A stretch of 64,000 nt of DNA. Source: Rathayibacter tritici (GTDB taxonomy: Bacteria; Actinomycetota; Actinomycetes; Actinomycetales; Microbacteriaceae). Where the stretch lies: assembly GCF_002932875.1 (NCBI RefSeq), contig NZ_PSWS01000023.1, positions 1 through 64,000 on the forward strand, given 5' to 3'. The notes under the pieces were generated by a model, which was not told the origin of the DNA, ran no database searches, and worked only from the letters and a program-made list of their open reading frames with translations. Position 1 is the stretch's first letter. Every line of letters begins with the position of its first letter. Below are positions 1-64,000 of the stretch, piece by piece. A program made the translations under genes and the position numbers.

Positions 1-310
1 GGGCGCTGGGAGCCGAACAACCCCACCCCGCCACCTTCGGCTCGCAGAACCCGCTTCGGCTCGCAGAACTCCCCGATTCCCACGAGCCGAGGCCGACTCC
101 ACGAGCCCGGCCGCACGAGCCCGGCACCACCCCCCGCGCGCCGCCCTCCGCCCGCGAAACCACCGCGGAGGATCGCACATCCAGACCATCCCAGTAACAT
201 GCCCGTAGCCGTGCGCGGCGCACACCAAGAAAAGGAAGCAGCGACGGGCGCAGACATCTCGATCCGTGCGCGACCGCCGAGAAGGTGTAGAACCGGAAGA
301 TCGGAAGACT
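1..310. other. Intergenic upstream of fhaA, no gene seen
   Basis: I see no convincing gene before the GTG start of fhaA. The stretch is C-rich and holds a 16-bp direct repeat (CTTCGGCTCGCAGAAC at 35-50 and 54-69) and three nearby copies of CACGAGCC between 81 and 124. It probably carries the promoter of the fhaA-pknB operon, but no clear -35/-10 pair stands out. Confidence 0.5.
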
Positions 311-1054
311 GTGGGCATACTGGACAACTTCGAGAAGGGACTCGAGCGCGTCGTCAACGGCGCGTTCGCGCGGACCTTCAAGTCGGGTCTGCAGCCGGTC
401 GAGCTCGCTTCCGCCCTCCGCCGAGAGCTCGACACCACCGCCGCCGTCGTCAGCCGGGATCGCATCCTCGTGCCCAACAGCCTCGTGCTGAGGATGTCCG
501 CGACCGACCTCGACCGGATGCAGCGCATCGGCGCCACGTTGATCGACGAGCTCACCACCGTCGCCACCGAGCACGCCACCAAGCAGGGCTACCGCTTCCC
601 CGGCCCGATCGACATCTCGCTCGCCGTCGATGCGGCGCTCAGCGACGGCATGGTCGAGGTCGGCTCCCGCAGCGTCAAGGGCACCGTCGCCTACACGCCC
701 GTCCTCGACATCGACGGCCGCCGCCACCCGATCACGAAGGCGCGCACCGTCATCGGGCGCGGGAGCGACGCCGATATCACCGTGGACGACTCCGGCACCT
801 CGCGCAAGCACGTCGAGATCCTCTGGGACGGCTCGCGCGCCCAGGTGCACGACCTCGGCTCCACGAACGGCTCGAGGCTCGACGGTCGGCCCGTGACGCA
901 GGCTCCGCTCGCCCCCGAGCAGACCATCACGATCGGACGCACCTCGATCGTCTACCGCGTCGTGCAGGGCTCCGCTCCCGCGCGCGCCGACCGCCCGTCG
1001 TCCGGCCGAGCAGCCGGACGCAGCTCCGAAGGGTTCTGGGACGACCGGCTATGA
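311..1054 (+). CDS. fhaA: FhaA: DUF3662 and FHA domain protein
   Basis: 247-residue protein with an N-terminal DUF3662 domain (begins VGILDNFEKGLERVV, about residues 1-115) and a C-terminal FHA domain (about 150-235, with the IGRGSDADI, SRKHVEI and LGSTNGSRLDG motifs that bind phosphothreonine). FhaA-type proteins are read-outs of PknA/PknB phosphorylation and act in peptidoglycan synthesis. The GTG at 311 is preferred over the upstream ATG at 266 because GGAAGA lies before it and the conserved N-terminus starts there. It overlaps fhaB by four bases (ATGA), the first coupling in a seven-gene operon. Confidence 0.93.
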   Translation: MGILDNFEKGLERVVNGAFARTFKSGLQPVELASALRRELDTTAAVVSRDRILVPNSLVLRMSATDLDRMQRIGATLIDELTTVATEHATKQGYRFPGPIDISLAVDAALSDGMVEVGSRSVKGTVAYTPVLDIDGRRHPITKARTVIGRGSDADITVDDSGTSRKHVEILWDGSRAQVHDLGSTNGSRLDGRPVTQAPLAPEQTITIGRTSIVYRVVQGSAPARADRPSSGRAAGRSSEGFWDDRL

Positions 1055-1638
1055 GCGAGCTCACTCTGTTTCTCCTGCGCATCGCGTTCCTCGCGCTGCT
1101 GTGGTTCTTCGTGTTCGGCATCGTCTATGCGCTGCGCTCCGATCTCTTCGGTCAGCGCGTCCGTAAGCTGCCGTCCGGAGCTCAGGCCGCACCCGAGGCT
1201 CCGTTCGTCACGGCGGCCCAGCCTGTCGTCGCCGCGGCCGCCCAGCCCGCCGCCGCCCCGCCCGCCGCTCCGACCGCCCGGCGGACCCATGAGTCGGCCG
1301 CCGAGCGCTCGGGCGCCGATCAGGGCGGGGCAGCGACGGTCCACACGGCGCAGCGCCTCGTCATCACCTCCGGCCCCAAGCGCGGCACCGAGCTCGAACT
1401 GACCGGGGACCCGCTGACCATCGGCCGCTCCGCCGAGTCGACGCTGGTTATCCGCGACGACTACACCTCGACCCACCACGCGCGCCTGCTCCTGTGGAAC
1501 GACGAGTGGATGATCCAGGACCTCGACTCGACCAACGGCACCTTCCTCGACGGCCGCCGCGTCGGCGCCCCCACCAAGGTGCCGCTGAACACGCCCGTGA
1601 AGGTCGGCACCACCACCTTCGAATTGCGGCGGTCGTAG
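1051..1638 (+). CDS. fhaB: FhaB: membrane-anchored FHA domain protein
   Basis: 195 residues. An N-terminal hydrophobic segment (about residues 5-28, LFLLRIAFLALLWFF) anchors it in the membrane. An Ala/Pro-rich linker follows, then a C-terminal FHA domain with IGRSAESTL, STHHARL and LDSTNGTFLDG motifs. FhaB (FipA in mycobacteria) binds phosphorylated partners of the division and cell-wall machinery. The start codon overlaps the fhaA stop, and the stop lies three bases before the pstP start, so it is translated as part of the operon. Confidence 0.92.
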   Translation: MSELTLFLLRIAFLALLWFFVFGIVYALRSDLFGQRVRKLPSGAQAAPEAPFVTAAQPVVAAAAQPAAAPPAAPTARRTHESAAERSGADQGGAATVHTAQRLVITSGPKRGTELELTGDPLTIGRSAESTLVIRDDYTSTHHARLLLWNDEWMIQDLDSTNGTFLDGRRVGAPTKVPLNTPVKVGTTTFELRRS

Positions 1639-1641
1639 CGC

Positions 1642-2934
1642 GTGGCCCTCACTCCGGAGAGCGGCTCCGGCCACAGCGCGGTGCGCGAGAGCGCCGCCGT
1701 CTCGCATGTCGGCCGGATCCGCTCCAACAACCAGGACTCCGGCTATGCGGGTCGGCAGCTCTTCGTCGTCGCCGACGGGATGGGCGGACACGCCGGCGGA
1801 GACGTCGCCTCCTCCATCGCCATCAAGCGCATCGTGGAGGCGGACCGCGCCTACGCCTCCACGTACGAGGCCGAGGACGAGCTCAAGCGCACGCTACTGG
1901 CCGCGAACACCTTGCTGGCCGACGCCGTGGTCGATCACCCCGAGCTCACCGGCATGGGCACCACCGTCAGTGCGATCGCCCGGGTCGGCGACTCGGTGGC
2001 GATCGCGCACATCGGCGACTCCCGCATCTACGTCCTCCGCGACGGCCGGCTCGAGCAGGTCACGACCGACCACACCTTCGTGCAGCGCCTGGTCGACTCC
2101 GGCCGCATCACGGAGGAGGAGGCGATGACGCATCCGCGCCGCTCCGTCCTGATGCGGGTGCTCGGCGACGTACACACCAACCCCGAGATCGACACGCTGA
2201 CGCTCGAGACCGAGCCGCACGACCGCTGGCTGATCTGCTCGGACGGCCTCTCCGGCGTCGTCCCGCACGACGAGATCCTCAAGGAGCTCAGCCGCGACGA
2301 GAGCGCTCAGCAGGTGGCCGACCGCCTGATCCGCGACAGCCTCTCGCACGGCGCCCCCGACAACGTCACCGTCGTCATCCTCGACATCCCCGGGGCGGGC
2401 GACACCGCGCAGATCCTCGCGCCCGCGGAGGACCCGGTGATCGTCGGCTCCGCCGCCTCGTCCACTCCGCTCACCACGGATGACTCGCAGAACCGCGTCC
2501 GCATCCCCGGCCTCCGCCTGCATACCCGCGCACCGGCCGCTCAGGGCCCCACGCACTTCGAGCCCGCGTCCGAGGACTACCTCGACGAGCTGATCGAGGA
2601 GGACCGCCGCCGGCATCTGCGCCGCCGCATCACCTGGCTCGTCGGCCTCTCCCTCGTGCTCATCATCGGCTTCCTCGGGATCCTCTTCGCCTACGACTGG
2701 ACGCAGTCGCGCTTCTACGTCGGTACCGACGGGACCACGGTGATCATCTACCAGGGCATCCAGCAGTCGGTTGGCCCGCTCTCGCTCTCGGAGGTGAAGG
2801 AGGACACGGGCATCCCGCTCGACTCCCTCCGCGCCTACGACGTCGAGCAAGTGGAGCAGACGATCAGCGCCGACTCCTACGCCGGCGCGGTCGACATCGT
2901 CGAACGCCTCACGGACGCGAACGGAGCACCATGA
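1642..2934 (+). CDS. pstP: PP2C-family Ser/Thr protein phosphatase PstP
   Basis: 430 residues. The PP2C catalytic domain (about residues 10-245) shows the metal-binding and core motifs in order: DGMGGHAGGD, GMGTTVSAI, HIGDSRIYVLRDG, SDGLSG and PDNVTVV. A single transmembrane helix (about 330-352, ITWLVGLSLVLIIGFLGIL) follows a basic stretch, and a short extracellular tail ends the protein. It reverses phosphorylation by the PknA/PknB kinases encoded downstream. GTG start at 1642; it overlaps rodA by four bases. Confidence 0.95.
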   Translation: MALTPESGSGHSAVRESAAVSHVGRIRSNNQDSGYAGRQLFVVADGMGGHAGGDVASSIAIKRIVEADRAYASTYEAEDELKRTLLAANTLLADAVVDHPELTGMGTTVSAIARVGDSVAIAHIGDSRIYVLRDGRLEQVTTDHTFVQRLVDSGRITEEEAMTHPRRSVLMRVLGDVHTNPEIDTLTLETEPHDRWLICSDGLSGVVPHDEILKELSRDESAQQVADRLIRDSLSHGAPDNVTVVILDIPGAGDTAQILAPAEDPVIVGSAASSTPLTTDDSQNRVRIPGLRLHTRAPAAQGPTHFEPASEDYLDELIEEDRRRHLRRRITWLVGLSLVLIIGFLGILFAYDWTQSRFYVGTDGTTVIIYQGIQQSVGPLSLSEVKEDTGIPLDSLRAYDVEQVEQTISADSYAGAVDIVERLTDANGAP

Positions 2935-4313
2935 CGGACGCCGCCACGGCCACCTCCCGCCCCGCCTCCGAGCGGCAGGGCTTCTTCCGGCAGAAGCTGC
3001 GCAACCTCGAGCTGCTTCTGCTGGTTGTCGCCTGCGTCATCGACGCGGGCGCGATCATCCTCGTGCAGCTCGGCGCGCTCGGCGCGGTCGACACCACCCT
3101 CGTCTCGCTCGGCGCCGGCCTCTCGGCCCTCGTGCTCGCCGTCCACGTGGTGTTGCGCTTCGCCGCCCCGGCCGCGGATCCGTTCCTGCTGCCCATCGCG
3201 ACGGTCCTGAACGGCCTGGGCGTGGCCGAGATCTACCGCATCGACATCGCCGACGGAGTCACCGGCTGGGACTCCGTGGCCGTGCGGCAGCTCTTCTGGA
3301 GCGGACTCGCGGTGGTCGCCGCCATCGTGGTCCTGCTGGTGATCCGCAACCACCGCGTGCTGTTCCGGTACACCTACGTCGCCGGATTCGCGGCGATCGT
3401 GCTGCTGCTTCTGCCGCTCCTCCCCTTCATCGGCCGCGAGGTCAGCGGGGCGCGGGTCTGGATCGGCATCGGCGACGTCGCGAGCTTCCAGCCCGGCGAA
3501 ATCGCCAAGATCGCCCTGGGCGTCTTTTTCGCCGGCTATCTCGTGCGCAACCGCGACTCCCTCTCGATGGTGGGCCGCACCGTCCTCGGAATGCGCTTCC
3601 CCCGCCTGCGCGATCTCGGCCCGATCCTGGTGGTCTGGGCCGTCACGATGGGGGTCATCGTCTTCCAGCGCGACCTGGGCACGGCGCTGCTCTACTTCGG
3701 CCTGTTCCTGGTGATGCTGTACGTCGCGACCGGCCGTACCGGCTGGGTCCTCATCGGCGTCGGACTGTTCCTCGGCGGTGCACTCCTGGCGAGCCAGACG
3801 CTCAGCTACGTCGGTAACCGCTTCGCGAACTGGCTCGAGCCCTTGAGCGCCGAGCGCTACGGGGCGGATCCGGGCGGCAGCTACCAGCTCGTGCAGGGCC
3901 TCTTCGGCCTCGCGCACGGCGGCCTGCTCGGGACGGGCCTCGGTCAGGGGATGCCGGATCTCACGCCGGTCCCGCAGTCCGACTACATCATCGCGAGCCT
4001 CGGCGAGGAGCTGGGCCTCGCCGGGCTCTTCGCGATCTTCGGCCTCTACCTTCTGCTGGTCTCGCGCGGGTTCCGGATCGGCTTCGCCGGCCAGGACGAC
4101 TTCGGGCGCTTGCTGGGAGTCGGCCTCTCGTTCGTGATCGCTCTCCAGTGCTTCATCGTCATCGGAGGCGTCACCCGCGTGATCCCGTTAACCGGCCTGA
4201 CCACACCGTTCCTGGCCGCCGGCGGCTCCTCCCTCGTGGCGAACTGGATGATCGTGGCGGTGCTGTTGCGCCTGTCCGACACAGTCCGCAGTCAGCCTCG
4301 TCTGGTGGTGTGA
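2931..4313 (+). CDS. rodA: FtsW/RodA/SpoVE-family peptidoglycan polymerase
   Basis: 460-residue polytopic SEDS-family protein, a glycosyltransferase polymerising lipid II. Many hydrophobic segments are visible, with family signatures including FQPGEIAKIAL, FQRDLGTALL and the loop SDYIIASLGEELGLAG near the C-terminus. The position immediately before a class B penicillin-binding protein and pknAB matches the rodA-pbpA pair of Actinobacteria, so RodA is more likely than FtsW, although the two are hard to separate by sequence alone. It overlaps pstP by ATGA. Confidence 0.93.
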   Translation: MTDAATATSRPASERQGFFRQKLRNLELLLLVVACVIDAGAIILVQLGALGAVDTTLVSLGAGLSALVLAVHVVLRFAAPAADPFLLPIATVLNGLGVAEIYRIDIADGVTGWDSVAVRQLFWSGLAVVAAIVVLLVIRNHRVLFRYTYVAGFAAIVLLLLPLLPFIGREVSGARVWIGIGDVASFQPGEIAKIALGVFFAGYLVRNRDSLSMVGRTVLGMRFPRLRDLGPILVVWAVTMGVIVFQRDLGTALLYFGLFLVMLYVATGRTGWVLIGVGLFLGGALLASQTLSYVGNRFANWLEPLSAERYGADPGGSYQLVQGLFGLAHGGLLGTGLGQGMPDLTPVPQSDYIIASLGEELGLAGLFAIFGLYLLLVSRGFRIGFAGQDDFGRLLGVGLSFVIALQCFIVIGGVTRVIPLTGLTTPFLAAGGSSLVANWMIVAVLLRLSDTVRSQPRLVV

Positions 4314-4320
4314 TCCGTCG

Positions 4321-5775
4321 ATGAACCGAGAACTCAAACGGGTGAGCCTCGTCGTGCTGACGATGTTCGTGGCCCTCTTCGTCTCCACGACCTCCATCCA
4401 AATGATCCAGGCCGATTCCCTCGACGAGGACGGCCGTAACACGCGAACCCTTTACGAGAGCTTCTCGACCGAGCGCGGCGCGATCCTCGCCGCCGGTCAG
4501 CCGATCGCCTCCTCGACGCCCTCGAACGACCTCTACAAGTTCCAACGGCAGTACGCGAACGGTCCGCTCTACTCCGCCGTGTCCGGCTACTTCACCCTGA
4601 ACCAGGGCACGACCGGCATCGAGCGCTCGCTCAACGACTACCTCTCCGGCACCTCGAACTCGCAGTTCTTCGACGAGATCAACAACCTCGTGACGGGTCA
4701 GGATCCGAAGGGTGCCTCGGTCGAACTCTCGATCGACCCGGTCGCGCAGCAGGCCGCCTTCGACGCCCTCGGCGACGACACCGGAGCAGTCGTCGTGACA
4801 GAACCAGCGACCGGCCGCATCCTCGCGATGGTCTCCAAGCCCGCCTTCGACCCCGCCGCCCTCGCCTCCCGCGACACCGACGACGTGCTCGCCGCCTACC
4901 GGGCGCTCGACGACGACTCCTCGCAGCCGCTCGTGAACCGCGCGATCGGCGGCTCGCTCAACCCGCCCGGGTCCGTCTTCAAGCTCGTCGTCGCTTCGGC
5001 CGCCCTCGAGTCCGGCCGCTTCACCGCCGACTCGAGCTTCCCCAACGTCGAGGCCTACACGCTGCCCGGCTCCTCCTCGCGGGTGATCAACTCCGGAGGC
5101 GGTCTCTGCGGCTCCGGAGACACGGTCACGCTGGCCACCGCCGTCTCGCTCTCGTGCAATGTCCCGATGGCCGAGATGGGCGTGCAGCTGGGCGCGGACG
5201 CGATCCGCTCGCAGGCCGAGAAGTTCGGCTTCGACACGAAGCTGGAGATCCCCATGTCCGTCGAGGCCAGCGTGTACCCCGCGAAGACGGATGACGCGCA
5301 GACCGCCCTCACCGCCTTCGGTCAGTTCGAGGTCAAGGCGACGCCGCTGCAGATCGCGATGGTCTCGGCGGCGATCGCGAACGGCGGCGAGGTGATGCAG
5401 CCGAACCTGGTCGATTCGATCCGCTCGCAGGACCTCAGCGTTCTGCAGAAGTTCCAGGAGAAGTCGCTCGGCCGGGCGGTGAGCACGCAGACCGCGGACG
5501 CCATCAAGGCGATGATGGTCGCCAGCGTCCAGGGCGGCGCGGCGACGAATGCAACAATAGGGGGCGTCACTGTGGCCGGTAAGACCGGTACCGCCGAGAA
5601 CGGCGCAGACGACCCGTACACCCTCTGGTTCACCGGCTTCGCGCCTGCGAACGACCCGCAGTACGCCATCACCGTGCTCGTGGAGAACGGTGGCGGGCTC
5701 GGCCAGACCGGGTACGGCAACCTGATCGCCGCACCCATCGGACAACAGGTACTAGAGGCGGTGCTGAACAAATGA
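4321..5775 (+). CDS. pbpA: Class B penicillin-binding protein, transpeptidase PbpA
   Basis: 484 residues with a single N-terminal membrane anchor (about residues 8-30), a non-catalytic domain, then a transpeptidase domain. The three penicillin-binding motifs are present: SVFK (in GSVFKLVVASAALESG), SCN (in SLSCNVPMAEMG) and KTG (in AGKTGTAEN). It crosslinks peptidoglycan together with the SEDS polymerase encoded seven bases upstream. It overlaps pknA by four bases. This is the usual length for PbpA of this operon. Confidence 0.95.
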   Translation: MNRELKRVSLVVLTMFVALFVSTTSIQMIQADSLDEDGRNTRTLYESFSTERGAILAAGQPIASSTPSNDLYKFQRQYANGPLYSAVSGYFTLNQGTTGIERSLNDYLSGTSNSQFFDEINNLVTGQDPKGASVELSIDPVAQQAAFDALGDDTGAVVVTEPATGRILAMVSKPAFDPAALASRDTDDVLAAYRALDDDSSQPLVNRAIGGSLNPPGSVFKLVVASAALESGRFTADSSFPNVEAYTLPGSSSRVINSGGGLCGSGDTVTLATAVSLSCNVPMAEMGVQLGADAIRSQAEKFGFDTKLEIPMSVEASVYPAKTDDAQTALTAFGQFEVKATPLQIAMVSAAIANGGEVMQPNLVDSIRSQDLSVLQKFQEKSLGRAVSTQTADAIKAMMVASVQGGAATNATIGGVTVAGKTGTAENGADDPYTLWFTGFAPANDPQYAITVLVENGGGLGQTGYGNLIAAPIGQQVLEAVLNK

Positions 5776-7532
5776 GACCCACGACAGGCCTCACCTTCGG
5801 GGGACGTTACGAATTGCAGTCCCGGATCGCCATCGGCGGCATGGGAGAGGTATGGCAGGCGACCGATCTGGTCATCGGCCGCACCATCGCGATCAAGATC
5901 CTGAAGGACGAGTACCTCGGCGACCCCGGCTTCCTCGAGCGCTTCCGCGCCGAGGCCCGCCACGCGGCGCTGGTCAACCACGAGGGCATCGCCAACGTGT
6001 ACGACTACGGCGAGGAGGACGGCTCGGCCTACCTGGTCATGGAGCTCGTCCCCGGCGAGGCGCTCTCGACCGTCCTCGAGCGCGAGCGGGTCCTCTCGAC
6101 CGACAAGGTCCTCGACATCGTCGCGCAGACCGCGCTTGCCCTGCACGCCGCGCACGCCGCGGGTCTCGTGCACCGCGACGTGAAGCCCGGCAACCTGCTG
6201 ATCACTCCTGACGGACGCGTCAAGATCACCGACTTCGGCATTGCCCGCATCGCGGACCAGGTCCCGCTGACGGCGACCGGCCAGGTCATGGGCACGGTCC
6301 AGTACCTGTCCCCGGAGCAGGCGAGCGGGCAGCCCGCCTCCCCCGCGACCGACATCTACTCGCTGGGCATCGTGGCGTACGAGTGCCTGGCCGGGCGCCG
6401 GCCGTTCACCGGCGAGTCGCAGGTCGCGATTGCAATGGCGCAGATCAACGACACCCCGCCCGAGCTGCCGGTCACGGTCGCCGAGCCGGTTCGGAACCTC
6501 GTCTACTCCTGCATCGCCAAGAAGCCCGCCGACCGCCCGGCGACCGCCGCCCACCTCGCGCGGGCGGCTCAGGCGCTGCGCTCGGGCGACGTGCGCGGAG
6601 CGGCCCTCGCCGTCCCCGCTGTCCTGAGCGATCTCCCGGCCACGCAGGCCACCACGGTCCTCCCCTCGAACCAGGGGGCGACGCAGGCGACCACGGTTCT
6701 GCCCTCGGGTGCGGCCGCAGCCGCCGCTCCGTTCTTCCCGGTGGAGGAGCCCGCGGTTCCGTTCGAGGAGCCGCGCAAGCGCAGCCCGTGGACCTGGCCG
6801 CTGGTCGCGCTCATCGTGATCCTCGCCGTCGTCATCGCCGGCACGATCTTCGCGCTGACCACCGGCGGCGCCGCCGAACCCGCGCCGAGCCCGTCCGCTC
6901 CGACCAGCACGGCGCCGTCACCGACACCGTCGGCGACCCCGACTCCCTCGGCGACCCCGACGTCCACCACGGTCGTGATCAACAAGAACGACTACATCGG
7001 GCGACCATTCGACGAAGTCGAGACCGCACTCGACGCGCTGGGCATGGGCGTGCGGCGCGCCGACGGGCCGAGCGCCCCCACCGCTGATCAGGTCGGACTC
7101 GTCGAGGACGTGAACCCCACCGCGAACGTGGTCAGGGGTACGACCATCGAGGTCTCCGTCTACACCGAGGTTGCGGTTCCCAGCGCCCCCACGGCCGTGC
7201 CGTCGGTCACGCCGGCCGCCTCCAGCGTCAAGGCGGGCGCGACGTTCGACGTCTCTTGGAGCAATTACAACCAGTGCCCGAGCGGAACCACGGTGTCGAA
7301 GTACACGGCGACCGCGGCGGGCGAGGGCGCGAGCGTGATCTCCACCGACGGGACGAAGGCGACGATCCAGGCCGGACCGACGGCCGGAACGATCTCGATC
7401 ACCTACACCGTCACCTGCGGAGGGTCGGAGTCGGCGGCATCGCCCACCCTCTCCGTCACCGTCGAGCAGCCCGCTCCCTCCGACACGCCGACACCGGCCG
7501 CGACGACGAGCACACCGTCACCAACGAGGTAG
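5772..7532 (+). CDS. pknA: Ser/Thr protein kinase PknA with extracellular PASTA and Ig-like regions
   Basis: 586 residues. Hanks-type kinase domain (about residues 13-270) with IAIGGMGEVW, AIKIL, the HRDVKPGNLL catalytic loop, DFGIA and GTVQYLSPEQ. A transmembrane helix lies near residues 339-360 (WPLVALIVILAVVIAGTIF), followed by a Pro/Ser/Thr-rich linker. Outside the cell there is one PASTA-like repeat (from about residue 403, DYIGRPFDEVETALDALG) and then a roughly 90-residue Ig/Big-like segment ending in another Ser/Thr/Pro-rich tail. Classical PknA often lacks such extracellular additions. It regulates growth and division, and is coupled to pbpA. Confidence 0.93.
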   Translation: MRPTTGLTFGGRYELQSRIAIGGMGEVWQATDLVIGRTIAIKILKDEYLGDPGFLERFRAEARHAALVNHEGIANVYDYGEEDGSAYLVMELVPGEALSTVLERERVLSTDKVLDIVAQTALALHAAHAAGLVHRDVKPGNLLITPDGRVKITDFGIARIADQVPLTATGQVMGTVQYLSPEQASGQPASPATDIYSLGIVAYECLAGRRPFTGESQVAIAMAQINDTPPELPVTVAEPVRNLVYSCIAKKPADRPATAAHLARAAQALRSGDVRGAALAVPAVLSDLPATQATTVLPSNQGATQATTVLPSGAAAAAAPFFPVEEPAVPFEEPRKRSPWTWPLVALIVILAVVIAGTIFALTTGGAAEPAPSPSAPTSTAPSPTPSATPTPSATPTSTTVVINKNDYIGRPFDEVETALDALGMGVRRADGPSAPTADQVGLVEDVNPTANVVRGTTIEVSVYTEVAVPSAPTAVPSVTPAASSVKAGATFDVSWSNYNQCPSGTTVSKYTATAAGEGASVISTDGTKATIQAGPTAGTISITYTVTCGGSESAASPTLSVTVEQPAPSDTPTPAATTSTPSPTR

Positions 7533-7630
7533 CAGAGGGCGCCCCGCCCGGAACACCAGAAGCCCATAGGTACACTTGCCCTGGCTCCTCGGGGCCGCAC
7601 CACACGGAAGTACAGGGCGGGAGCGTGCGC

Positions 7631-9334
7631 GTGACGGATGAGGGTCGCCTGATCGCGGGACGGTACCAGGTCGGGCCCCGGCTCGGCCGCGGCGGGATGT
7701 CCGAGGTGTATCTCGGCACGGACACCCGGCTCGGGCGCACCGTCGCGATCAAGGAGCTGAAGCTCTCCCTCTCCTCCGACTCCGCCTTCCGGCTGCGGTT
7801 CCGTCAGGAGGCGCAGTCCGCATCGCGGATGTCGCATCCCACGATCGTCCGTGTCTTCGATGCCGGCGAGGAGGTCACCGTCGACGACACCGGCGGCGAG
7901 TCGCGTCGCCCCTTCATCGTCATGGAGCACATCGAGGGCCGCCTGCTGAAGGACCTCATCGCCGAGGGCCCTCTCGACGTCGATGAGGCCGTCCGCATCG
8001 CGGAGGGCATCCTCACCGCCCTGGAGTACTCGCACCGCGCGGGCGTCGTCCACCGCGACATCAAGCCCGGCAACATCATGCTGACCCCGTCGGGCCAGGT
8101 GAAGGTGATGGACTTCGGCATCGCTCGCGCCGTCTCCGACTCCGCCGCGACCGTTGCGCAGACGACGGCGATCCTCGGCACCGCGGCCTACTTCTCCCCC
8201 GAGCAGGCGAAAGGCGAGCAGGTCGACGCCCGCAGCGACCTCTACTCCGCCGGCATCGTGCTCTTCGAGCTGCTCACCGGCCGGGCCCCCTTCCGCGGCG
8301 ACACCCCCGTCGCCGTCGCCTACCAGCACGTCAGCGAGACGCCGCCGGCGCCGAGTTCGATCAACCCCGCCGTCACACCGGCACTGGACGCCGTCGTGGC
8401 GCGCGCGCTGTCGAAGGACCGCTACGAGCGCTTCCAGGGCGCGGCGGAGTTCCGCGACGACCTGCGCGACGCCGCCGCCGGACGCCTGCCCGATCACCGC
8501 CCGATCGACGAGTTGACCACCTCGCTCTTCGCTGCCCGCAACCAGGGCGGAGTGAACGACTCGGAGTTCGCCCTGCGCCAGCTGGCCGAAGACAACTCCT
8601 TCGTTCGCACCCAGCGCCGCCCTCCGGTCCTCTGGATCTGGTCCTCCATCGTCGTGCTCGCCGTGATCGTCGCTGCTCTGGTGATCTGGGTTCTGACGCT
8701 CCAGCCCGCGTCGACGCTGCCCTCGCAGTCGCGCGAGGTCCCGAGCCTCACCGAGACGACCTACGACAGTGCCCAGTCGACCCTGACGGAGCTCGACCTC
8801 GTGCCGAGCCAGGTCGCGGAGTACAACTCGACCGTCCCCGAGGGCGAGGTGATCCGGACGGATCCGGGCTCGGGCACGATCGTCGCGCCCGAGACGGTCA
8901 TCCGCGTCGTCGTCTCGCAGGGCCCGCAGCCCGTTGCCGTGCCGGACACGGTCGGCCGCACCCTCGCTCAAGCCATCGACGCGCTGACCGCCGGCGGCTT
9001 CATTGAGGGCTCGCAAACCCGCGAGAACTCGCCGACCGTCCCCGGCGACGTCGTCCTCTCCACCTCCCCTGGAGCGGGTCAGCAGGTTGTACCGGGCACG
9101 CCGGTCGATCTCACCGTCTCCTCCGGCCAGGTCACCCTCCCCGACCTCGTGGGAACGTCGCTCAGCAGTGCGCTGGCCACTCTCGCGTCCGAGAAGCTGC
9201 AGCTGGTCGGAGTCGAGGTCCCCGACAGGACCTGCGACGCGACCCGGGCGAACCCGCCCATCACGACGCAGTCCCTGGCTCCGGGCGACGTCCCGCAGGG
9301 GTCGACCGTCCGGCTCGGCTACTGCGCAGGCTGA
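7631..9334 (+). CDS. pknB: Ser/Thr protein kinase PknB with three PASTA repeats
   Basis: 567 residues from the GTG at 7631, chosen because GGGAG sits about eight bases upstream and the conserved N-terminus (GRLIAGRYQVG) follows. Kinase domain residues 10-275 with LGRGGMSEVYLG, HRDIKPGNIML, DFGIA and GTAAYFSPEQ; one transmembrane helix (about 338-360, VLWIWSSIVVLAVIVAALVI). The extracellular part has three PASTA repeats, beginning around REVPSLTETTYDSA, VAVPDTVGRTLAQA and VTLPDLVGTSLSSA, which sense muropeptides or lipid II. It is the last gene of the operon. Confidence 0.95.
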   Translation: MTDEGRLIAGRYQVGPRLGRGGMSEVYLGTDTRLGRTVAIKELKLSLSSDSAFRLRFRQEAQSASRMSHPTIVRVFDAGEEVTVDDTGGESRRPFIVMEHIEGRLLKDLIAEGPLDVDEAVRIAEGILTALEYSHRAGVVHRDIKPGNIMLTPSGQVKVMDFGIARAVSDSAATVAQTTAILGTAAYFSPEQAKGEQVDARSDLYSAGIVLFELLTGRAPFRGDTPVAVAYQHVSETPPAPSSINPAVTPALDAVVARALSKDRYERFQGAAEFRDDLRDAAAGRLPDHRPIDELTTSLFAARNQGGVNDSEFALRQLAEDNSFVRTQRRPPVLWIWSSIVVLAVIVAALVIWVLTLQPASTLPSQSREVPSLTETTYDSAQSTLTELDLVPSQVAEYNSTVPEGEVIRTDPGSGTIVAPETVIRVVVSQGPQPVAVPDTVGRTLAQAIDALTAGGFIEGSQTRENSPTVPGDVVLSTSPGAGQQVVPGTPVDLTVSSGQVTLPDLVGTSLSSALATLASEKLQLVGVEVPDRTCDATRANPPITTQSLAPGDVPQGSTVRLGYCAG

Positions 9335-9447
9335 CGGCTCTCGCCGCGACCCGCTCGGGGCGAGAAGGCGGCCTCGGTGGCGACGGGTGCTCCTGACGGC
9401 GGGGTTGCCCGAAGCGCCTCCTGCGTGGCCGCCGAGGCGAGCGACGG

Positions 9448-10437
9448 CTATGCCCGGCGCGCGCCCGCGAGCGGAGGCTGGAGGCGCACGACCTCGCCGA
9501 CGGTGGAGTCGTCCACCGGCCGTCCGATCCTGCCGCGGATGTCACTGGGCGTGAGCCCTTCGCGCCGCCTGAGCGCCCGGCGGAGGTGGTCCGCCGAGGA
9601 GAAGCCGGAGGCGGCCGCGATCGCCTCGAGCGGGACCTCCCGCGGGCGGCGGCGCAGCAGCTCGACGGCGCTCGCGACCCGGGAACGCTCGATCTCACTC
9701 GCGACCGTCGTCCCGGCGTCCTCGAAGAGCCGCTGCAGGGAGCGAGTGGACACGTTCACCGCGTCCGCGACCGCCTCCGGAGTGCAGCGCGGGGTGCGGT
9801 GCGTGCGGTCGATGACCGTGCGGGCGCGCCCGAGGGTCGCGGCTCGCACACTGGTGGCGCCCGGCTGCGCGCTCACCGCCGCGAGGAAAGCGCTGGTGAG
9901 GAGCTGCTTGACCACGTGCGCGAAGCCGGTGACCTCGCCCTCTCCGGGCAGGCCCGTCCCGGACTCCGCCGCGAGTGCGAAGGCGGTCGTGAAGGCATAG
10001 GCGGCACGGGTGGAGCGGGCGTCGGGATCGAGCGCGTAGACCAGGGCCGACGTATCGAAGCCGTAGCGGCGCATTTCGTCGGCGCGGAGGGAGAGTTGGA
10101 GGATCGTCGCCGGAGTCGTCGACTCGGTCGTGAACGTTGTCGTCCCCGCCTGGTACGAGATGGAGCCGGGACGGAGCAGCACCGTGCGGTCCGGCGCGAC
10201 CATGCGCACGAAGCCGTCGATCAGGAAGGTGAAGGTGAGAAAAGCGGTGTCGTCCGACGACCAGGTTCCCCGAAGAACGCGTAACGGCGAGACGGTCATC
10301 AGCACGACGCTCAGATCACCAGTGCCGAATCCCGAGCCGGTAATGCTCGGAACTGTTCCCGGCTTCACAACGATGCGAGGACCGAGATTCTCGAGCTCGC
10401 GAATTCCCGAGAAAGCCCAAGAGATCGATTCGACCAT
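9448..10437 (-). CDS. AraC-family transcriptional regulator
   Basis: 329 residues. The C-terminal third is an AraC/XylS DNA-binding domain with two helix-turn-helix units; signatures include VNVSTRSLQRLFEDAGTTV and GFSSADHLRRALRRREGLTP. The N-terminal half resembles an AraC-binding sensor (cupin-like) domain, with no ligand predictable from sequence. It is convergent with pknB and stands alone, so no target is implied by context. The start at 10437 is the only ATG giving the full sensor domain. Confidence 0.88.
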   Translation of the reverse strand: MVESISWAFSGIRELENLGPRIVVKPGTVPSITGSGFGTGDLSVVLMTVSPLRVLRGTWSSDDTAFLTFTFLIDGFVRMVAPDRTVLLRPGSISYQAGTTTFTTESTTPATILQLSLRADEMRRYGFDTSALVYALDPDARSTRAAYAFTTAFALAAESGTGLPGEGEVTGFAHVVKQLLTSAFLAAVSAQPGATSVRAATLGRARTVIDRTHRTPRCTPEAVADAVNVSTRSLQRLFEDAGTTVASEIERSRVASAVELLRRRPREVPLEAIAAASGFSSADHLRRALRRREGLTPSDIRGRIGRPVDDSTVGEVVRLQPPLAGARRA

Positions 10438-10756
10438 GTGGTCCCCCGGACTTCTCTTCTTCGGCGCCGACCCCCTGCCGACGCCCTCTGATTATGCAGG
10501 GAAGAAGCGCCGCATCCTCCGCCGCGAGTCCGTCAGATCGCGTCACCTTACCGAGGGGGGCCACAGGGGGGTGGACATGACCGACCGCTGGCATGGCCCC
10601 GACTTGCTCGGAGGCACCCCGCGATCCACCCGTCGGGCGGCGGTTCACGCGGTGAAAACGCGGTCATACCCGCGGCCCCGTTCGGGGGTCGAAGGCGCCG
10701 CCTCCCTCCCCTCCGACCCGCGAAGAGATCGACGCGTTAACGCGCCATATTCCGCC
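10438..10756. other. Intergenic with 11-bp tandem repeat at the pabA stop
   Basis: No gene seen in 319 bases. A direct repeat TTAACGCGCCA occurs at 10737-10747 and 10757-10767, the second copy covering the pabA stop codon (TAA read on the minus strand). The left part should hold the promoter for the AraC gene. Confidence 0.5.
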
Positions 10757-11404
10757 TTAACGCGCCACTGCCGGGAGTGTTGACCGGAACTCGGGAAAAG
10801 CGGACGTGCCGACCTCGCGCAGCCAGTTCTTCACTAGGCGTCGTCCGCCCTCGGTGAGAACCGACTCCGGATGGAACTGCACCCCGACGAGCGGAGCCGT
10901 CCGGTGCCGGAGCGCCATGACCACTCCCTCCGGTGTCCGAGCCGTCACCCGCAGCTCCCCCGGCAGGCTGTCGTCGTCGACCGCGAGCGAGTGGTACCGC
11001 ATCGCGGCGAAGCCGGATGGCAGGCCGTCGAAGAGCGGGTCGCCGTCGTGCAGGACGTCCGAGGTCCGGCCGTGGACCAGCTCCGGCGCCGCCACGACCC
11101 GCGCGCCGAGAGCATGCGCGAGCACCTGGTGGCCGAGGCAGACACCGAGCAGGGGCCGCCACGACTCGGTCGAGCGGTGCACAAGCGCCGCCGACGCAGG
11201 GACGTCCTCGGGGCGGCCCGGGCCCGGCGAGACCACAACCCCGTCCGCCTGCTCCGCGCGTGCGAGCAGCGCCTCAGTGCCGAGTTCGTCGCCCTCGACC
11301 ACGTCGACCTGTGCCCCGAGCTCGCGGAGGTAGGCGACCAGCGTGAAGACGAAGCTGTCGTGGTGGTCCACGACGAGGATCCGCGGGGCCGCGCCGACGC
11401 TCAC
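10757..11404 (-). CDS. pabA: Anthranilate/aminodeoxychorismate synthase glutamine amidotransferase (component II)
   Basis: 215 residues from the GTG at 11404 (overlapping the upstream stop as GTGA). Class I glutamine amidotransferase fold with VVDHHDSFVFTL at the N-terminus, SPGPGRPED, the nucleophile motif LGVCLGHQ (catalytic Cys) and the His/Glu pair in GVQFHPES. It hydrolyses glutamine and passes ammonia to a chorismate-using partner (TrpE or PabB) that is not in this window. In Actinobacteria this copy next to crgA/pknB is usually annotated trpG or pabA; the sequence does not decide between folate and tryptophan pathways. Confidence 0.9.
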   Translation of the reverse strand: MSVGAAPRILVVDHHDSFVFTLVAYLRELGAQVDVVEGDELGTEALLARAEQADGVVVSPGPGRPEDVPASAALVHRSTESWRPLLGVCLGHQVLAHALGARVVAAPELVHGRTSDVLHDGDPLFDGLPSGFAAMRYHSLAVDDDSLPGELRVTARTPEGVVMALRHRTAPLVGVQFHPESVLTEGGRRLVKNWLREVGTSAFPEFRSTLPAVAR

Positions 11405-11559
11405 GATCCGACGGTCACGTTCCGGTCGAGCACCAGCGACTGCACCCACGGGAACACCCACTCATCGAGCGCGGCCAGCACCGCCGTGACGAGGACGAGA
11501 ACGATCAGGAGCCGGACCCACCAGGGCCCGGGCAGGAGACGCCACAGCGCTGCGTACAC
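11401..11559 (-). CDS. Small membrane protein between sortase and pabA
   Basis: A 52-residue ORF starting GTG at 11559, preceded by AGGAGG inside the end of the sortase gene (about six bases spacing) and ending with a TGA that overlaps the pabA GTG. The protein has one clear transmembrane segment (about residues 15-32, WVRLLIVLVLVTAVLAAL) and then DEWVFPWVQSLV. The strong ribosome-binding site and coupling on both sides argue that it is real. Function unknown; small proteins of this look sit at the same place in related Actinobacteria to my recollection. Confidence 0.75.
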   Translation of the reverse strand: MYAALWRLLPGPWWVRLLIVLVLVTAVLAALDEWVFPWVQSLVLDRNVTVGS

Positions 11560-11561
11560 GA

Positions 11562-12341
11562 TCAGCCCTCCTGCGCCAGCGAGCCGGCGATCTCGGCGGG
11601 GGCGCCCGCGGAGCGCGGCTGGAACGAATCGAACACGCCGTACGCGATGATGCGCTCGGCCGTCGAGTAGAGCGGATTACAGCTCGTCAGCGTGATCAGG
11701 CGGTCGGTCGGGGCCGCGTCCGGGGTCCACGGGACGGGGTCGATCACCTGGACGTCGGAGGGCTGGACGTACTCGAGGTTGCGGAAGCGGTAGGTGTACC
11801 AGCCGTCCGCCGTCTCGATGTAGATCGGGTCGCCGAGCTGGAGCTCGTCGATCAGGTGCATGCCGCCGCCGTAGGCGCTGCGGTGAGCGGCGAGCGCGAA
11901 GTTGCCGGCCTGGCCGGGCATCTGCGTCCCGGGGTAGTGGCCGATGCTGCCCTCGTCGAGCACGTTCTCGGCGTCGATACCCTCGGCGATCGTGCGCACC
12001 CAGCCCTCGCCATAGCGCGGGATGTAGAGGTTGCCGAAGGAGGTGTCGAGGGCGGCGGCCGTCGCGACGACCGGCTCCGCGGAGGCGGCCTCGGTCGCCT
12101 GCGGTGCAGGAGCGGAGTCGCCCCAGCTCTCACGGAGCTCCGCCGCCTGAGTCGTCTGCTGACCGGCGATCACCGCGTCGTTCCACCACAGCTGCCAGGC
12201 AAGGAAGAGCAGGACCAGGACGCCGGCGGTCATCAGGAGCTCGCCGACGACTCCGAAGAACGAGAGGCGTCGGCCCGGGCGGGCCCGTCGTCGCTTCCCT
12301 CGCGGCCGCAGAGCCGTCGCGTCGGGGTTCTGGGCGGTCAT
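11562..12341 (-). CDS. Class E sortase
   Basis: 259 residues: basic cytoplasmic N-terminus, a transmembrane helix (about residues 28-50), an Ala/Pro-rich linker, then the sortase catalytic domain. Catalytic residues are visible as His in ALAAHRSAYGG, Cys in ITLTSCNPLYS and Arg in TAERIIAYG. Class E sortases attach surface proteins with an LAxTG-type signal to peptidoglycan. It starts at 12341 and is followed by a coupled tiny membrane protein and pabA. No sorting substrate is evident in this window. Confidence 0.9.
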   Translation of the reverse strand: MTAQNPDATALRPRGKRRRARPGRRLSFFGVVGELLMTAGVLVLLFLAWQLWWNDAVIAGQQTTQAAELRESWGDSAPAPQATEAASAEPVVATAAALDTSFGNLYIPRYGEGWVRTIAEGIDAENVLDEGSIGHYPGTQMPGQAGNFALAAHRSAYGGGMHLIDELQLGDPIYIETADGWYTYRFRNLEYVQPSDVQVIDPVPWTPDAAPTDRLITLTSCNPLYSTAERIIAYGVFDSFQPRSAGAPAEIAGSLAQEG

Positions 12342-12525
12342 GCGACGAGTCTAGGCGCGAGCCGCGGCGGGCTGCGGCGCTCCCTCGCGAGCTGGGGAGA
12401 ACCTCTCGAACCGCCGCTTGGGGAGGGAAGGATCACGCCTCGAAGCGGCCGACCGACCACGCCGCGAGTCGGCACAGCGCCACGGCGCTCCCGGCCGGGA
12501 GCCTCCGCCCGGTACAGTGGTCGGC

Positions 12526-12768
12526 ATGGCACGAGCGACGAAGAGCCCGAAGGCCGAGCGCGACGAGACTCGGACCGGCGAGAACGCACCGAATCCGGTC
12601 TGGTTCAAGCCGGTGATGTTCGGGTTCATGCTGATCGGACTCGCCTGGATCATCGTCTTCTACGTGAGCCAGGGCACTCTGCCGGTCCCTGATCTCGGCA
12701 ACCTCAACATCCTGATCGGCTTCGGCATCGCGTTCATCGGCTTCCTGATGACCACGCGCTGGCGCTAG
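12526..12768 (+). CDS. crgA: Cell division protein CrgA
   Basis: 80 residues with a charged N-terminus (ARATKSPKAERDETR) and two transmembrane helices (about residues 30-47 and 59-76) ending in MTTRWR, the CrgA/DUF3169-type signature end. CrgA is a divisome inhibitor/scaffold that bridges FtsZ, FtsI and related partners in Actinobacteria. The ATG at 12526 is used rather than the upstream in-frame ATG because the conserved family N-terminus begins here. Divergent from the sortase gene, as usual for the dnaA-proximal pknB region. Confidence 0.9.
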   Translation: MARATKSPKAERDETRTGENAPNPVWFKPVMFGFMLIGLAWIIVFYVSQGTLPVPDLGNLNILIGFGIAFIGFLMTTRWR

Positions 12769-12778
12769 CCCCCGAGCA

Positions 12779-13585
12779 GTGAACGACGCCCCGTCCGGTC
12801 CGCCGACGGGGCGTTCGTCGTCCGTGGAGCGGCTGCGCGCTGTCGGCTGCGTCTTCGCCGAAGAGGAGGCCGGCCTGCTCGAGGAGGCCGCCGATTCCTC
12901 CGCCGCCCTCGAACTGCTGCTGCGTCGCCGCGAGACGGGTGAGCCCCTCGAGCAGATCCTCGGCTGGGTCGCCTTCCGCGGTCTGCGCATCCCCGTCGAA
13001 CCGGGCGTCTTCGTACCCCGGGTGCGGACCGAATGGCTGGTCGACTGCGCCCTCGAACTCCTCCCGGCCGGTGCCGTCGTCCTCGACCTCTGCTGCGGCT
13101 CCGGCGCTCTCGCGCGTTCGATCGCCGAGGAGCGCCCCGACGTGCGCCTGCTCGCCGCGGACCTCTCTCCCGCCGCGGTCGCGTGCGCCCGCCGCACACT
13201 CGCAGGACGCGCTGCCGTCCTCGAGGGCGACCTCTTCGATGCTCTTCCCCCGCCAGAGCGCGGACGGATCGACGTGGTGGTCGTGAACGCCCCCTACGTC
13301 CCCACCGCCGCGATCGCCCTGATGCCGCCCGAGGCTCGCGTGCACGAGCCGCGGCTCACTCTCGACGGCGGGCAGGACGGGCTCGCGCTGCACCGGCGCA
13401 TCGCGCAGGAGGCGGGTCCCTGGCTCACACCCCACGGCGTCGTCGTGATCGAAGTGGGAGCAGACCAGGCCGCCGCGAGCGCATCCGCGTTCCGAGCGGG
13501 GGGCTTCGCCACGTCCCTGCGCCGCGATGGGGACCGGGATGCGACAGCACTCGTTGCCGTCCGGAGCCGAACTACACCGCTGTAA
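12779..13585 (+). CDS. PrmC/HemK-like protein N5-glutamine methyltransferase
   Basis: 268 residues starting GTG at 12779, ten bases after crgA. The SAM-binding motif I (VVLDLCCGSGALARSIA) and an N-x-P-Y-type motif in the form NAPYVP are visible, preceded by the PrmC-like LEQILGWVAFRGL (family LEYVLG...F.G). PrmC methylates the Gln of the GGQ motif of release factors. Canonical PrmC has NPPY; here the second residue is Ala, as in the subgroup annotated 'putative protein N(5)-glutamine methyltransferase' in Actinobacteria, so the substrate is uncertain. Confidence 0.8.
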   Translation: MNDAPSGPPTGRSSSVERLRAVGCVFAEEEAGLLEEAADSSAALELLLRRRETGEPLEQILGWVAFRGLRIPVEPGVFVPRVRTEWLVDCALELLPAGAVVLDLCCGSGALARSIAEERPDVRLLAADLSPAAVACARRTLAGRAAVLEGDLFDALPPPERGRIDVVVVNAPYVPTAAIALMPPEARVHEPRLTLDGGQDGLALHRRIAQEAGPWLTPHGVVVIEVGADQAAASASAFRAGGFATSLRRDGDRDATALVAVRSRTTPL

Positions 13586-13907
13586 TTATCCCCAGCTGTG
13601 GAATCTCCTGTGGAGAACTGCGCAGACTGCCGCCGACGGGCGTCCTCAAGGGGTGGACGGCAGGGATCCGCACCAGTGCGGTGGCGATCACGCACATCTC
13701 TGCTCCTGCCAGGTCCTCCCGGGGAGGACACTCGAGGCGTTGTCCCCAGTGTTAACAACTCTGTGGATAACTTCCTCCCCAGCTGTTGAGAGCGGTGGAG
13801 ACAGGACAGGGAGGAGCGGCGGCGAGAACCACTCAGCGCGGAACGACAGGGCGGGCCCGAACGCGCCGAAGGCACCCCCGAGCCCGCCACCGCGGGTCGC
13901 GACCGAC
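13586..13907. promoter_or_regulatory. Intergenic with DnaA-box-like sequences
   Basis: No gene in 322 bases. It contains one perfect DnaA box (TGTGGATAA, 13762-13770, minus orientation of TTATCCACA) and two one-mismatch boxes (TTATCCCCA at 13586-13594, TTGTCCCCA at 13740-13748), beside a GTTAAC site and several CTGTGGA motifs. It lies between convergent genes, so a promoter role is unlikely; a DnaA titration or origin-accessory site is possible. Confidence 0.5.
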
Positions 13908-14786
13908 TCAGCCCAGAACGTACGCCCCTGCGGTGATCGCGATGAGTCCGACCCCGATCAGCCCGACGAGCAGATTCTGCGTGCTCCGCTGCGTGCGCTG
14001 CCGCGTCCGCGTGAACACGAGCCCGATCAGGGCACCCGCGACCAACCCGCCGACGTGTGCCTGCCAGGCCACGTTCATTCCCGGCAGGAAGCCGATGACG
14101 AGATTGAGCCCGACCAGGACCAGCAGCTGCTGGGCTTGACCGCCCAGATGCCGCAGGATCACCAGATATGCGCCCATCAGCCCGAAGATCGCGCCGGATG
14201 CGCCGATCACCGGAGTCAACGGGTCTGCGAGGAGGAGCACACCGACCGAGCCGGCGAATCCGCTGAGGAGGAAGAGGGTCAGGTAGCGCCCGCGGCCCAG
14301 CATCCGCTCGAGCACCATGCCGAACACCCACAGCGTGTACATGTTCAGCACCAGGTGGAACGGGATGACGAAGAAGAGCGATGTGCTGTGCAGGAACACC
14401 GAGGTGAGCATCCGCCACGGCTCGAAGCCGGCCCCGAAGTCGGACAGCGTGTAGGCGGGGGCATACAGCAGGGCATTGATCGCGGGTTCGCCGACGACGG
14501 GGAGGATCTCGACGATCCACAGCACGACGCAGAGCGCGATGATCGCGTAGGTCACCGTCGGCTGGTCGGCCCGGGTCATCGCCCGCACGCGCGAGACGAG
14601 CGGACTGCGGGTGCGCGGGGCGGTGGCGCGCTGCTGCGCCATGTCGTCCGGGCAGATCACGCCGACGGGAGCGGGGGTCTGGCATTCACCGCAGATCGTG
14701 CGTCCGCAACGCTGGCAGCGCACGAAGCTCTGCCGATCGGGGTGGCGATAGCAGGAGTAGCTGCTGCTCGGCGGGACCTGGGTCAC
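13908..14786 (-). CDS. Rhomboid-family intramembrane serine protease with N-terminal zinc-binding domain
   Basis: 292 residues. The N-terminus (residues 12-50) has paired cysteines and histidine (CYRHPDRQSFVRC, CGRTICGEC) typical of the B-box-like zinc region of actinobacterial rhomboids. About six to seven transmembrane segments follow. The catalytic Ser lies in GASGAIFG and the His in AWQAHVGGLVAG; HLVLNMY carries the accessory HxxxN motif. It cleaves membrane-protein substrates inside the bilayer; substrates unknown. Confidence 0.92.
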   Translation of the reverse strand: MTQVPPSSSYSCYRHPDRQSFVRCQRCGRTICGECQTPAPVGVICPDDMAQQRATAPRTRSPLVSRVRAMTRADQPTVTYAIIALCVVLWIVEILPVVGEPAINALLYAPAYTLSDFGAGFEPWRMLTSVFLHSTSLFFVIPFHLVLNMYTLWVFGMVLERMLGRGRYLTLFLLSGFAGSVGVLLLADPLTPVIGASGAIFGLMGAYLVILRHLGGQAQQLLVLVGLNLVIGFLPGMNVAWQAHVGGLVAGALIGLVFTRTRQRTQRSTQNLLVGLIGVGLIAITAGAYVLG

Positions 14787-14859
14787 GGACGTGCCTCCGG
14801 GGAGAGAAAGGGCCGGGCCCTGACGGACCCGGCCCTCGAATGAGTGTGGGACGAGGCGA

Positions 14860-15399
14860 TCAGACCTCGGTGATCTCGACGGTCTCGATCACGACGTCGT
14901 CGAGCGGCTTGTCACGGCCGTCCGTGGGGACCGCCGAGAGCGCCTGAACGAGCTTCTTCGACTCCTCGTCGACGACGGCACCGAAGATGGTGTGCTTGCC
15001 CTGCAGCCACGTAGTCGGCGCTACGGTGATGAAGAACTGCGAGCCGTTCGTGCCACGGCCCGCCTGCTTGCCGGCGTTCGCCATCGCGAGGATGTAGGGC
15101 TGGGTGAAGTCGAGCTCGGGGTTGATCTCGTCGTCGAACTGGTAGCCCGGGCCGCCGATGCCCTGACCGAGCGGGTCACCACCCTGGAGCATGAAGTCGG
15201 GGATGATGCGGTGGAAGACCGTGCCGTTGTAGAGCGGCTCCTTTGTCTTCGCGCCTGTGGCGGGGTGGGTCCACTCGATGTCACCGGTCGCAAGACCGAC
15301 GAAGTTGCGGACCGTCTGGGGAGCGTGGTTCCCATAGAGGTTGACGACGATGTCGCCCTTGTTGGTGTGGAACGTCGCGACTGCGGTGTGCAAAGGCAT
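14860..15399 (-). CDS. ppiA: Peptidyl-prolyl cis-trans isomerase, cyclophilin type
   Basis: 179 residues from the ATG at 15399 (MPLHTAVATFHTNKG). Cyclophilin signatures are complete: VFHRIIPDFMLQGGDP, GTNGSQFFITVAPTTWL and HTIFGAVV. No signal peptide, so it is cytoplasmic. It catalyses prolyl isomerisation in protein folding. This is the usual PpiA between the rhomboid gene and crgA region of Actinobacteria. A longer in-frame start at 15438 exists but its extension lacks conservation with the family. Confidence 0.95.
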   Translation of the reverse strand: MPLHTAVATFHTNKGDIVVNLYGNHAPQTVRNFVGLATGDIEWTHPATGAKTKEPLYNGTVFHRIIPDFMLQGGDPLGQGIGGPGYQFDDEINPELDFTQPYILAMANAGKQAGRGTNGSQFFITVAPTTWLQGKHTIFGAVVDEESKKLVQALSAVPTDGRDKPLDDVVIETVEITEV

Positions 15400-15533
15400 G
15401 CTCGGATTCTCGCACAGCGCGTCTGTAGGCCCCTGCAACGCAGGGTGTCAATGCGCTGGGTGCGCGGTGCGGACGCGGATCGATGAGTGGCAGTATTGAC
15501 GCGTTCGCTGCTCGTAGCCGATGGAGGACCAAC

Positions 15534-16094
15534 ATGGGTCTGTCACGTAAGCACAAGAAGGACCTCAAGCGTCTTCGCAAGAACGCTGAGGCGGTGTGGA
15601 GCGAGCAGCAGGAAGTGCTGTCGCACGCGGCCTCCGTTCTCGAGAAGAGCCGCCGTCAGGCGGCTCAGTACGCGAAGAAGGAGGTCGTGCCCCTGGTCAA
15701 GGGCACGTACAACTCCCGCGTCAAGCCTGTCTACGACAACGGCCTCTCCGCCGTCGAGGGTACGTACTCCTCGGCCCGCGATGCTTACAAGCACAAGGTC
15801 CTCCCCACGTTCGCTGCTGTCGGGGGCACTGCCGCGGCCGCATTCGAGGCCGCGAAGGACTCGAAGAACCGCGCGAAGCTCGGCGAGATCTCGAAGGCGC
15901 GCTGGCAGGAGCTCACCACTCCTCCGAAGAAGAAGAACAGGGTTGGCACTGTCTTCGCGATCGGTGCCGCTCTCGTCGCCGTCGGCGGTATCGGCTACGC
16001 CGTCTGGCAGACCTTCCGCGCCGACGACGAGCTGTGGGTCGCCGACGACGAGCCGCAGAGCGCCGCGCAGAACGCGGCATCGACCGCTTCCTGA
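15534..16094 (+). CDS. Membrane protein with charged, coiled N-terminal region (unknown function)
   Basis: 186 residues starting ATG at 15534 with a strong GGAGG seven bases upstream. The N-terminal two thirds are rich in Lys/Arg and helical (MGLSRKHKKDLKRLRKNAE), resembling YtxH-like or amphipathic stress proteins. One transmembrane helix lies near residues 139-160 (GTVFAIGAALVAVGGIGYAV), and a short acidic tail ends AASTAS. I do not recognise a specific function. Its last 13 codons and terminator arm are duplicated at 22893-22957, marking the left edge of the accessory island. Confidence 0.8.
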   Translation: MGLSRKHKKDLKRLRKNAEAVWSEQQEVLSHAASVLEKSRRQAAQYAKKEVVPLVKGTYNSRVKPVYDNGLSAVEGTYSSARDAYKHKVLPTFAAVGGTAAAAFEAAKDSKNRAKLGEISKARWQELTTPPKKKNRVGTVFAIGAALVAVGGIGYAVWQTFRADDELWVADDEPQSAAQNAASTAS

Positions 16095-16121
16095 CGCTTC
16101 CGTTGGACGAGCCGGGCCCCC
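16057..16121 (+). repeat. 65-bp direct repeat, left copy
   Basis: Identical to 22893-22957 over 65 bases by direct reading. It covers the last codons and stop of the preceding gene plus the first arm of its terminator hairpin. The two copies bracket the linaridin cluster with its regulator and transporter, about 6.8 kb apart. Confidence 0.9.
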
Positions 16122-16136
16122 AGCGGGGCCCGGCTC
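16109..16136 (+). terminator. Hairpin terminator after the 15.5-kb membrane protein gene
   Basis: Perfect 12-bp arms (GAGCCGGGCCCC at 16109-16120, complement at 16125-16136) with a CAGC loop, starting 14 bases after the stop codon. No strong T-run follows, as is common in high-G+C Actinobacteria. Confidence 0.75.
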
Positions 16137-16145
16137 TTCCGCATG

Positions 16146-16314
16146 CCCGTGGAGACGGGCCACCGCTGCGCCTGTCCCTCAACCGGCGCCCTGCGCGCCA
16201 TTCACGTGCTGTTCCACGCCGCACGGTCGGGGCCAGCTCGCCCACGAGATCAACGGACCCACGGACGAAGCCCGGCGCCTCCGCTCGATGCTCAAGCAGG
16301 CGTCCGAGCAGTAG
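16146..16314 (+). pseudogene. Decayed 3' fragment of a Nudix hydrolase gene
   Basis: Translated pieces align with the intact Nudix protein encoded at 23002-23430. The first piece (from 16146) reads VETGHR then, after an internal deletion, GALRAIHVLFHAARSG, matching EETGYR and GPLHAIRIVYRARVVAG. After a frameshift near 16229 the text continues GQLAHEINGPTDEA, matching GELTHEVDGSTDAA, and ends at a TAG at 16312. There is no start codon and no Nudix box, so this is a remnant. It is diverged from, not identical to, the intact gene, so the duplication is older or comes from another strain. Confidence 0.6.
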
Positions 16315-16349
16315 GCGCGGAATCTCACACGCACCAAGATTCTCCGCCT

Positions 16350-16370
16350 GTGTCAAGGTAGTCTTGACAC
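16350..16370 (+). promoter_or_regulatory. Palindromic operator abutting the HTH regulator start
   Basis: Arms GTGTCAAG (16350-16357) and CTTGACAC (16363-16370) with a five-base spacer form a perfect 8-bp inverted repeat that ends directly at the ATG of the regulator gene. This leaves no room for a ribosome-binding site between it and the start, so either the mRNA is leaderless or the arm doubles as a -35-like element. An autoregulatory binding site is the natural reading. Confidence 0.65.
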
Positions 16371-16994
16371 ATGTCCAAGACGGTTGCTCAGCAGGCGCGT
16401 CAGCTCTACCGAAGCGTCGGAGAGGTACTCGCTTCACCGGTGCTCCAGGAGACCGAGCGGCCGCTCGACACCGTCGCGGCCGCGCAGGAGATCAGTGAGC
16501 AGGCTGGCGGACTCTTGACCGCCGCCGTCGACGCCGCGCGTCGTGATGGCCTCACGTGGCAGCAGATTGGGGAAGTGCTCGGCGTCAGCAGGCAGGCGGC
16601 CTTTCAACGCTTCAGCCACTCCATCCCCGCCACGTCGAATGTCCCGAGCGAGACGCGCGCCTCGGAAGCACGGGTCGAACCAGCCGTCATCGAGCGCGCA
16701 ACGACGGCCATCGATCACCTCGTTCGTGGAGAGTGGCAAGCCGTCGTAGAGGAATTTGATGACGCTCTGCGCGAGAGCGTCACTGCGGACGGATTAGCGG
16801 CGGCGTGGTCGAAGATCATCTCCGCAGCGGGGACGTTCGATCGGAGAGCGGGGACCGAGGCGGTCCGGGCTTCACGGCTGATCATCACGAATACACGACT
16901 CGTCTTCGAGCACGACGACTGCACCGCACGCGTTGTTTTTCGTGACGACGGCCGTATCACGGGGCTGTTCATCCTCGCCGGATCGCCGTCATGA
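16371..16994 (+). CDS. HTH regulator with C-terminal DUF3887-like domain
   Basis: 207 residues. A helix-turn-helix lies around residues 58-80 (LTWQQIGEVLGVSRQAAFQRF), of the sigma/ParB-like type common in actinobacterial regulators. The C-terminal half (about 103-205) resembles DUF3887, an NTF2-like fold seen in secreted or regulatory proteins. The gene begins exactly at the end of a perfect palindrome and has no visible Shine-Dalgarno sequence. It is followed, almost overlapping, by an ABC transporter pair, so it probably controls the transporter and perhaps the linaridin genes. Confidence 0.75.
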   Translation: MSKTVAQQARQLYRSVGEVLASPVLQETERPLDTVAAAQEISEQAGGLLTAAVDAARRDGLTWQQIGEVLGVSRQAAFQRFSHSIPATSNVPSETRASEARVEPAVIERATTAIDHLVRGEWQAVVEEFDDALRESVTADGLAAAWSKIISAAGTFDRRAGTEAVRASRLIITNTRLVFEHDDCTARVVFRDDGRITGLFILAGSPS

Positions 16995-17062
16995 GCGGCT
17001 CATCGGAACGACTGACGCGCACGACGCCTGGCCGCGGTATGGCTGGCAGTGAGGGGGAATTC

Positions 17063-17692
17063 ATGATCGACGTGCAGCACGTGGTCGTCGCCGTGGACAT
17101 GGTGACACTGCTCCCTCCCACGAGCGTGCGAGTCGAGGCAGGTGAAATCGTGGTCGTTCGGGGTAGGAACGGCGCGGGTAAGTCGACGCTGCTCAAGGTG
17201 CTCGCCGGTGTGCGCTCACCCACCGGCGGAACCGTGACCATCGGTGGTGAGCCGGTTTCCCGCCGCAACCCAGCGTTTCGACGTCGGGTCGCCTCCCTCA
17301 TCTCTCTCCCACCACTGGCATCAGACCTCACAGTGGAGGACCACGTCAGGCTTGTCGCCGCAACATGGTTCAACGAGTCTGACGGTGCAGAGCGTTGCGC
17401 GTCGGAGGCGCTAGGCGCGCTCGCTCTCGATGGATTGCTCCACAGGTTTCCGCACGAGCTGTCCTCGGGGCAACAGCAGCTCTTCGCCCTCGCGCTCGCG
17501 GTCGCGCGGCCATTCGAGGTGCTTGTGCTCGACGAACCGGAACAGCGTCTCGACGATGAGCGCCTCGCGCTCGTGGGGGATCTGCTCGACAAGCGTCGAT
17601 CTGACGGCGTGGCCATCGTCATAGCAACCCACAGTGCCGCGCTCACGGATCGTCTCGCGGACCGCGTCCTCGACCTGGATCACCCGCAGTGA
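17063..17692 (+). CDS. ABC transporter ATP-binding protein
   Basis: 209 residues from the ATG at 17063, preferred because GAGGGGG lies six bases upstream; an in-frame ATG at 16991 overlapping the regulator stop is the alternative. Walker A GRNGAGKST, the signature in the variant form LSSGQQQ (usual LSGGQ), Walker B VLVLDEPEQ and H-loop IATHS are visible. It pairs with the membrane protein whose GTG overlaps its stop, and likely powers export of, or self-protection against, the linaridin made downstream. Confidence 0.85.
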   Translation: MIDVQHVVVAVDMVTLLPPTSVRVEAGEIVVVRGRNGAGKSTLLKVLAGVRSPTGGTVTIGGEPVSRRNPAFRRRVASLISLPPLASDLTVEDHVRLVAATWFNESDGAERCASEALGALALDGLLHRFPHELSSGQQQLFALALAVARPFEVLVLDEPEQRLDDERLALVGDLLDKRRSDGVAIVIATHSAALTDRLADRVLDLDHPQ

Positions 17693-19185
17693 CCTCCCGC
17701 CTCGTCTCGGCAACCGGCATCTGGCGCGGGCGGCAATCTCGGGTGGCCGGTGATCGTGCGTATATCGCGTATTCGCTGGTGCTGCTCGTGCTCGTCGTCG
17801 TGATGCCCGTGGTGCGCGCCGCGTGGCTTTCCGTGACGACACCAGAAACTGCCAGCACGCTGACCGGCTCGGGTGCGACGGCGATCGCCGCTATCGCCGT
17901 CCTCGCACTGTGGGCCGCAGCGCTTGTCACCGGACGAAGCCGCGGGCCAGCCGTCGCACCTCCTTTCTTCACCTACGCCCTGACGGAGAGCGACCTGCCA
18001 CAGCGCGAGGTCTTCCGTTCGCGCGTCGTGGTGGCGGTCGTCGTCGCAACCGTCGCGAGCGGAGGCATCGCCGTCTTCTTCGGCGCGGCACTCGGCACGG
18101 CCGGCCTCCTGACTCCACCGAGCGTCATCGGATTCACCATCCGCGGCATGCTCATTGGGACGATCAGTGCGGTGTGCTGGCTGGGCGGAGAGGCCGCCCC
18201 GAAGGCATCCGCGGTCTTCGCCGGCGTCTTGATCGCCGCCGCCACACTCGGAATCGTCGGCATGGATTCCGGAGCTGTCGTCGCCCAGCTGTCGAGCTGG
18301 GCCTGGGCGTCGGCCACCGCCGACGTACCCGCGATCGCCGTCCTCGCCGCGCTCTCCGCGGTCGGTCTCGGCGCGGCGCCAACACTGCTCGACCGGATCA
18401 GCGAACGAACGCTCACGGTGCAGTCCGCCCGCTGGAACGTCGCGATCGCGCATGCGGTGAGTCTCGACTTCACAGCTGTATCGGAGTCGTACCAGGCCCG
18501 GCCCTCCAGAGGGCGTCATTTCCGCGCAGTGGTCCGCGGTGCGAATCCGGTCAGCCTCGTGGTCGTCCGTGACACGATCGGTGCCCTGCGCACACCCCTG
18601 CGTGCACTGAGTGGTGCCCTGACGATCGTCGGATCGGCCGTCCTCCTCGCTGCAGCGGCGGCGGCTCCTAGCGCAGCTCCGCTGCTTGGAGCGCTTGCCG
18701 CGGCGTTGCTCTACATCGGGTCCGGCGCATTCAGCCGCGGCCTCCAGCACATCAGCCAGGTCGCCCGCGCCCAGCCTCTGTACGGCATGAGCGACGGCGT
18801 GCTCCTCGTCTTGCACACCATCTTCCCGGTACTCATCTCGGTAGTCATCATGGTGACGTCGACGATCAGCATCAGTCTCGTGCTTGTGCCCAGCGCGGTG
18901 ACGTCCCTCCTGTGGAGCTCCGCCACTCTGCCGGTCGTGGTTCTCGCCGCCCGAATCAGCAACGCGCTGCGCGGACCATCGCCCATCTTCCTCCTGGTGC
19001 CGGTACCGTCGGCCCTCGGTGACCCCATGCCCGTGATTCGAGTGCTGTGGGCTCTCGACGCTCCGCTCTTCGCTGTCGTGGCTGGCATCGCGGTGACACC
19101 GGGGCTGCTAGGCGTGGGTGGCTTGGTCACTGTGTCCGTCATTATCGCTCTCTCTTTGCTCGTTCGGTGGCTGCGTCGGGCCTGA
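17689..19185 (+). CDS. Polytopic membrane protein, probable ABC transporter permease (DUF6297-like)
   Basis: 498 residues with around ten to twelve hydrophobic segments across the length (for example AYIAYSLVLLVLVVVMPVV near residue 25 and VIIALSLLVRWL at the end). The GTG start overlaps the stop of the ATPase gene, which strongly suggests one transporter. It resembles the DUF6297 membrane proteins that accompany ABC ATPases in actinobacterial RiPP clusters; that assignment is from memory. It is a likely peptide exporter or immunity transporter for the linaridin. Confidence 0.7.
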   Translation: MTSRLVSATGIWRGRQSRVAGDRAYIAYSLVLLVLVVVMPVVRAAWLSVTTPETASTLTGSGATAIAAIAVLALWAAALVTGRSRGPAVAPPFFTYALTESDLPQREVFRSRVVVAVVVATVASGGIAVFFGAALGTAGLLTPPSVIGFTIRGMLIGTISAVCWLGGEAAPKASAVFAGVLIAAATLGIVGMDSGAVVAQLSSWAWASATADVPAIAVLAALSAVGLGAAPTLLDRISERTLTVQSARWNVAIAHAVSLDFTAVSESYQARPSRGRHFRAVVRGANPVSLVVVRDTIGALRTPLRALSGALTIVGSAVLLAAAAAAPSAAPLLGALAAALLYIGSGAFSRGLQHISQVARAQPLYGMSDGVLLVLHTIFPVLISVVIMVTSTISISLVLVPSAVTSLLWSSATLPVVVLAARISNALRGPSPIFLLVPVPSALGDPMPVIRVLWALDAPLFAVVAGIAVTPGLLGVGGLVTVSVIIALSLLVRWLRRA

Positions 19186-19568
19186 GCCGGACCGGACAAA
19201 CGCGAACCGACCAACCGCAAGGGGTAGACAAGGAGCCCTACCTCGGCTAAGGTTTGCGCCACGCGGCCGGGAGAGTGCGCGTTTCATTGCCTGAGAAGTG
19301 CGACGCACTCGTGAGCGTCACACGTGACAACGTCGCTCGCGAGCTTGCCATCGCTCTCTCCAAACCGTCACGTCCCATCGGTCAGCTCCGGTTACTACCG
19401 GAGTTTTCGACCGATACTTTTCGCGGGCAAACAGCAGTGCCAGTGGCACGATCTTGTGTCTCTGGCGCCTTTATTCTTCGTTGCGCCTGCTGGAGCTCGT
19501 CAGCCACCTCCTCGACGAGGTACACCACACCGGAGCGATTGTTCCGGAACACGAGAAAGGGAATCCAG
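19186..19568 (+). promoter_or_regulatory. Long leader region before the linaridin precursor
   Basis: 383 bases without a convincing gene. It contains a small terminator-like hairpin (arms CTCCGGT/ACCGGAG, 19386-19403) followed by TTTT, and two more inverted repeats near the gene (CCTCG/CGAGG at 19510-19520 and CCGGA/TCCGG at 19530-19547). A weak -10-like TATTCT at 19472 has no good -35 partner. The precursor's ribosome-binding site GAAAGGGA lies just upstream of its ATG. Confidence 0.45.
19386..19407 (+). terminator. Short hairpin plus T-run, possible terminator or attenuator
   Basis: Perfect 7-bp arms CTCCGGT (19386-19392) and ACCGGAG (19397-19403), loop TACT, then TTTT. It lies 200 bases after the transporter gene and 160 before the precursor, so it could end the first transcript or attenuate read-through into the precursor. 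Confidence 0.5.
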
Positions 19569-19733
19569 ATGAACAGTGAAGTGCTCGAAGTGCAGACATT
19601 CGCCAACGCGGCGCTGTCGTCCGTTGAGGCCGGCGCCCGCACAGACGGGTCCATCCCGGCAATGACGACACCGACCGTCGTCGTCGCCACCGAGTACGTC
19701 GTCGCGGGCAGCACCGTCTGCCTCATCTGCTAG
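19569..19733 (+). CDS. Linaridin (cypemycin-type) precursor peptide
   Basis: 54 residues, with AAAGGGA before the ATG at 19569. The leader contains TFANAALSSVEAG, matching the FANxxL motif of cypemycin-type leaders, and ends in IPAM, the family's cleavage junction. The predicted 22-residue core starts TTPTVVVATE and ends YVVAGSTVCLIC. Remembered cypemycin core ends QFVIQGSTICLVC, with the same length and cysteine positions (19 and 22). Thr residues at core positions 1, 2, 4, 9 and 17 are candidates for dehydrobutyrine, Cys19/Cys22 for the aminovinyl-cysteine ring. It is followed by the three expected modification genes. Confidence 0.9.
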   Translation: MNSEVLEVQTFANAALSSVEAGARTDGSIPAMTTPTVVVATEYVVAGSTVCLIC

Positions 19734-19810
19734 GGCGAGCGGCTCTCCGCTCAGCGACACAGTGGAGAGCCTCATCGCTCCGTATTCCACTCACGCCCAA
19801 GGCGGGTCAC

Positions 19811-21583
19811 ATGTTACTGCAACGCCTCCAGCTCTCTCAGCAAATCACCAGCACCCCACGGCAACACGCCGTCAACGCCACGATGGCACCGATCGCGTTC
19901 GGCCAAATTCTTGCGTCCGTCGAGGCTCTGAGCATCGGGGGCCTCTATCGACGCGACGGACTGCTCCGCGGTGTTTCTGCACGCACTATGCCGCCGGGCA
20001 CCTTCCGCCGTCGGCTCAGGACTGTGCTCGACTCGCCGGTCACCCCAAGGATCCTCGCATCGGTGAACCTCGCAGCCTCGGTTGCGCTACTGCTCGGAAA
20101 CAACCGAAGGCCAGTACAGATCTGGGCGTCCGCCATAATCGGCGCTTGTAACCGGCTCAACGAGATACGCACCCCCTATGGCAGGGACGGCGCCGACCAG
20201 ATGACGGCCGTGATCACACAGTACCGCGCGATATCCGCCCTTATCCCTGGTGCGGACCGATCCGACGACCTCTTTCTGCGTGCCGTGAACTTTCAGTCCG
20301 GGCTCAGCTACTTTGTCTCGGGCCTCTCGAAGCTCTTCGGGTCGAGCTGGGTGCAGGGCGACGCGCTGGGCGAAATCGTGCAAACCCAGGCCTACGGAAG
20401 CGGCCCGGCCGCGGAAGTTCTTCGATCCCGACCCTGGCTCGCCCGCCTACTCACGTGGGCCACGCCTATCTGGGAGCTTTCCTTTCCCATCGTCTACATG
20501 CTGCCGAAGCGCTGCGGTCGACTAGCGCTGGTGGGGGTGAAGGGATTCCACGTCGCAGTCGCCGCGGTCATGGAGCTTCCCCGCTTCATCTGGGGCTTCA
20601 CAGGCTCCCACGGTGCCGTCGATTACGTCATCCGACGCCACGTCCTGCCATCTTCACAGCTCGAGCGGGTCGTGCTAACGGTAGCGGCGGCGGTCACCGC
20701 GACCTCCGCCACCTACGCAGCGGCCCAGCGCGCCCTCGACATCGAGCGCCGTCGCGGCCTCAAGGGCACTGAACTGTGGCCCATGAATGACGGCGACATC
20801 GAGTACGTCCACCGCGCTCCGACCGTAGCCGACACGGACGCCTCCACCGCACCGGTCGTGATCCTCGAAGCCGGCCTCGGGAATCCCCTCGACGCCTGGA
20901 CCTGGGTCTCCGCCTTCTCCCGACCGGACTGCCACGTCATTGCGTACCACCGGCGGGGGTACGGACAAACCACTTCATCTGCGCTGCCGCACACCGTCGT
21001 CGATGCACTGGTGCGAAAGACCCGATCCTCCGGCCCTCTCATCGGGGTCACGCACTCCATCGGCCTTCTAGCTCTGGCCGGCTACGCCGACCGTGACATC
21101 GCCGGACGCCGAATCGCCGCTGCGGTCATCGTGGACGGAACCGATCCCGACCTCCTCGCCGCGGATCGGAAGGACCGCCGCCGCGTTGGCACCTATCTGC
21201 AGGCGCAACTGCGAACCATGTTCGCCGCACTGACCGGAATCTACAACTTCGCGCCCCACGCGGTCGGGCGACAGTCCCGGTACGAGCCGGACCAGCAAAA
21301 CGGCATCGTTCAGTTCGTTTTCGGCCCGCGAAACATCTACCGCGCGATCGGTGAATACTTCGAATTCGAGACCGATCAGGTCCTCGATATTTTGCGATCT
21401 ATTCCGAATCGATACCTCGTCGCATCTCAGGAGAACGCCGCTCAACAGGCGGAACTCGCGATGAAACTCGGTGCTGAATATACTTTGGTTCCCGACTCGT
21501 CACACCGATCAATCATCGGATTTCGTGAGAACGCCCAGCAGGTCGCCTTGGTCATTGATGGGGCAGTCGATGGCGCGTCCTGA
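19811..21583 (+). CDS. Linaridin maturation protein LinH/CypH-like: membrane domain plus alpha/beta hydrolase
   Basis: 590 residues. The first ~310 residues hold several hydrophobic segments and resemble HTTM/gamma-carboxylase-like membrane proteins (RAVNFQSGLSYFVSGLSKLFGSSW, shortened: SYFVSGLSKLFG). The C-terminal ~245 residues are an alpha/beta hydrolase: VVILEAGLGNPLDAW, nucleophile elbow GVTHSIG (Ser416) and a late His565 in PDSSHRSI. CypH/LinH proteins have this layout and act with LinL in dehydration/epimerisation of linaridin precursors. ATG at 19811 with AAGGCGGG upstream. It overlaps the next gene by 14 bases. Confidence 0.82.
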   Translation: MLLQRLQLSQQITSTPRQHAVNATMAPIAFGQILASVEALSIGGLYRRDGLLRGVSARTMPPGTFRRRLRTVLDSPVTPRILASVNLAASVALLLGNNRRPVQIWASAIIGACNRLNEIRTPYGRDGADQMTAVITQYRAISALIPGADRSDDLFLRAVNFQSGLSYFVSGLSKLFGSSWVQGDALGEIVQTQAYGSGPAAEVLRSRPWLARLLTWATPIWELSFPIVYMLPKRCGRLALVGVKGFHVAVAAVMELPRFIWGFTGSHGAVDYVIRRHVLPSSQLERVVLTVAAAVTATSATYAAAQRALDIERRRGLKGTELWPMNDGDIEYVHRAPTVADTDASTAPVVILEAGLGNPLDAWTWVSAFSRPDCHVIAYHRRGYGQTTSSALPHTVVDALVRKTRSSGPLIGVTHSIGLLALAGYADRDIAGRRIAAAVIVDGTDPDLLAADRKDRRRVGTYLQAQLRTMFAALTGIYNFAPHAVGRQSRYEPDQQNGIVQFVFGPRNIYRAIGEYFEFETDQVLDILRSIPNRYLVASQENAAQQAELAMKLGAEYTLVPDSSHRSIIGFRENAQQVALVIDGAVDGAS

Positions 21584-22127
21584 CCTCAGCCAAGCCGTCG
21601 GAGTGGCCGCGGTCGGCGCCCTCACCGCGCACCTCATCGCGACTACGTTGTTCAACACCCCAGACTCCTTCAACCTGGACCTCCGTCGGTACGTCGGCGG
21701 TTGGACAATCCCTGGTTGGCGTTTCTTCGCCCCGAATCCCGGCGTACAGAACGTGCATCTACTAGTTCGGACGGGAGACGGCATCTCTCCCACTGCAACG
21801 TCGCTGTGGCAGGACGTCACGCCGATAATCGATCACCGCGCACTCAACGTGGTTCTGAATCCGCGCAGTCGCGGACCGAAGGCCCTATTCGACGCCATGC
21901 AGCAACTCTCGGTGATGAGGTCGAACTACGCGCGATTCGACTGGATCACCTCGAGCACCGCCTACGAACTCGTGACCGATGCTGCCCGCGGCCTGCTGCC
22001 AGATCGAAAGACCGACCGGTTCCAGTTCCTGCTAATGAACTACTTCCCGGTTGCACCCGAGGGACAGCGAATGCAGCCGGTCCTCATCTCTAGGTGGGAA
22101 AGTGTGTGGCCTGGAGCACGCTCATGA
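21570..22127 (+). CDS. Linaridin maturation protein LinL/CypL-like (DUF5819-like membrane protein)
   Basis: 185 residues from the ATG at 21570, overlapping the LinH-like gene by 14 bases, with GGGG seven bases upstream. There is one N-terminal transmembrane helix (about residues 8-27) followed by GWRFFAPNPGVQNVHL, the W-x-FFAPNP signature of DUF5819-type proteins that partner HTTM proteins. In linaridin clusters LinL works with LinH. It ends in ATGA overlapping the decarboxylase start, so the three genes are translated as a unit. Confidence 0.78.
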   Translation: MARPDLSQAVGVAAVGALTAHLIATTLFNTPDSFNLDLRRYVGGWTIPGWRFFAPNPGVQNVHLLVRTGDGISPTATSLWQDVTPIIDHRALNVVLNPRSRGPKALFDAMQQLSVMRSNYARFDWITSSTAYELVTDAARGLLPDRKTDRFQFLLMNYFPVAPEGQRMQPVLISRWESVWPGARS

Positions 22128-22702
22128 CCGCTCCACAACCGCCCGCAACCTTCCAGGGTTCCGAACTTCATCTGCACGTGTCCGGATCAATCTCAGCGTC
22201 CCTCGTTCCCTGGTGGATCAACTGGATCCGCTTCACGACACCGGATGTCGTGATTAACCTATCCGTTTCGTCGCGGGCGACGTCCTTCGTGACCGTCGGG
22301 GCACTTCAAGGACTCGCCAACGGCGAAGTCTGGCTCGACGACTGGGACACCCCAGGCCTGCCGCACTCGTGGCGAGACGGTCGAAGCGGGAACTCGGAGT
22401 GCATTATAGTCTTCCCCGCGACGCTTGACACGGTCATGCGCCTGGCACAGGGCCGAGCCGAATCGCCGGCACTGATGATGCTGCAGATTACCAATCTTCC
22501 CATCGTGCTCGCAGACGTGTTCCCGGCCGAGAATGCGGTAATAAACCACTGGCGTGAGGTGCTGTTGAAGCGTCCAAACGTAGCGTTCGCCCCGCCAGTA
22601 GAGACGCCCCGCGCCGACAATCGCAAGACTACCACCAGCGGTTTCAACCTTCCCGGCGCACTCGCCACTGCGAACGAGGCGATCGCGGCCAGCCGAGCGT
22701 AA
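22124..22702 (+). CDS. Flavoprotein peptidyl-cysteine decarboxylase (CypD/LanD-like)
   Basis: 192 residues, ATG at 22124 coupled to the LinL-like stop, with GGAG upstream. HFCD-family flavoprotein: HVSGSISASLVPWW at the N-terminal flavin-binding segment, a catalytic-His candidate in PGLPHSWRD, the PATLDTVMRLAQG motif (family PAxxNTxxKxAxG) and a late PAENAVINHW (substrate clamp region, family PxMNxxM). CypD oxidatively decarboxylates the C-terminal Cys of the precursor, giving the enethiol that closes the aminovinyl-cysteine ring. The precursor here ends in Cys as required. Confidence 0.85.
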   Translation: MTAPQPPATFQGSELHLHVSGSISASLVPWWINWIRFTTPDVVINLSVSSRATSFVTVGALQGLANGEVWLDDWDTPGLPHSWRDGRSGNSECIIVFPATLDTVMRLAQGRAESPALMMLQITNLPIVLADVFPAENAVINHWREVLLKRPNVAFAPPVETPRADNRKTTTSGFNLPGALATANEAIAASRA

Positions 22703-22892
22703 TTCCTCGGCGATAGCGTGGCCTTCGGCTCCTTGAGTATCGAGAAAGAATGTGCACCTGAGTGCATTGTTCGTATGGTTGGATTCGCGAGCAAGGCAGC
22801 TCCTAAAATACCGATTCTTCGGGACGACAATTGAATGCCCCTTTTCGGATAATCCTTAAGTGCAGGCCAACCGGTAATGCTCACGGTGCCGA

Positions 22893-22957
22893 AGAGCGCC
22901 GCGCAGAACGCGGCATCGACCGCTTCCTGACGCTTCCGTTGGACGAGCCGGGCCCCC
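22893..22957 (+). repeat. 65-bp direct repeat, right copy
   Basis: Identical to 16057-16121. Here it is a gene fragment: it carries the last codons and stop of the 15.5-kb membrane protein gene without the rest of that gene, followed by a slightly diverged terminator and then an intact Nudix gene. The preceding ~190 bases (22703-22892) are A/T richer and show no gene. Confidence 0.9.
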
Positions 22958-22973
22958 CCGAGGGGTCCGGCTC
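22945..22973 (+). terminator. Second copy of the hairpin terminator
   Basis: GAGCCGGGCCCC pairs with GGGGTCCGGCTC (22962-22973) with one G-T pair. It is the right-hand counterpart of the hairpin at 16109-16136 and could end linaridin transcription. Confidence 0.6.
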
Positions 22974-23001
22974 GTTCGAGTGCCCGGGTTACGCTTCTCC
23001 G

Positions 23002-23430
23002 ATGGATATCCGGGTCGCCGCGTACGGCGTGATCATCGACGGCGAGCGGATGCTGCTCGCGCACTGGAGCCAGGGCCCCTGGTCGGCATGGACCCTCCCC
23101 GGCGGCGGGATCGAGGAGGGCGAGTCGCCCGCGGATGCTGCGATCCGCGAGATCTTCGAGGAGACGGGCTACCGCGCTGAGCTCGAGGCCCTCATCGGAG
23201 TCGACTCGCATGTCATCCCCGCGCACCGTCGCGGTGAGCCCGACGCTGGTCCACTGCACGCCATCCGCATTGTGTACCGCGCGCGCGTCGTGGCTGGCGA
23301 GCTCACCCACGAGGTCGACGGGTCCACGGACGCTGCCGCCTGGTTTTCGCTCGGTGAAGTCGAGGAGCTGGAGCGCGTCGAACTCATCGACGCGGCGCTC
23401 ACCATGAACGAGACCTGGCTCCTGCGCTGA
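23002..23430 (+). CDS. Nudix hydrolase
   Basis: 142 residues from the ATG at 23002. A full Nudix box is present: GGIEEGESPADAAI then REIFEETG (G-x5-E-x7-REUXEExG), around residues 35-57, which binds the metal-diphosphate. The preceding WTLPGGG is typical. Substrate cannot be told; members clean up modified nucleotides or other NDP-X compounds. It lies just right of the island repeat, and a decayed relative lies just right of the left repeat. Confidence 0.92.
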   Translation: MDIRVAAYGVIIDGERMLLAHWSQGPWSAWTLPGGGIEEGESPADAAIREIFEETGYRAELEALIGVDSHVIPAHRRGEPDAGPLHAIRIVYRARVVAGELTHEVDGSTDAAAWFSLGEVEELERVELIDAALTMNETWLLR

Positions 23431-23474
23431 CGGCGCCCGGGAATCCCCCGTCTCCCCTCCGTGTTCTCCCTGTC

Positions 23475-23740
23475 GTGATCGTCGAGCTCTACACCTCAGC
23501 CTTCTGCGGGGCCTGTCACGCGGCGCGCTCGGTGCTCGAGCGGGCAGCGGAGCTGGTCCCGCCGCCGAGATCCGTGAACACGATGTGGCCTTCCATCCCG
23601 TCGAGGCCGAGGCCGCCGATATCCGCTCCACACCGACGGTCGTCGTGCGTGACAGCACGGGGGACATCGTGTTCCGCGCAGAGGGTGCGCCCTCCCTCCC
23701 CCAGGCTCTCGCCGCCCTCGCGCTGGCGCTCCCCGCGTAG
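23475..23740 (+). pseudogene. Thioredoxin/glutaredoxin-like gene with a frameshift
   Basis: The first frame from the GTG at 23475 reads VIVELYTSAFCGACHAARSV, a thioredoxin-fold start with a CxxC motif (CGAC). Near 23560 the coding sense jumps to another frame, which continues AEIREHDVAFHPVEAEAADI, then RSTPTVVVRDSTGDIVFRAE (the cis-Pro motif TPTVVV) and ends at the TAG at 23738. Joined, the two pieces give a normal small thioredoxin-like protein of about 85 residues. A one-base deletion (or two-base insertion) in the GTCCCGCCGCCGAG stretch explains it; real mutation and sequencing error cannot be distinguished. Confidence 0.75.
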
Positions 23741-23759
23741 GGTGGCCGGGGGAGGCTCC

Positions 23760-24278
23760 ATGCACCGTCGTACCGCATTCGTGTGCACCGTCGCGACGCT
23801 CGGCGCACTCGCCCTCTCCGGGTGCACGGCGGACGAGCCCGCGACGACAGCGACGGTCGGGCTGGGCCGCGGTGGCGAACGGGCCGAGGTCCTCGGCGTG
23901 GTCGTCGTCTGCTCCGGATCCATCGACGGCCTCGATCTGGCCGCCTCCGACTCCGCTCCTGCGGCCATCGGCGACACTCTGCAGAGGATCACCCGCTGGG
24001 TCTCGCCGTCACCAGTCACGCAGCTGGGTGCGACCGACCTCTCCGGACGGACGATCTGGCCCGCCGACAGGGAGGTCGAGCGGTTCCCGCCGGGCGTCGA
24101 CTTCGCGCTCGGTGCCTATGCGACCGATCGCTCCGTGCTCTCCCGCCCCGTCGTGTTCACGGCCGAGCAGTTCGACACTCTCTCCGTCGGCGAGATCATC
24201 GTCGGCGATGTCCGCGACGGCACATCCAAGACCCTCTCCGTGCAGGAGTTCCTCGGCGTCGCCTGCCGACCGCGCTGA
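23760..24278 (+). CDS. Putative lipoprotein
   Basis: 172 residues, ATG at 23760 with GGGGGAGG five bases upstream. The N-terminus is a lipoprotein signal peptide: basic MHRR, hydrophobic stretch, lipobox LSGC with Cys at about residue 22. The mature part has no motif I recognise (VLGVVVVCSGSIDGLDLAAS, then FTAEQFDTLSVGEIIVGD). Presumably anchored on the outer face of the membrane. Function unknown. Confidence 0.7.
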   Translation: MHRRTAFVCTVATLGALALSGCTADEPATTATVGLGRGGERAEVLGVVVVCSGSIDGLDLAASDSAPAAIGDTLQRITRWVSPSPVTQLGATDLSGRTIWPADREVERFPPGVDFALGAYATDRSVLSRPVVFTAEQFDTLSVGEIIVGDVRDGTSKTLSVQEFLGVACRPR

Positions 24279-24385
24279 CCGTCAGGACGCGGCTCTCCGG
24301 CCGACCCGTTCCGCGCGGCGGTCGACCGCTGCGCGGTGCTCATCACTCCGATACGACGAGAAAAACCGGAGCGGCCGGAAGACTG

Positions 24386-24458
24386 TGGAGCCTAGGAGAT
24401 TCGAACTCCTGACATCCTGCTTGCAAAGCAGGCGCTCTACCAACTGAGCTAAGGCCCC
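24386..24458 (-). tRNA. tRNA-Ala (UGC anticodon)
   Basis: 73-nt cloverleaf on the minus strand starting GGGGCCTTAGCTCAGTTGG, with anticodon loop TTTGCAA (anticodon TGC), T-arm GTTCGAATC and closing acceptor AGGCTCC plus discriminator A. CCA is not encoded. Confidence 0.96.
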
Positions 24459-24534
24459 GGGCTGGGGACGGGGCGATCCGCCTCCGAGAGTCGAACGGCC
24501 CGCCACTGCGAGGTGGTGAGCCGTCCGGCACGGG

Positions 24535-24608
24535 TGGGGGTACCAGGACTTGAACCTGGGACCTCTTCATTATCAGTGAAGCGCTCTAACCGCCTGAGCT
24601 ATACCCCC
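24535..24608 (-). tRNA. tRNA-Ile (GAU anticodon)
   Basis: 74-nt cloverleaf on the minus strand starting GGGGGTATAGCTCAGGCGG, anticodon loop CTGATAA (anticodon GAT), T-arm GTTCAAGTC and 3' end ACCCCC plus A. It lies 76 bases upstream of tRNA-Ala in the direction of transcription, downstream of gyrA, the usual Actinobacteria arrangement. Confidence 0.96.
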
Positions 24609-24668
24609 GGATTGACCAGAGGAGACTCTACCGGACCTGCCGCCAGAATCCCAATCGGCCGCCGCCGC

Positions 24669-25079
24669 CTACTGGTTGGTGAAGCCGACCAGCAGCCCGC
24701 CGGTGATCTTGACGCTGAGGTTGTACAGCATCGCGACGATCGCGCCGAGGGCCGTGGTGACGATCGTGTTCAGCACCGCGACGACGATCGCGAAGCCCAT
24801 GACCTGCGGTAGCGAGAGGAACGTGTTGAGGTCGAACGTCTCAGCGCCCGCGACCTCCTGCACCAGGCCGTTGACCTTCTCGAACACACCCGTCTGGGAG
24901 AGGACCGTGTAGACCAGGTAGACGACGACGATCGTGATGATCGCGAGCGTCAGACCCAGCAGGAACGAGAGCTTGACGGCCGACCAGAAGTCGACGTAGA
25001 CGAGCTTCAAGCGAACCTGCTTCGCCGCCGGACTCTTCGCAGACTTCTTGGCGAGCTTCTCGGCGACGGTGCTACTCAT
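24669..25079 (-). CDS. DUF3566 family transmembrane protein
   Basis: 136 residues. Lys/Ala-rich N-terminus, then [20 protein letters not shown], the start of the DUF3566 domain, and two transmembrane helices (about residues 35-58 and 95-120). Proteins of this family follow gyrA in nearly all Actinobacteria; function unproven, with suggested links to cell envelope or division. It overlaps the gyrA stop by eight bases, so it is translationally coupled. Confidence 0.9.
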
Positions 25080-27672
25080 CTACGGACCCATCCTCCTCCG
25101 ACACCGGGCCGGACTCGGCCGCCGCCGCGGCGTCGGGATCCTCGTCCTGGGCGTCGAGATTACGTTCGGTGTTCTTGGCGAGTGCGATGATGCGGTCATC
25201 CTCAGCGAATCGTGCGAAGACGACTCCCATGGTGTCGCGACCCTTGGCCGGTACCTCGGCCACGGCAGAGCGTACCACCTTGCCACTGGCGAGCACGACG
25301 AGCACCTCGTCGTCCTCGCCGGTGATGATCGCGCCGACCAGGTCACCGCGCTTGTCCTCCAGCTTGGCCACTTTGATGCCCAGACCGCCGCGTCCCTGGA
25401 GCCGGTACTGATCGACCGCGGTGCGCTTCGCATATCCGCCCTCGGTGACCACGAACACGAAGCCTTCGTCACTGACGACATTGGCGTCGAGCAGACGGTC
25501 CTCCCCACGGAACGACATCCCCCGCACGCCCGAGGTGGAGCGGCCCATCGGGCGCAGCGCCTCATCGGAGGCGGTGAAACGGATGGACATTCCCTTGCGC
25601 GAGACGAGCAGCACGTCGCTGTCTTCCTCCACCAGCAACGCCGAGACCAGCTCGTCGCCGTCGCGCAGCTTGATCGCGATGATCCCCCCGGACCGGTTGG
25701 TGTCGTACTCGGCGAGAGCCGTCTTTTTCACCAGCCCGTCGCGCGTCGCGAGCACGAGATAGCGCGCCACCTCGTAGTCGCGGATGTCGAGGATCTGCGC
25801 GATCTGCTCGCCCGGCTCGAGCGCGAGCAGATTCGCGATGTGCTGCCCCTTCGCGTCGCGGCCCGCCTCCTGCAGTTCGTAGGTCTTCGCGCGGTAGACC
25901 CGCCCGGTGTTCGTGAAGAACAGGAGCCAGTGGTGCGTGGTGGTGACGAAGAAGTGCTCGACGATGTCGTCGGCCTTCAACTGCGCGCCGCGCACACCGC
26001 GGCCGCCCCGGTGCTGCGCGCGGTAGGAGTCGCTCCGAGTGCGCTTGAGGTAGCCGCCGCGGGTCACGGTGACGACCATCTCCTCCTCGGGAATCAGATC
26101 CTCGACGCTCATGTCGCCGTCGAAACCGAAGAGGATCTCGGTGCGGCGGTCGTCGCCGAAGCGATCGACGATCTCCTCGAGCTCGTCCGAGATGATCGTG
26201 CGCTGACGCTCGGGGCTCGCGAGGATCGACTTGTAGTCCTCGATCTCGGCCTGGATCCGGTCGTGCTCGTCGACGATCTTCTGACGCTCGAGGGCCGCGA
26301 GTCGGCGCAGCTGCATGTCGAGGATGGCGCGGGACTGCACCTCGTCGATGTCGAGAAGCTCCATCAGGCCGTCGCGCGCCTCCTCCACCGTGGGGGATCG
26401 GCGGATCAGCGCGATGACCTCGTCGAGCGCGTCGAGCGCCTTGAGGTAGCCGCGCAGGATGTGGATCCGCGCCTCCGCCTCGTCGAGGAGGTACTGGGTG
26501 CGGCGCACGATGACCTCTACCTGGTGGTCGACCCAGGCGCGGATGAAGCCGTCCAGCGAGAGCGTGCGCGGGATGCCGTCGACGATCGCGAGCATGTTGG
26601 CGCCGAAGTTCTCCTGCAGCGGCGTGTGCTTGTAGAGGTTGTTCAGCACCACCTTCGCCACGGCATCGCGCTTGAGGACGACCACGAGGCGCTGACCGGT
26701 GCGGCCGGAGGTCTCGTCGCGGATGTCCGCAATGCCGGAGACACGCCCGTCCTTGACCAATTCGGCGATCTTGATCGCCAGATTGTCCGGGTTCACCTGG
26801 TACGGCAGCTCGGTGACGACGAGGCAGGTGCGGCCCTGGATCTCCTCGATCGAGACGACGGCGCGCATCGTGATCGAGCCGCGACCGGTGCGATACGCGT
26901 CCTGGATACCGCGGACGCCGAGGATCTGCGCACCGGTGGGGAAGTCGGGGCCCTTGATCCGCTGCAGCAGCGCCTCGAGGAGTTCCTCGCGCGTTGCATC
27001 CGGGTTCTCGAGCGCCCACTTCGCGCCGGCGGCGACCTCGCGCAGGTTGTGCGGCGGGATGTTGGTCGCCATACCGACCGCGATACCGACGGAGCCGTTG
27101 ACCAGGAGGTTCGGGAAACGGGCCGGGAGGATCGCCGGCTCGCGGGTGCGGCCGTCGTAGTTGTCCTGGAAGTCGACGGTGTTCTTGTCGATGTCGCGGA
27201 CCATCTCGAGCGCGAGCGGCGCCATCTTGGTCTCGGTGTACCGCGGAGCGGCCGCGCCGTCGTTGCCGGGGGAGCCGAAGTTGCCCTGCCCGAGCGCGAG
27301 CGGGTAGCGGAGGCTCCACGGCTGCACCAGGCGGACAAGGGCGTCGTAGATCGCGGAGTCGCCGTGCGGATGAAACTGGCCCATCACGTCGCCGACGACG
27401 CGGGAGCACTTCGAGAACGCCTTGTCCGGGCGGTAGCCGCCGTCGTACATGGCGTAGATGACGCGACGGTGCACCGGCTTGAGGCCATCGCGGACCTCCG
27501 GCAGAGCACGGCCCACAATGACGCTCATCGCGTAGTCGAGGTAGGAGCGCTGCATCTCGAGCTGCAGATCCACCGGCTCGATCTTGTCGTGCCCGTGGAT
27601 CACGACACCGGTCTCGGTGACAATGTCGTCACTCTCGTCCGGTCCGGTGGGGGTGTCTGCTTCGTCTGCCAT
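25072..27672 (-). CDS. gyrA: DNA gyrase subunit A
   Basis: 866 residues, full length. The type IIA topoisomerase breakage-reunion core is present with [21 protein letters not shown] in the quinolone-resistance region (written in part: [13 protein letters not shown]), catalytic Tyr in PRYTETKM, the QRRGGRG-like box as [10 protein letters not shown] and six C-terminal beta-pinwheel repeats. With GyrB it introduces negative supercoils. It starts at the ATG 27672 and is separated from gyrB by about 240 bases that include a strong inverted repeat. QRDR residues read GDSAIYD, i.e. the sensitive-type Ser is replaced by Ala as is normal for many Actinobacteria. Confidence 0.97.
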
Positions 27673-27837
27673 GGTCTCTGGTCTCTCAGGTGGGTCCGTG
27701 TCCCCGAGGTGCGAGGGCGGCGGTCGCGCTGGGTGTCAGGGGGTCGGTTGTCGGTGGGTGGCGGTTCGGCGGTGGTCGTGCGGCCCATTGAGGGCCGCCG
27801 TCACCTTCTCCACGTGGCCGGGTCCGCGGCCGTGTGC

Positions 27838-27890
27838 CGCGGGGCTGCCGCCTTTCGGATCGCGGTGCGATCGCGGGGCTGCCGCCTTTC
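27838..27890. repeat. 19-bp direct repeat in the gyrB-gyrA spacer
   Basis: CGCGGGGCTGCCGCCTTTC occurs at 27838-27856 and again at 27872-27890, 34 bases apart, adjacent to the inverted repeat over the gyrB stop codon. Confidence 0.8.
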
Positions 27891-27891
27891 A

Positions 27892-30161
<2,270 letters not shown>

Positions 30162-30671
30162 TCAGCCGTAGGTGTCGCGCGGACCACGCCCTGGAATGGA
30201 CCTGGGACCCTTTTTCCAGTTCGGGACGTCGGGGCCCAGGAAACGGATCGACGCGATGCCCGCCTCGGGGAAGTTCACGGCGATGTGGTTCATGATCTCG
30301 ATCCGCATCAGCCGCAACTGCGTCGACCACGCCGTCGACTCGCAGGCGACGGTCAGGACGCCGTCGACGACACCCACCGGACTCGAGTGCTTAGCTGTCT
30401 CCTCTCCGGCGATCGCCGTCCACGACGACATCAGGTCACCCTGGGCAAGTGGCGCCGTCCAGCCGAGCGTCACGGTCAGGGAGTCGAGGACGTCGCCGAG
30501 GTCGTGCGGGTCGCGGCCCTTGCCGAACGGGATCGCGTCACCGCGGGGCTCTGCGCGCTCCACGGTCTTCCGGATGCGGCGCGGGCCGTCCGCACCGAAT
30601 ACCTCTTTGAGGTGGCGGTAGACGCGGGCGGCTTCGGAGTCGGGGGCGCCGCGACGGGGCGCGTCAGCCAT
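30162..30671 (-). CDS. DciA-like DUF721 protein
   Basis: 169 residues from the ATG at 30671, which overlaps the recF stop by eight bases. The DUF721 core is visible: LGWTAPLAQGDLMSSWTAIAG, then LTVACESTAWSTQLRLM. DUF721/DciA proteins load or operate the replicative helicase DnaB in bacteria without DnaC, and the recF-dciA-gyrB position is the usual one in Actinobacteria. The longer in-frame start at 30743 would run through recF and is rejected. Confidence 0.88.
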   Translation of the reverse strand: MADAPRRGAPDSEAARVYRHLKEVFGADGPRRIRKTVERAEPRGDAIPFGKGRDPHDLGDVLDSLTVTLGWTAPLAQGDLMSSWTAIAGEETAKHSSPVGVVDGVLTVACESTAWSTQLRLMRIEIMNHIAVNFPEAGIASIRFLGPDVPNWKKGPRSIPGRGPRDTYG

Positions 30672-31842
30672 CGGCTGGCTCCGTGCCGACGATACGCCCC
30701 GCCTCGATCCGCACAGTGTGCGCGGCCAGCGCCTCCGGCACATCGTCGAAGACGGCTGCGGTGATCAGCACCTGCTCGTAGTCGGCGACGACGGAGGCGA
30801 GCCGCTCGCGTCGCCGCGCATCCAGTTCGGCGAAGACGTCGTCGAGCATGAGCACGGGGTCGCCCATCGGGGAGTCGCGGCGCAGCAACTCCGCCGCCCC
30901 CAGCTTCAGCGCCAGTGCGAACGACCAGCTCTCGCCGTGGCTGGCGTATCCCTTCGCCGGCAGCGCATTGAGTTCGAACTGCACGTCGTCGCGGTGCGGG
31001 CCGATGAGGGACACACCCCGGTCGAGCTCGCGACGCCGCACCCCGGTCAGCGCCGTGGCGAACGACGGCGCCAGACTCTCGCCCGCCGCCGGCGAGGCAG
31101 AGCCCGGCTGCTCCACCGGCTCGCCGTCGTCGTCGACCGCGCCCTCGATACTCAGGCGCGAGCGGAGCACCGGGCGCTGGTCGGCGCCGGCGACCGCCTC
31201 GTAGGCTGCGCGCACCGGCCCGCTCAGCTCCTCCACCAGAGTGAGGCGGGACTGCATGATCTCGGTCCCGAGCGCGATCAGGCGCTCGTCCCAGATGTCG
31301 AGGGTGCCGAGCTTCGACGCGTCGCGGACCCCGCTCGCCCGCGCCGACTTCAGCAGGGAGTTGCGCTGGCGCAGCACGCGCTCGTAGTCCGACTGGACCG
31401 CGCTCATCCGGGGGGAGCGGAGGACCACCAGCTGGTCCAGGAAGCGTCGCCGCGCGGACGGATCGCCCCGGATCAGCAGAAGATCCTCCGGTGCGAAGAG
31501 CACGCTCGAGAAGAAGCGGGGAAGCTCGCGCGGCTTGATCCCGCCGCGGTTGATCTGCGCGCGGTTGGGCGAGGAGCGGTTGATCTGGACCTCGGCCAGC
31601 AGCTCGCGCTCCCCGTTGCGCAGGCGGGCACGAACGACGGCGCTGTCGCGGCCGGCGCGGATGAGCGCCTGGTCGCTTGATACGCGGTGCGAGCCGAGGG
31701 TGGAGAGGTAGCCGAGCGATTCGACCAGGTTCGTCTTACCCTGTCCGTTCCGCCCGACAAAAAGATTCGGCCCCGGGACGAGCGCAACATCGACGGATTC
31801 GTAGTTGCGGAAGTCACTGAGCGCCAACTGCGTCACCTGCAC
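30664..31842 (-). CDS. recF: DNA replication and repair protein RecF
   Basis: 392 residues. ABC-ATPase/SMC-like: Walker A in GRNGQGKTNLVE, N-terminal LALSDFRNYESVDV, signature SPGRGESWSFALALKL-type region as HGESWSFALALKLG, and Walker B VLMLDDVFAELD. It helps load RecA on gapped DNA. It sits between gnd and dciA in the origin-proximal operon and overlaps the dciA start. Confidence 0.96.
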   Translation of the reverse strand: MQVTQLALSDFRNYESVDVALVPGPNLFVGRNGQGKTNLVESLGYLSTLGSHRVSSDQALIRAGRDSAVVRARLRNGERELLAEVQINRSSPNRAQINRGGIKPRELPRFFSSVLFAPEDLLLIRGDPSARRRFLDQLVVLRSPRMSAVQSDYERVLRQRNSLLKSARASGVRDASKLGTLDIWDERLIALGTEIMQSRLTLVEELSGPVRAAYEAVAGADQRPVLRSRLSIEGAVDDDGEPVEQPGSASPAAGESLAPSFATALTGVRRRELDRGVSLIGPHRDDVQFELNALPAKGYASHGESWSFALALKLGAAELLRRDSPMGDPVLMLDDVFAELDARRRERLASVVADYEQVLITAAVFDDVPEALAAHTVRIEAGRIVGTEPADG

Positions 31843-31906
31843 GTCGCGCTCCTCTCCTCCGCCCCCCTAACAGACCATCGTCCCCCGCAATGTGGAGGCG
31901 GCCGAA

Positions 31907-31955
31907 GGCCCGCCGCCTCCGTGAGAGCATCCCTGCCTCACGGGGGCGGCGGGCC
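31907..31955 (-). terminator. GC-rich hairpin between gnd and recF
   Basis: Arms GGCCCGCCGCC (31907-31917) and its complement (31945-31955), extended inward by TCCGTGAG/CTCACGGG with one G-T pair. It lies about 100 bases beyond the gnd stop on the minus strand and probably ends gnd transcription. No other feature is seen in 31843-32059. Confidence 0.65.
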
Positions 31956-32059
31956 GCAGTCCGCCGTCCGTCACCGGCCCTGCACAACGCCACCACCCCT
32001 GAAAGCCGACCGCTGTGAGGCCGGGCAGGGACCGGCCGAGCCCGTGGAGTGAGCTCCGC

Positions 32060-32947
32060 TCAATCAACGGCTTTGACGCTATGCCCGCCGAACTGGTTGC
32101 GCAGCGCCGCGACGGCCTTCATCGCGGGGGAGTCCTCCTGGCGGGAGACGAAGCGCGCGAAGATCGAGGCGCTGATCGTCGGCACGGGGACGGCATTGTT
32201 GATGGCCTCCTCGATGGTCCAGCGGCCCTCGCCCGAGTCCTGCACGTAGCCCTCGATGTTCTTGAAGTCCGGGTCCTGCTCGAGGGCGCGGACGAGGAGC
32301 TCGAGCAGCCAGGACCGAACGACCGTGCCGCGCTGCCACGCCTTGAAGGTGCCGGTGACGTCCTTGATGATGTCGCTGCGGGTCTCGAGGAGCTCGTAAC
32401 CCTCCGCGAACGCCTGCATCAGAGCGTATTCGATGCCGTTGTGCACCATTTTCGCGTAGTGGCCCGCGCCGACCTCGCCGACGTGGACGAAGCCCTCCTC
32501 GCGGGGGCCCTCCGGACGCAGCGCGTCGAAGACGGGCATCGCGTACTCGACGAGCTCCTTCGGGCCGCCGACCATCAGGCCGTAGCCGTTCTGCAATCCC
32601 CACACGCCGCCGGAGACTCCCGCGTCGATGTAGTGGATGCCCTTCGGCTTCAGCAGCGCGTCGTGCTTGAAGTCCTCGGTGAAGCGGGAGTTGCCGCCGT
32701 CGATGACGAGGTCCCCCTCGGTGAGCTTCTCCGACAGATCCTTCACGACCGCGTCGGTGATCTCGCCGGCTGGGACCATCACCCAGACGATCCGGGGCGA
32801 GGGAAGCGCGGCGATCATCTCGTCGAGCGAGGCGGCGTCCGAGACGTCCGGGTTCCGGTCGTAACCGGTGACCTCGAGGCCCTTCGAGCGGAGGCGGGAG
32901 CGCATGTTGTCGCCCATCTTGCCGAGGCCGACGAGTCCGATGTGCAT
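32060..32947 (-). CDS. gnd: 6-phosphogluconate dehydrogenase, decarboxylating (short GndA/YqeC type)
   Basis: 295 residues, the short form typical between dnaN and recF in Actinobacteria. N-terminal Rossmann motif GLVGLGKMGDNM, substrate residues DGGNSRFTED, catalytic Lys region VGAGHYAKMVHNGIEYALMQ (Lys in AKMVHN). It converts 6-phosphogluconate to ribulose 5-phosphate and CO2 in the pentose phosphate pathway; short forms generally use NAD. Separated from dnaN by 84 bases on the same strand. Confidence 0.94.
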   Translation of the reverse strand: MHIGLVGLGKMGDNMRSRLRSKGLEVTGYDRNPDVSDAASLDEMIAALPSPRIVWVMVPAGEITDAVVKDLSEKLTEGDLVIDGGNSRFTEDFKHDALLKPKGIHYIDAGVSGGVWGLQNGYGLMVGGPKELVEYAMPVFDALRPEGPREEGFVHVGEVGAGHYAKMVHNGIEYALMQAFAEGYELLETRSDIIKDVTGTFKAWQRGTVVRSWLLELLVRALEQDPDFKNIEGYVQDSGEGRWTIEEAINNAVPVPTISASIFARFVSRQEDSPAMKAVAALRNQFGGHSVKAVD

Positions 32948-33031
32948 GGTGAACCTTCCTGGATTCGTTGTCCGGCGGGCGGGCGCTCGTCGGGAGCGGG
33001 GCGGTCGCGGCTCTGCGATCCGGGGTGGTGG

Positions 33032-34183
33032 TCAGCGCAGGAGCAGGTTGGGCTGGAGCAGGTAGCGGTAGCTGTCGCTGCCGGGCTGCTCGCGCGAGGT
33101 CTGCGCGGTGATCAGGACGGGGCCGGGCTTGTTGGGGTTCTCGGTCTTCGTGAACGCGATGCGTACGAATTCGGAGTGGACGGCGGCGAGCCCGTCCAGC
33201 AAGAACTGGGGTTTGAGCGAGACGACCACGTCGTCGCCGGTCACGATCGCATCGATGCTCTCGGACGCCTGCGCCTGCTCGGAGCCGATGGCCTCGAGAG
33301 TGAGCCCATCGCTGCTGAAGCTGAAGCGGAGGGCGGCCTCGCGTTCGAGCACGAGCGAAACGCGGCGGACGGCCTCGATGAGGTCGCTGGTCGACATGAC
33401 CGCAAAGTTCTCCACGGAGGCGGGGAAGAGGCGCTTCACGGGCGGAAAGTTGCCCTTGATCAGCAGCGAGGTGACGGTCTTGCGATCGGCGGTGAACGCG
33501 ATCAGCTCGCGTTCGTCGCGGTTCGTGATGGCAATCGAGACGGTGCCGGAGTGGCCGAAGGTCTTACCGACCTCCTGGAGCGTCCGCGCCGGCACCAGAG
33601 CGGTGAGCGGCTGAGCCGGCGCCGGGTTGTCGCCGTTGTCCCAGTCGATTTCGCGGACGGCGACCCGGTAGCGGTCGGTCGCGACGAGTCCGATCGTGTT
33701 CTCGGTGATCTCGAGCTGCACGCCCGTGATGACCGGAGTCACGTCGTCGCGCGAGGCGGCGACCGCCACCTGCGAGACAGCTGCCGCGAAGGCGTCCGCC
33801 GGGACGAGACCGGTGGAGGCGTCGATCTCGGGGATGCTCGGGTACTCCTCCACGGGCATCTGCAGCAGCGTGAAGTGCGCCGAGCCGGCCGAGACCGAGA
33901 CGCGCGACTCCTCCGTGGCGATCCGCACGGGTGCGTTGGGCAGGCGGTTCGCAATGTCGGCGAGAAGGCGGCCCGAGACCAGCACGGTCCCCGTCTCCTC
34001 GACGTCGGCTGCGATCTGCGTCTGTGCGGACACCTCGTAGTCGAAGGAGGACAGTGTCAGACCCTCAGCGGTCGCCTCGATGAGGACTCCGGAGAGGATC
34101 GGCAGGGTCGTGCGCTGCGGGAGCAGCTTGACCGCGAAGGACACCGCCTCGCTGAAGACATCGCGGTTGGCTTGGAACCTCAC
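33032..34183 (-). CDS. dnaN: DNA polymerase III beta subunit (sliding clamp)
   Basis: 383 residues from the GTG at 34183, with AGGGGTG upstream; starts VRFQANRDVFSEAVSF. Clamp domains follow in order: LPILSGVLIEAT, VTPVITGVQLEIT and the C-terminal GPVLIT segment, ending in YLLQPNLLLR. It is the homodimeric ring that tethers polymerase to DNA. The next gene upstream is dnaA, with oriC in between. The in-frame ATG at 34225 adds a non-conserved extension. Confidence 0.96.
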   Translation of the reverse strand: MRFQANRDVFSEAVSFAVKLLPQRTTLPILSGVLIEATAEGLTLSSFDYEVSAQTQIAADVEETGTVLVSGRLLADIANRLPNAPVRIATEESRVSVSAGSAHFTLLQMPVEEYPSIPEIDASTGLVPADAFAAAVSQVAVAASRDDVTPVITGVQLEITENTIGLVATDRYRVAVREIDWDNGDNPAPAQPLTALVPARTLQEVGKTFGHSGTVSIAITNRDERELIAFTADRKTVTSLLIKGNFPPVKRLFPASVENFAVMSTSDLIEAVRRVSLVLEREAALRFSFSSDGLTLEAIGSEQAQASESIDAIVTGDDVVVSLKPQFLLDGLAAVHSEFVRIAFTKTENPNKPGPVLITAQTSREQPGSDSYRYLLQPNLLLR

Positions 34184-34719
34184 GAGTACACCCCTGACGA
34201 GTCGCGGACGAAGACCGTCGCCCATCGTACCCGTCGGGCTCGGCGCGCTCGGAAGGGGGTCGCCCGTCGAGCGCTCCCGAGCCGCTGTGAAGAGGTTGCT
34301 GGTCGAGGCCTGGTTAAAGAGAGAACTGCGTTAACAGTGTTAACACGTGTGGAAACTGTGGAAAGCGCTCCGGGACCCTACTGCTCAGAGGGATCGGAGC
34401 TACGCGACCCTGTGGAGGGAGTGTGAGCGCGGCCGTGGACGCCCTGTGGAGCGATTCGGGGCGATGCGCCGCCCTCCACAGGTGGGCGCTTCTGGCCCAC
34501 AATTCCGAGGCGGTTGTCCACAGTTATCCACAGGTTCCTCACACTGTGGAAATCGTCGGCTGTGGCGCGTGAGACGGCGCGTCAGGCGCACAGGCGACTC
34601 GATGCGAGAGGTCGATGGGTGCTACTCGACCATCGAGTACACCGGGAAGTGGCGGATCGACCTCGGGCGACGGAGGATCGAGACGGGCACTCGCCCGAGG
34701 GACGGCCCGAAGCCCCGCG
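34184..34719. other. Chromosomal replication origin oriC (dnaA-dnaN intergenic)
   Basis: 536 bases between dnaA and dnaN, the Actinobacteria oriC position. Two adjacent perfect DnaA boxes read TTGTCCACA (34514-34522) and TTATCCACA (34524-34532). Near-boxes TGTGGAAAC (34348-34356) and many TGTGGA/TCCACA motifs lie around 34358-34560. A locally A/T-rich stretch with GTTAAC-AGT-GTTAAC (34330-34344) may be the unwinding element. Confidence 0.9.
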
Positions 34720-36144
34720 TCAGCGGTTGGTCTTGATGCGGGTGGTCAGCTCGGTGACCTGGTTATAGATGCTGCGGCGCTCCTTCATGAGCTCCGAGAT
34801 CTTCTTGTTCGCGTACATGACGGTGGTGTGGTCGCGGTTGCCGAACAGCTGGCCGATCTTGGGCAGCGAGAGATTTGTCAGCTCGCGGCAGAGGTACATC
34901 GCGATCTGGCGTGCGGTGGCGACGGCTTGAGAGCGTGACGATCCGTAGAGGTCATCGACCGTGAGCTTGAAGTAGTCCGCAGTGTGATTGATGATGTCGA
35001 CCGGCGAGATGACGTTGTCCTCGTCGAGCGTGATCAGGTCCTTGAGCACGGTCTGCACGAGCGACATGTCGACCGGAGTGCGGTTCAGACTCGCGAACGC
35101 GGTGACGCGGATGAGCGTCCCCTCGAGTTCACGGATGTTGCTCGACACCTTCGACGCCATGAACTCGAGGATGTCGTCCGGAACGAGCAGCTTCTCGCTC
35201 ACCGCCTTCTTGCGGAGGATCGCGATGCGCGTTTCGAGGTCGGGAGCCTGTACATCGGTGATCAGGCCCCACTCGAAGCGCGAGCGCATCCGGTCCTCGA
35301 AGCCGGTCAGTGCTTTCGGCGGCAGATCGGAGGTGATCACGACCTGCTTGTTGTGGTCGTGCAGCTGGTTGAAGGTATGGAAGAACGCCTCCTGCGTCTC
35401 CGCCTTCCCCTGCAAGAACTGGATGTCGTCGATCAGGAGGATGTCGACGTTGCGGTAGCGGCCGTGGAAGGCGTTGCCCCGGTTGTTCGCGATCGAGTTG
35501 ATGAAGTCGTTGGTGAACTCCTCGCTCGAGACGTACCGCACGCGGATCCCCGGATAGAGGCTCATCGCGTAGTGACCGATGGCGTGGAGCAGGTGTGTCT
35601 TGCCGAGCCCGGAGTCGCCGTAGACGAAGAGCGGGTTGTAGGCCTTGGCGGGAGCCTCGGCGACGGCGACGGCCGCCGCGTGGGCGAACCGATTGGATCC
35701 TCCGATGACGAAGTTGTCGAAGCTGTACTTGGGGTTCAACCGGGTGTCCGTGGCCGGCACGGTTCGCAGCTCCTCGACGACACGGGTCGGCGCGACCGTG
35801 GCCGAGGATGCGGTGATGGGCTCGAACGGGTTCATCGACTCCGCCGGCGACGGGGAGCTGAGCGGCTCGTGCTCGATGTCGGGGTTCACCACGAAGGCGA
35901 ACGTCGAGACGCCGAAGGAGTCATCGAGCGTCCCGATCGCACTGAGCAGGGGCACCCGCACCCGCTGCTCGAGCATCCCGCGGGTGAACTCGTTCGGGAC
36001 CTCAAGGTAGAAGGTGCCCGCCATGATGCCCTTGGGCTCCACCAGCGAGACGAACCCGTAGAGGGGAGCGGTGATCCGCTCGTCCTGGGACAGTGCGCCG
36101 AGGATCACGTTCCACGCGTCGACCATCGACGTGTCGTCTGTCAT
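34720..36144 (-). CDS. dnaA: Chromosomal replication initiator protein DnaA
   Basis: 474 residues from the ATG at 36144 ([11 protein letters not shown]), with CCGGAGA upstream; the longer in-frame start at 36396 is non-conserved. Domain I (residues 5-85), linker, then the AAA+ domain with Walker A in [15 protein letters not shown], Walker [12 protein letters not shown], and the C-terminal DNA-binding domain with the DnaA signature [15 protein letters not shown]. It binds DnaA boxes in the adjacent oriC and melts the origin. Confidence 0.97.
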
Positions 36145-36652
36145 CTGTCTCCGGTCCTGAGTGGTGTCGCTGTGAAGTCGCTGCGGGAGTCGTCCGGTCC
36201 GGAGGCCTGTCGGAGGTCGTCGCGGCGCGGTGGTGGGCCGCGAACCGAGCCGCGGTCTCGAGTGCCGCTTCTCCACAGGGTTGTCCACCGGCCTCGAGTG
36301 ATGCCTGTGCGGGAGCGGGAGGACGCGGATCCCACCTGTGGATAACTGCGGCTCAACACCGTAACCAACCGAGCCGACAGGAGACAAATCCACCACAGCG
36401 ACTCCCGCGTGTCAATGAGCGGAAGCCCTCGTCCTCCGTGCATGATCGAGGATTCGCCCGGTCCACATTTGACCGGCGACGGTGCAGGCCGTAGCTTTAA
36501 TCAGTTGACGCCTGCCCGGTGTCGTCCGTGCGGCCCTCGCAGGTTTCACGGAGCCGCAGCCGGGCACCCCTTCCTTCCCGGAGGATCCGAGTCGCCGCCC
36601 GAGCGGGTGGCGCCGGTTCGCGCCGCGGAACACGTACGTGGAGATCTGAATC
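36145..36652. promoter_or_regulatory. dnaA-rpmH divergent intergenic with DnaA boxes
   Basis: 508 bases between divergent dnaA and rpmH. A perfect DnaA box TGTGGATAA lies at 36337-36345 and a one-mismatch box TTGTCCACC at 36281-36289, suggesting DnaA autoregulation or a second origin element. A plus-strand promoter for rpmH is annotated separately. No gene is seen. Confidence 0.75.
36469..36497 (+). promoter_or_regulatory. Probable rpmH promoter
   Basis: -35 TTGACC (36469-36474), 17-base spacer, -10 TAGCTT (36492-36497, fits TAnnnT). The long leader to the rpmH ATG at 36653 is about 150 bases. Confidence 0.6.
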
Positions 36653-36790
36653 ATGAGCAAGCGAACCTTCCAGCCGAACAACCGTCGTCGCGCCAAGGTG
36701 CACGGCTTCCGTCTGCGCATGCGCACCCGCGCCGGCCGCGCCATCCTGAGCGCTCGCCGCGCCAAGGGGCGCACCGAGCTCTCCGCCTAG
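36653..36790 (+). CDS. rpmH: 50S ribosomal protein L34
   Basis: 45 residues: [18 protein letters not shown] followed by [20 protein letters not shown] and a short tail ending LSA. This is the full L34 signature, and it is the usual first gene of the rpmH-rnpA-yidD-yidC-jag-rsmG operon right of dnaA. Too short for many ORF finders. GTG of rnpA follows 22 bases after the stop. Confidence 0.97.
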
Positions 36791-36812
36791 TAGCGACCGG
36801 TACCGACCAGCG

Positions 36813-37166
36813 GTGCTGGCCAGAGCCAATCGCATCGTCCACGGAGGCGAGTACCGGACAGTCGTCCGTCGCGGTGTGCGGTCCACGGGACCGCACACCG
36901 TCACGTATGTCCGCCGGTCCTCCGCGGCCGCTCCTGCGCGGTTCGGGTTCATCGTCGCCAAGACGGTCGGCACCGCGGTGACGCGCAACACCGTCCGCCG
37001 CCGCCTCAAGGCTGTCGCGTTCGAGCTTGTCCGCGAGATCGACCCGGGCACCCAGGTGGTCGTCCGTGCACTGCCGGGCAGTGCCGACGCTGCGTGGTCG
37101 GATTTGCGGGCCGAAGTCGCTACCGCGATGGCGCGGGCCCTGCGCAAGAGCGGTGCCCCCTCATGA
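36813..37166 (+). CDS. rnpA: Ribonuclease P protein component
   Basis: 117 residues, GTG start at 36813. RNase P protein signatures: FGFIVAKTVGTAVTRNTVRRRLK (in part AVTRNTVRRRL, the RNR motif) and an N-terminal R-x-NRI. It binds the RNase P RNA and helps tRNA 5' maturation. The stop overlaps the yidD ATG (ATGA). Confidence 0.94.
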   Translation: MLARANRIVHGGEYRTVVRRGVRSTGPHTVTYVRRSSAAAPARFGFIVAKTVGTAVTRNTVRRRLKAVAFELVREIDPGTQVVVRALPGSADAAWSDLRAEVATAMARALRKSGAPS

Positions 37167-37525
37167 CGGCAGTACTCCCCCGCTGCGAGTCCTGGCCCGC
37201 CCTGCTCGGCTGGACGGTGCTCCTGCTCCCGAGGAATCTCGGCGTCCTGCTTCTGATTGCCTACCGGTCCGTCGTCTCTCCGCTCTACGGGGACGTCTGC
37301 CGCTACTACCCCTCGTGCTCCGCGTACGCGCTCCAGGCGGTCCAGTTCCACGGGCTCGTCCTCGGCTCCGTCCTCGCGGCCCGCCGTCTGCTCCGCTGCC
37401 ACCCGTGGGCGGCCGGCGGCGTCGACGACGTCCCGACCTCGATCCCCCTGCACCGACCGGCTTCCGGCCGGACCCGCTTCGCTGTGACGCGAGCCGGGTT
37501 CGTCGTGGGCCCTCGAAAGGACTGA
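37163..37525 (+). CDS. yidD: Membrane protein insertion efficiency factor YidD
   Basis: 120 residues from the ATG at 37163, coupled to rnpA. An N-terminal hydrophobic stretch (LLLPRNLGVLLLIAYR) precedes the family core YRSVVSPLYGDVCRYYPSCS, then SAYALQAVQFHG and RRLLRCHPWAAGGVDDVP. YidD is a small membrane-associated protein that supports YidC-dependent insertion. The C-terminus is a little longer than in E. coli. Confidence 0.93.
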   Translation: MTAVLPRCESWPALLGWTVLLLPRNLGVLLLIAYRSVVSPLYGDVCRYYPSCSAYALQAVQFHGLVLGSVLAARRLLRCHPWAAGGVDDVPTSIPLHRPASGRTRFAVTRAGFVVGPRKD

Positions 37526-37534
37526 CCTCACTTC

Positions 37535-38494
37535 ATGGACCTCCTCGGCACGATCCTCTGGCCCCTCAAGTGGGTGGTCGAGCTGCTCCTCGTCGCCTTC
37601 CACCAGCTGCTGACGTTCACCGGCATGGAGGCGGCCGCAGGAATCACCTGGGTCCTCTCGATCGTCGGCCTGGTCATCGTCATCCGCGCCGCGCTTATTC
37701 CGATCTTCGTCAAGCAGATCAAGAGCCAGCGCCGGATGCTGGAGGTCGCACCTCAGCTCAAAAAGATCCAGGACAAGTACAAGGGCAAGCGCGACCAGCT
37801 GTCCCGCGAGGCGATGTCTCGCGAGACGATGGAGCTCTACAAGAAGACGGGCACCAATCCGCTCGCCTCCTGTCTGCCACTGCTGATCCAGATGCCGATC
37901 TTCTTCAGTCTGTTCTCGGTCCTGAACGCGGCGCAGCACAGCCAAAAGGGCGTCGGTCCGCTCGATGAGACACTCGCCCGCCAGTTCGGCGAGGCGAACC
38001 TGTTCGGCGTTGCTCCGTTGCACCAGTCGATCCAGGGCGCGCTCGCTCAGGGCGGCCAGGAGCCGGTCATCGTCATCGCGGTGATCATGGTGGTCCTGAT
38101 GACCGCCTCGCAGTTCATTACCCAGCTGCAGATCGTGTCGAAGAACATGTCCCCCGAGGCCAAGGCCTCGCCGACGTTCAAGCAGCAGCGGATCCTGCTC
38201 TACATCCTCCCGCTCGTCTTTGCTTTCTCGGGCTTCGCCTTCCCTCTCGGCGTCATGTTCTACTGGCTGACCTCGAACATCTGGACGATGATCCAGCAGT
38301 TCATCGTCATCCGGAACATGCCGACGCCGGGCAGTGAGGCCGCGAAGGCCCGCGAGGAGCGCCTGCGCCGCAAGGGCAAGCTGGTCGAGGAGACGACGGC
38401 CGCGGGCGATGTCACTCTCGTCGAGAAGAAGGTGGTCCAGCGCACGCAGCCCGTGAGCAAGAACCGCTCCAAGAAGCAAGCCGGAAAGAAGTAG
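37535..38494 (+). CDS. yidC: Membrane protein insertase YidC
   Basis: 319 residues, the Gram-positive short form with an uncleaved or early signal anchor, a cytoplasmic loop (KQIKSQRRMLEVAPQL to MELYKKTGTNPLASC) and several membrane segments (QMPIFFSLFSVLNAA; LPLVFAFSGFAFPLGVMFYW). The conserved Arg is in VIRAALIPIF. It inserts and folds membrane proteins alone or with SecYEG. A basic Lys-rich tail (KNRSKKQAGKK) may bind ribosomes. Confidence 0.95.
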   Translation: MDLLGTILWPLKWVVELLLVAFHQLLTFTGMEAAAGITWVLSIVGLVIVIRAALIPIFVKQIKSQRRMLEVAPQLKKIQDKYKGKRDQLSREAMSRETMELYKKTGTNPLASCLPLLIQMPIFFSLFSVLNAAQHSQKGVGPLDETLARQFGEANLFGVAPLHQSIQGALAQGGQEPVIVIAVIMVVLMTASQFITQLQIVSKNMSPEAKASPTFKQQRILLYILPLVFAFSGFAFPLGVMFYWLTSNIWTMIQQFIVIRNMPTPGSEAAKAREERLRRKGKLVEETTAAGDVTLVEKKVVQRTQPVSKNRSKKQAGKK

Positions 38495-38501
38495 AGCCGC
38501 C

Positions 38502-39053
38502 ATGACCGATCCGATGCAGACCATTTCTGACGACGCACCCGCGACGACTGTGGATGCCGACGCGCCCGCCGGCGACGAGGCGTCGGAGTCGACGCTGTCG
38601 CAGCTCGAGGACGAGGGCGACGTCGCCGCCGACTACATCGAGGAGTTTCTCGATGTCTGCGACCTCGACGGCGATATCGACATCGAGGTCCGCAACGGTC
38701 GCGCGTACCTCTCGGTGACGGCCTCCGGTGACACCAACCTCCGCGTGCTCTCCCGTCCCGACGCGGTCCAGGCACTGCAGGAGCTGACCAGGCTCGCGGT
38801 GCAGACGAAGACGGGGGCCTTCTCGCGCCTCATCCTCGACATCGGGGGTTCCCGCGATGCGCGCGAGGCCGAGCTGGCGCAGCTCGTCGACCGGGCCGTC
38901 GAGCGCATCGAGGACGGCGCTACGTCGGCGTCGCTGCCGCCGATGTCGTCGTACGAGCGCAAGCTGGTGCACGACATGGTGAGCGAGCGCGGATTCGTGT
39001 CGGAGTCGCGCGGCGAGGCCCGCGAGCGTCACACCGTCATCACCCGCGGCTGA
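38502..39053 (+). CDS. jag: Jag/KhpB-like R3H domain RNA-binding protein
   Basis: 183 residues. An acidic N-terminus is followed by a KH-like domain (about residues 45-120) and an R3H domain at the C-terminus (PMSSYERKLVHDMVSERGFV then SESRGEARERHTVI; the R3H motif is in RKLVHD). It binds RNA and, in other bacteria, pairs with KhpA to control cell-wall and division genes. Located between yidC and rsmG as usual. Confidence 0.92.
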   Translation: MTDPMQTISDDAPATTVDADAPAGDEASESTLSQLEDEGDVAADYIEEFLDVCDLDGDIDIEVRNGRAYLSVTASGDTNLRVLSRPDAVQALQELTRLAVQTKTGAFSRLILDIGGSRDAREAELAQLVDRAVERIEDGATSASLPPMSSYERKLVHDMVSERGFVSESRGEARERHTVITRG

Positions 39054-39058
39054 GCGGC

Positions 39059-39688
39059 GTGGAGTCGACGCTCGAGGCCGAACCCGCGGCTGCTGTGGCG
39101 ATCGCCGGCGATCGTCTGCCCGTGCTGCGGCGTTTCACGCAGGCGCTGGCGGAGCAGGGTGAGGAGCGCGGTCTGATTGGACCGCTGGAGCTTCCCCGGC
39201 TCTGGACGCGGCACGTGCTCAACAGTGCCCTGGTGGCGCCTCTCCTTCGTCCGGGGCTGGTGGGTGATGTTGGCAGTGGTGCTGGCCTTCCAGGGCTCGT
39301 ACTGGGCATCGTGCGGCCCGATGTCCGCTTCGTGCTTATCGAGCCGATGGAACGCCGCATTGTGTGGCTCCGAGAGCAGGTCGAGCAGCTCGAACTCGAT
39401 AATATCTCGGTTATGCGGGCGCGAGCGGAGGAGATTCGGCTCCCTGAACCGCTCGACCAGGTGACGGCACGAGCGGTCAGCGCGTTGTCGAAGCTGATCC
39501 CGCTGACTGCGCCCCTGCTGCGTCCGGGTGGCGAGTTGGTCCTCCTGAAGGGGATCAACGCCGAGAAGGAGATCGAGGCGGCGGCGAAGCAGATCCGGCG
39601 TTGGCGAGTGTCCCCGCCCGAGGTCGTCATACTCGGCGACGGCGTGCTCTCCGAGGTGACGCGGGTCGTCCGGGCTACAGTGGGGTGA
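39059..39688 (+). CDS. rsmG: 16S rRNA (guanine527-N7)-methyltransferase RsmG (GidB)
   Basis: 209 residues, GTG start five bases after jag. Rossmann methyltransferase motifs VGDVGSGAGLPGLVLG and IEPMERRIVWL match RsmG, with RAVSALSKLIPLTAPLL as the later family block. It methylates G527 of 16S rRNA, and its loss gives low-level streptomycin resistance in other bacteria. Followed by a parS site and parA. Confidence 0.95.
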   Translation: MESTLEAEPAAAVAIAGDRLPVLRRFTQALAEQGEERGLIGPLELPRLWTRHVLNSALVAPLLRPGLVGDVGSGAGLPGLVLGIVRPDVRFVLIEPMERRIVWLREQVEQLELDNISVMRARAEEIRLPEPLDQVTARAVSALSKLIPLTAPLLRPGGELVLLKGINAEKEIEAAAKQIRRWRVSPPEVVILGDGVLSEVTRVVRATVG

Positions 39689-39770
39689 TCGCCACGGCGC
39701 CGCAGTGAGTTCTTGGCTCATCGAGCGCCGACTTCGCGGTGTTGGCATCTGTCCCATTCGCTGAGCGAAG

Positions 39771-39784
39771 GTTTCACGTGAAAC
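39771..39784. other. parS: parS centromere site 1
   Basis: Perfect 14-bp palindrome GTTTCACGTGAAAC, the core of the bacterial parS consensus. It lies across the parA start, so ParB binding here can also repress parAB. Confidence 0.95.
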
Positions 39785-40722
39785 AATCCGATTCCGCCGG
39801 TCTGTCCGGAGGCTTCGACTCGTCGACGCCTCTTGCCCGGGAGATCGCCGACATGACGCGGCGACGGGCACTGTTGAACGCTCAGCCGCTGCCCAAGCCG
39901 GAATCGACGAGGGTCATCACGATCTCGAACCAGAAGGGCGGGGTCGGCAAAACTACGACGACGGTGAATCTTGCGGCCGGTCTCGCTCGCGGTGAGGCGA
40001 AGGTGCTCGTCATCGACCTGGACCCGCAGGGCAACGCGTCGACCGCTCTGGGTATTGAGCATCGCGCGGACACCGCGAGCGTCTACGACGTCATCGTCAA
40101 CGACACTCCCCTGGCCGACGTCGTGCAGAAGAGCCCAGAGTTCGCGTCCCTCTACGGCGTCCCGGCGACGATCCATCTGGCCGGCGCGGAGATCGAGTTG
40201 GTGTCCCTCGTCGCGCGGGAGCAGCGGCTCCGTCGAGCTCTCGATCGGATGCTGGACGGGATGGACGAGCCGTTCGATTACGTCTTCATCGACTGCCCGC
40301 CCTCGCTCGGGTTGCTGACCATCAATGCCTTCGTGGCAGCCCGTGAGGTGCTCATCCCGATCCAGTGCGAGTACTACGCGCTCGAGGGGCTCAGCCAGCT
40401 CCTGAAGAACATCGACCTGATTGAGCGGCACCTGAATCCGAACCTCGGCGTGTCAACGATCCTGCTGACGATGTACGACGGCCGCACGAATCTGTCGCAG
40501 CAGGTAGCCGCGGATGTCCGCGAGCACTTCCCGAAGGAGGTACTGCGTGCTGTCATTCCGCGCAACGTCCGTATCTCCGAGGCTCCGAGTTACGGCCAGA
40601 GCGTGATCAGCTACGACCCTCAGTCGTCCGGGTCGCTGGCCTATCTAGAGGCTGCGGCCGAGATTGCACGCCGGGGTGCGCGCAGGCCGGCGGAGATGGC
40701 AGACGAAGGAGAGGCACGCTGA
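39778..40722 (+). CDS. parA: Chromosome-partitioning ATPase ParA (Soj)
   Basis: 314 residues from the GTG at 39778, which is inside the parS palindrome, with AGCGAAGG upstream. An earlier GTG at 39739 lacks a ribosome-binding site. Deviant Walker A QKGGVGKTTTTVNLA, Walker A-prime VIDLDPQGNAST, and DCPPSLGLLTINA are visible. It drives segregation of ParB-parS complexes. TGATG couples it to parB. Confidence 0.94.
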   Translation: MKQSDSAGLSGGFDSSTPLAREIADMTRRRALLNAQPLPKPESTRVITISNQKGGVGKTTTTVNLAAGLARGEAKVLVIDLDPQGNASTALGIEHRADTASVYDVIVNDTPLADVVQKSPEFASLYGVPATIHLAGAEIELVSLVAREQRLRRALDRMLDGMDEPFDYVFIDCPPSLGLLTINAFVAAREVLIPIQCEYYALEGLSQLLKNIDLIERHLNPNLGVSTILLTMYDGRTNLSQQVAADVREHFPKEVLRAVIPRNVRISEAPSYGQSVISYDPQSSGSLAYLEAAAEIARRGARRPAEMADEGEAR

Positions 40723-41690
40723 TGGCGACCAAGCGCACAGGACTCGGCCGGGGGATCGGCTCGCTCATCCCGACCAGCGACGAGACGCGATCGCGACCGG
40801 TCGATGTCTTCTTCCCTGATCAGGTCGGCGATTCGGCTCGGGCCGAGGAGCTGCTCGAGGTGCCAGGCGCTCGGCTGGCACGACTCCCCCTGGCCGACAT
40901 CGTGCCGAACACGGCACAGCCGCGGTCTGTCTTCGATGAGGACGATCTCGCCGAACTGGTGCACAGCATCCGGGAATTCGGCGTCCTGCAGCCGATCGTC
41001 GTCCGTCCGATCACGGCCCGCGGAAAGTCGACGTACGAACTCGTGATGGGGGAACGCCGGTTCCGCGCGTCCAAGGCGGCCGGCCTCACGACCATTCCGG
41101 CCGTGGTGAAGGACACCGCAGACGAGAATATGCTGCGGGACGCGCTGCTGGAGAACCTGCATAGGGCTGATCTCAATCCGCTCGAGGAGGCATCCGCCTA
41201 CCAGCAGCTCTTGAGCGACTTCGGTATTACCCAGGAGGCGCTCGCTACTCGGCTCGGTCGGTCCCGACCGCAGATATCGAATACGTTGCGGCTCCTGCGC
41301 CTGCCCGCGGAGGTGCAGGCCCGGGTGGCGGCCGGCGTTCTGTCGGCTGGACACGCTCGCGCGGTCCTGTCTCTCGACGATGTCGAGCTCATGCGTCGGC
41401 TCGCGGACAAGATCGTCAGGGAGGATCTGTCGGTTCGAGCTGCGGAAGCAGCGGCTGCCCAGCTGAAGGCACCACGAGCGACCACCCGTGTTGCAGCACA
41501 GGAGCAGGGTGGACACTCCGGTCACCTCGCGTCGATTGCGGATCACCTCGGTGATCGGTTGAACACACGGGTGAAGGTGACGTTGGGGGCCCGCAAGGGA
41601 CAGATGGTCATCGATTTCGCGACGATTCAGGACCTCAATCGGATCCTCGCGGAGATCGGCGAGCCGTCTGAGGTGTCGCTCGCACCGTAG
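40722..41690 (+). CDS. parB: Chromosome-partitioning protein ParB (Spo0J)
   Basis: 322 residues. N-terminal RGIGSLIP, the CTP-binding ParB core RLARLPLADIVPNTAQPR and GERRFRASKAAGL, ENLHRADLNPLEEA, and the HTH LATRLGRSRPQISNTLRLL, then a C-terminal dimerisation region. It loads on parS sites, four of which lie within 5 kb. Confidence 0.95.
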   Translation: MATKRTGLGRGIGSLIPTSDETRSRPVDVFFPDQVGDSARAEELLEVPGARLARLPLADIVPNTAQPRSVFDEDDLAELVHSIREFGVLQPIVVRPITARGKSTYELVMGERRFRASKAAGLTTIPAVVKDTADENMLRDALLENLHRADLNPLEEASAYQQLLSDFGITQEALATRLGRSRPQISNTLRLLRLPAEVQARVAAGVLSAGHARAVLSLDDVELMRRLADKIVREDLSVRAAEAAAAQLKAPRATTRVAAQEQGGHSGHLASIADHLGDRLNTRVKVTLGARKGQMVIDFATIQDLNRILAEIGEPSEVSLAP

Positions 41691-41693
41691 AGC

Positions 41694-41707
41694 GTTTCAC
41701 GTGAAAC
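41694..41707. other. parS: parS centromere site 2
   Basis: GTTTCACGTGAAAC, immediately after the parB stop codon. The spacer 41691-42051 between parB and the next gene holds no gene and carries parS sites 2 and 3. Confidence 0.95.
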
Positions 41708-42034
41708 GGTGGCTGCGGCTCGGCAGGTTCTCGGTGGTCAAAGAGGCGCGGCGCGCTGTGTAGGGACCGCGTCCCTCGTCAGAATGCTGAGCCGCCAGAT
41801 CTCTGCTGGCGATCCCAGCGGCGGTGACGTTCGTCCTCAGATGGTCTAAGTAGCTAGGTCTCGACACGCCGCTGAGGCGGATCCTCAAGGAGTGTCAGAT
41901 GCCCGCCGCAGAGCGTCATGCCCCGCGCCGGGTGGCTGTCCTTCTGGCCTTCCTAGAGAGGTACGAAAGACGAAGGCTGCCAGCAGTGAGGTCGTTCGGA
42001 CGAGGGGAACGTTAGCACGAGGAGGAGGACCGCC

Positions 42035-42048
42035 GTTTCACGTGAAAC
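42035..42048. other. parS: parS centromere site 3
   Basis: GTTTCACGTGAAAC, a few bases before the convergent D-Ala-D-Ala-ligase-like stop codon; flanking CCG/CGG extends the palindrome. Confidence 0.95.
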
Positions 42049-42051
42049 GGC

Positions 42052-43017
42052 CTACGCGGAGGCGGCAAGCCTGGCGAGTGTCGAGTAGACGTCGCCGAGG
42101 TAGCGACCAGAGGCCTCGATGGCCTGGGGGACGAGTGAGGTCTCCGTCATGCCGGGGAGGACGTTGGCGTCGAAGAACCAGGGGGAGCCTGTTTCGTCGA
42201 GAATAAAGTCGAGGCGGGAGAGATGCCGGAGCCCGAGGATTTCGTGGATGGCGACGGCCGCGCGGGAAACGTCGTCCGATACCTCCGGTGCAATGCGAGC
42301 CGGCGTGTAGAAGCGGGTCTCCCCCGCGTTGTAGCGGGCCTCGAAGGTGTAGCGGCCGGCGACGGGTGCGATCTCGACCGGCGGCAGAGCGAATGGGCCG
42401 TCGCCGAGGTCGAGGACTCCGACGGAGACCTCCGTGCCGAGGATCTGCTGCTCGATGAGGACGACGTCGCCGTAGGTGTACGCCTCGACCATCGCGCGGG
42501 GCAGCTGGGACGAGTCCGAGACAATGCTGACGCCCTGAGCGGATCCGCCCTGGGCGGGCTTCACGACGAGCGGACCGGGAAGGTGTGCTTCGACCTGCTC
42601 GAGGATGCCGGCGGCGCCAAGTTCACGGAACGTCTCGCGGGGGAGGGTCACGGAGCGGGGAGTCGAGAAGCCGGCGCGAGCGACGAGGGTCTTGGCCGTC
42701 GGCTTGAACCAGGCGAGCCGCGCAGCATCCGTCCGAGAACCGACGTAAGCGAAACCCGCGGCCTCGAGGAGACCGAGGAGCGCACCGTCCTCGCCGCTGG
42801 CACCGTGCACGGCCGGCCAGACGACGTCCGGGCGCATCTGGAGAAGCGTTGTGAGGAGGTTTCCGTCAGGCTCGTGCAGGGTGATGCGGTGGCCCATCGC
42901 CGACAGTCGGTCAGCGACCCTTCGGCCGGAGCGGAGCGAGACGTCGCGTTCGTGGCTGATGCCGCCACTGATGACGACAATGTCGAGCGGACGGTCGAGC
43001 ACAGAGAAACCGGTCAT
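42052..43017 (-). CDS. D-alanine--D-alanine ligase family ATP-grasp protein
   Basis: 321 residues. ATP-grasp ligase: VVISGGISHERDVSLRSG at the N-terminus, HGASGEDGALLGLLE (D-Ala binding), ATP-binding VVKPAQGGSAQGVSI, and metal/active-site RLDFILDETGSPWFFDANVLPGMT (in part FDANVLPGM). Family members ligate D-alanyl-D-alanine for peptidoglycan. This parAB-adjacent version is shorter and diverged from the main Ddl, so it may act on another amino-acid pair. Converges with parB. Confidence 0.82.
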   Translation of the reverse strand: MTGFSVLDRPLDIVVISGGISHERDVSLRSGRRVADRLSAMGHRITLHEPDGNLLTTLLQMRPDVVWPAVHGASGEDGALLGLLEAAGFAYVGSRTDAARLAWFKPTAKTLVARAGFSTPRSVTLPRETFRELGAAGILEQVEAHLPGPLVVKPAQGGSAQGVSIVSDSSQLPRAMVEAYTYGDVVLIEQQILGTEVSVGVLDLGDGPFALPPVEIAPVAGRYTFEARYNAGETRFYTPARIAPEVSDDVSRAAVAIHEILGLRHLSRLDFILDETGSPWFFDANVLPGMTETSLVPQAIEASGRYLGDVYSTLARLAASA

Positions 43018-43047
43018 GACCAGGCCTTTCTTATCGTCGGAGCGGCG

Positions 43048-44352
43048 TCAGGAGATGTTGGGCGGCAGCCCGGCGTCGCGCCTGCTCGTCTCGGCGCTGG
43101 TCAACCGACCGGTACCGGCGAAGGTCGAGAGTAGATCGAGTTCGCCGTTGATCACCGTCGCGAGCCGCCGGATCCCGTCTCCGATCCGCTCTGGAGTCGG
43201 ATAGCAGAAGGACAGGCGGATGTTCTGCCGACCGTCTCCGTTGCTGTAAAAAGCGGTGCCCGGCGTATAGGCGACCAGCTCTTTCACTGCCCTCGGCAGC
43301 ATCGCCTTCGAGTCGAGCTCGTCCGGCAAGGTCACCCAGACGTAGAACCCGCCGTTCGGGTTCGTCCAGCGCAGATCGGGGAGGTGATTCTGCAAACCCC
43401 GGAGCATGGCCTCCTTGCGCTCTCGGTAGACGCCGCGGAAGGTGTCGATCTGGGCCTTCCAGTCGGCAGTCGTGAGGTACTGGGAGATCACGAGCTGACT
43501 GAACGACGAAGGACTGAGGACGGCCGCCTCATTGGCGAGGATGAGGCGCTCGCGAATCGCGTGCGGCGCGAGCGCCCAACCGACCCGAAATCCGGGCGCG
43601 AGCGTCTTGGAGAAGGTGCCGAGATAGATGACACCGTCTTCCTCGAGCGAGCGCATCGCCTTCGGCGGCACGTCCTCGAAGTAGAGGAGTCCGTACGGGT
43701 TGTCCTCCAGGACGAGGATTCCCTCGGACGTGCAGATCTCGAGGATCTCGACCCGGCGCTCCCAGCTCAGCGTCACTCCGGCCGGGTTGTGGAAGGTGGG
43801 GATCGTGTAGAGGAACTTGATCCTTTTTCCGGCGGCGCGGACCCGGGCGATGTGTTCCCGCAGTGCCGCAGGGATCAGACCGTGCTCGTCCATCGGGACG
43901 TGCTCGACCTCGGCCTGGTACGAGCGAAAGATAACCATCGCCGTGACATAGCTGGGGCCCTCGGAGAGGACGACATCACCGGGGTCGAGGAACAGCTTGG
44001 AGACGAGCTCCAGGGCGTGTTGCGAGCCCGTGGTGACGACGATGTCGTCTGCGCTCGCGGAAATACCTTCGAGGGCCATCACGTCCAGGATCTGCTCCCG
44101 GAGGACGGGGACACCCTGACCGGATCCGTACTGCAGCGCGACGGGACCTTGTTCGCGCATCACTGTGTCGATGGCGCCGGACACCAGATCCTGGGGGAGC
44201 GCGGACACGAACGGCATTCCCCCGGCAAGCGAGACCACTTCGGGGCGCGACGCGACGGCGAACAGAGCCCGGACCTCGCTGGCGGCCAGACCGGCCGTGC
44301 GCTCCGCGTAGGAGTTATACCAGGGGTCGAGGTTGGTGCCGCGGTTGGTCAC
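43048..44352 (-). CDS. PLP-dependent aminotransferase (class I/II, MocR/LysN-like fold without HTH)
   Basis: 434 residues from the GTG at 44352; upstream in-frame starts would read through a parS site and lack conservation, but the ribosome-binding site here is weak. Fold-type I aminotransferase: GMPFVSALP, YGSGQGVPVLREQI, SEGPSYVTAM, YTIPTFHNPAGVTLS, VLEDNPYGLLYFE and the PLP lysine in YLGTFSKTLAPGFRVGW. Close to 2-aminoadipate/valine-pyruvate-type transaminases; substrate not predictable. It follows the parAB locus and precedes the ligase-like gene on the same strand. Confidence 0.85.
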   Translation of the reverse strand: MTNRGTNLDPWYNSYAERTAGLAASEVRALFAVASRPEVVSLAGGMPFVSALPQDLVSGAIDTVMREQGPVALQYGSGQGVPVLREQILDVMALEGISASADDIVVTTGSQHALELVSKLFLDPGDVVLSEGPSYVTAMVIFRSYQAEVEHVPMDEHGLIPAALREHIARVRAAGKRIKFLYTIPTFHNPAGVTLSWERRVEILEICTSEGILVLEDNPYGLLYFEDVPPKAMRSLEEDGVIYLGTFSKTLAPGFRVGWALAPHAIRERLILANEAAVLSPSSFSQLVISQYLTTADWKAQIDTFRGVYRERKEAMLRGLQNHLPDLRWTNPNGGFYVWVTLPDELDSKAMLPRAVKELVAYTPGTAFYSNGDGRQNIRLSFCYPTPERIGDGIRRLATVINGELDLLSTFAGTGRLTSAETSRRDAGLPPNIS

Positions 44353-44479
44353 GATGGTTGTTCCGCTTCGATCGGTGGACAGGGTCGCCCGTGCCGAGGC
44401 CGGGTGGATCCACAGTACCGGCCGCTCCTGTGCTGTGCCGTGGAGGTCGGGCGCCACCGAGGGAACCGTGGCCTGCCCC

Positions 44480-44493
44480 GTTTCACGTGAAAC
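44480..44493. other. parS: parS centromere site 4
   Basis: GTTTCACGTGAAAC in the spacer between trxA and the aminotransferase start. Confidence 0.95.
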
Positions 44494-44572
44494 AGCGGTG
44501 AAAGACGGAGAACCCCCGCCACAGCGTGACGAGGGTTCTCCGGCGGCCACACGGGCCGAGTGGGACGTGAAC

Positions 44573-44896
44573 TCAGAGGAACGCGGCCAGATCGGCTTCA
44601 AGAGCGGGCTTCGGCTTGGCGCCGATGACGGTCTTGACGACCTCGCCCTTTTGGTAGACCTTCATCGCCGGGATGGACGTGATCTGGTACTTCGCAGCGG
44701 TCTGCGGGTTCTCGTCGACATTCAGCTTGACGATCTCGATCTTGTCGCCGTGCTCGGCCGAGATCTGGTCGAGGATCGGCGAGACCATGCGGCACGGGCC
44801 GCACCACTCGGCCCAGAAGTCGACCAGGACGGTCTTGTCGGAGTCGAGGACGTCGGACTGGAACGATGCGTCGGTGACGCTCTTCGCGGTGGACAT
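44573..44896 (-). CDS. trxA: Thioredoxin
   Basis: 107 residues from the ATG at 44896 with AAGGAGAG upstream. Active site WAEWCGPCRMV (CGPC) and cis-Pro in TSIPAMKVY are intact. Cytoplasmic dithiol reductant, reduced by TrxB encoded just upstream on the same strand. The longer in-frame start at 45022 overlaps trxB and is rejected. Confidence 0.96.
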   Translation of the reverse strand: MSTAKSVTDASFQSDVLDSDKTVLVDFWAEWCGPCRMVSPILDQISAEHGDKIEIVKLNVDENPQTAAKYQITSIPAMKVYQKGEVVKTVIGAKPKPALEADLAAFL

Positions 44897-44954
44897 GGTG
44901 TTCTCTCCTTCACGAGTCGGCGGCCGCCGGCTCCGGTGTGAGCTGACCGAACGG

Positions 44955-45929
44955 TCAGCGGGTGATGAGCTCGGCCCGGGGTGAGCCGTCGGTGTGGGCG
45001 ACGCCGTCGGCGAGCGAAGCAAGGTAGTGCTCCGCGTCGAGCGCGGCGACCGTTCCGGATGCGGCGGCGGTGACGGCCTGACGGTAGGTCGGGTCGATCA
45101 CGTCGCCAGCGGCGAAGACGCCGGGAACGGAGGTCTGGGAAGAGCGGCCGACCACCGAAATGGTGCCCTCGGTGGTGAGGTCGAGCTTGCCGTGCACGAT
45201 GTGGGTGCGCGGGTCGTTGCCGATCGCGATGAACAGGCCGTCGAGGTCGAGGTGGGACTCGGTGCCGTCGACCGTGTCGCGCAGCTGTACGCCGTCGACA
45301 TGGTTCTCGCCGGAGATCCCGGTTACCTCGGCGTTCCAAATGAACTCGATCTTGTCGTTGTCGAAGGCGCGTTTCTGCATGACCTTCGATGCGCGGAGCG
45401 AGTTCTTGCGGTGGATGAGGTAGACCTTCGCCGCGTGCTTGGTGAGGAAGGTCGCCTCCTCCATCGCGGAGTCGCCTCCACCGACGACCGCGATGGTCTT
45501 CCCCTTGAAGAAAAAGCCGTCGCAGGTGGCGCACCACGAGACACCGTGTCCCGATAGGCGGTCCTCGTCGTGGAGTCCGAGCTTGCGGTAGGCCGAGCCG
45601 GTTGCGACGACGACGGTCTTCGCTTCGATGCTCTCGCCGGAGCCGAGGTGGACCGTCTTCACCTCACCGTCGAGATCGAGGGAGGTGACGTCGTCGTAGA
45701 ACGTCTCGGCGCCGAACTTCTCGGCCTGCGCCTGCATCGCAGTCATCAGCTCGGGGCCGAGGATGCCGTCGGGGAAGCCGGGGAAATTTTCGACGTCGGT
45801 GGTGTTCATCAGATCCCCGCCTATCTCGACCGACGAGGCCACGACCACCGGGTGCAGTTCGGCGCGCGCCGCGTACATGGCGGCGGTCCAGCCGGCTGGA
45901 CCGGATCCGATGATGACGATGTCGCGCAC
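44955..45929 (-). CDS. trxB: Thioredoxin reductase
   Basis: 324 residues from the GTG at 45929, preceded by GAGGAGTTGCC. FAD-binding IIGSGPAGWTAAMYAA, the redox-active Cys pair in SWCATCDGFFF (CATC), NADPH-binding VVGGGDSAMEEA and a second FAD motif GVFAAGDVIDP. It passes electrons from NADPH to the thioredoxin encoded 58 bases downstream. An in-frame start at 46031 adds an unconserved extension. Confidence 0.95.
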   Translation of the reverse strand: MRDIVIIGSGPAGWTAAMYAARAELHPVVVASSVEIGGDLMNTTDVENFPGFPDGILGPELMTAMQAQAEKFGAETFYDDVTSLDLDGEVKTVHLGSGESIEAKTVVVATGSAYRKLGLHDEDRLSGHGVSWCATCDGFFFKGKTIAVVGGGDSAMEEATFLTKHAAKVYLIHRKNSLRASKVMQKRAFDNDKIEFIWNAEVTGISGENHVDGVQLRDTVDGTESHLDLDGLFIAIGNDPRTHIVHGKLDLTTEGTISVVGRSSQTSVPGVFAAGDVIDPTYRQAVTAAASGTVAALDAEHYLASLADGVAHTDGSPRAELITR

Positions 45930-46138
45930 GGCAACTCCTCGGGTGTGGTCGAGCGGTGACGGGTGGGGCGAAGGCCGAGCACCGGAAGCCGGTCGCTCGA
46001 ACGTTCCGCGGCTCCGTGGGCTACAACACATCCTAGGCGGGCGCTATTCCTCGGGGCTGAGGGCGGCGGCTCCGCTCTCTGAACCGGCAGGGGCTCGCCT
46101 CGGAAACCGCGCCTGACCAGGTATTATCGCGAGACGAG

Positions 46139-47755
46139 TCAGCGGCCCAGACGGCGGAGGACCGGCGCGAGCAGAGCACGCAACTCCGGTACCCGCAGGA
46201 ACCAGAGGACCGCGACGTAGACGAGCGCCATCGCCGTACCGATCACCGCCATCGAGAGCAGCGGTTCGACGTAGTTCGAGACGGCGAAACCGTCCGGCCG
46301 CGTCCCTCCGAGAGCGACGAGAACGCCGTAGCCGACAGCCGCCGAGGGCACCGCAGCGATGGTGAACTGCACGAGCCGGACCAGGATCCGCCTGCCTCCC
46401 GTCCCCCCGAGCCGGCGCCGCAGGAGGAGGGCAGCCACCACGGCCTGCACGCAGATGCCGAGTGAGGTGGCCGCGGCGATGCCGATAGCCACCTGGTCGA
46501 CGGGGAGGCGGAGCACCACGAGGTAGCCGATGACCGCGACGACGACCTGCACCAGAGTGAACAGGAACGGTCGCAGTCCGTCGCTCAACGCATAGAAGGC
46601 GCGCTGCACGATAGCGATAGAGGAGAACAGCGGCAGGGCGATCACGTAGGCCGTGGCGATGGCACCGATGGCCTGCGCGTCGGCGAAGCGGTCAGTGAAA
46701 ACGGAGCCGAACGGCACGGCGACGACGACGATGGCTGCGGCGGCGAAGACCAGCATCATCAGCACGAGCCGGAGCGAGGTGGAGACGTCGGAGCGGAATT
46801 CCTTCATTTCTCCCCGGGCGGTGTGCCCACTCATCTTGGTGAAGTACGCCATCGCGATCGAGATCGCGATCACCGAGTGCGGGAGCATGAAGATCAGCCA
46901 CGCCTTCTGCAGCGCCGCCGCCGAGGGGCCCTCACCGGAGGCGATGGAGGAGACCCGGCTCTCGACGATCCCGGCGCCGATCGTCAGCAGCACCGTCGCG
47001 AACGACCACAGCGACATCCGCCCCGCTGTGCCGAGACCGACACCGCGGAAGCGGAAGTCCGGCCGATAGCTGAGGCCGACTTTCCGCCAGAAGAGCATCA
47101 GGAACAGCGACTGCACGACGATGCCCAGCGTCGCGCTGCCGGCGAGCAGGGAGACCATCGCCGACGTCCACGATTCGACCGGTCGATCTCCGTCCGGATC
47201 GGCGCCGAACAGCAGCATGAACGCCAGGAGCCCGGCGATCACGACGACATTGTTCAGCACCGGCGCCCAGGTGAAGGGGCCGAACGAGCCGCGCGCGTTG
47301 AGGACCTCGCCGAGGATCGTGAAGAGACCGTAGAAGAAGACCTGCGGCAGGCACCAGAAGGCGAAGGCGACGGCTAGCTGGTACTGCTCCGGCCCGTAGC
47401 CGGGCGCGTAGAGGCGCGCGAGCAGGGGTGCGAGCAGGGTCGCCGCGACCGTGGTCACCAGCAGGAGTCCGAGTGCCAGGGTGAGCAGTCGGTTGATGTA
47501 CCCGCGTCCGCCGTCCGCATCCAGTCCCGCTCGGACGATCTGCGGGACGAGCACAGCGTTCAGCGCACCGCCGGCGATGATCGAGTAGATCGTGTTCGGC
47601 AGGAGGTTCGCGGTGGTGAAGGCGTCCGCGCCCGGTGCCACCGCGGCTCCGATCGTGTTCGCCATCACGATCGACATCACGAAGCCGAGGATCCGCGAGA
47701 CCATCGTGCCGGAGGCGAGGACGGCGCTCGCGCGTCCGAGGGAGAAGCTAGCCAC
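46139..47755 (-). CDS. murJ: Lipid II flippase MurJ (MviN)
   Basis: 538 residues, GTG start overlapping the DUF6049 stop by eight bases. Polytopic MATE/MOP-type transporter with about 14 transmembrane helices; starts LGRASAVLASGTMVSRILGF (the MviN signature). It exports lipid II for peptidoglycan assembly. Actinobacterial MurJ often has a cytoplasmic pseudokinase extension; this one does not, as usual in Microbacteriaceae. The operon order DUF6049-murJ-trxB is typical near pcnA. Confidence 0.93.
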   Translation of the reverse strand: MASFSLGRASAVLASGTMVSRILGFVMSIVMANTIGAAVAPGADAFTTANLLPNTIYSIIAGGALNAVLVPQIVRAGLDADGGRGYINRLLTLALGLLLVTTVAATLLAPLLARLYAPGYGPEQYQLAVAFAFWCLPQVFFYGLFTILGEVLNARGSFGPFTWAPVLNNVVVIAGLLAFMLLFGADPDGDRPVESWTSAMVSLLAGSATLGIVVQSLFLMLFWRKVGLSYRPDFRFRGVGLGTAGRMSLWSFATVLLTIGAGIVESRVSSIASGEGPSAAALQKAWLIFMLPHSVIAISIAMAYFTKMSGHTARGEMKEFRSDVSTSLRLVLMMLVFAAAAIVVVAVPFGSVFTDRFADAQAIGAIATAYVIALPLFSSIAIVQRAFYALSDGLRPFLFTLVQVVVAVIGYLVVLRLPVDQVAIGIAAATSLGICVQAVVAALLLRRRLGGTGGRRILVRLVQFTIAAVPSAAVGYGVLVALGGTRPDGFAVSNYVEPLLSMAVIGTAMALVYVAVLWFLRVPELRALLAPVLRRLGR

Positions 47756-49958
47756 GCGGGTCCGATCGTTGGTCGTCGAGGCCGGGCTGGACCGCGAGCA
47801 CGGCGTTCGGGTCCTCCTCCTCGGGGGTGTCGCCTCGACGGCGACGGAGGATGTTGCGGATGATGCCGAGCCCGAAGACGATGACGAGCACGATCCCGAT
47901 GACGAGCGTGCCCACCGTCTCCCAGTCGGCGCGAACGCTGGTTGTCATCCCGGTCGCAGTGCCGATCGGAGCGCCGTCGGACGAGGTGAGTTGCAGGCCC
48001 AGGCTCGTTTCGCCGTTGCCGACGCGGGCCTTCACCGGAATGAGGACGCGGCCCTGTGAGCGGGCGTCGATCGCGGTGGTCTCGATGGCGCCCTCATCGA
48101 TGTCGAGGACGGCGTTCGAGGTGGAGGCCTGGATCCGGACGGCGACGGGCCACGGGAGCTGATTGCGGACGTAAACGGGGATGCTCGAGTCTCGGGAGAC
48201 CTGCAGGATGCTGTCGGTCGCGTCGATCGAGACCAGCGAGAGCGTAGTGTCGGCCTGCTCGCGAGCCGTAGTCACGGCATCGCGCCAGGCGCTGCCGTCG
48301 CCGCGCCAGCCCACGGAGAGCAGCGCGAGGACGTCGTTGCGGCTCTTGCCCGTTAGCAGTTCAGGCTTCTGCAGCACTGACGAGAAAGCCTCGACCCTGG
48401 AGCCGGAGCCGAGTAGGCCGCGAACCTGATTGACCCGGAGCGTCGACTCGGGCGAGTCGACGACGCTCGCGCCCTGGGTGGCGGGGACGGCGAGGGCCGA
48501 GGAGAGGGTGGTGGCGCGGGACCACGGCAGCGAGTCGATCGCGTCGAGGGTCTCGGACAGGCGCTCGGCGCTGAGCGCGGAGTCGCGGCCGAGGGTGAGC
48601 ACCACGCTTGGTGCCTCGCCCTCCTCCTGCACCTCGGCGAGATCGGTGGCGATGACGGACACACGAGCACGCCACTCGGTGTCGTCGGTGGCGGTCGCGG
48701 CCGCGTTGAAGGCATCGGTCAGCCGGGAGTCGGCCACGACGAGGTCGGAGGCGCCGACGCTCGCCCGCGCGGTCGTGGTGACGTCCTGCGGGAGTAGGAG
48801 CCCGTCGGAGGCGACGATGGTGCGGTTCACGCCGCTGGCCGCGTAGACGTCGAGGTCGGAGCCGCGGAGGGTGCCCTCGTCCGGCCAGGCGACGTTCCCG
48901 AGCGAGGTGCTCCAGTCCGAGGCGACCAGCGACTCGGCGCTCGGTCGCGCCGGCAGATCCTCGGCGGGCTGGCCGGCGTCGGCGGCTGTGGTGGGGGCGG
49001 GAGTAGCGGTGCCGGGCGCCGCGGCGAACCGCTTGTTGTCGATCGCGTACTCGAAGGAGACGGGAGAGAGGAGCGTCGCGAGGCCGGCCTGCGCCTGCGC
49101 CGAGACGTCGGCATCGGCGTACGGCAGGGCGAAGCGCTCGTTCGGCGCGGTCTGCAGGCGGTCGAGCCAGTCGAGGGCCGACTTCGGAGCGGAGCGGCCG
49201 AGGATCCGGATCGAGGCGAGGATGCGCGGGTCGACCCCGATCGTCACTCCTTTCCCGATGACCTCGTCGAGCTGGCGGGTCAGGGTTCCCGTGCTGTTCG
49301 TGTCGTCGGCAAGTGTCTCGGCCGAGAGCAGGCCGTCCGCGGTGTCCGGGACGGTGAGAGGCACGAGGACGCTGACGCCGGTCTCGCGCTCGGGGGCCGC
49401 CTCGTCGGCGAGCTCCACCGCCGTCCGGGCGGTCGAGACGACACCGCCCGGTCCGGTGACAGTGACCAGGACGGCGTGAGTGCCGAGGGCGGTGCGGTCC
49501 TTCGAGAAGGGGATCTGATCGACCGGAACGGTGAGACCGACCTCGGCGGTACTCGAGGGCGCGAGGCGGAGCTGTGCGCCCGCCTGCACGGGGTCGGTGT
49601 CGTTGTCGGCCTCGGCGTCGAGCCAGTCGTGCAGCTCGGCGCGGGTATCGAGGGTGGCGTAGGAGAGGGCGACGGTGACGTCGGCGGTGTCGATCGCCTC
49701 GGTGGTGTCGTTACGTACGGCGATCGAGAGCTGGAGGTCTCCACCGGGGCGCAGGACTCCGTCCTGGCCGGCTCCGGCCGTCGTGGTGACCCTGCCGGAG
49801 GCGGGCGCGGTGACGGCGGTCGAGCCGTTCGGGGCCGCGAGCGCGGGGGAGGCGACGCCGGAGAGGCCGAGCGCGAGGGCGGCGGCAGCTGTGGAACGGA
49901 GAAGGAGAAGCGCCGCCCGCGAGCGGAGGGAGGGGTCGCGCCGATGCATCGGTCTCAC
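47748..49958 (-). CDS. DUF6049 family secreted/membrane protein
   Basis: 736 residues from the GTG at 49958, GGAGG five bases upstream. An N-terminal signal peptide (RSTAAAALALGLSGVASPALA) and a C-terminal transmembrane helix (about residues 690-712, VGTLVIGIVLVIVFGLGII) followed by a basic cytoplasmic tail place the bulk outside the cell. Low-complexity Ala/Thr-rich extracellular domain with no enzyme motif I know. DUF6049 proteins occur beside murJ throughout Actinobacteria and probably act with lipid II export; this is inference from context. Confidence 0.85.
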   Translation of the reverse strand: MRPMHRRDPSLRSRAALLLLRSTAAAALALGLSGVASPALAAPNGSTAVTAPASGRVTTTAGAGQDGVLRPGGDLQLSIAVRNDTTEAIDTADVTVALSYATLDTRAELHDWLDAEADNDTDPVQAGAQLRLAPSSTAEVGLTVPVDQIPFSKDRTALGTHAVLVTVTGPGGVVSTARTAVELADEAAPERETGVSVLVPLTVPDTADGLLSAETLADDTNSTGTLTRQLDEVIGKGVTIGVDPRILASIRILGRSAPKSALDWLDRLQTAPNERFALPYADADVSAQAQAGLATLLSPVSFEYAIDNKRFAAAPGTATPAPTTAADAGQPAEDLPARPSAESLVASDWSTSLGNVAWPDEGTLRGSDLDVYAASGVNRTIVASDGLLLPQDVTTTARASVGASDLVVADSRLTDAFNAAATATDDTEWRARVSVIATDLAEVQEEGEAPSVVLTLGRDSALSAERLSETLDAIDSLPWSRATTLSSALAVPATQGASVVDSPESTLRVNQVRGLLGSGSRVEAFSSVLQKPELLTGKSRNDVLALLSVGWRGDGSAWRDAVTTAREQADTTLSLVSIDATDSILQVSRDSSIPVYVRNQLPWPVAVRIQASTSNAVLDIDEGAIETTAIDARSQGRVLIPVKARVGNGETSLGLQLTSSDGAPIGTATGMTTSVRADWETVGTLVIGIVLVIVFGLGIIRNILRRRRGDTPEEEDPNAVLAVQPGLDDQRSDPRG

Positions 49959-50096
49959 TCGGCCTCCATGCGGGTGATTCTACGGGCAGGCCTCCTCCGG
50001 GCAGGCGACGCGCGCCCGGAGTGCCCGGTGCTGACTGGTAACCGTATGACACGGTTATCCGCTGTCGCGACACCCCCCACGACTAGGATCGTGCGA

Positions 50097-51521
50097 ATGC
50101 ACAGCGTCCAGACCGCTCTCGAGACTCTCCGCGCACTCGCGCAGACGCCGACCGTGGCGCGGCTGGCGGAGGCGTTCTCGGCGGAGGGGCACGAGCTCGC
50201 CCTCGTCGGGGGACCGGTCCGTGACGCCTTCCTCGGACACGGCGTGCACGACCTGGACTTCACCACCTCCGCTCGTCCCGACGACATCGTGCGGATCGTC
50301 GCTCCGATCGCCGAGGCGCACTGGGACATCGGTCGGGCCTTCGGCACGATCGGCGCGCGCGTGTCGGGGGAGACGGTCGAGATCACGACCTATCGCAGCG
50401 ACAGCTATGACGGTGTGAGCCGCAAGCCCGAGGTCGAGTTCGGCGATTCGCTCGAGGGGGATCTCGTGCGGCGCGACTTCACGGTGAACGCGATGGCGCT
50501 CCGGCTCCCCGAGGTGGTCCTCATCGATCCGTCCGGGGGTGTCGAGGACCTGCTCGCCGAGCGGCTGCGCACCCCCGCCCCGGCCGACCTCTCCTTCGGC
50601 GACGACCCGCTCCGAATGCTCCGCGGGGCGCGCTTCACCTCGCAGCTCGGCTTCCGCACCACCGACGAGGTGGAGTGGGCGATGGCGGAGCTCGCCGGCC
50701 GGATCCGCGACGTCTCGGCGGAGCGTGTGCAGGAGGAGCTGCGCAAGCTCCTCGCGACACCCTCGCCGCGAGCCGGGCTGGAGCTGCTGGTCGACACCGG
50801 TCTAGCCGGTCACGTCCTCCCGGAGCTGCCCGCCCTGCGCCTGGAGCAGGACGAACACCACCACCACAAGGACGTCTACACGCACAGCCTCACCGTCCTG
50901 GAGCAGGCGATCTCGCTGGAGCAGTCCCGGAACCCCGGAGCCGCTCCTGACGTCGTTCTGCGGCTCGCGGCACTCCTGCACGACATCGGCAAGCCGGCCA
51001 CTCGACGTCTCGAGGCCGGCGGCGCGGTGAGCTTCCACCACCACGACCTGGTCGGCGCCAAGCTCGCGATCAAGCGGATGCGCGCGCTGAAGTTCGACAA
51101 GCAGTCCATGACCGAGGTCGCCCGGCTGATCGAGCTGCACCTGCGGTTCTTCGGGTACACGGACGGCGCGTGGACCGACTCCGCGGTGCGCCGCTACGTG
51201 ACCGACGCGGGGCCCCTGCTGGAGCGGCTGCACATCCTCACTCGCGCTGACGTGACCACGCGCAACCGACGCAAGGCCGACCGACTCTCACACGCCTACG
51301 ACGACCTCGAGGCGCGCATTGCCGAGCTCGCCGAGAAGGAGGAGCTGGCCTCGAAGCGGCCCGACCTGGACGGCACCCGAATCATGGAGATCCTCGGCCT
51401 GGCTCCGGGGCCCGAGGTGGGGCAGGCGTACCGGTTCCTGCTCGAGCTGCGGCTGGAGGAGGGTCCGCTCGGCGAGGAGATCGCGACGCAGCGGCTCCGC
51501 GAGTGGTGGGCGTCGCGCTGA
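50097..51521 (+). CDS. CCA tRNA nucleotidyltransferase (PcnA-type)
   Basis: 474 residues from the ATG at 50097 with AGGA upstream; a longer in-frame start at 49476 overlaps the divergent gene. Class II nucleotidyltransferase head LVGGPVRDAFLGHGVHDLDF (Asp pair in HDLDF), RDFTVNAMAL, DPLRMLRGARF and an HD domain (AALLHDIGKPATR). Adds or repairs the CCA end of tRNAs; the two tRNAs in this window lack encoded CCA. Divergent from DUF6049, as usual in Actinobacteria. Confidence 0.92.
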   Translation: MHSVQTALETLRALAQTPTVARLAEAFSAEGHELALVGGPVRDAFLGHGVHDLDFTTSARPDDIVRIVAPIAEAHWDIGRAFGTIGARVSGETVEITTYRSDSYDGVSRKPEVEFGDSLEGDLVRRDFTVNAMALRLPEVVLIDPSGGVEDLLAERLRTPAPADLSFGDDPLRMLRGARFTSQLGFRTTDEVEWAMAELAGRIRDVSAERVQEELRKLLATPSPRAGLELLVDTGLAGHVLPELPALRLEQDEHHHHKDVYTHSLTVLEQAISLEQSRNPGAAPDVVLRLAALLHDIGKPATRRLEAGGAVSFHHHDLVGAKLAIKRMRALKFDKQSMTEVARLIELHLRFFGYTDGAWTDSAVRRYVTDAGPLLERLHILTRADVTTRNRRKADRLSHAYDDLEARIAELAEKEELASKRPDLDGTRIMEILGLAPGPEVGQAYRFLLELRLEEGPLGEEIATQRLREWWASR

Positions 51522-51691
51522 GGCGCTGACACCGCCCGCCCGCGACCTGCCCGGCGCGTCGCGGTGGTCCTGCTGTAGTCTATCCAGGTTGTTCACGACC
51601 AGACGCACTCGCGTCCGCGGGAGTGGGCAGATGCTACATACCCTCCTGTCACGGAAATACCGTGGCCGTTCAGTCCGAAGGAGGTGGGTTA

Positions 51692-52069
51692 GTGACGCAT
51701 CAGTACGAAATCATGGTCATCCTGGACCCCGAGATCGATGAGCGCACCGTCGCTCCGAGTCTCGACAAGTTCCTCAACGTCATCCGCACCGATGGTGGAT
51801 CCATCGACAAGGTCGACGTCTGGGGCCGCCGTCGTCTGGCGTACGAGATCAACAAGAAGTCCGAGGGCATCTACGCCGTCGTCGACTTCACGTCGACCTC
51901 CGCCGCCGCGAACGAGCTCGACCGTCAGCTGAAGCTGTCCGAGGCCGTCATGCGCACCAAGGTGCTGCGGGCCGAAGAGGGCATCGCCCAGGTCGCGGCC
52001 GCCGCGAAGCTCGCCGACGAGAAGGCCGCCCGCAAGGCGGCCAAGGCCTCGGCCGCTCCCAAGGCGTAG
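51692..52069 (+). CDS. rpsF: 30S ribosomal protein S6
   Basis: 125 residues, GTG start at 51692 behind an excellent GGAGG. Starts [17 protein letters not shown], with [20 protein letters not shown] later, and ends in a Lys/Ala-rich tail typical of high-G+C genomes. It opens the rpsF-ssb-rpsR-rplI operon. Confidence 0.95.
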
Positions 52070-52074
52070 CGCTC

Positions 52075-52653
52075 ATGGCTGGCGAGACGATCATCACCGT
52101 GGTGGGGAACCTCACCGCTGACCCCGAGCTGCGCTACACGCAGGGCGGGCTCGCGGTCGCGAACTTCACCATCGCCTCCACGCCGCGCACCTTCGACCGT
52201 CAGGCGAACGACTGGAAGGACGGCGAAGCGCTGTTCCTCCGCGCCTCCGTCTGGCGCGAGTTCGCCGAGAACGTCGCGGGGACGCTGACCAAGGGGAGCC
52301 GTGTCGTCGCGACCGGCCGCCTGAAGCAGCGCTCCTACGAGACGAAGGAAGGCGAGAAGCGCACCAGCATCGAGCTCGAGATCGACGAGATCGGGCCGTC
52401 GCTTCGCTACGCGACCGCGCAGGTCACGCGCGCCTCCGGTGGAGGCGGACGCGGCCAGGCCGGTGGCGGCCAGGGCAACGGCGGTCAGATCGGCGGTGGC
52501 CAGGGCGGCTTCGGCGGCGGCAACCAGGGCGGCTCCGGCACCACCGGCGGCAACCGTGGCGGCCAGGCTGAGGAGCCGTGGGCGCCGAGCGCTCCTGCCG
52601 GTGGCGACGTGTGGAGCACGCCGGGCAGCTACAACGACGAGACGCCGTTCTGA
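52075..52653 (+). CDS. ssb: Single-stranded DNA-binding protein
   Basis: 192 residues. OB fold (residues 1-110) beginning [20 protein letters not shown], then a Gly/Gln-rich linker and the acidic C-terminal tip YNDETPF, which recruits partner proteins such as RecO or polymerase subunits. It protects ssDNA at forks. Located between rpsF and rpsR, as expected. Confidence 0.95.
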
Positions 52654-52751
52654 GCCTCGGCTTGGACGCTCTCCTCACCTGAATCCCGCCCCACCCGCAC
52701 CGCGATCGCTCGCGACGGGGCAGGGGCGAACCAGAATCTAAGGAAACCACT

Positions 52752-53012
52752 ATGGCTGGAAAGAGCAGCGGCGACCGCCGCAAGCCGATCCGCGGCAAGG
52801 GCGCGAAGAACGCGGCCCCCGCGAAGTCGGTCCGCGTGGGTGTCATCGACTACAAAGACGTCGCGACCCTCCGCAAGTTCATCTCGGAGCGCGGGAAGAT
52901 CCGCGCCCGTCGTATCACCGGCGTCTCCGTCCAGGAGCAGCGCCTCATCGCCCGCGCCGTCAAGAACGCCCGCGAGATGGCGCTCCTGCCCTACGCCGGC
53001 AGCGGAAGGTAG
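52752..53012 (+). CDS. rpsR: 30S ribosomal protein S18
   Basis: 86 residues with the S18 core [19 protein letters not shown] and [20 protein letters not shown]. Basic N-terminus. Part of the S6-SSB-S18-L9 operon; S6 and S18 contact each other in the 30S platform. About 100 bases separate it from ssb. Confidence 0.96.
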
Positions 53013-53020
53013 GTAACGGT

Positions 53021-53473
53021 ATGTCCAAGGTCATCCTGACCCACGAGGTCGACGGGCTCGGTTCCGCCGGCGACGTCGTCGACGTGAAAAACGGGTTCGC
53101 CCGCAACTACCTCATCCCGCAGGGCTTCGGCGTCGCGTGGACCCGCGGTGGCGAGAAGCAGGTCGAGCAGATCAAGTCGGCGCGAGCCGCTCGTGAGCAC
53201 AAGACCATCGAAGAGGCTCAGCACACCAAGCAGGTCCTCGAGGCCAACCGCGTGAAGCTGACGGTCAAGGCCGGCAAGGACGGCCGCCTGTTCGGCTCGG
53301 TGAAGACCTCCGACATCGCGAACGCGGTGGCGGCAGCCGGATTCGGTGAGCTCGACAAGCGCAAGATCGTGATCGCGAACGCGATCAAGCATGTCGGCGA
53401 GCACGAGGCCGTGGTGCGTCTGCGCGACGACATCCAGGCCACCGTGAAGCTGCAGGTGGTCGCGGCCAAGTAA
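53021..53473 (+). CDS. rplI: 50S ribosomal protein L9
   Basis: 150 residues; N-terminal domain [20 protein letters not shown] and [15 protein letters not shown] are the L9 signature, then a long helix and a C-terminal RNA-binding domain. Last gene of the operon, followed by a strong hairpin terminator. Confidence 0.96.
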
Positions 53474-53490
53474 GGCCGCGAGAACGCCGC

Positions 53491-53536
53491 GGAGGGCGGT
53501 GCGAGAGGACTCACGGGTCCCCTCGCACCGCCCTCC
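53491..53536 (+). terminator. Hairpin terminator after rplI
   Basis: Perfect 15-bp arms GGAGGGCGGTGCGAG (53491-53505) and its complement (53522-53536). No T-run follows. Confidence 0.75.
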
Positions 53537-53916
53537 GTCGTAACCGTTGTCCACAGCTCCATCCACATACACCCTCCGGCGGGACCAACCTTCACGGTGG
53601 TCTTGAGACTCTTTTCCCCACACAGCTGTGGAAAGCGGAAAAAGCCTGGTCAGGTCTGAGAAAATACTTCCCGGCAGCGCCGAATCCCACAGGGTTGTGC
53701 ACATGTTGCCCACAGTGGGCACGGCGTTTCTCCTCGGTTCTGCACAGCTCTCTCCACAGGGCGGTTTGCGTGCTGCGGGTAGCGGTCCGTAGGGTGGCGC
53801 AGCGCCCCGCGAGGGGTGCGGGCAGGCGCCCGTGCGCCGCTGTCGGAGGTCGCTGGTAGACCGGACCCGACACCGGTTCATCCGGATGCGCAGCACCGAC
53901 AGGAGGAGGCGAAGGC
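53537..53916. promoter_or_regulatory. Regulatory region upstream of dnaB with DnaA-box-like motifs
   Basis: 380 bases with no gene. A perfect DnaA box TTGTCCACA lies at 53547-53555, with one-mismatch boxes TTGTGCACA (53695-53703) and TTGCCCACA (53706-53714), plus several CTGTGGA/TCCACAG motifs. The region before the dnaB ATG (GGAGGAGGCGAAGGC) is a good ribosome-binding site. DnaA control of the replicative helicase gene is a reasonable reading. Confidence 0.6.
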
Positions 53917-55290
53917 ATGACGATCGCGCACCTGGCGGTACCCGGCTCGGACGGACGCGGCGAGTCCCGCGGCAACGAGCGGACTCCTCCACACGACCTC
54001 CTCGCCGAGCAATCGGCTCTCGGCGGAATGCTGCTCTCGAAGGATGCGGTCGCCGACGTCGTCGAGAGCGTCAAGGGCACGGACTTCTACATCCCCAAGC
54101 ACGAGATCGTGTTCGACGCGATCCTCGCCCTCTACTCGCACGGCGAGCCGACCGACGTCATCGCGGTCACTGACGAGCTCACCAAGCAGGGCGAGCTTCA
54201 GCGGGCCGGCGGAGCCGACTACCTGCACACGCTCACCTCGATGGTGCCGACCGCCGCGAACGCGGGCTACTACGCCTCCATCGTCGCCGAGCGGGCGCTG
54301 CTGCGTCGTCTCGTCGAGGCGGGCACCCGGATCGCGCAGATGGGCTACCAGGGCGAGGGCGAGGTGCTCGATCTCGTCAATTCAGCGCAGGCCGAGATTT
54401 ACAACGTCACGGGGTCCGAGACGGCGGAGGACTACGTCCCGCTGACCGACGCCGTGACGGTCGCGATCGATGAGATTGAGGCGGCCGCGCACAAGGACGG
54501 TGCCTTCACGGGTGTGCCCACGGGCTTCGCCGACCTCGACGACCTGACCAACGGCTTCCACCCCGGGCAGATGATCATCGTCGCCGCGCGACCCGCGCTC
54601 GGAAAGTCGACTCTCGCGCTCGACTTCGCCCGCGCCGCCGCGATCAAGCACAACATGGCCACGATCTTCTTCTCGCTCGAGATGGGGCGCAGCGAGATCG
54701 CGATGCGCCTCCTCTCGGCCGAGGCCTCGGTGCCGTTGCAGCACATGCGCAAGGGCACGGTCGACCAGCGCGACTGGACGACCATCGCCTCCACCCGCGG
54801 AAGGATCAACGACGCGCCCCTCTACATCGACGACTCGCCCAACATGACATTGGTGGAGATCCGCGCGAAGTGCCGCCGGCTCAAGCAGCGCGTCGGCCTC
54901 AAGATGGTCGTCATCGATTACCTCCAGCTGATGACCTCCGGCAAGAAGGTCGAGAGTCGCCAGCAGGAGGTCTCGGAGTTCTCGCGTGCGCTCAAGCTGC
55001 TCGCGAAGGAGCTGCAGGTGCCGGTCATCGCACTCTCGCAGCTGAACCGAGGCCCCGAGCAGCGCGCCGACAAGCTGCCCGCGATCTCGGATCTGCGCGA
55101 GTCGGGCTCGATCGAGCAGGACGCCGACATGGTGATCCTCCTGCACCGCGAGAGCGCGTACGAGAAGGACAATCCGCGGGCGGGCGAGGCCGACCTCATC
55201 GTCGCGAAGCACCGCAACGGTCCGACCCGAACGGTGACGGTCGGCTTCCACGGCCACTTCTCCCGCTTCGCCGACATCCCGGCGGTCTGA
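53917..55290 (+). CDS. dnaB: Replicative DNA helicase DnaB
   Basis: 457 residues. N-terminal DnaB domain (PPHDLLAEQSALGGMLLS), linker, RecA-like helicase with Walker A ARPALGKSTLALDFA, Walker B VVIDYLQLM and the LSQLNRG, SDLRESGSIEQDAD and VAKHRNGPT motifs. It unwinds DNA ahead of the fork and no intein is present. Downstream of rplI in Actinobacteria as usual. Confidence 0.97.
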   Translation: MTIAHLAVPGSDGRGESRGNERTPPHDLLAEQSALGGMLLSKDAVADVVESVKGTDFYIPKHEIVFDAILALYSHGEPTDVIAVTDELTKQGELQRAGGADYLHTLTSMVPTAANAGYYASIVAERALLRRLVEAGTRIAQMGYQGEGEVLDLVNSAQAEIYNVTGSETAEDYVPLTDAVTVAIDEIEAAAHKDGAFTGVPTGFADLDDLTNGFHPGQMIIVAARPALGKSTLALDFARAAAIKHNMATIFFSLEMGRSEIAMRLLSAEASVPLQHMRKGTVDQRDWTTIASTRGRINDAPLYIDDSPNMTLVEIRAKCRRLKQRVGLKMVVIDYLQLMTSGKKVESRQQEVSEFSRALKLLAKELQVPVIALSQLNRGPEQRADKLPAISDLRESGSIEQDADMVILLHRESAYEKDNPRAGEADLIVAKHRNGPTRTVTVGFHGHFSRFADIPAV

Positions 55291-55401
55291 CGGTCCCACG
55301 ATCAAGGGGCTGAGTTGGAGGGCGCCGCCGACGGTCCAACTGGGTTAGGTCGGTCCCCCAGAATTCCAACTCCGGGGCCCGTTCTGTTGTAGCGTCGACG
55401 T

Positions 55402-56601
55402 ATGGATCAGCATCGTTTCGCCGACTCGCCCTTCGGGAGCCCGACTCAGGAACCAGGGAACAAGTGGGCGTTCACCTACTACCTGCCGAAGCATCTGCCC
55501 CGCGCCATGGATCTCTCCGCGGAGGTTGTGTCAGCCCTCTCGGAGGCTGACGCAGCCCTGGGCCATCTTCAGGGCCTCGGGATGCTCATCACCGATCCGG
55601 GGCAACTCATCGGGCCCTACCTGAGGAGGGAGGCCCTGGCGAGCTCCCGCATCGAGGGGACCCAGGCGTCCCTCTCGGACGTCTTCCAGTCCGAAATCGA
55701 TGAGGACTCGCGGAACGACGACACGGCCGAGGTCCACCGCTACCTCGAAGCGACGCACCAGGCGTACAAGCTGGCGAAGACCCTTCCCCTCACCCAGCGG
55801 CTGATCCTCGCCGTACACGCGACGCTCCTCACAGGAGTGCGAGGCGAGGAGAAGAACCCGGGCGAGTTCCGGACGTCCCCGGTCTGGGTCGGGCACGCCG
55901 GCGCAACGCCGGATATCGCGACCTTCGTTCCTCCACTGCCTGTCCACCTGGGTGATCTACTTGGCGACTGGGAGCGTTTCGTGAATGACGACGGACGGCA
56001 CCTTCCTGCCTTGATCCAAGCGGGCCTCATGCATTATCAGTTCGAGACGATCCACCCCTTTCTCGACGGCAACGGGCGGATCGGGCGTCTGCTCATCAAC
56101 CTGCTCCTCATGGAACGGAGGAGACTTCCCCAGCCCCTCCTGTACCTCTCCCACTTCTTCGAGACCCACCGCGAGGAGTACTACGAGCGCTTGCAGGCCG
56201 TCCGAGAGACCGGCGACGTGGAGGGCTGGCTGACGTTCTTCCTCGAAGCGGTCCGCGCACAGTCGGACGATGCGGTCGCACGTTCCCGGGAGCTCATCGG
56301 GATCCGCGAGCGCTACTACGAGGAAGCGATCAAGGAGAGGTCGAACCTGCCTCGACTCGTGGAGATCATCGTGCGCAATCCGTTCGTGACGGTCCGGCAT
56401 GTTCAAGCCCGTCTCGACATCACGAACCAGGGCGCCAGGAACCTCATCCGCAATGCCGAAGGCCGCGGATGGCTTCGATCTTTGGGTACTCATGGTCGCG
56501 GGGGTAAGGAGCACTGGTACTCTCCGGACATTTTCCGAGTGATGGAGTTGCCGATGGCGTACGACAACTCGGCCGTTCCTTACCGGATCGGCCGCTCGTG
56601 A
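55402..56601 (+). CDS. Fic family protein (class II, with inhibitory motif)
   Basis: 399 residues. The Fic motif HPFLDGNGRIGR is complete around residue 218, preceded by a Fic-N domain whose SSRIEGTQAS provides the [ST]xxxE[GN] inhibitory glutamate (S-R-I-E-G), so it is an auto-inhibited class II Fic enzyme. A C-terminal winged-helix region follows (about residues 322-365). Fic enzymes transfer AMP or other phosphate-containing groups to proteins. GTGA overlaps the next gene. Upstream lies a small inverted repeat (GAGTTGGA/TCCAACTC) that could be an operator. Confidence 0.92.
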   Translation: MDQHRFADSPFGSPTQEPGNKWAFTYYLPKHLPRAMDLSAEVVSALSEADAALGHLQGLGMLITDPGQLIGPYLRREALASSRIEGTQASLSDVFQSEIDEDSRNDDTAEVHRYLEATHQAYKLAKTLPLTQRLILAVHATLLTGVRGEEKNPGEFRTSPVWVGHAGATPDIATFVPPLPVHLGDLLGDWERFVNDDGRHLPALIQAGLMHYQFETIHPFLDGNGRIGRLLINLLLMERRRLPQPLLYLSHFFETHREEYYERLQAVRETGDVEGWLTFFLEAVRAQSDDAVARSRELIGIRERYYEEAIKERSNLPRLVEIIVRNPFVTVRHVQARLDITNQGARNLIRNAEGRGWLRSLGTHGRGGKEHWYSPDIFRVMELPMAYDNSAVPYRIGRS

Positions 56602-56822
56602 ACGCTGAGGACTCGACCGAGAACGTCCCGCTGGGCGGCGGGTCGATCCGGCTGGGGCAGTTCCTGAAGTTCGCGGGGATCCTCTCGGGCGGCGAGGCGA
56701 AGGAGGCGGTCGCCGAGGGGCTCGTGACGGTCAACGGCGAGGTCGATCTGCGCCGCGGCCGCCAGCTCGTGGTGGGCGACGTCGTCGGATTCGACCGGAA
56801 CCGCTTCCGCGTCGGCAAGTGA
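56598..56822 (+). CDS. S4 domain RNA-binding protein (YaaA/RqcP-like)
   Basis: 74 residues, GTG at 56598 overlapping the Fic stop. S4-type domain: IRLGQFLKFAGILSGGEAKE then GLVTVNGEVDLRRGRQLVVGD. Small S4 proteins of this kind bind tRNA/23S rRNA, for example in ribosome rescue or near dnaA as YaaA. Followed by a Rho-independent terminator. Confidence 0.88.
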   Translation: MNAEDSTENVPLGGGSIRLGQFLKFAGILSGGEAKEAVAEGLVTVNGEVDLRRGRQLVVGDVVGFDRNRFRVGK

Positions 56823-56925
56823 CGCGCGGGGCGCGCCCAGGCTCAGTGATGTCGCTTGGGTGGAGGCTGCGGCCAGCGCATGTTACAGTTTCTTCACACC
56901 CCCGGATGCTTCGGCTACCGGTCGC

Positions 56926-56955
56926 GAGGCCCCTTCAGCGGGGCCTCTGCTTTTT
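56926..56955 (+). terminator. Rho-independent terminator after the S4 gene
   Basis: Arms GAGGCCCC (56926-56933) and GGGGCCTC (56940-56947), loop TTCAGC-like, followed by a TTTTT run at 56951-56955 that touches the convergent NYN gene stop. Likely ends both transcripts. Confidence 0.85.
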
Positions 56956-57623
56956 CACCAGTGCTCCGGCTTTCGCACGGTTGATCCGTCAGGAAGAGAC
57001 ACGGCAACTGGCATCTGAGAATTTTCGAGATGATGAGTGCGAACGGTTTTCGCGAAGTCGGGGCCGCACGTCATCAGCGCTCGGCTGTTGGTGGGGTATG
57101 GGCTGATGAGCCCGACAATCTTGCCGGCCTCATGTTTCACGAGTCGCATTGGTTCGGTAAGGTCGGAGTCGTTCGAAATGACGACGAATGCTTCTGCCTC
57201 ATTCAAGTAGGCGTCACGCATCAGGTAAGTCGCGAGGTTGACGTCGGACCCCTTTTCCTCGCTTTTTATAACTTTAACTGTCCGGGGACGCGCGTCAGGG
57301 TCCGCCTGTGTCATACGAACGTGAGACGTGAAGAACTGACCTTCATGGATAGTTAGTCGAACGTTGGCAGACAGGGCTCGGAGGTACGCCTGCTGTCGTG
57401 ACGGGGCCTGAGGGTCATCGGGACGCGGCTTGATCCTCGCGGTGAAATATCGCACGCGAGTGACCTGATTCCTTGGCAGGAGGCTCTCGGCGAAGGTGAC
57501 CGGGTCGAGCCACTTGTACGGGGTTCGTTTTAATGCTCCGTAGTACAAGTTGAATCCGTCGATGTACACGATCGTTCTGTGTCCCAGGGTCTCGTGCTGG
57601 TGAGACGTGTCCGTAATGTTCAT
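56955..57623 (-). CDS. NYN domain (PIN-like) putative ribonuclease
   Basis: 222 residues. Starts GHRTIVYIDGFNLYYGALK, the N-terminal strand of NYN/PIN-like nucleases with the conserved Asp (YIDGFNLY), followed by KSEEKGSDVNLATYL and VVISNDSDLTEPMRLV, which carry further acidic metal-binding residues (D in GSDVN, NDSD). Predicted metal-dependent RNase. It is overlapped by four bases (ATGA) with the DUF5343 gene upstream, so the two form a module. It is composed of less biased codons than the flanking core genes. Confidence 0.85.
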   Translation of the reverse strand: MNITDTSHQHETLGHRTIVYIDGFNLYYGALKRTPYKWLDPVTFAESLLPRNQVTRVRYFTARIKPRPDDPQAPSRQQAYLRALSANVRLTIHEGQFFTSHVRMTQADPDARPRTVKVIKSEEKGSDVNLATYLMRDAYLNEAEAFVVISNDSDLTEPMRLVKHEAGKIVGLISPYPTNSRALMTCGPDFAKTVRTHHLENSQMPVAVSLPDGSTVRKPEHW

Positions 57624-58387
57624 GCCTCCTCCACGGGATCCGGTCTGTCTCCAACGTCTCGAGAGAGGGCAGACTCGGCTGATCGGTAGTTCTTCACTGC
57701 CCCGATCAACTCAAGGACGAAGTTCTGGTCGTAGGTATCAAGGTCGAAGAGGCTGACGTCATAGCTCAGCGTCACTTCCCCACCGGAGCGGAGCTCGACG
57801 CGCTGAAAGTGACCTCCGACCGAGGCGAGTGCTCGATTCTCGGCGGGCGGCGTCTGGACCGGTGTGGTGGGAGTCCTTCGTTTCGATACGCGGAGTGGGT
57901 GCGGCACTCCGGGAGCCCCTGAACCAGCTCGAGTGGTCGGAAAGTGTGGTGAAAGCGGGATGTCGGCCGCTCGTGCCGCGTGGAGGAAGAACGTAATCGC
58001 TTTGCGTCGTGTGTCGGAGGACGCGATCGACGGCCAGGACTCGGTGAAGGCCCTGCGGAGGTCTGCTTCCGTCCCGTTCTGCTCCGACAGGTCGAGCGCG
58101 GCCGAATAGTACTGCCCGACCAGGCGCCCGAACTTTGCCTTCCGCTCATCCGTCGGGGTTTGCACGAGGTCTATGAGATTCGACTGCACTGTTCCGTCCT
58201 CGCCCGTCAGACCGAACGAGGCCAGGGCCATGGAGAGGTTGGCCTGATCCGTACCCGACCTGGAGTTCATCAGCGACCTGTCGATGCGAGGAGGAAGCGG
58301 CTTGCTGGCCAGCTCGTCGATGAACGACCAAAACGTCTGGAATGACATGTATGGCGGTTTGAACTCGGCTGCGTCCATGTCAATCAC
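57620..58387 (-). CDS. DUF5343-like protein paired with NYN nuclease
   Basis: 255 residues. The N-terminal half reads PPYMSFQTFWSFIDELASKP and PPRIDRSLMNSRSGTDQANL, matching the DUF5343 family pattern (YM..F..LP.RID..L), with Thr/Pro-rich linker and a C-terminal strand region (about 185-240). No catalytic motif. Coupled to the NYN gene, and preceded by a promoter with repeated TGTGGCA elements. DUF5343 proteins occur near restriction/defence genes in other bacteria to my recollection; a role as DNA/RNA-binding partner of the nuclease is inference. Confidence 0.7.
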   Translation of the reverse strand: MIDMDAAEFKPPYMSFQTFWSFIDELASKPLPPRIDRSLMNSRSGTDQANLSMALASFGLTGEDGTVQSNLIDLVQTPTDERKAKFGRLVGQYYSAALDLSEQNGTEADLRRAFTESWPSIASSDTRRKAITFFLHAARAADIPLSPHFPTTRAGSGAPGVPHPLRVSKRRTPTTPVQTPPAENRALASVGGHFQRVELRSGGEVTLSYDVSLFDLDTYDQNFVLELIGAVKNYRSAESALSRDVGDRPDPVEEA

Positions 58388-58396
58388 CTCTTTCGT

Positions 58397-58489
58397 TGTG
58401 GCAAAGCCCGGTCCGGCCCGTCCAGTCTGCCACAGGGATCTGCCACAAGCGATAATCTGGCAGATTTTTCTCTTGCCTCAATGTGGCAG
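58397..58489 (-). promoter_or_regulatory. Promoter/operator of the DUF5343-NYN pair
   Basis: On the minus strand -35 TTGAGG (58476-58481) and -10 GATTAT (58452-58457), 18-base spacer. Four TGTGGCA/TGCCACA copies lie at 58397-58403, 58428-58434, 58441-58447 and 58482-58488, and a 13-bp palindrome AATCTGGCAGATT (58454-58466) covers the -10. This is a dense operator array, consistent with tight repression. Confidence 0.65.
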
Positions 58490-58858
58490 GCGGCATGGTA
58501 AGGGAATGAACATTGACGCCGGAGATTTTGTGGAGGCGACGACAGCGGGGGTGACCGGGTGATCGTGCGGTCTTTAGGCTGTGTGGTTCGCGGCCGGGAC
58601 TTCGAGGTCGTATGGGTGGCGACGCAAGATGAGTGGGGTCGGGCGAAGAGAGACGGAGACGATCCTGATGGGCTTCCGCGGCCAACAGATGCAGTGACAG
58701 CAGCGCTTCCATGATGAGTGCACCTTTCCGAAGGGGGCCCCAGCGTGCCTCGTGGGATCAGTGGTGAGACATCGCTCGGGGCGCCGGCGCGTCGGCGTAT
58801 TGAGCAGCGGCTCGGCGCACACTGGCTCCTGGACATCCCGGGACGATAGGAGACGCGC
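58490..58858. other. Intergenic before the LLM oxidoreductase, no clear gene
   Basis: 369 bases without a convincing gene. A mini-ORF of 18 codons (58506-58562, MNIDAGDFVEATTAGVTG) has a fair ribosome-binding site (AAGGGA) but no recognisable family; it could be a fragment of a lost gene. The oxidoreductase ribosome-binding site AGGAGA is at the right end. Confidence 0.4.
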
Positions 58859-59731
58859 ATGCAGCTCGGCATTCACTTCATGAACTTCACCCTCCCCGGA
58901 GGGAGCGCGGGGATCGCACCGATCCTCGGGAAGACCGCGCGGACGGCCGAGGAGGTCGGCTGCGCCTGGTTCACGCTGATGGACCACTACTTCCAGATGG
59001 AGCACTTCGCGACCAGCGAGGATCCGATGCTCGAGGGCTATACCTCGCTCGGCTTCGTCGCCGGGCAGACAGAGCGGATGCGGCTGGGGCTGCTGGTCAC
59101 CGGCGTGACCTACCGGCATCCGGGCCTGCTGGCGAAGATCGTCACCACCCTCGACGTGCTCTCCGGCGGGCGAGCGATGCTGGGTATCGGCGCGGCCTGG
59201 TACGAGCGCGAGCACCTCGGACTCGGTGTTCCGTACCCGCCGCTCAAGGAGCGGTTCGAGCGGCTGGAGGAGACACTGCGGATCTGCCGTCAGATGTGGA
59301 GCGAGGACGACGGGCCATTCGAGGGGACCCACTACCGGCTGGCGGAGACGCTGAACCACCCGGCGCCGATCCAGCAGCCGGGCCCGCCGATTCTGATCGG
59401 CGGCGGCGGGGAGCGGAAGACGCTGCGCCTCGTCGCCCAGTACGGCGATGCCTGCAACCTGTTCGGCACCGGCGCGGACGACGTGGCGCACAAGCTCGAT
59501 GTGCTGAAACGGCACTGCGACGAGCTCGACCGCGACTACGCGGCGATCACGAAGACCATCACCGGCGGTGGCGATCCCCTCCGCGACCCCGACGGCTTCG
59601 TGCGGGCGATGGAACAGTACGCGGGGCTCGGGATCGACCACGTGCAGCTCGCGCCGGCCGGACCTGACCCGGAGGCGTACGTCGCCCGCCTGGGCGAGGG
59701 AGTGATCGAGCGGGTCGCCGCGCTCGGCTGA
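58859..59731 (+). CDS. LLM class F420-dependent oxidoreductase
   Basis: 290 residues. Luciferase-like monooxygenase fold: starts QLGIHFMNFTLPGG, with AEEVGCAWFTLMDHYFQMEH, TGVTYRHPGLLAKIVTTLDV, GRAMLGIGAAWYEREH and PILIGGGGERKTLRLVAQY. Members use coenzyme F420 or FMN for hydride transfer; the substrate is not predictable. It stands alone with a good AGGAGA site. Confidence 0.9.
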   Translation: MQLGIHFMNFTLPGGSAGIAPILGKTARTAEEVGCAWFTLMDHYFQMEHFATSEDPMLEGYTSLGFVAGQTERMRLGLLVTGVTYRHPGLLAKIVTTLDVLSGGRAMLGIGAAWYEREHLGLGVPYPPLKERFERLEETLRICRQMWSEDDGPFEGTHYRLAETLNHPAPIQQPGPPILIGGGGERKTLRLVAQYGDACNLFGTGADDVAHKLDVLKRHCDELDRDYAAITKTITGGGDPLRDPDGFVRAMEQYAGLGIDHVQLAPAGPDPEAYVARLGEGVIERVAALG

Positions 59732-59831
59732 GCGCCCGCGGGCCCGTTCCGGCTCGTCGGCTGGTCCGAACCTTGCCATTCCGACCCGCCGTGCCGATCC
59801 TCCGTCCGCCCCTGTCCGCCAGCGGCGCGAA

Positions 59832-60545
59832 TCACAGGGTGATCACATTCTCCAGGAGGAGATGGGCGGTGACGCTGATCGACGCATGACGAGCGCGCGC
59901 CTTCGCGCGGAGCAGATCCCAGGCGGCGTCGATGTTGACCCCTCTGCGGTGAGCGATCATCCCCTTGGCCTGCTCGATGACAATGCGGGAGCCGAGTGCG
60001 TGCTGGAGCTGCTCGAGAGCCAGGGTGTTGATCCGGGTGGTCCGCTCGTGGACGAGAGCGATGGTGGCGACATCCGCGATGGCCTGCGCTGCCAAGACCT
60101 CGGACGCGTCGAGACCGCCCGCAGTGGCGCGGAAGATCCCGAGAGCTCCGATGGTTCTGCCGGCAAAGCGGAGGGGAATCGAGTGTGTCGATTGAAATCC
60201 GCATTCCTGGACGGCCTCTGCGACAAATGGCCATCGTGCGCCGATGTCCGCCGAACTGACTCCGGTGACGACGGCGCCGGTGCGGATCGTCTCTGCGAAG
60301 GGGCTGTCGTCCGAGGAGAATTGCAGCATCTCGATGAGGCACAGTCGTTCATCAGTCGAGGCGATCACGACGAGTTCGCCGTTCCCGTCCACCAGGACGA
60401 TACCTGCGTCATCGGCATCGAGGAGCGTGGAGCACCGGTCGACGAGGTCCTGCAGGAGGTCGACCGCGTCGAACGCGTCGACCAGTGTGGTGGTGACGGC
60501 GGTCAGGGTGTCCAAGAGCATCTGCTCACGGTCAAGGGCGGCCAT
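59832..60545 (-). CDS. GAF and ANTAR domain-containing regulator
   Basis: 237 residues. GAF sensor (about residues 10-160, with SPFAETIRTGAVV and STHSIPLRFAGRTIGALG) followed by a C-terminal ANTAR domain (about 178-232: LGSRIVIEQAKGMIAHRRGV, then AWDLLRAKARARH). ANTAR domains bind paired hairpins in mRNA leaders and prevent transcription termination. No target leader is evident nearby. Confidence 0.9.
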   Translation of the reverse strand: MAALDREQMLLDTLTAVTTTLVDAFDAVDLLQDLVDRCSTLLDADDAGIVLVDGNGELVVIASTDERLCLIEMLQFSSDDSPFAETIRTGAVVTGVSSADIGARWPFVAEAVQECGFQSTHSIPLRFAGRTIGALGIFRATAGGLDASEVLAAQAIADVATIALVHERTTRINTLALEQLQHALGSRIVIEQAKGMIAHRRGVNIDAAWDLLRAKARARHASISVTAHLLLENVITL

Positions 60546-60950
60546 TATCGAATCCTACGTCCGCTTCAGATCGATGAGTCGATGGAGAAGTCGAGCTTTC
60601 TGACGATAATCCGACCGGTGACTTCGCGGATGCCGACGTCGGTGGCGAAGGCGCACGCCCGCATGACGGCCAGGGCGTCGTTCGCTCGACGTCGGGGGCA
60701 TTTTCTCGTCCCGTCTTATCCCGACAGCATTTCCTCTGCATACTCGTCAGATGTCACCCGTCATCGCCGTCGGGTAGCGTCTCGTACGAGAAGTGACGAG
60801 TCGCATGGACGGTTCGCAGGACGGAGCGTTCCAGCATGGAGTACTGCCTCACGACCCGCAGTCGAGGCGTCACGAGGACGCCTGCGGCTTCCCGCGGTCT
60901 CGCCCGCGCCCGGCGCGCTCTGCACACCTCTCTGATCGGGAGTCGATCCC
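60546..60950. promoter_or_regulatory. Divergent intergenic between two ANTAR genes
   Basis: 405 bases between divergent regulators; no gene seen. A perfect 12-bp palindrome TCTCGTACGAGA lies at 60780-60791. GGGAG precedes the 60951 start. Promoters for both genes should be here, but no convincing -35/-10 pair was found. Confidence 0.45.
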
Positions 60951-61757
60951 ATGCACGATGAGTTCTCCGGAAGGATCGTTCCGATACCACCCGGCCTCGA
61001 TGCCCATCTGTCGGTGAAGGAGAGCGGCAGGATCTCGCGAGAGATCCATTCGCTCGAGGGGCGCGACGCGCACGGCTGGTTCGACTCGTGGGGCGCGAGC
61101 ATCCTTCCTCGCGGACCTCTCGCCATCCGGACCGAGGTCTTCGACGGGCCGGGGATGACCCTGGTCCGCATCTGGCACACGTCGGCGCAGATCATCCCCG
61201 TGCCGGACTCGCGCTCAACCGCACTGCTCCCTCTCGCGGGCCGACTGAGCGTCCTCACCGAGGACGGCCGTCAGATCGGGGATCTCACTCGCGGTCAGCT
61301 GGGACTCGCGGGGAGAGAAGCCGCCTATACCCTGCACGCCGCAGCTCCGGTGAGCTGGATGGGCCTGAAGCTGGAGGGGAGCGTCGGTGGCGGGGTGGTG
61401 GCGGATCGCGAAACCGTCGTGCTACGCGATCCCGACCAGCTGCCCCTGATCGCCATCTCGATGATCAACTCCCTGTTCTCCCATCCGGATTCGCTGCAAC
61501 CCGCGTCGCTGGTGCATCTGCGGAGTGCGCTGGTCGAAGTGCTGGGAAGCGCGGCGGTGAGTGCGCGGCAGCGTCAGGTGCACCAGGCGACGGGGTTCCT
61601 CGTCGGCCAGATCGGAGCCTCGCCGGCGGAGGCGATGCTCGTCATGCGCCTCTACGCGGTCCGCCACTCGTTCACCCTCACCGAGGTCGCATGCGAGGTC
61701 CTCGCTCAGCGTCTCGATCTCTCCGCCGCGTTGGGTCCTCACGGCTTCCGGTCCTGA
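60951..61757 (+). CDS. AraC-type sensor domain fused to a C-terminal ANTAR domain
   Basis: 268 residues. Residues 1-185 resemble the AraC_binding_2-like sensor half of AraC regulators (WHTSAQIIPVPDSRSTALLP, then LTRGQLGLAGREAAYTLHAA), but there is no AraC helix-turn-helix. Instead the C-terminus (about 205-260) fits ANTAR: QVHQATGFLVGQIGASPAEA, then MRLYAVRHSFTLTEVACEVL. This combination is unusual. It is divergent from the GAF-ANTAR gene, and a paralogue of the sensor half begins at 63476. Confidence 0.75.
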   Translation: MHDEFSGRIVPIPPGLDAHLSVKESGRISREIHSLEGRDAHGWFDSWGASILPRGPLAIRTEVFDGPGMTLVRIWHTSAQIIPVPDSRSTALLPLAGRLSVLTEDGRQIGDLTRGQLGLAGREAAYTLHAAAPVSWMGLKLEGSVGGGVVADRETVVLRDPDQLPLIAISMINSLFSHPDSLQPASLVHLRSALVEVLGSAAVSARQRQVHQATGFLVGQIGASPAEAMLVMRLYAVRHSFTLTEVACEVLAQRLDLSAALGPHGFRS

Positions 61758-61790
61758 CGAGTCGGAGGGCGGGCTGCGGGGAGTCCGGGC

Positions 61791-62210
61791 TCAGCTCGGG
61801 ATGTTCTCGTAGCCGCAGGTGATTCTGGTATCGCCCGCCGCCACGCTGTCCTCGGTCGGGCCGAAGGCGGTCACAGCGTCCAACCGTGCGGGGTCGGCGG
61901 CCGCCGCGCAGAGGGACTGCATGTCGGCCTGGACGCCGTCCGCCGTTGTCGCTGTGGTGTTAGGGAGAGCGAAGACAACGAAGTCGGAAGTACTGTCGCA
62001 GCCTGCGGGCACCCAGGTGTCGCCCTGGTGGGAGAAGCAGTCGCCGATCTCGACCGACGCGCTGACGGACTCCGTCGCCCCGTCACTGCGTGCTGCGGTG
62101 CAGCCGCTCAGAAGCAGGCCGACCACGATCAGGCCGAGCACACCTCCGGCACGCGGCGCTGAGCGCCGACCGTGCGTGGACGGGGCAGCGGAACGAGTAT
62201 TCGAGGTCAT
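61791..62210 (-). CDS. Putative lipoprotein with septum-formation-like domain
   Basis: 139 residues from the ATG at 62210 (MTSNTRSAAPS). A Arg-rich start is followed by hydrophobic GVLGLIVVGLLLSGC, a lipoprotein signal with lipobox LSGC. The mature part has GDCFSHQGDTWVPAGCDSTS, resembling the 'septum formation family' (DUF4190-associated) proteins of Actinobacteria, with paired cysteines likely forming disulfides. Function unknown. The longer in-frame start at 62399 is not supported. Confidence 0.7.
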   Translation of the reverse strand: MTSNTRSAAPSTHGRRSAPRAGGVLGLIVVGLLLSGCTAARSDGATESVSASVEIGDCFSHQGDTWVPAGCDSTSDFVVFALPNTTATTADGVQADMQSLCAAAADPARLDAVTAFGPTEDSVAAGDTRITCGYENIPS

Positions 62211-62513
62211 GGGGGCTCCAGTCAGTGTGACGTCGCGGCGAGACCGCTGCGAGCCGCGCGGGAGCGCGACCAGGACAGCGTCCCGCGCGTCGACACGAGC
62301 GCGCGTCACTCTTCCGATGCGTCGACCTGCCCCTTGCGGGTGACATCGTCGCGCCGGTCGAGGAGTCGCGGCGAGATCGAGGTTCGGCAGATCAGACAAG
62401 AGGAGAGGTGCCGATGCGCCGAACCTATGGAGTATCCGTGAGACGCGCGCACGTTAGCGATCACATCCCGCCAAGTATGGTCATTCGCAGCTTGCACCTG
62501 AGAATGTGTCGGA
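62211..62513. other. Intergenic, no gene seen
   Basis: 303 bases between the lipoprotein gene and the TetR-type gene, divergent. I see no gene, repeat or clear promoter. Confidence 0.4.
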
Positions 62514-62897
62514 ATGAACGACTCCACCACCACATTTCGGACGCCTCCGACGCAGGAGCGTGCGCAACAGACCGTCGACCGGATGCTGGACGCCACGCGG
62601 GCGCTTCTGCTGGAGAATCGGGGTGCCTGGCCGACGACCGCTGCCGTGGCGCAGCGCGCGGGTGTCTCGATCGGCATTCTCTACCGCTACTTTCGGGGCC
62701 AGCGCGACCTCGTCACCACCGTCCGTCGAGACGATCCGGTCGCCGTGACCCACACTGCGCTGCTCCGGGCGGCAGGGATCGCCGCGTCCGCTTCCGATCA
62801 GCGCAGCAAGCGGCAGGCCGTCGCCGCGCTGAACGATTTCATCGCGGCTCTCGGGGCCGAGCCGGACGCCGTGCGCAGCGCCGAGCTCTACGAGTAG
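62514..62897 (+). CDS. TetR-family regulator, short, probably truncated
   Basis: 127 residues. N-terminal TetR helix-turn-helix: TVDRMLDATRALLLENRGAW then TTAAVAQRAGVSIGILYRYF, the best-conserved part of the family. Typical TetR proteins are about 190-210 residues; this one stops at residue 127, within the ligand-binding domain (FIAALGAEPDAVRSAELYE). About 80 bases later another frame reads AGLIREAASAGPLVH, a common TetR C-terminal pattern, so a frameshift may have split the gene. Confidence 0.65.
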   Translation: MNDSTTTFRTPPTQERAQQTVDRMLDATRALLLENRGAWPTTAAVAQRAGVSIGILYRYFRGQRDLVTTVRRDDPVAVTHTALLRAAGIAASASDQRSKRQAVAALNDFIAALGAEPDAVRSAELYE

Positions 62898-63475
62898 GAG
62901 CCGGAACCCGAGCGGAGCTGACCCACGAGAGGCGACCGGAACGCCTCGGGGCTCTCCGCGGACGGTCGAGACGACCCGGCCGGCCTGATCCGCGAGGCCG
63001 CCTCCGCCGGACCCCTCGTGCACACGACCACTCGAGAGCGCGCTGTCGCTCCCGCCGGGGCCGTGCAGCGACTCGACCCGGGCCTTCTGTCGCCCGGCGC
63101 CGATGCGAGAGCGTCCGCACCGCGGCGGTAGTACGGATTGCGCCACGGCACCGAAGAGCGCGCCGCTGCGACCAATTTCTCTCCTTTGCGGCCCGTCTCT
63201 TCTCGCCTTCCCGAGAAAAACTCTGACGGGCAGGGGTGCCCTCCTTCTCCGCGCCATTCCGCGGATGACTCCAAGGAAGACCCCGACGATTCATCGACTA
63301 CTCCTCGAATCAGGCACACGAACCCGGTGATTGCCGCCGAAAGAGGCGGGCATTGCCGGATTCTGCATTTGACAGAGCAGAGTCGCCAGGGTGTAAGCAC
63401 ACTCATCACGGCACCTGCTCCACGCGGCTGCCGATCGCCTGTTGTCACTCGACACGATGAGGAGAGGACTTCTGC
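62898..63475. other. Gene-poor stretch with possible TetR C-terminal remnant
   Basis: 578 bases. The first part (to about 63132) has a frame reading LIREAASAGPLVHTTTRERA and stopping at a TAG, without start codon; possible remnant of the TetR gene. The rest contains only a small hairpin (GGGCA/TGCCC near 63229-63242) and the ribosome-binding site of the next gene. No other gene seen. Confidence 0.4.
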
Positions 63476-64000
63476 ATGCCCGCTGAGACACCGCGATATA
63501 AGTACTCGCTCCGGGGACAGGATGCGCTGGCTTGGCTCGCCGAACGGGATATGTGCGGCGAGGACGTCGGCGACTCCGAAATTCGACTGGTCGCCGACGA
63601 GATCGTCCTCCCCGACCTCCGAATGGCTCGCCTCTGGCACACTGCCGCCTCTTACAGCATCGCCCGGACCTCTCCGGCGGCCCTGCTGCTGCTCCAGATC
63701 GAGGGGACGTGCACGATCGACTCGGACGAGTGGAACGAGCCGGCCGAGCTCGGGCCGGGAGACGCCGCCGTGCTCCCGGGCGGGACCCGCTTCCTCCTCT
63801 CCTCGGAGTCCACGACTGCCCGGTACGAGCTCGACTACGAACTCGACGTCCTCCCGCCCGCTGCTCGCGAGGAGCTCGCACGGGGGAAGATCCTCGTCGC
63901 CCCCGCGAGGGAGTACCGGGACGCGGTCGCTGCGACGTCGAACGCGGCGCTGAACTCGGGCATGAGCCTGCGCGATGCCGGGTTCTCGGACTTTGCGGCA
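63476..64000 (+). CDS. AraC-type sensor domain protein, partial (runs off the window)
   Basis: 175 codons are open to the end of the window; the 3' end is missing. ATG at 63476 with GAGGAGAGGA upstream. The sequence (RLWHTAASYSIARTSPAALL, then LGPGDAAVLPGGTRFLLSSE) is paralogous to the sensor half of the protein at 60951. Whether it ends in an ANTAR or an AraC DNA-binding domain cannot be seen. Confidence 0.7.
   Translation, partial: MPAETPRYKYSLRGQDALAWLAERDMCGEDVGDSEIRLVADEIVLPDLRMARLWHTAASYSIARTSPAALLLLQIEGTCTIDSDEWNEPAELGPGDAAVLPGGTRFLLSSESTTARYELDYELDVLPPAAREELARGKILVAPAREYRDAVAATSNAALNSGMSLRDAGFSDFAA

What the first reader, a model, noticed from the sequence alone, without database searches (positions are those of the whole stretch)
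16371..22702. Compact linaridin biosynthetic gene cluster in a Microbacteriaceae-type genome
Seen: a 54-residue peptide with a FANxxL-type leader motif, IPAM junction and a 22-residue core ending GSTVCLIC with Cys at positions 19 and 22, followed by membrane/alpha-beta-hydrolase (LinH-like), DUF5819-like (LinL-like) and HFCD flavoprotein (CypD-like) genes in overlapping order. Known: cypemycin/grisemycin/salinipeptin clusters have this set and give peptides with dehydrobutyrines and a C-terminal aminovinyl-cysteine. Inference: the cluster makes a new linaridin. I recalled the cypemycin sequence from memory and did not search. Linaridins are best known from Streptomyces, so this compact version would be notable.
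Basis: partly seen in the sequence, partly recalled or inferred. Interest (0 to 1): 0.92.

Follow-up and report, generated by a model that had tools for sequence, protein, structure and literature searches.

The report
Methyltransferase-free type-A linaridin gene cluster
This is an intact-looking gene set for making a small modified antibiotic-like peptide of the known cypemycin type, but from a branch in which the usual enzyme for capping the front end of the peptide was not found and the peptide starts with threonine instead, which suggests a different, easily tested front-end chemistry.

Summary
cypA (19569-19733) matches NCBIfam linaridin_CypA (87.7 bits, cut-off 35) and cypD matches the CypD decarboxylase (329 bits, cut-off 215; PDB 6JDD E=1.6e-69). 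cypH and cypL lie between them, with an HTH-type protein and an ABC transporter upstream. It is a type-A (cypemycin-class) linaridin cluster in a Microbacteriaceae replication-origin region.

No CypM N-methyltransferase was found in the 64 kb, and core residue 1 is Thr. Across 11 clusters with a readable precursor, Thr1 goes with no CypM ortholog found (8 of 8) and Ala1/Val1 with CypM (3 of 3). The tree allows as few as one or two events. I predict that Thr1 is dehydrated and hydrolyses to a 2-oxobutyryl cap after leader removal, replacing dimethylalanine.

The cluster is an insertion: of 14 other congeners besides G228, 13 lack it at this site and one contig falls short. G228 carries it with an IS element before cypA and a frameshifted cypH.

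Type-A linaridin clusters outside Streptomyces are already in print (Brevibacterium, PMC5719810): a new variant of a known kind. No product is shown.

The parts
16052..16121 (+). left copy of a 70-nt direct repeat (3' end of gene 15483-16094 and the sequence just after it)
   Evidence: the repeat finder, 99% identical to 22888-22957
16191..16267 (+). degraded remnant of a second Nudix copy at the left insertion scar (inferred from weak similarity)
   Evidence: blastn 73% over 79 columns to 23254-23332, E=2.7e-5
16351..16369 (+). palindrome TGTCAAG-GTAGT-CTTGACA one base before the ATG of the HTH gene; likely autoregulatory operator overlapping a TAnnnT -10 (inference)
   Evidence: only perfect copy in the window; symmetry kept in G302 by a paired change, kept in part in G228 and L002
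16371..16994 (+). HTH-DUF3887 protein, putative cluster regulator
   Evidence: PF13026 E=2.4e-12 over cut-off, HTH_23 weak; phrog_686 HTH E=7.6e-9
16991..17692 (+). ABC transporter ATPase (export and/or self-immunity, inferred)
   Evidence: PF00005 E=6.7e-27
17689..19185 (+). likely ABC permease partner
   Evidence: no Pfam or NCBIfam match; homologs beside the ATPase in L002, L003, L004, L006, L007, L019, L020
19569..19733 (+). cypA precursor: leader 19569-19664 (32 aa), core 19665-19730 (22 aa, [22 protein letters not shown])
   Evidence: NF033752 linaridin_CypA 87.7 bits, cut-off 35; reading checked
19811..21583 (+). cypH: HTTM-like membrane domain fused to alpha/beta hydrolase; candidate triad Ser416, Asp442, His565 invariant in the 8 sequences aligned
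   Evidence: Pfam, alignment A2, model and fold search
21570..22127 (+). cypL, DUF5819-like linaridin maturation protein (open frame from 21471; likely start ATG 21570)
   Evidence: PF19136 E=2.8e-4, below cut-off; alignment A3 with 9 homologs, 30-92% identity
22124..22702 (+). cypD, flavin-dependent peptidyl-cysteine decarboxylase (open frame from 22094; likely start ATG 22124)
   Evidence: NF033753 329 bits, cut-off 215; PDB 6jdd E=1.6e-69; 60% identity
22888..22957 (+). right copy of the 70-nt direct repeat, ahead of the intact Nudix gene
   Evidence: contiguous with Nudix as in congeners
23002..23430 (+). Nudix hydrolase, chromosomal neighbour, not part of the cluster
   Evidence: PF00293 E=2.4e-23; present at the empty site; start ATG read

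Best explanation
16371-22702 is an apparently intact type-A linaridin (cypemycin-class RiPP) cluster. CypA is made as a 54-aa precursor. CypH and CypL modify the leader-bound core: Thr residues become dehydrobutyrine, Cys19 is dethiolated and some residues may be epimerised (family knowledge; which enzyme does which step is not settled in what I read). CypD oxidatively decarboxylates Cys22, and its enethiol adds to residue 19 to close an aminovinyl-cysteine ring. The leader is cut at PAM|TTP by a protease outside the cluster or by the CypH hydrolase domain, and the ABC pair exports the peptide and/or protects the producer. Unlike cypemycin, no CypM was found and the core begins with Thr. I infer that Thr1 becomes Dhb and hydrolyses on leader removal to a 2-oxobutyryl cap, so there is no N-terminal amine to methylate. 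The cluster entered this chromosomal site in the common ancestor of the window and G228, with duplication of the flank (inferred). Shown: gene content, homology, open frames, conserved candidate catalytic residues, the Thr1/no-CypM association, the empty site in congeners. Inferred: all chemistry, cap, export, regulation.
For: CypA and CypD over curated cut-offs; solved-structure homolog CypD 6JDD. CypH, CypL and CypD align across clusters, including L005, whose precursor core [22 protein letters not shown] is cypemycin-type. The candidate Ser-Asp-His triad of CypH is invariant in the 8 sequences aligned (G228, L004 and L077 were not in that alignment), and its C-terminal half matches alpha/beta hydrolases by fold. 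All window frames are open; dN/dS between window and G228 is 0.13-0.34 for the cluster genes, with G228 cypH compared as two separate pieces. Thr1 with no CypM ortholog found 8 of 8, Ala1/Val1 with CypM 3 of 3. Precedent for the cap: in the AviMeCys RiPP thiostreptamide S4 an S1T precursor gave an N-terminal 2-oxobutyryl product (PMC8153245, passages); rosin A1, an Avi(Me)Cys lanthipeptide, carries it naturally (PMC12291118, passages). Cys19 dethiolation in cypemycin: PMC10880069 (passages).
Against: No product or transcript is known. The window's genome is not held, so CypM could only be looked for within 64 kb. CypL is recognised by Pfam only below cut-off. The Thr1/no-CypM pattern needs only one or two changes on the tree, so it may be descent, not function. 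The only congeneric copy (G228) is interrupted by an IS element and a frameshift, so the trait may be decaying in this genus.
Confidence: 0.9

Rival explanations
1. Same cluster, but Thr1 escapes dehydration and the mature peptide has a free, unmethylated N-terminal Thr amine.
For: Corynaridin, a type-B linaridin whose cluster also lacks a methyltransferase, is reported as not dimethylated (PMC9927463, sections 9 and 11 read).
Against: In that same paper the main product had all its Thr and Ser dehydrated, so a core Thr is likely to be modified; its residue 1 is not given in the text I read.
Confidence: 0.3
2. N-methylation is done in trans by a methyltransferase encoded elsewhere, giving dimethyl-Thr or similar.
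For: All 12 searched genomes have proteins at least distantly similar to CypM.
Against: CypM-level similarity (77-100% identity over nearly full length) occurs only in the three genomes with Ala1/Val1 clusters. The best-scoring hit in each of the other nine is at most 43% identical over part of the length; short pieces reach 51-54% over 35 residues.
Confidence: 0.08
3. The cluster is a silent or dying acquisition that makes nothing.
For: G228, the one congener with it, has an IS element before cypA and a frameshifted cypH; 13 of the other 14 congeners lack it at this site, the last contig falling short.
Against: All window frames are open; cluster dN/dS 0.13-0.34; the precursor and the operator-like palindrome are conserved to other genera.
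Confidence: 0.2
4. The alpha/beta-hydrolase half of CypH is the leader peptidase, so the cluster needs no separate protease.
For: No protease family was matched by the genes of 16371-22702; invariant Ser416/Asp442/His565 in 8 sequences; fold matches include proline iminopeptidase 3nwo and proline amide hydrolase 7a6g.
Against: Those are two of the 50 rows shown, among many hydrolases of other kinds (373 matches at E<=0.001 in all, the rest not listed); the fold does not fix the reaction. PMC9927463 says other linaridin clusters also lack a protease gene and assigns such proteins to maturation (passages).
Confidence: 0.2

Closest known systems
Cypemycin cluster (type-A linaridin; L005, Streptomyces sp. 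CB02980, core [22 protein letters not shown]; the name cypemycin for this sequence is recalled)
   Same: Precursor leader motif, PAM junction, GST(I/V)CLxC end, order A-H-L-D, ABC transporter genes
   Different: Has CypM after cypD and Ala1; here no CypM found, Thr1, E10-Y11 in place of Q10-F11, transporter and HTH gene upstream of cypA
   Same: Same four genes A-H-L-D
   Different: CypM present, Ala1 or Val1
Linaridin cluster of Brevibacterium sp. 239c (L004 and L085; reported in PMC5719810)
   Same: cypH, L, D, T homologs reported in the paper; no CypM ortholog found in the genome; core begins TTP
   Different: 19-residue core; transporter genes downstream of cypD
G228, G302 and Curtobacterium MAG (L002) clusters
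   Same: Same seven-gene order HTH-ABC-ABC-A-H-L-D and Thr1
   Different: G228 copy interrupted; L002 core 25 residues
Corynaridin (type-B linaridin, PMC9927463)
   Same: Linaridin without methyltransferase
   Different: No decarboxylase, no C-terminal Cys, separate HTTM and hydrolase genes (passages)

Membership tests
Linaridin (LinL/LinH-containing RiPP clusters) | CypL/LinL homolog | tested here: met
   55% identity to CypL of L005; Pfam DUF5819 only below cut-off
Linaridin (LinL/LinH-containing RiPP clusters) | CypH/LinH homolog (HTTM plus alpha/beta hydrolase) | tested here: met
   50% identity to L005 CypH; Pfam hydrolase over cut-off, HTTM below
Linaridin (LinL/LinH-containing RiPP clusters) | Precursor with PxxxTP junction and several Thr in the core | tested here: met
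   PAMTTP, five Thr in the core; motif as given in PMC9927463
Type-A linaridin (cypemycin family) | Precursor of the CypA family with two C-terminal Cys | tested here: met
   NF033752 87.7 bits, cut-off 35
Type-A linaridin (cypemycin family) | CypD decarboxylase | tested here: met
   NF033753 329 bits, cut-off 215
Type-A linaridin (cypemycin family) | CypM N-methyltransferase (found in the characterised members; I take the decarboxylase, not CypM, as what separates type A from type B, following PMC9927463) | tested here: inconclusive
   No tblastn hit at E<=10 in the 64-kb window; the rest of the genome is not held
Type-A linaridin (cypemycin family) | Dhb residues and C-terminal AviCys in the product | not testable with these tools
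   No mass data
Lanthipeptide | LanB/LanM/LanKC-type dehydratase or cyclase in the cluster | tested here: not met
   No such family among the Pfam and NCBIfam rows shown for the cluster genes (only the ABC ATPase list was cut at 25 rows)

The most novel reading that the evidence does not exclude
A branch of type-A linaridins (Microbacteriaceae, Brevibacterium and one Streptomycetaceae genome) has exchanged the dimethylamino N-terminus for a 2-oxobutyryl cap encoded simply by placing Thr at core position 1, so that a precursor residue does the job of the methyltransferase gene.
Probability: 0.45. Interest if true: 0.55.

Novelty: new variant of a known kind. Interest (0 to 1): 0.42.

Why it matters
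A 2023 review says all characterised linaridins are alpha-N-dimethylated and that this is essential for cypemycin activity (PMC10373908, passages); corynaridin (PMC9927463) is an exception of type B. A conserved type-A branch in which the enzyme was not found and residue 1 is Thr makes it directly testable whether the N-cap can be replaced by precursor-encoded chemistry. It also gives natural CypH/L/D sets with cores of 19, 22 and 25 residues for studying the linaridin dehydration step.

Tried and rejected
Mobile element: megablast of 15000-24400 found no match in 72,556 plasmid records. CypD gave no match in viral contigs by exact 8-residue patterns, which reach only close relatives. The 9 plasmid records with a tblastn match to CypD are all under 60% identity, and the one examined (H2) is a class V lanthipeptide cluster. 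No integrase family was matched by the cluster genes.

Lanthipeptide or thioamitide membership: rejected, no matching dehydratase or cyclase family in the rows shown.

An operator site for the regulator upstream of cypA: not found; the only other match in the window, at 56401 with 3 mismatches, is within chance (31 of 100 shuffles give 2 or more matches).

Rows dropped before the Thr1/CypM count: of 12 genomes examined plus the window, G007 (decayed Brevibacterium linens fragment) and G742 (short contig) have no CypA hit, leaving 11. Loci L076, L078 and L079 were left out because they hold distant flavoproteins without CypA, H or L hits.

Not searched: the rest of the genomes of six congeners (G405-G410) for CypD; only the gyrA-side region was fetched.
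Full report
WHAT IS THERE. The precursor matches NCBIfam linaridin_CypA at E=4.9e-25 (87.7 bits, cut-off 35), and the last gene matches the CypD peptidyl-cysteine decarboxylase at E=4.9e-99 (329 bits, cut-off 215). CypD's best match among solved structures is 6JDD, the cypemycin decarboxylase (E=1.6e-69; 60% identity). cypH carries an alpha/beta-hydrolase domain over cut-off and an HTTM-like half below cut-off. Its model (mean pLDDT 73.4) has 373 PDB matches at E<=0.001, and the 50 rows shown are alpha/beta-hydrolase-type enzymes by their titles. Residues in the places expected for a catalytic triad, Ser416, Asp442 and His565, are invariant in the 8 sequences aligned (G228, L004 and L077 not included; distances in the model were not measured). 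cypL is 30-92% identical to nine homologs. Upstream, an HTH-DUF3887 gene, an ABC ATPase and a likely permease overlap by 4 nt at each junction (coordinates).

RELATIVES. In sampled genomes CypD over cut-off is rare: 3 of 398 in the family of Herbiconiux, 3 of 396 in its order, 2 of 394 in the family of L005, 2 of 60 in the family of Brevibacterium 239c, 1 of 247 in the genus of L007, 2 of 345 in the class. These samples overlap and include the query genomes.

THE MISSING METHYLTRANSFERASE. CypM lies directly after cypD in L005, L006 and L075. A CypM query gave no hit in the 64-kb window at E<=10. In 12 whole genomes CypM-level identity (77-100%) occurs only in those same three. The best-scoring hit in each of the other nine is at most 43% identical over part of the length, and short pieces reach 51-54% over 35 residues. 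Cores read after PAM: window [22 protein letters not shown]; G228 [22 protein letters not shown]; G302 [22 protein letters not shown]; Curtobacterium MAG [25 protein letters not shown]; Herbiconiux [22 protein letters not shown]; Microbacterium [22 protein letters not shown]; Brevibacterium 239c [19 protein letters not shown]; G968 (Streptomycetaceae) TTPTIIAVCEVVVTGSTICLGC; against [22 protein letters not shown] (L005), [19 protein letters not shown] (L006) and [22 protein letters not shown] (L075) with CypM. So Thr1 without CypM found 8 of 8, Ala1/Val1 with CypM 3 of 3 (Fisher p=0.006). This p-value ignores kinship. On the H+L+D tree the seven Micrococcales rows group together only with open support (86/99), the three CypM rows lie outside them, and G968 is a very long branch of unsure place; one or two events explain the pattern. 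For the window itself only 64 kb could be searched; G001 (L002) comes from a MAG of 2.5 Mb whose completeness is not given.

MECHANISM. [quoted passage not shown] PMC9927463, passages). PMC10373908 (passages) says that characterised linaridins are alpha-N-dimethylated, that this is essential for cypemycin, and that GrmL is a possible epimerase. A leader-bound Thr1 that is dehydrated would become an N-terminal Dhb on leader removal and hydrolyse to 2-oxobutyryl. This was seen for an S1T thiostreptamide precursor (PMC8153245, passages) and in rosin A1 (PMC12291118, passages). I therefore read Thr1 as a genetically encoded replacement for CypM. My search for 'linaridin' with 'oxobutyryl' returned only those two papers, and in the passages seen the group is on a thioamitide or a lanthipeptide. 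The library lacks the main linaridin papers, so this is no proof that it is unreported.

ORIGIN AND INTEGRITY. The window is a chromosomal origin region: dnaA, dnaN, recF, gyrB and gyrA lie at 25-36 kb. Of the 14 congeners besides G228, 11 have the gene of 15483-16094 directly followed by Nudix, 2 have Nudix inverted nearby, and 1 contig does not reach the site. None of the 14 fetched regions has a blastn match to 16371-22702 at E<=1e-3. In the window the cluster sits between that gene and Nudix, bracketed by a 70-nt direct repeat of the gene end, with a degraded Nudix-like piece on the left. In G228 the orthologous cluster (about 90% identical DNA) sits further on: Nudix is intact on the left together with a degraded piece of the next gene, and the tail of Nudix plus that next gene lie on the right. 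Cluster dS (0.20-0.40) overlaps flank dS (0.19-0.34). The simplest reading is one insertion in the common ancestor with duplication of the flank, followed by loss of opposite copies; two independent insertions are not excluded. Third-position GC of the cluster genes (0.71-0.79) is lower than that of most neighbours, consistent with acquisition. The window's frames are open. G228 has an IS element (DDE transposase, PF13359 E=2.8e-21; matching inverted ends) between permease and cypA, and a frameshift in cypH; a sequencing error there is not excluded.

REGULATION. A 19-nt palindrome one base before the ATG of the HTH gene (16351-16369) is the only perfect copy in the window. G302 keeps the symmetry through a paired change; G228 and L002 keep five of seven arm pairs. 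A TAnnnT element inside it suggests autorepression of a nearly leaderless transcript (inference).

VERDICT. A real, apparently intact type-A linaridin cluster, a new variant of a known kind. Interest 0.42: the class and its occurrence outside Streptomyces are known, but the Thr1/no-CypM branch makes a clean chemical prediction.

Noticed in passing
16351-16369: Perfect palindrome TGTCAAG-GTAGT-CTTGACA one base before the HTH-DUF3887 gene, with symmetry kept by a paired change in G302; a likely autoregulatory operator.
   Followed up: partly
L019:6417-7330: G228 carries an IS element (ends GAGGCTTATGCAAAAT / ATTTTGCATAAGCCTC; DDE transposase) between the permease and cypA, and its cypH is frameshifted near codon 195.
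   Followed up: partly
16052-16121, 22888-22957; L019:2879-3000 and 10567-11437: Complementary duplicate scars in window and G228 fit one ancestral insertion with flank duplication and loss of opposite copies.
   Followed up: yes
L062, L063: In two congeners (G338, G408) the Nudix gene near this site is inverted, so the spot downstream of gyrA has been rearranged more than once.
   Followed up: no
L077:5976-7732: In G968 (Streptomycetaceae) the two halves of cypH match in different reading frames, as two overlapping open frames, and its core has Cys at position 9.
   Followed up: no
56955-58387: A pair of genes with low third-position GC, one a NYN-domain protein, the other without a Pfam match at E<=1e-5.
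   Followed up: no
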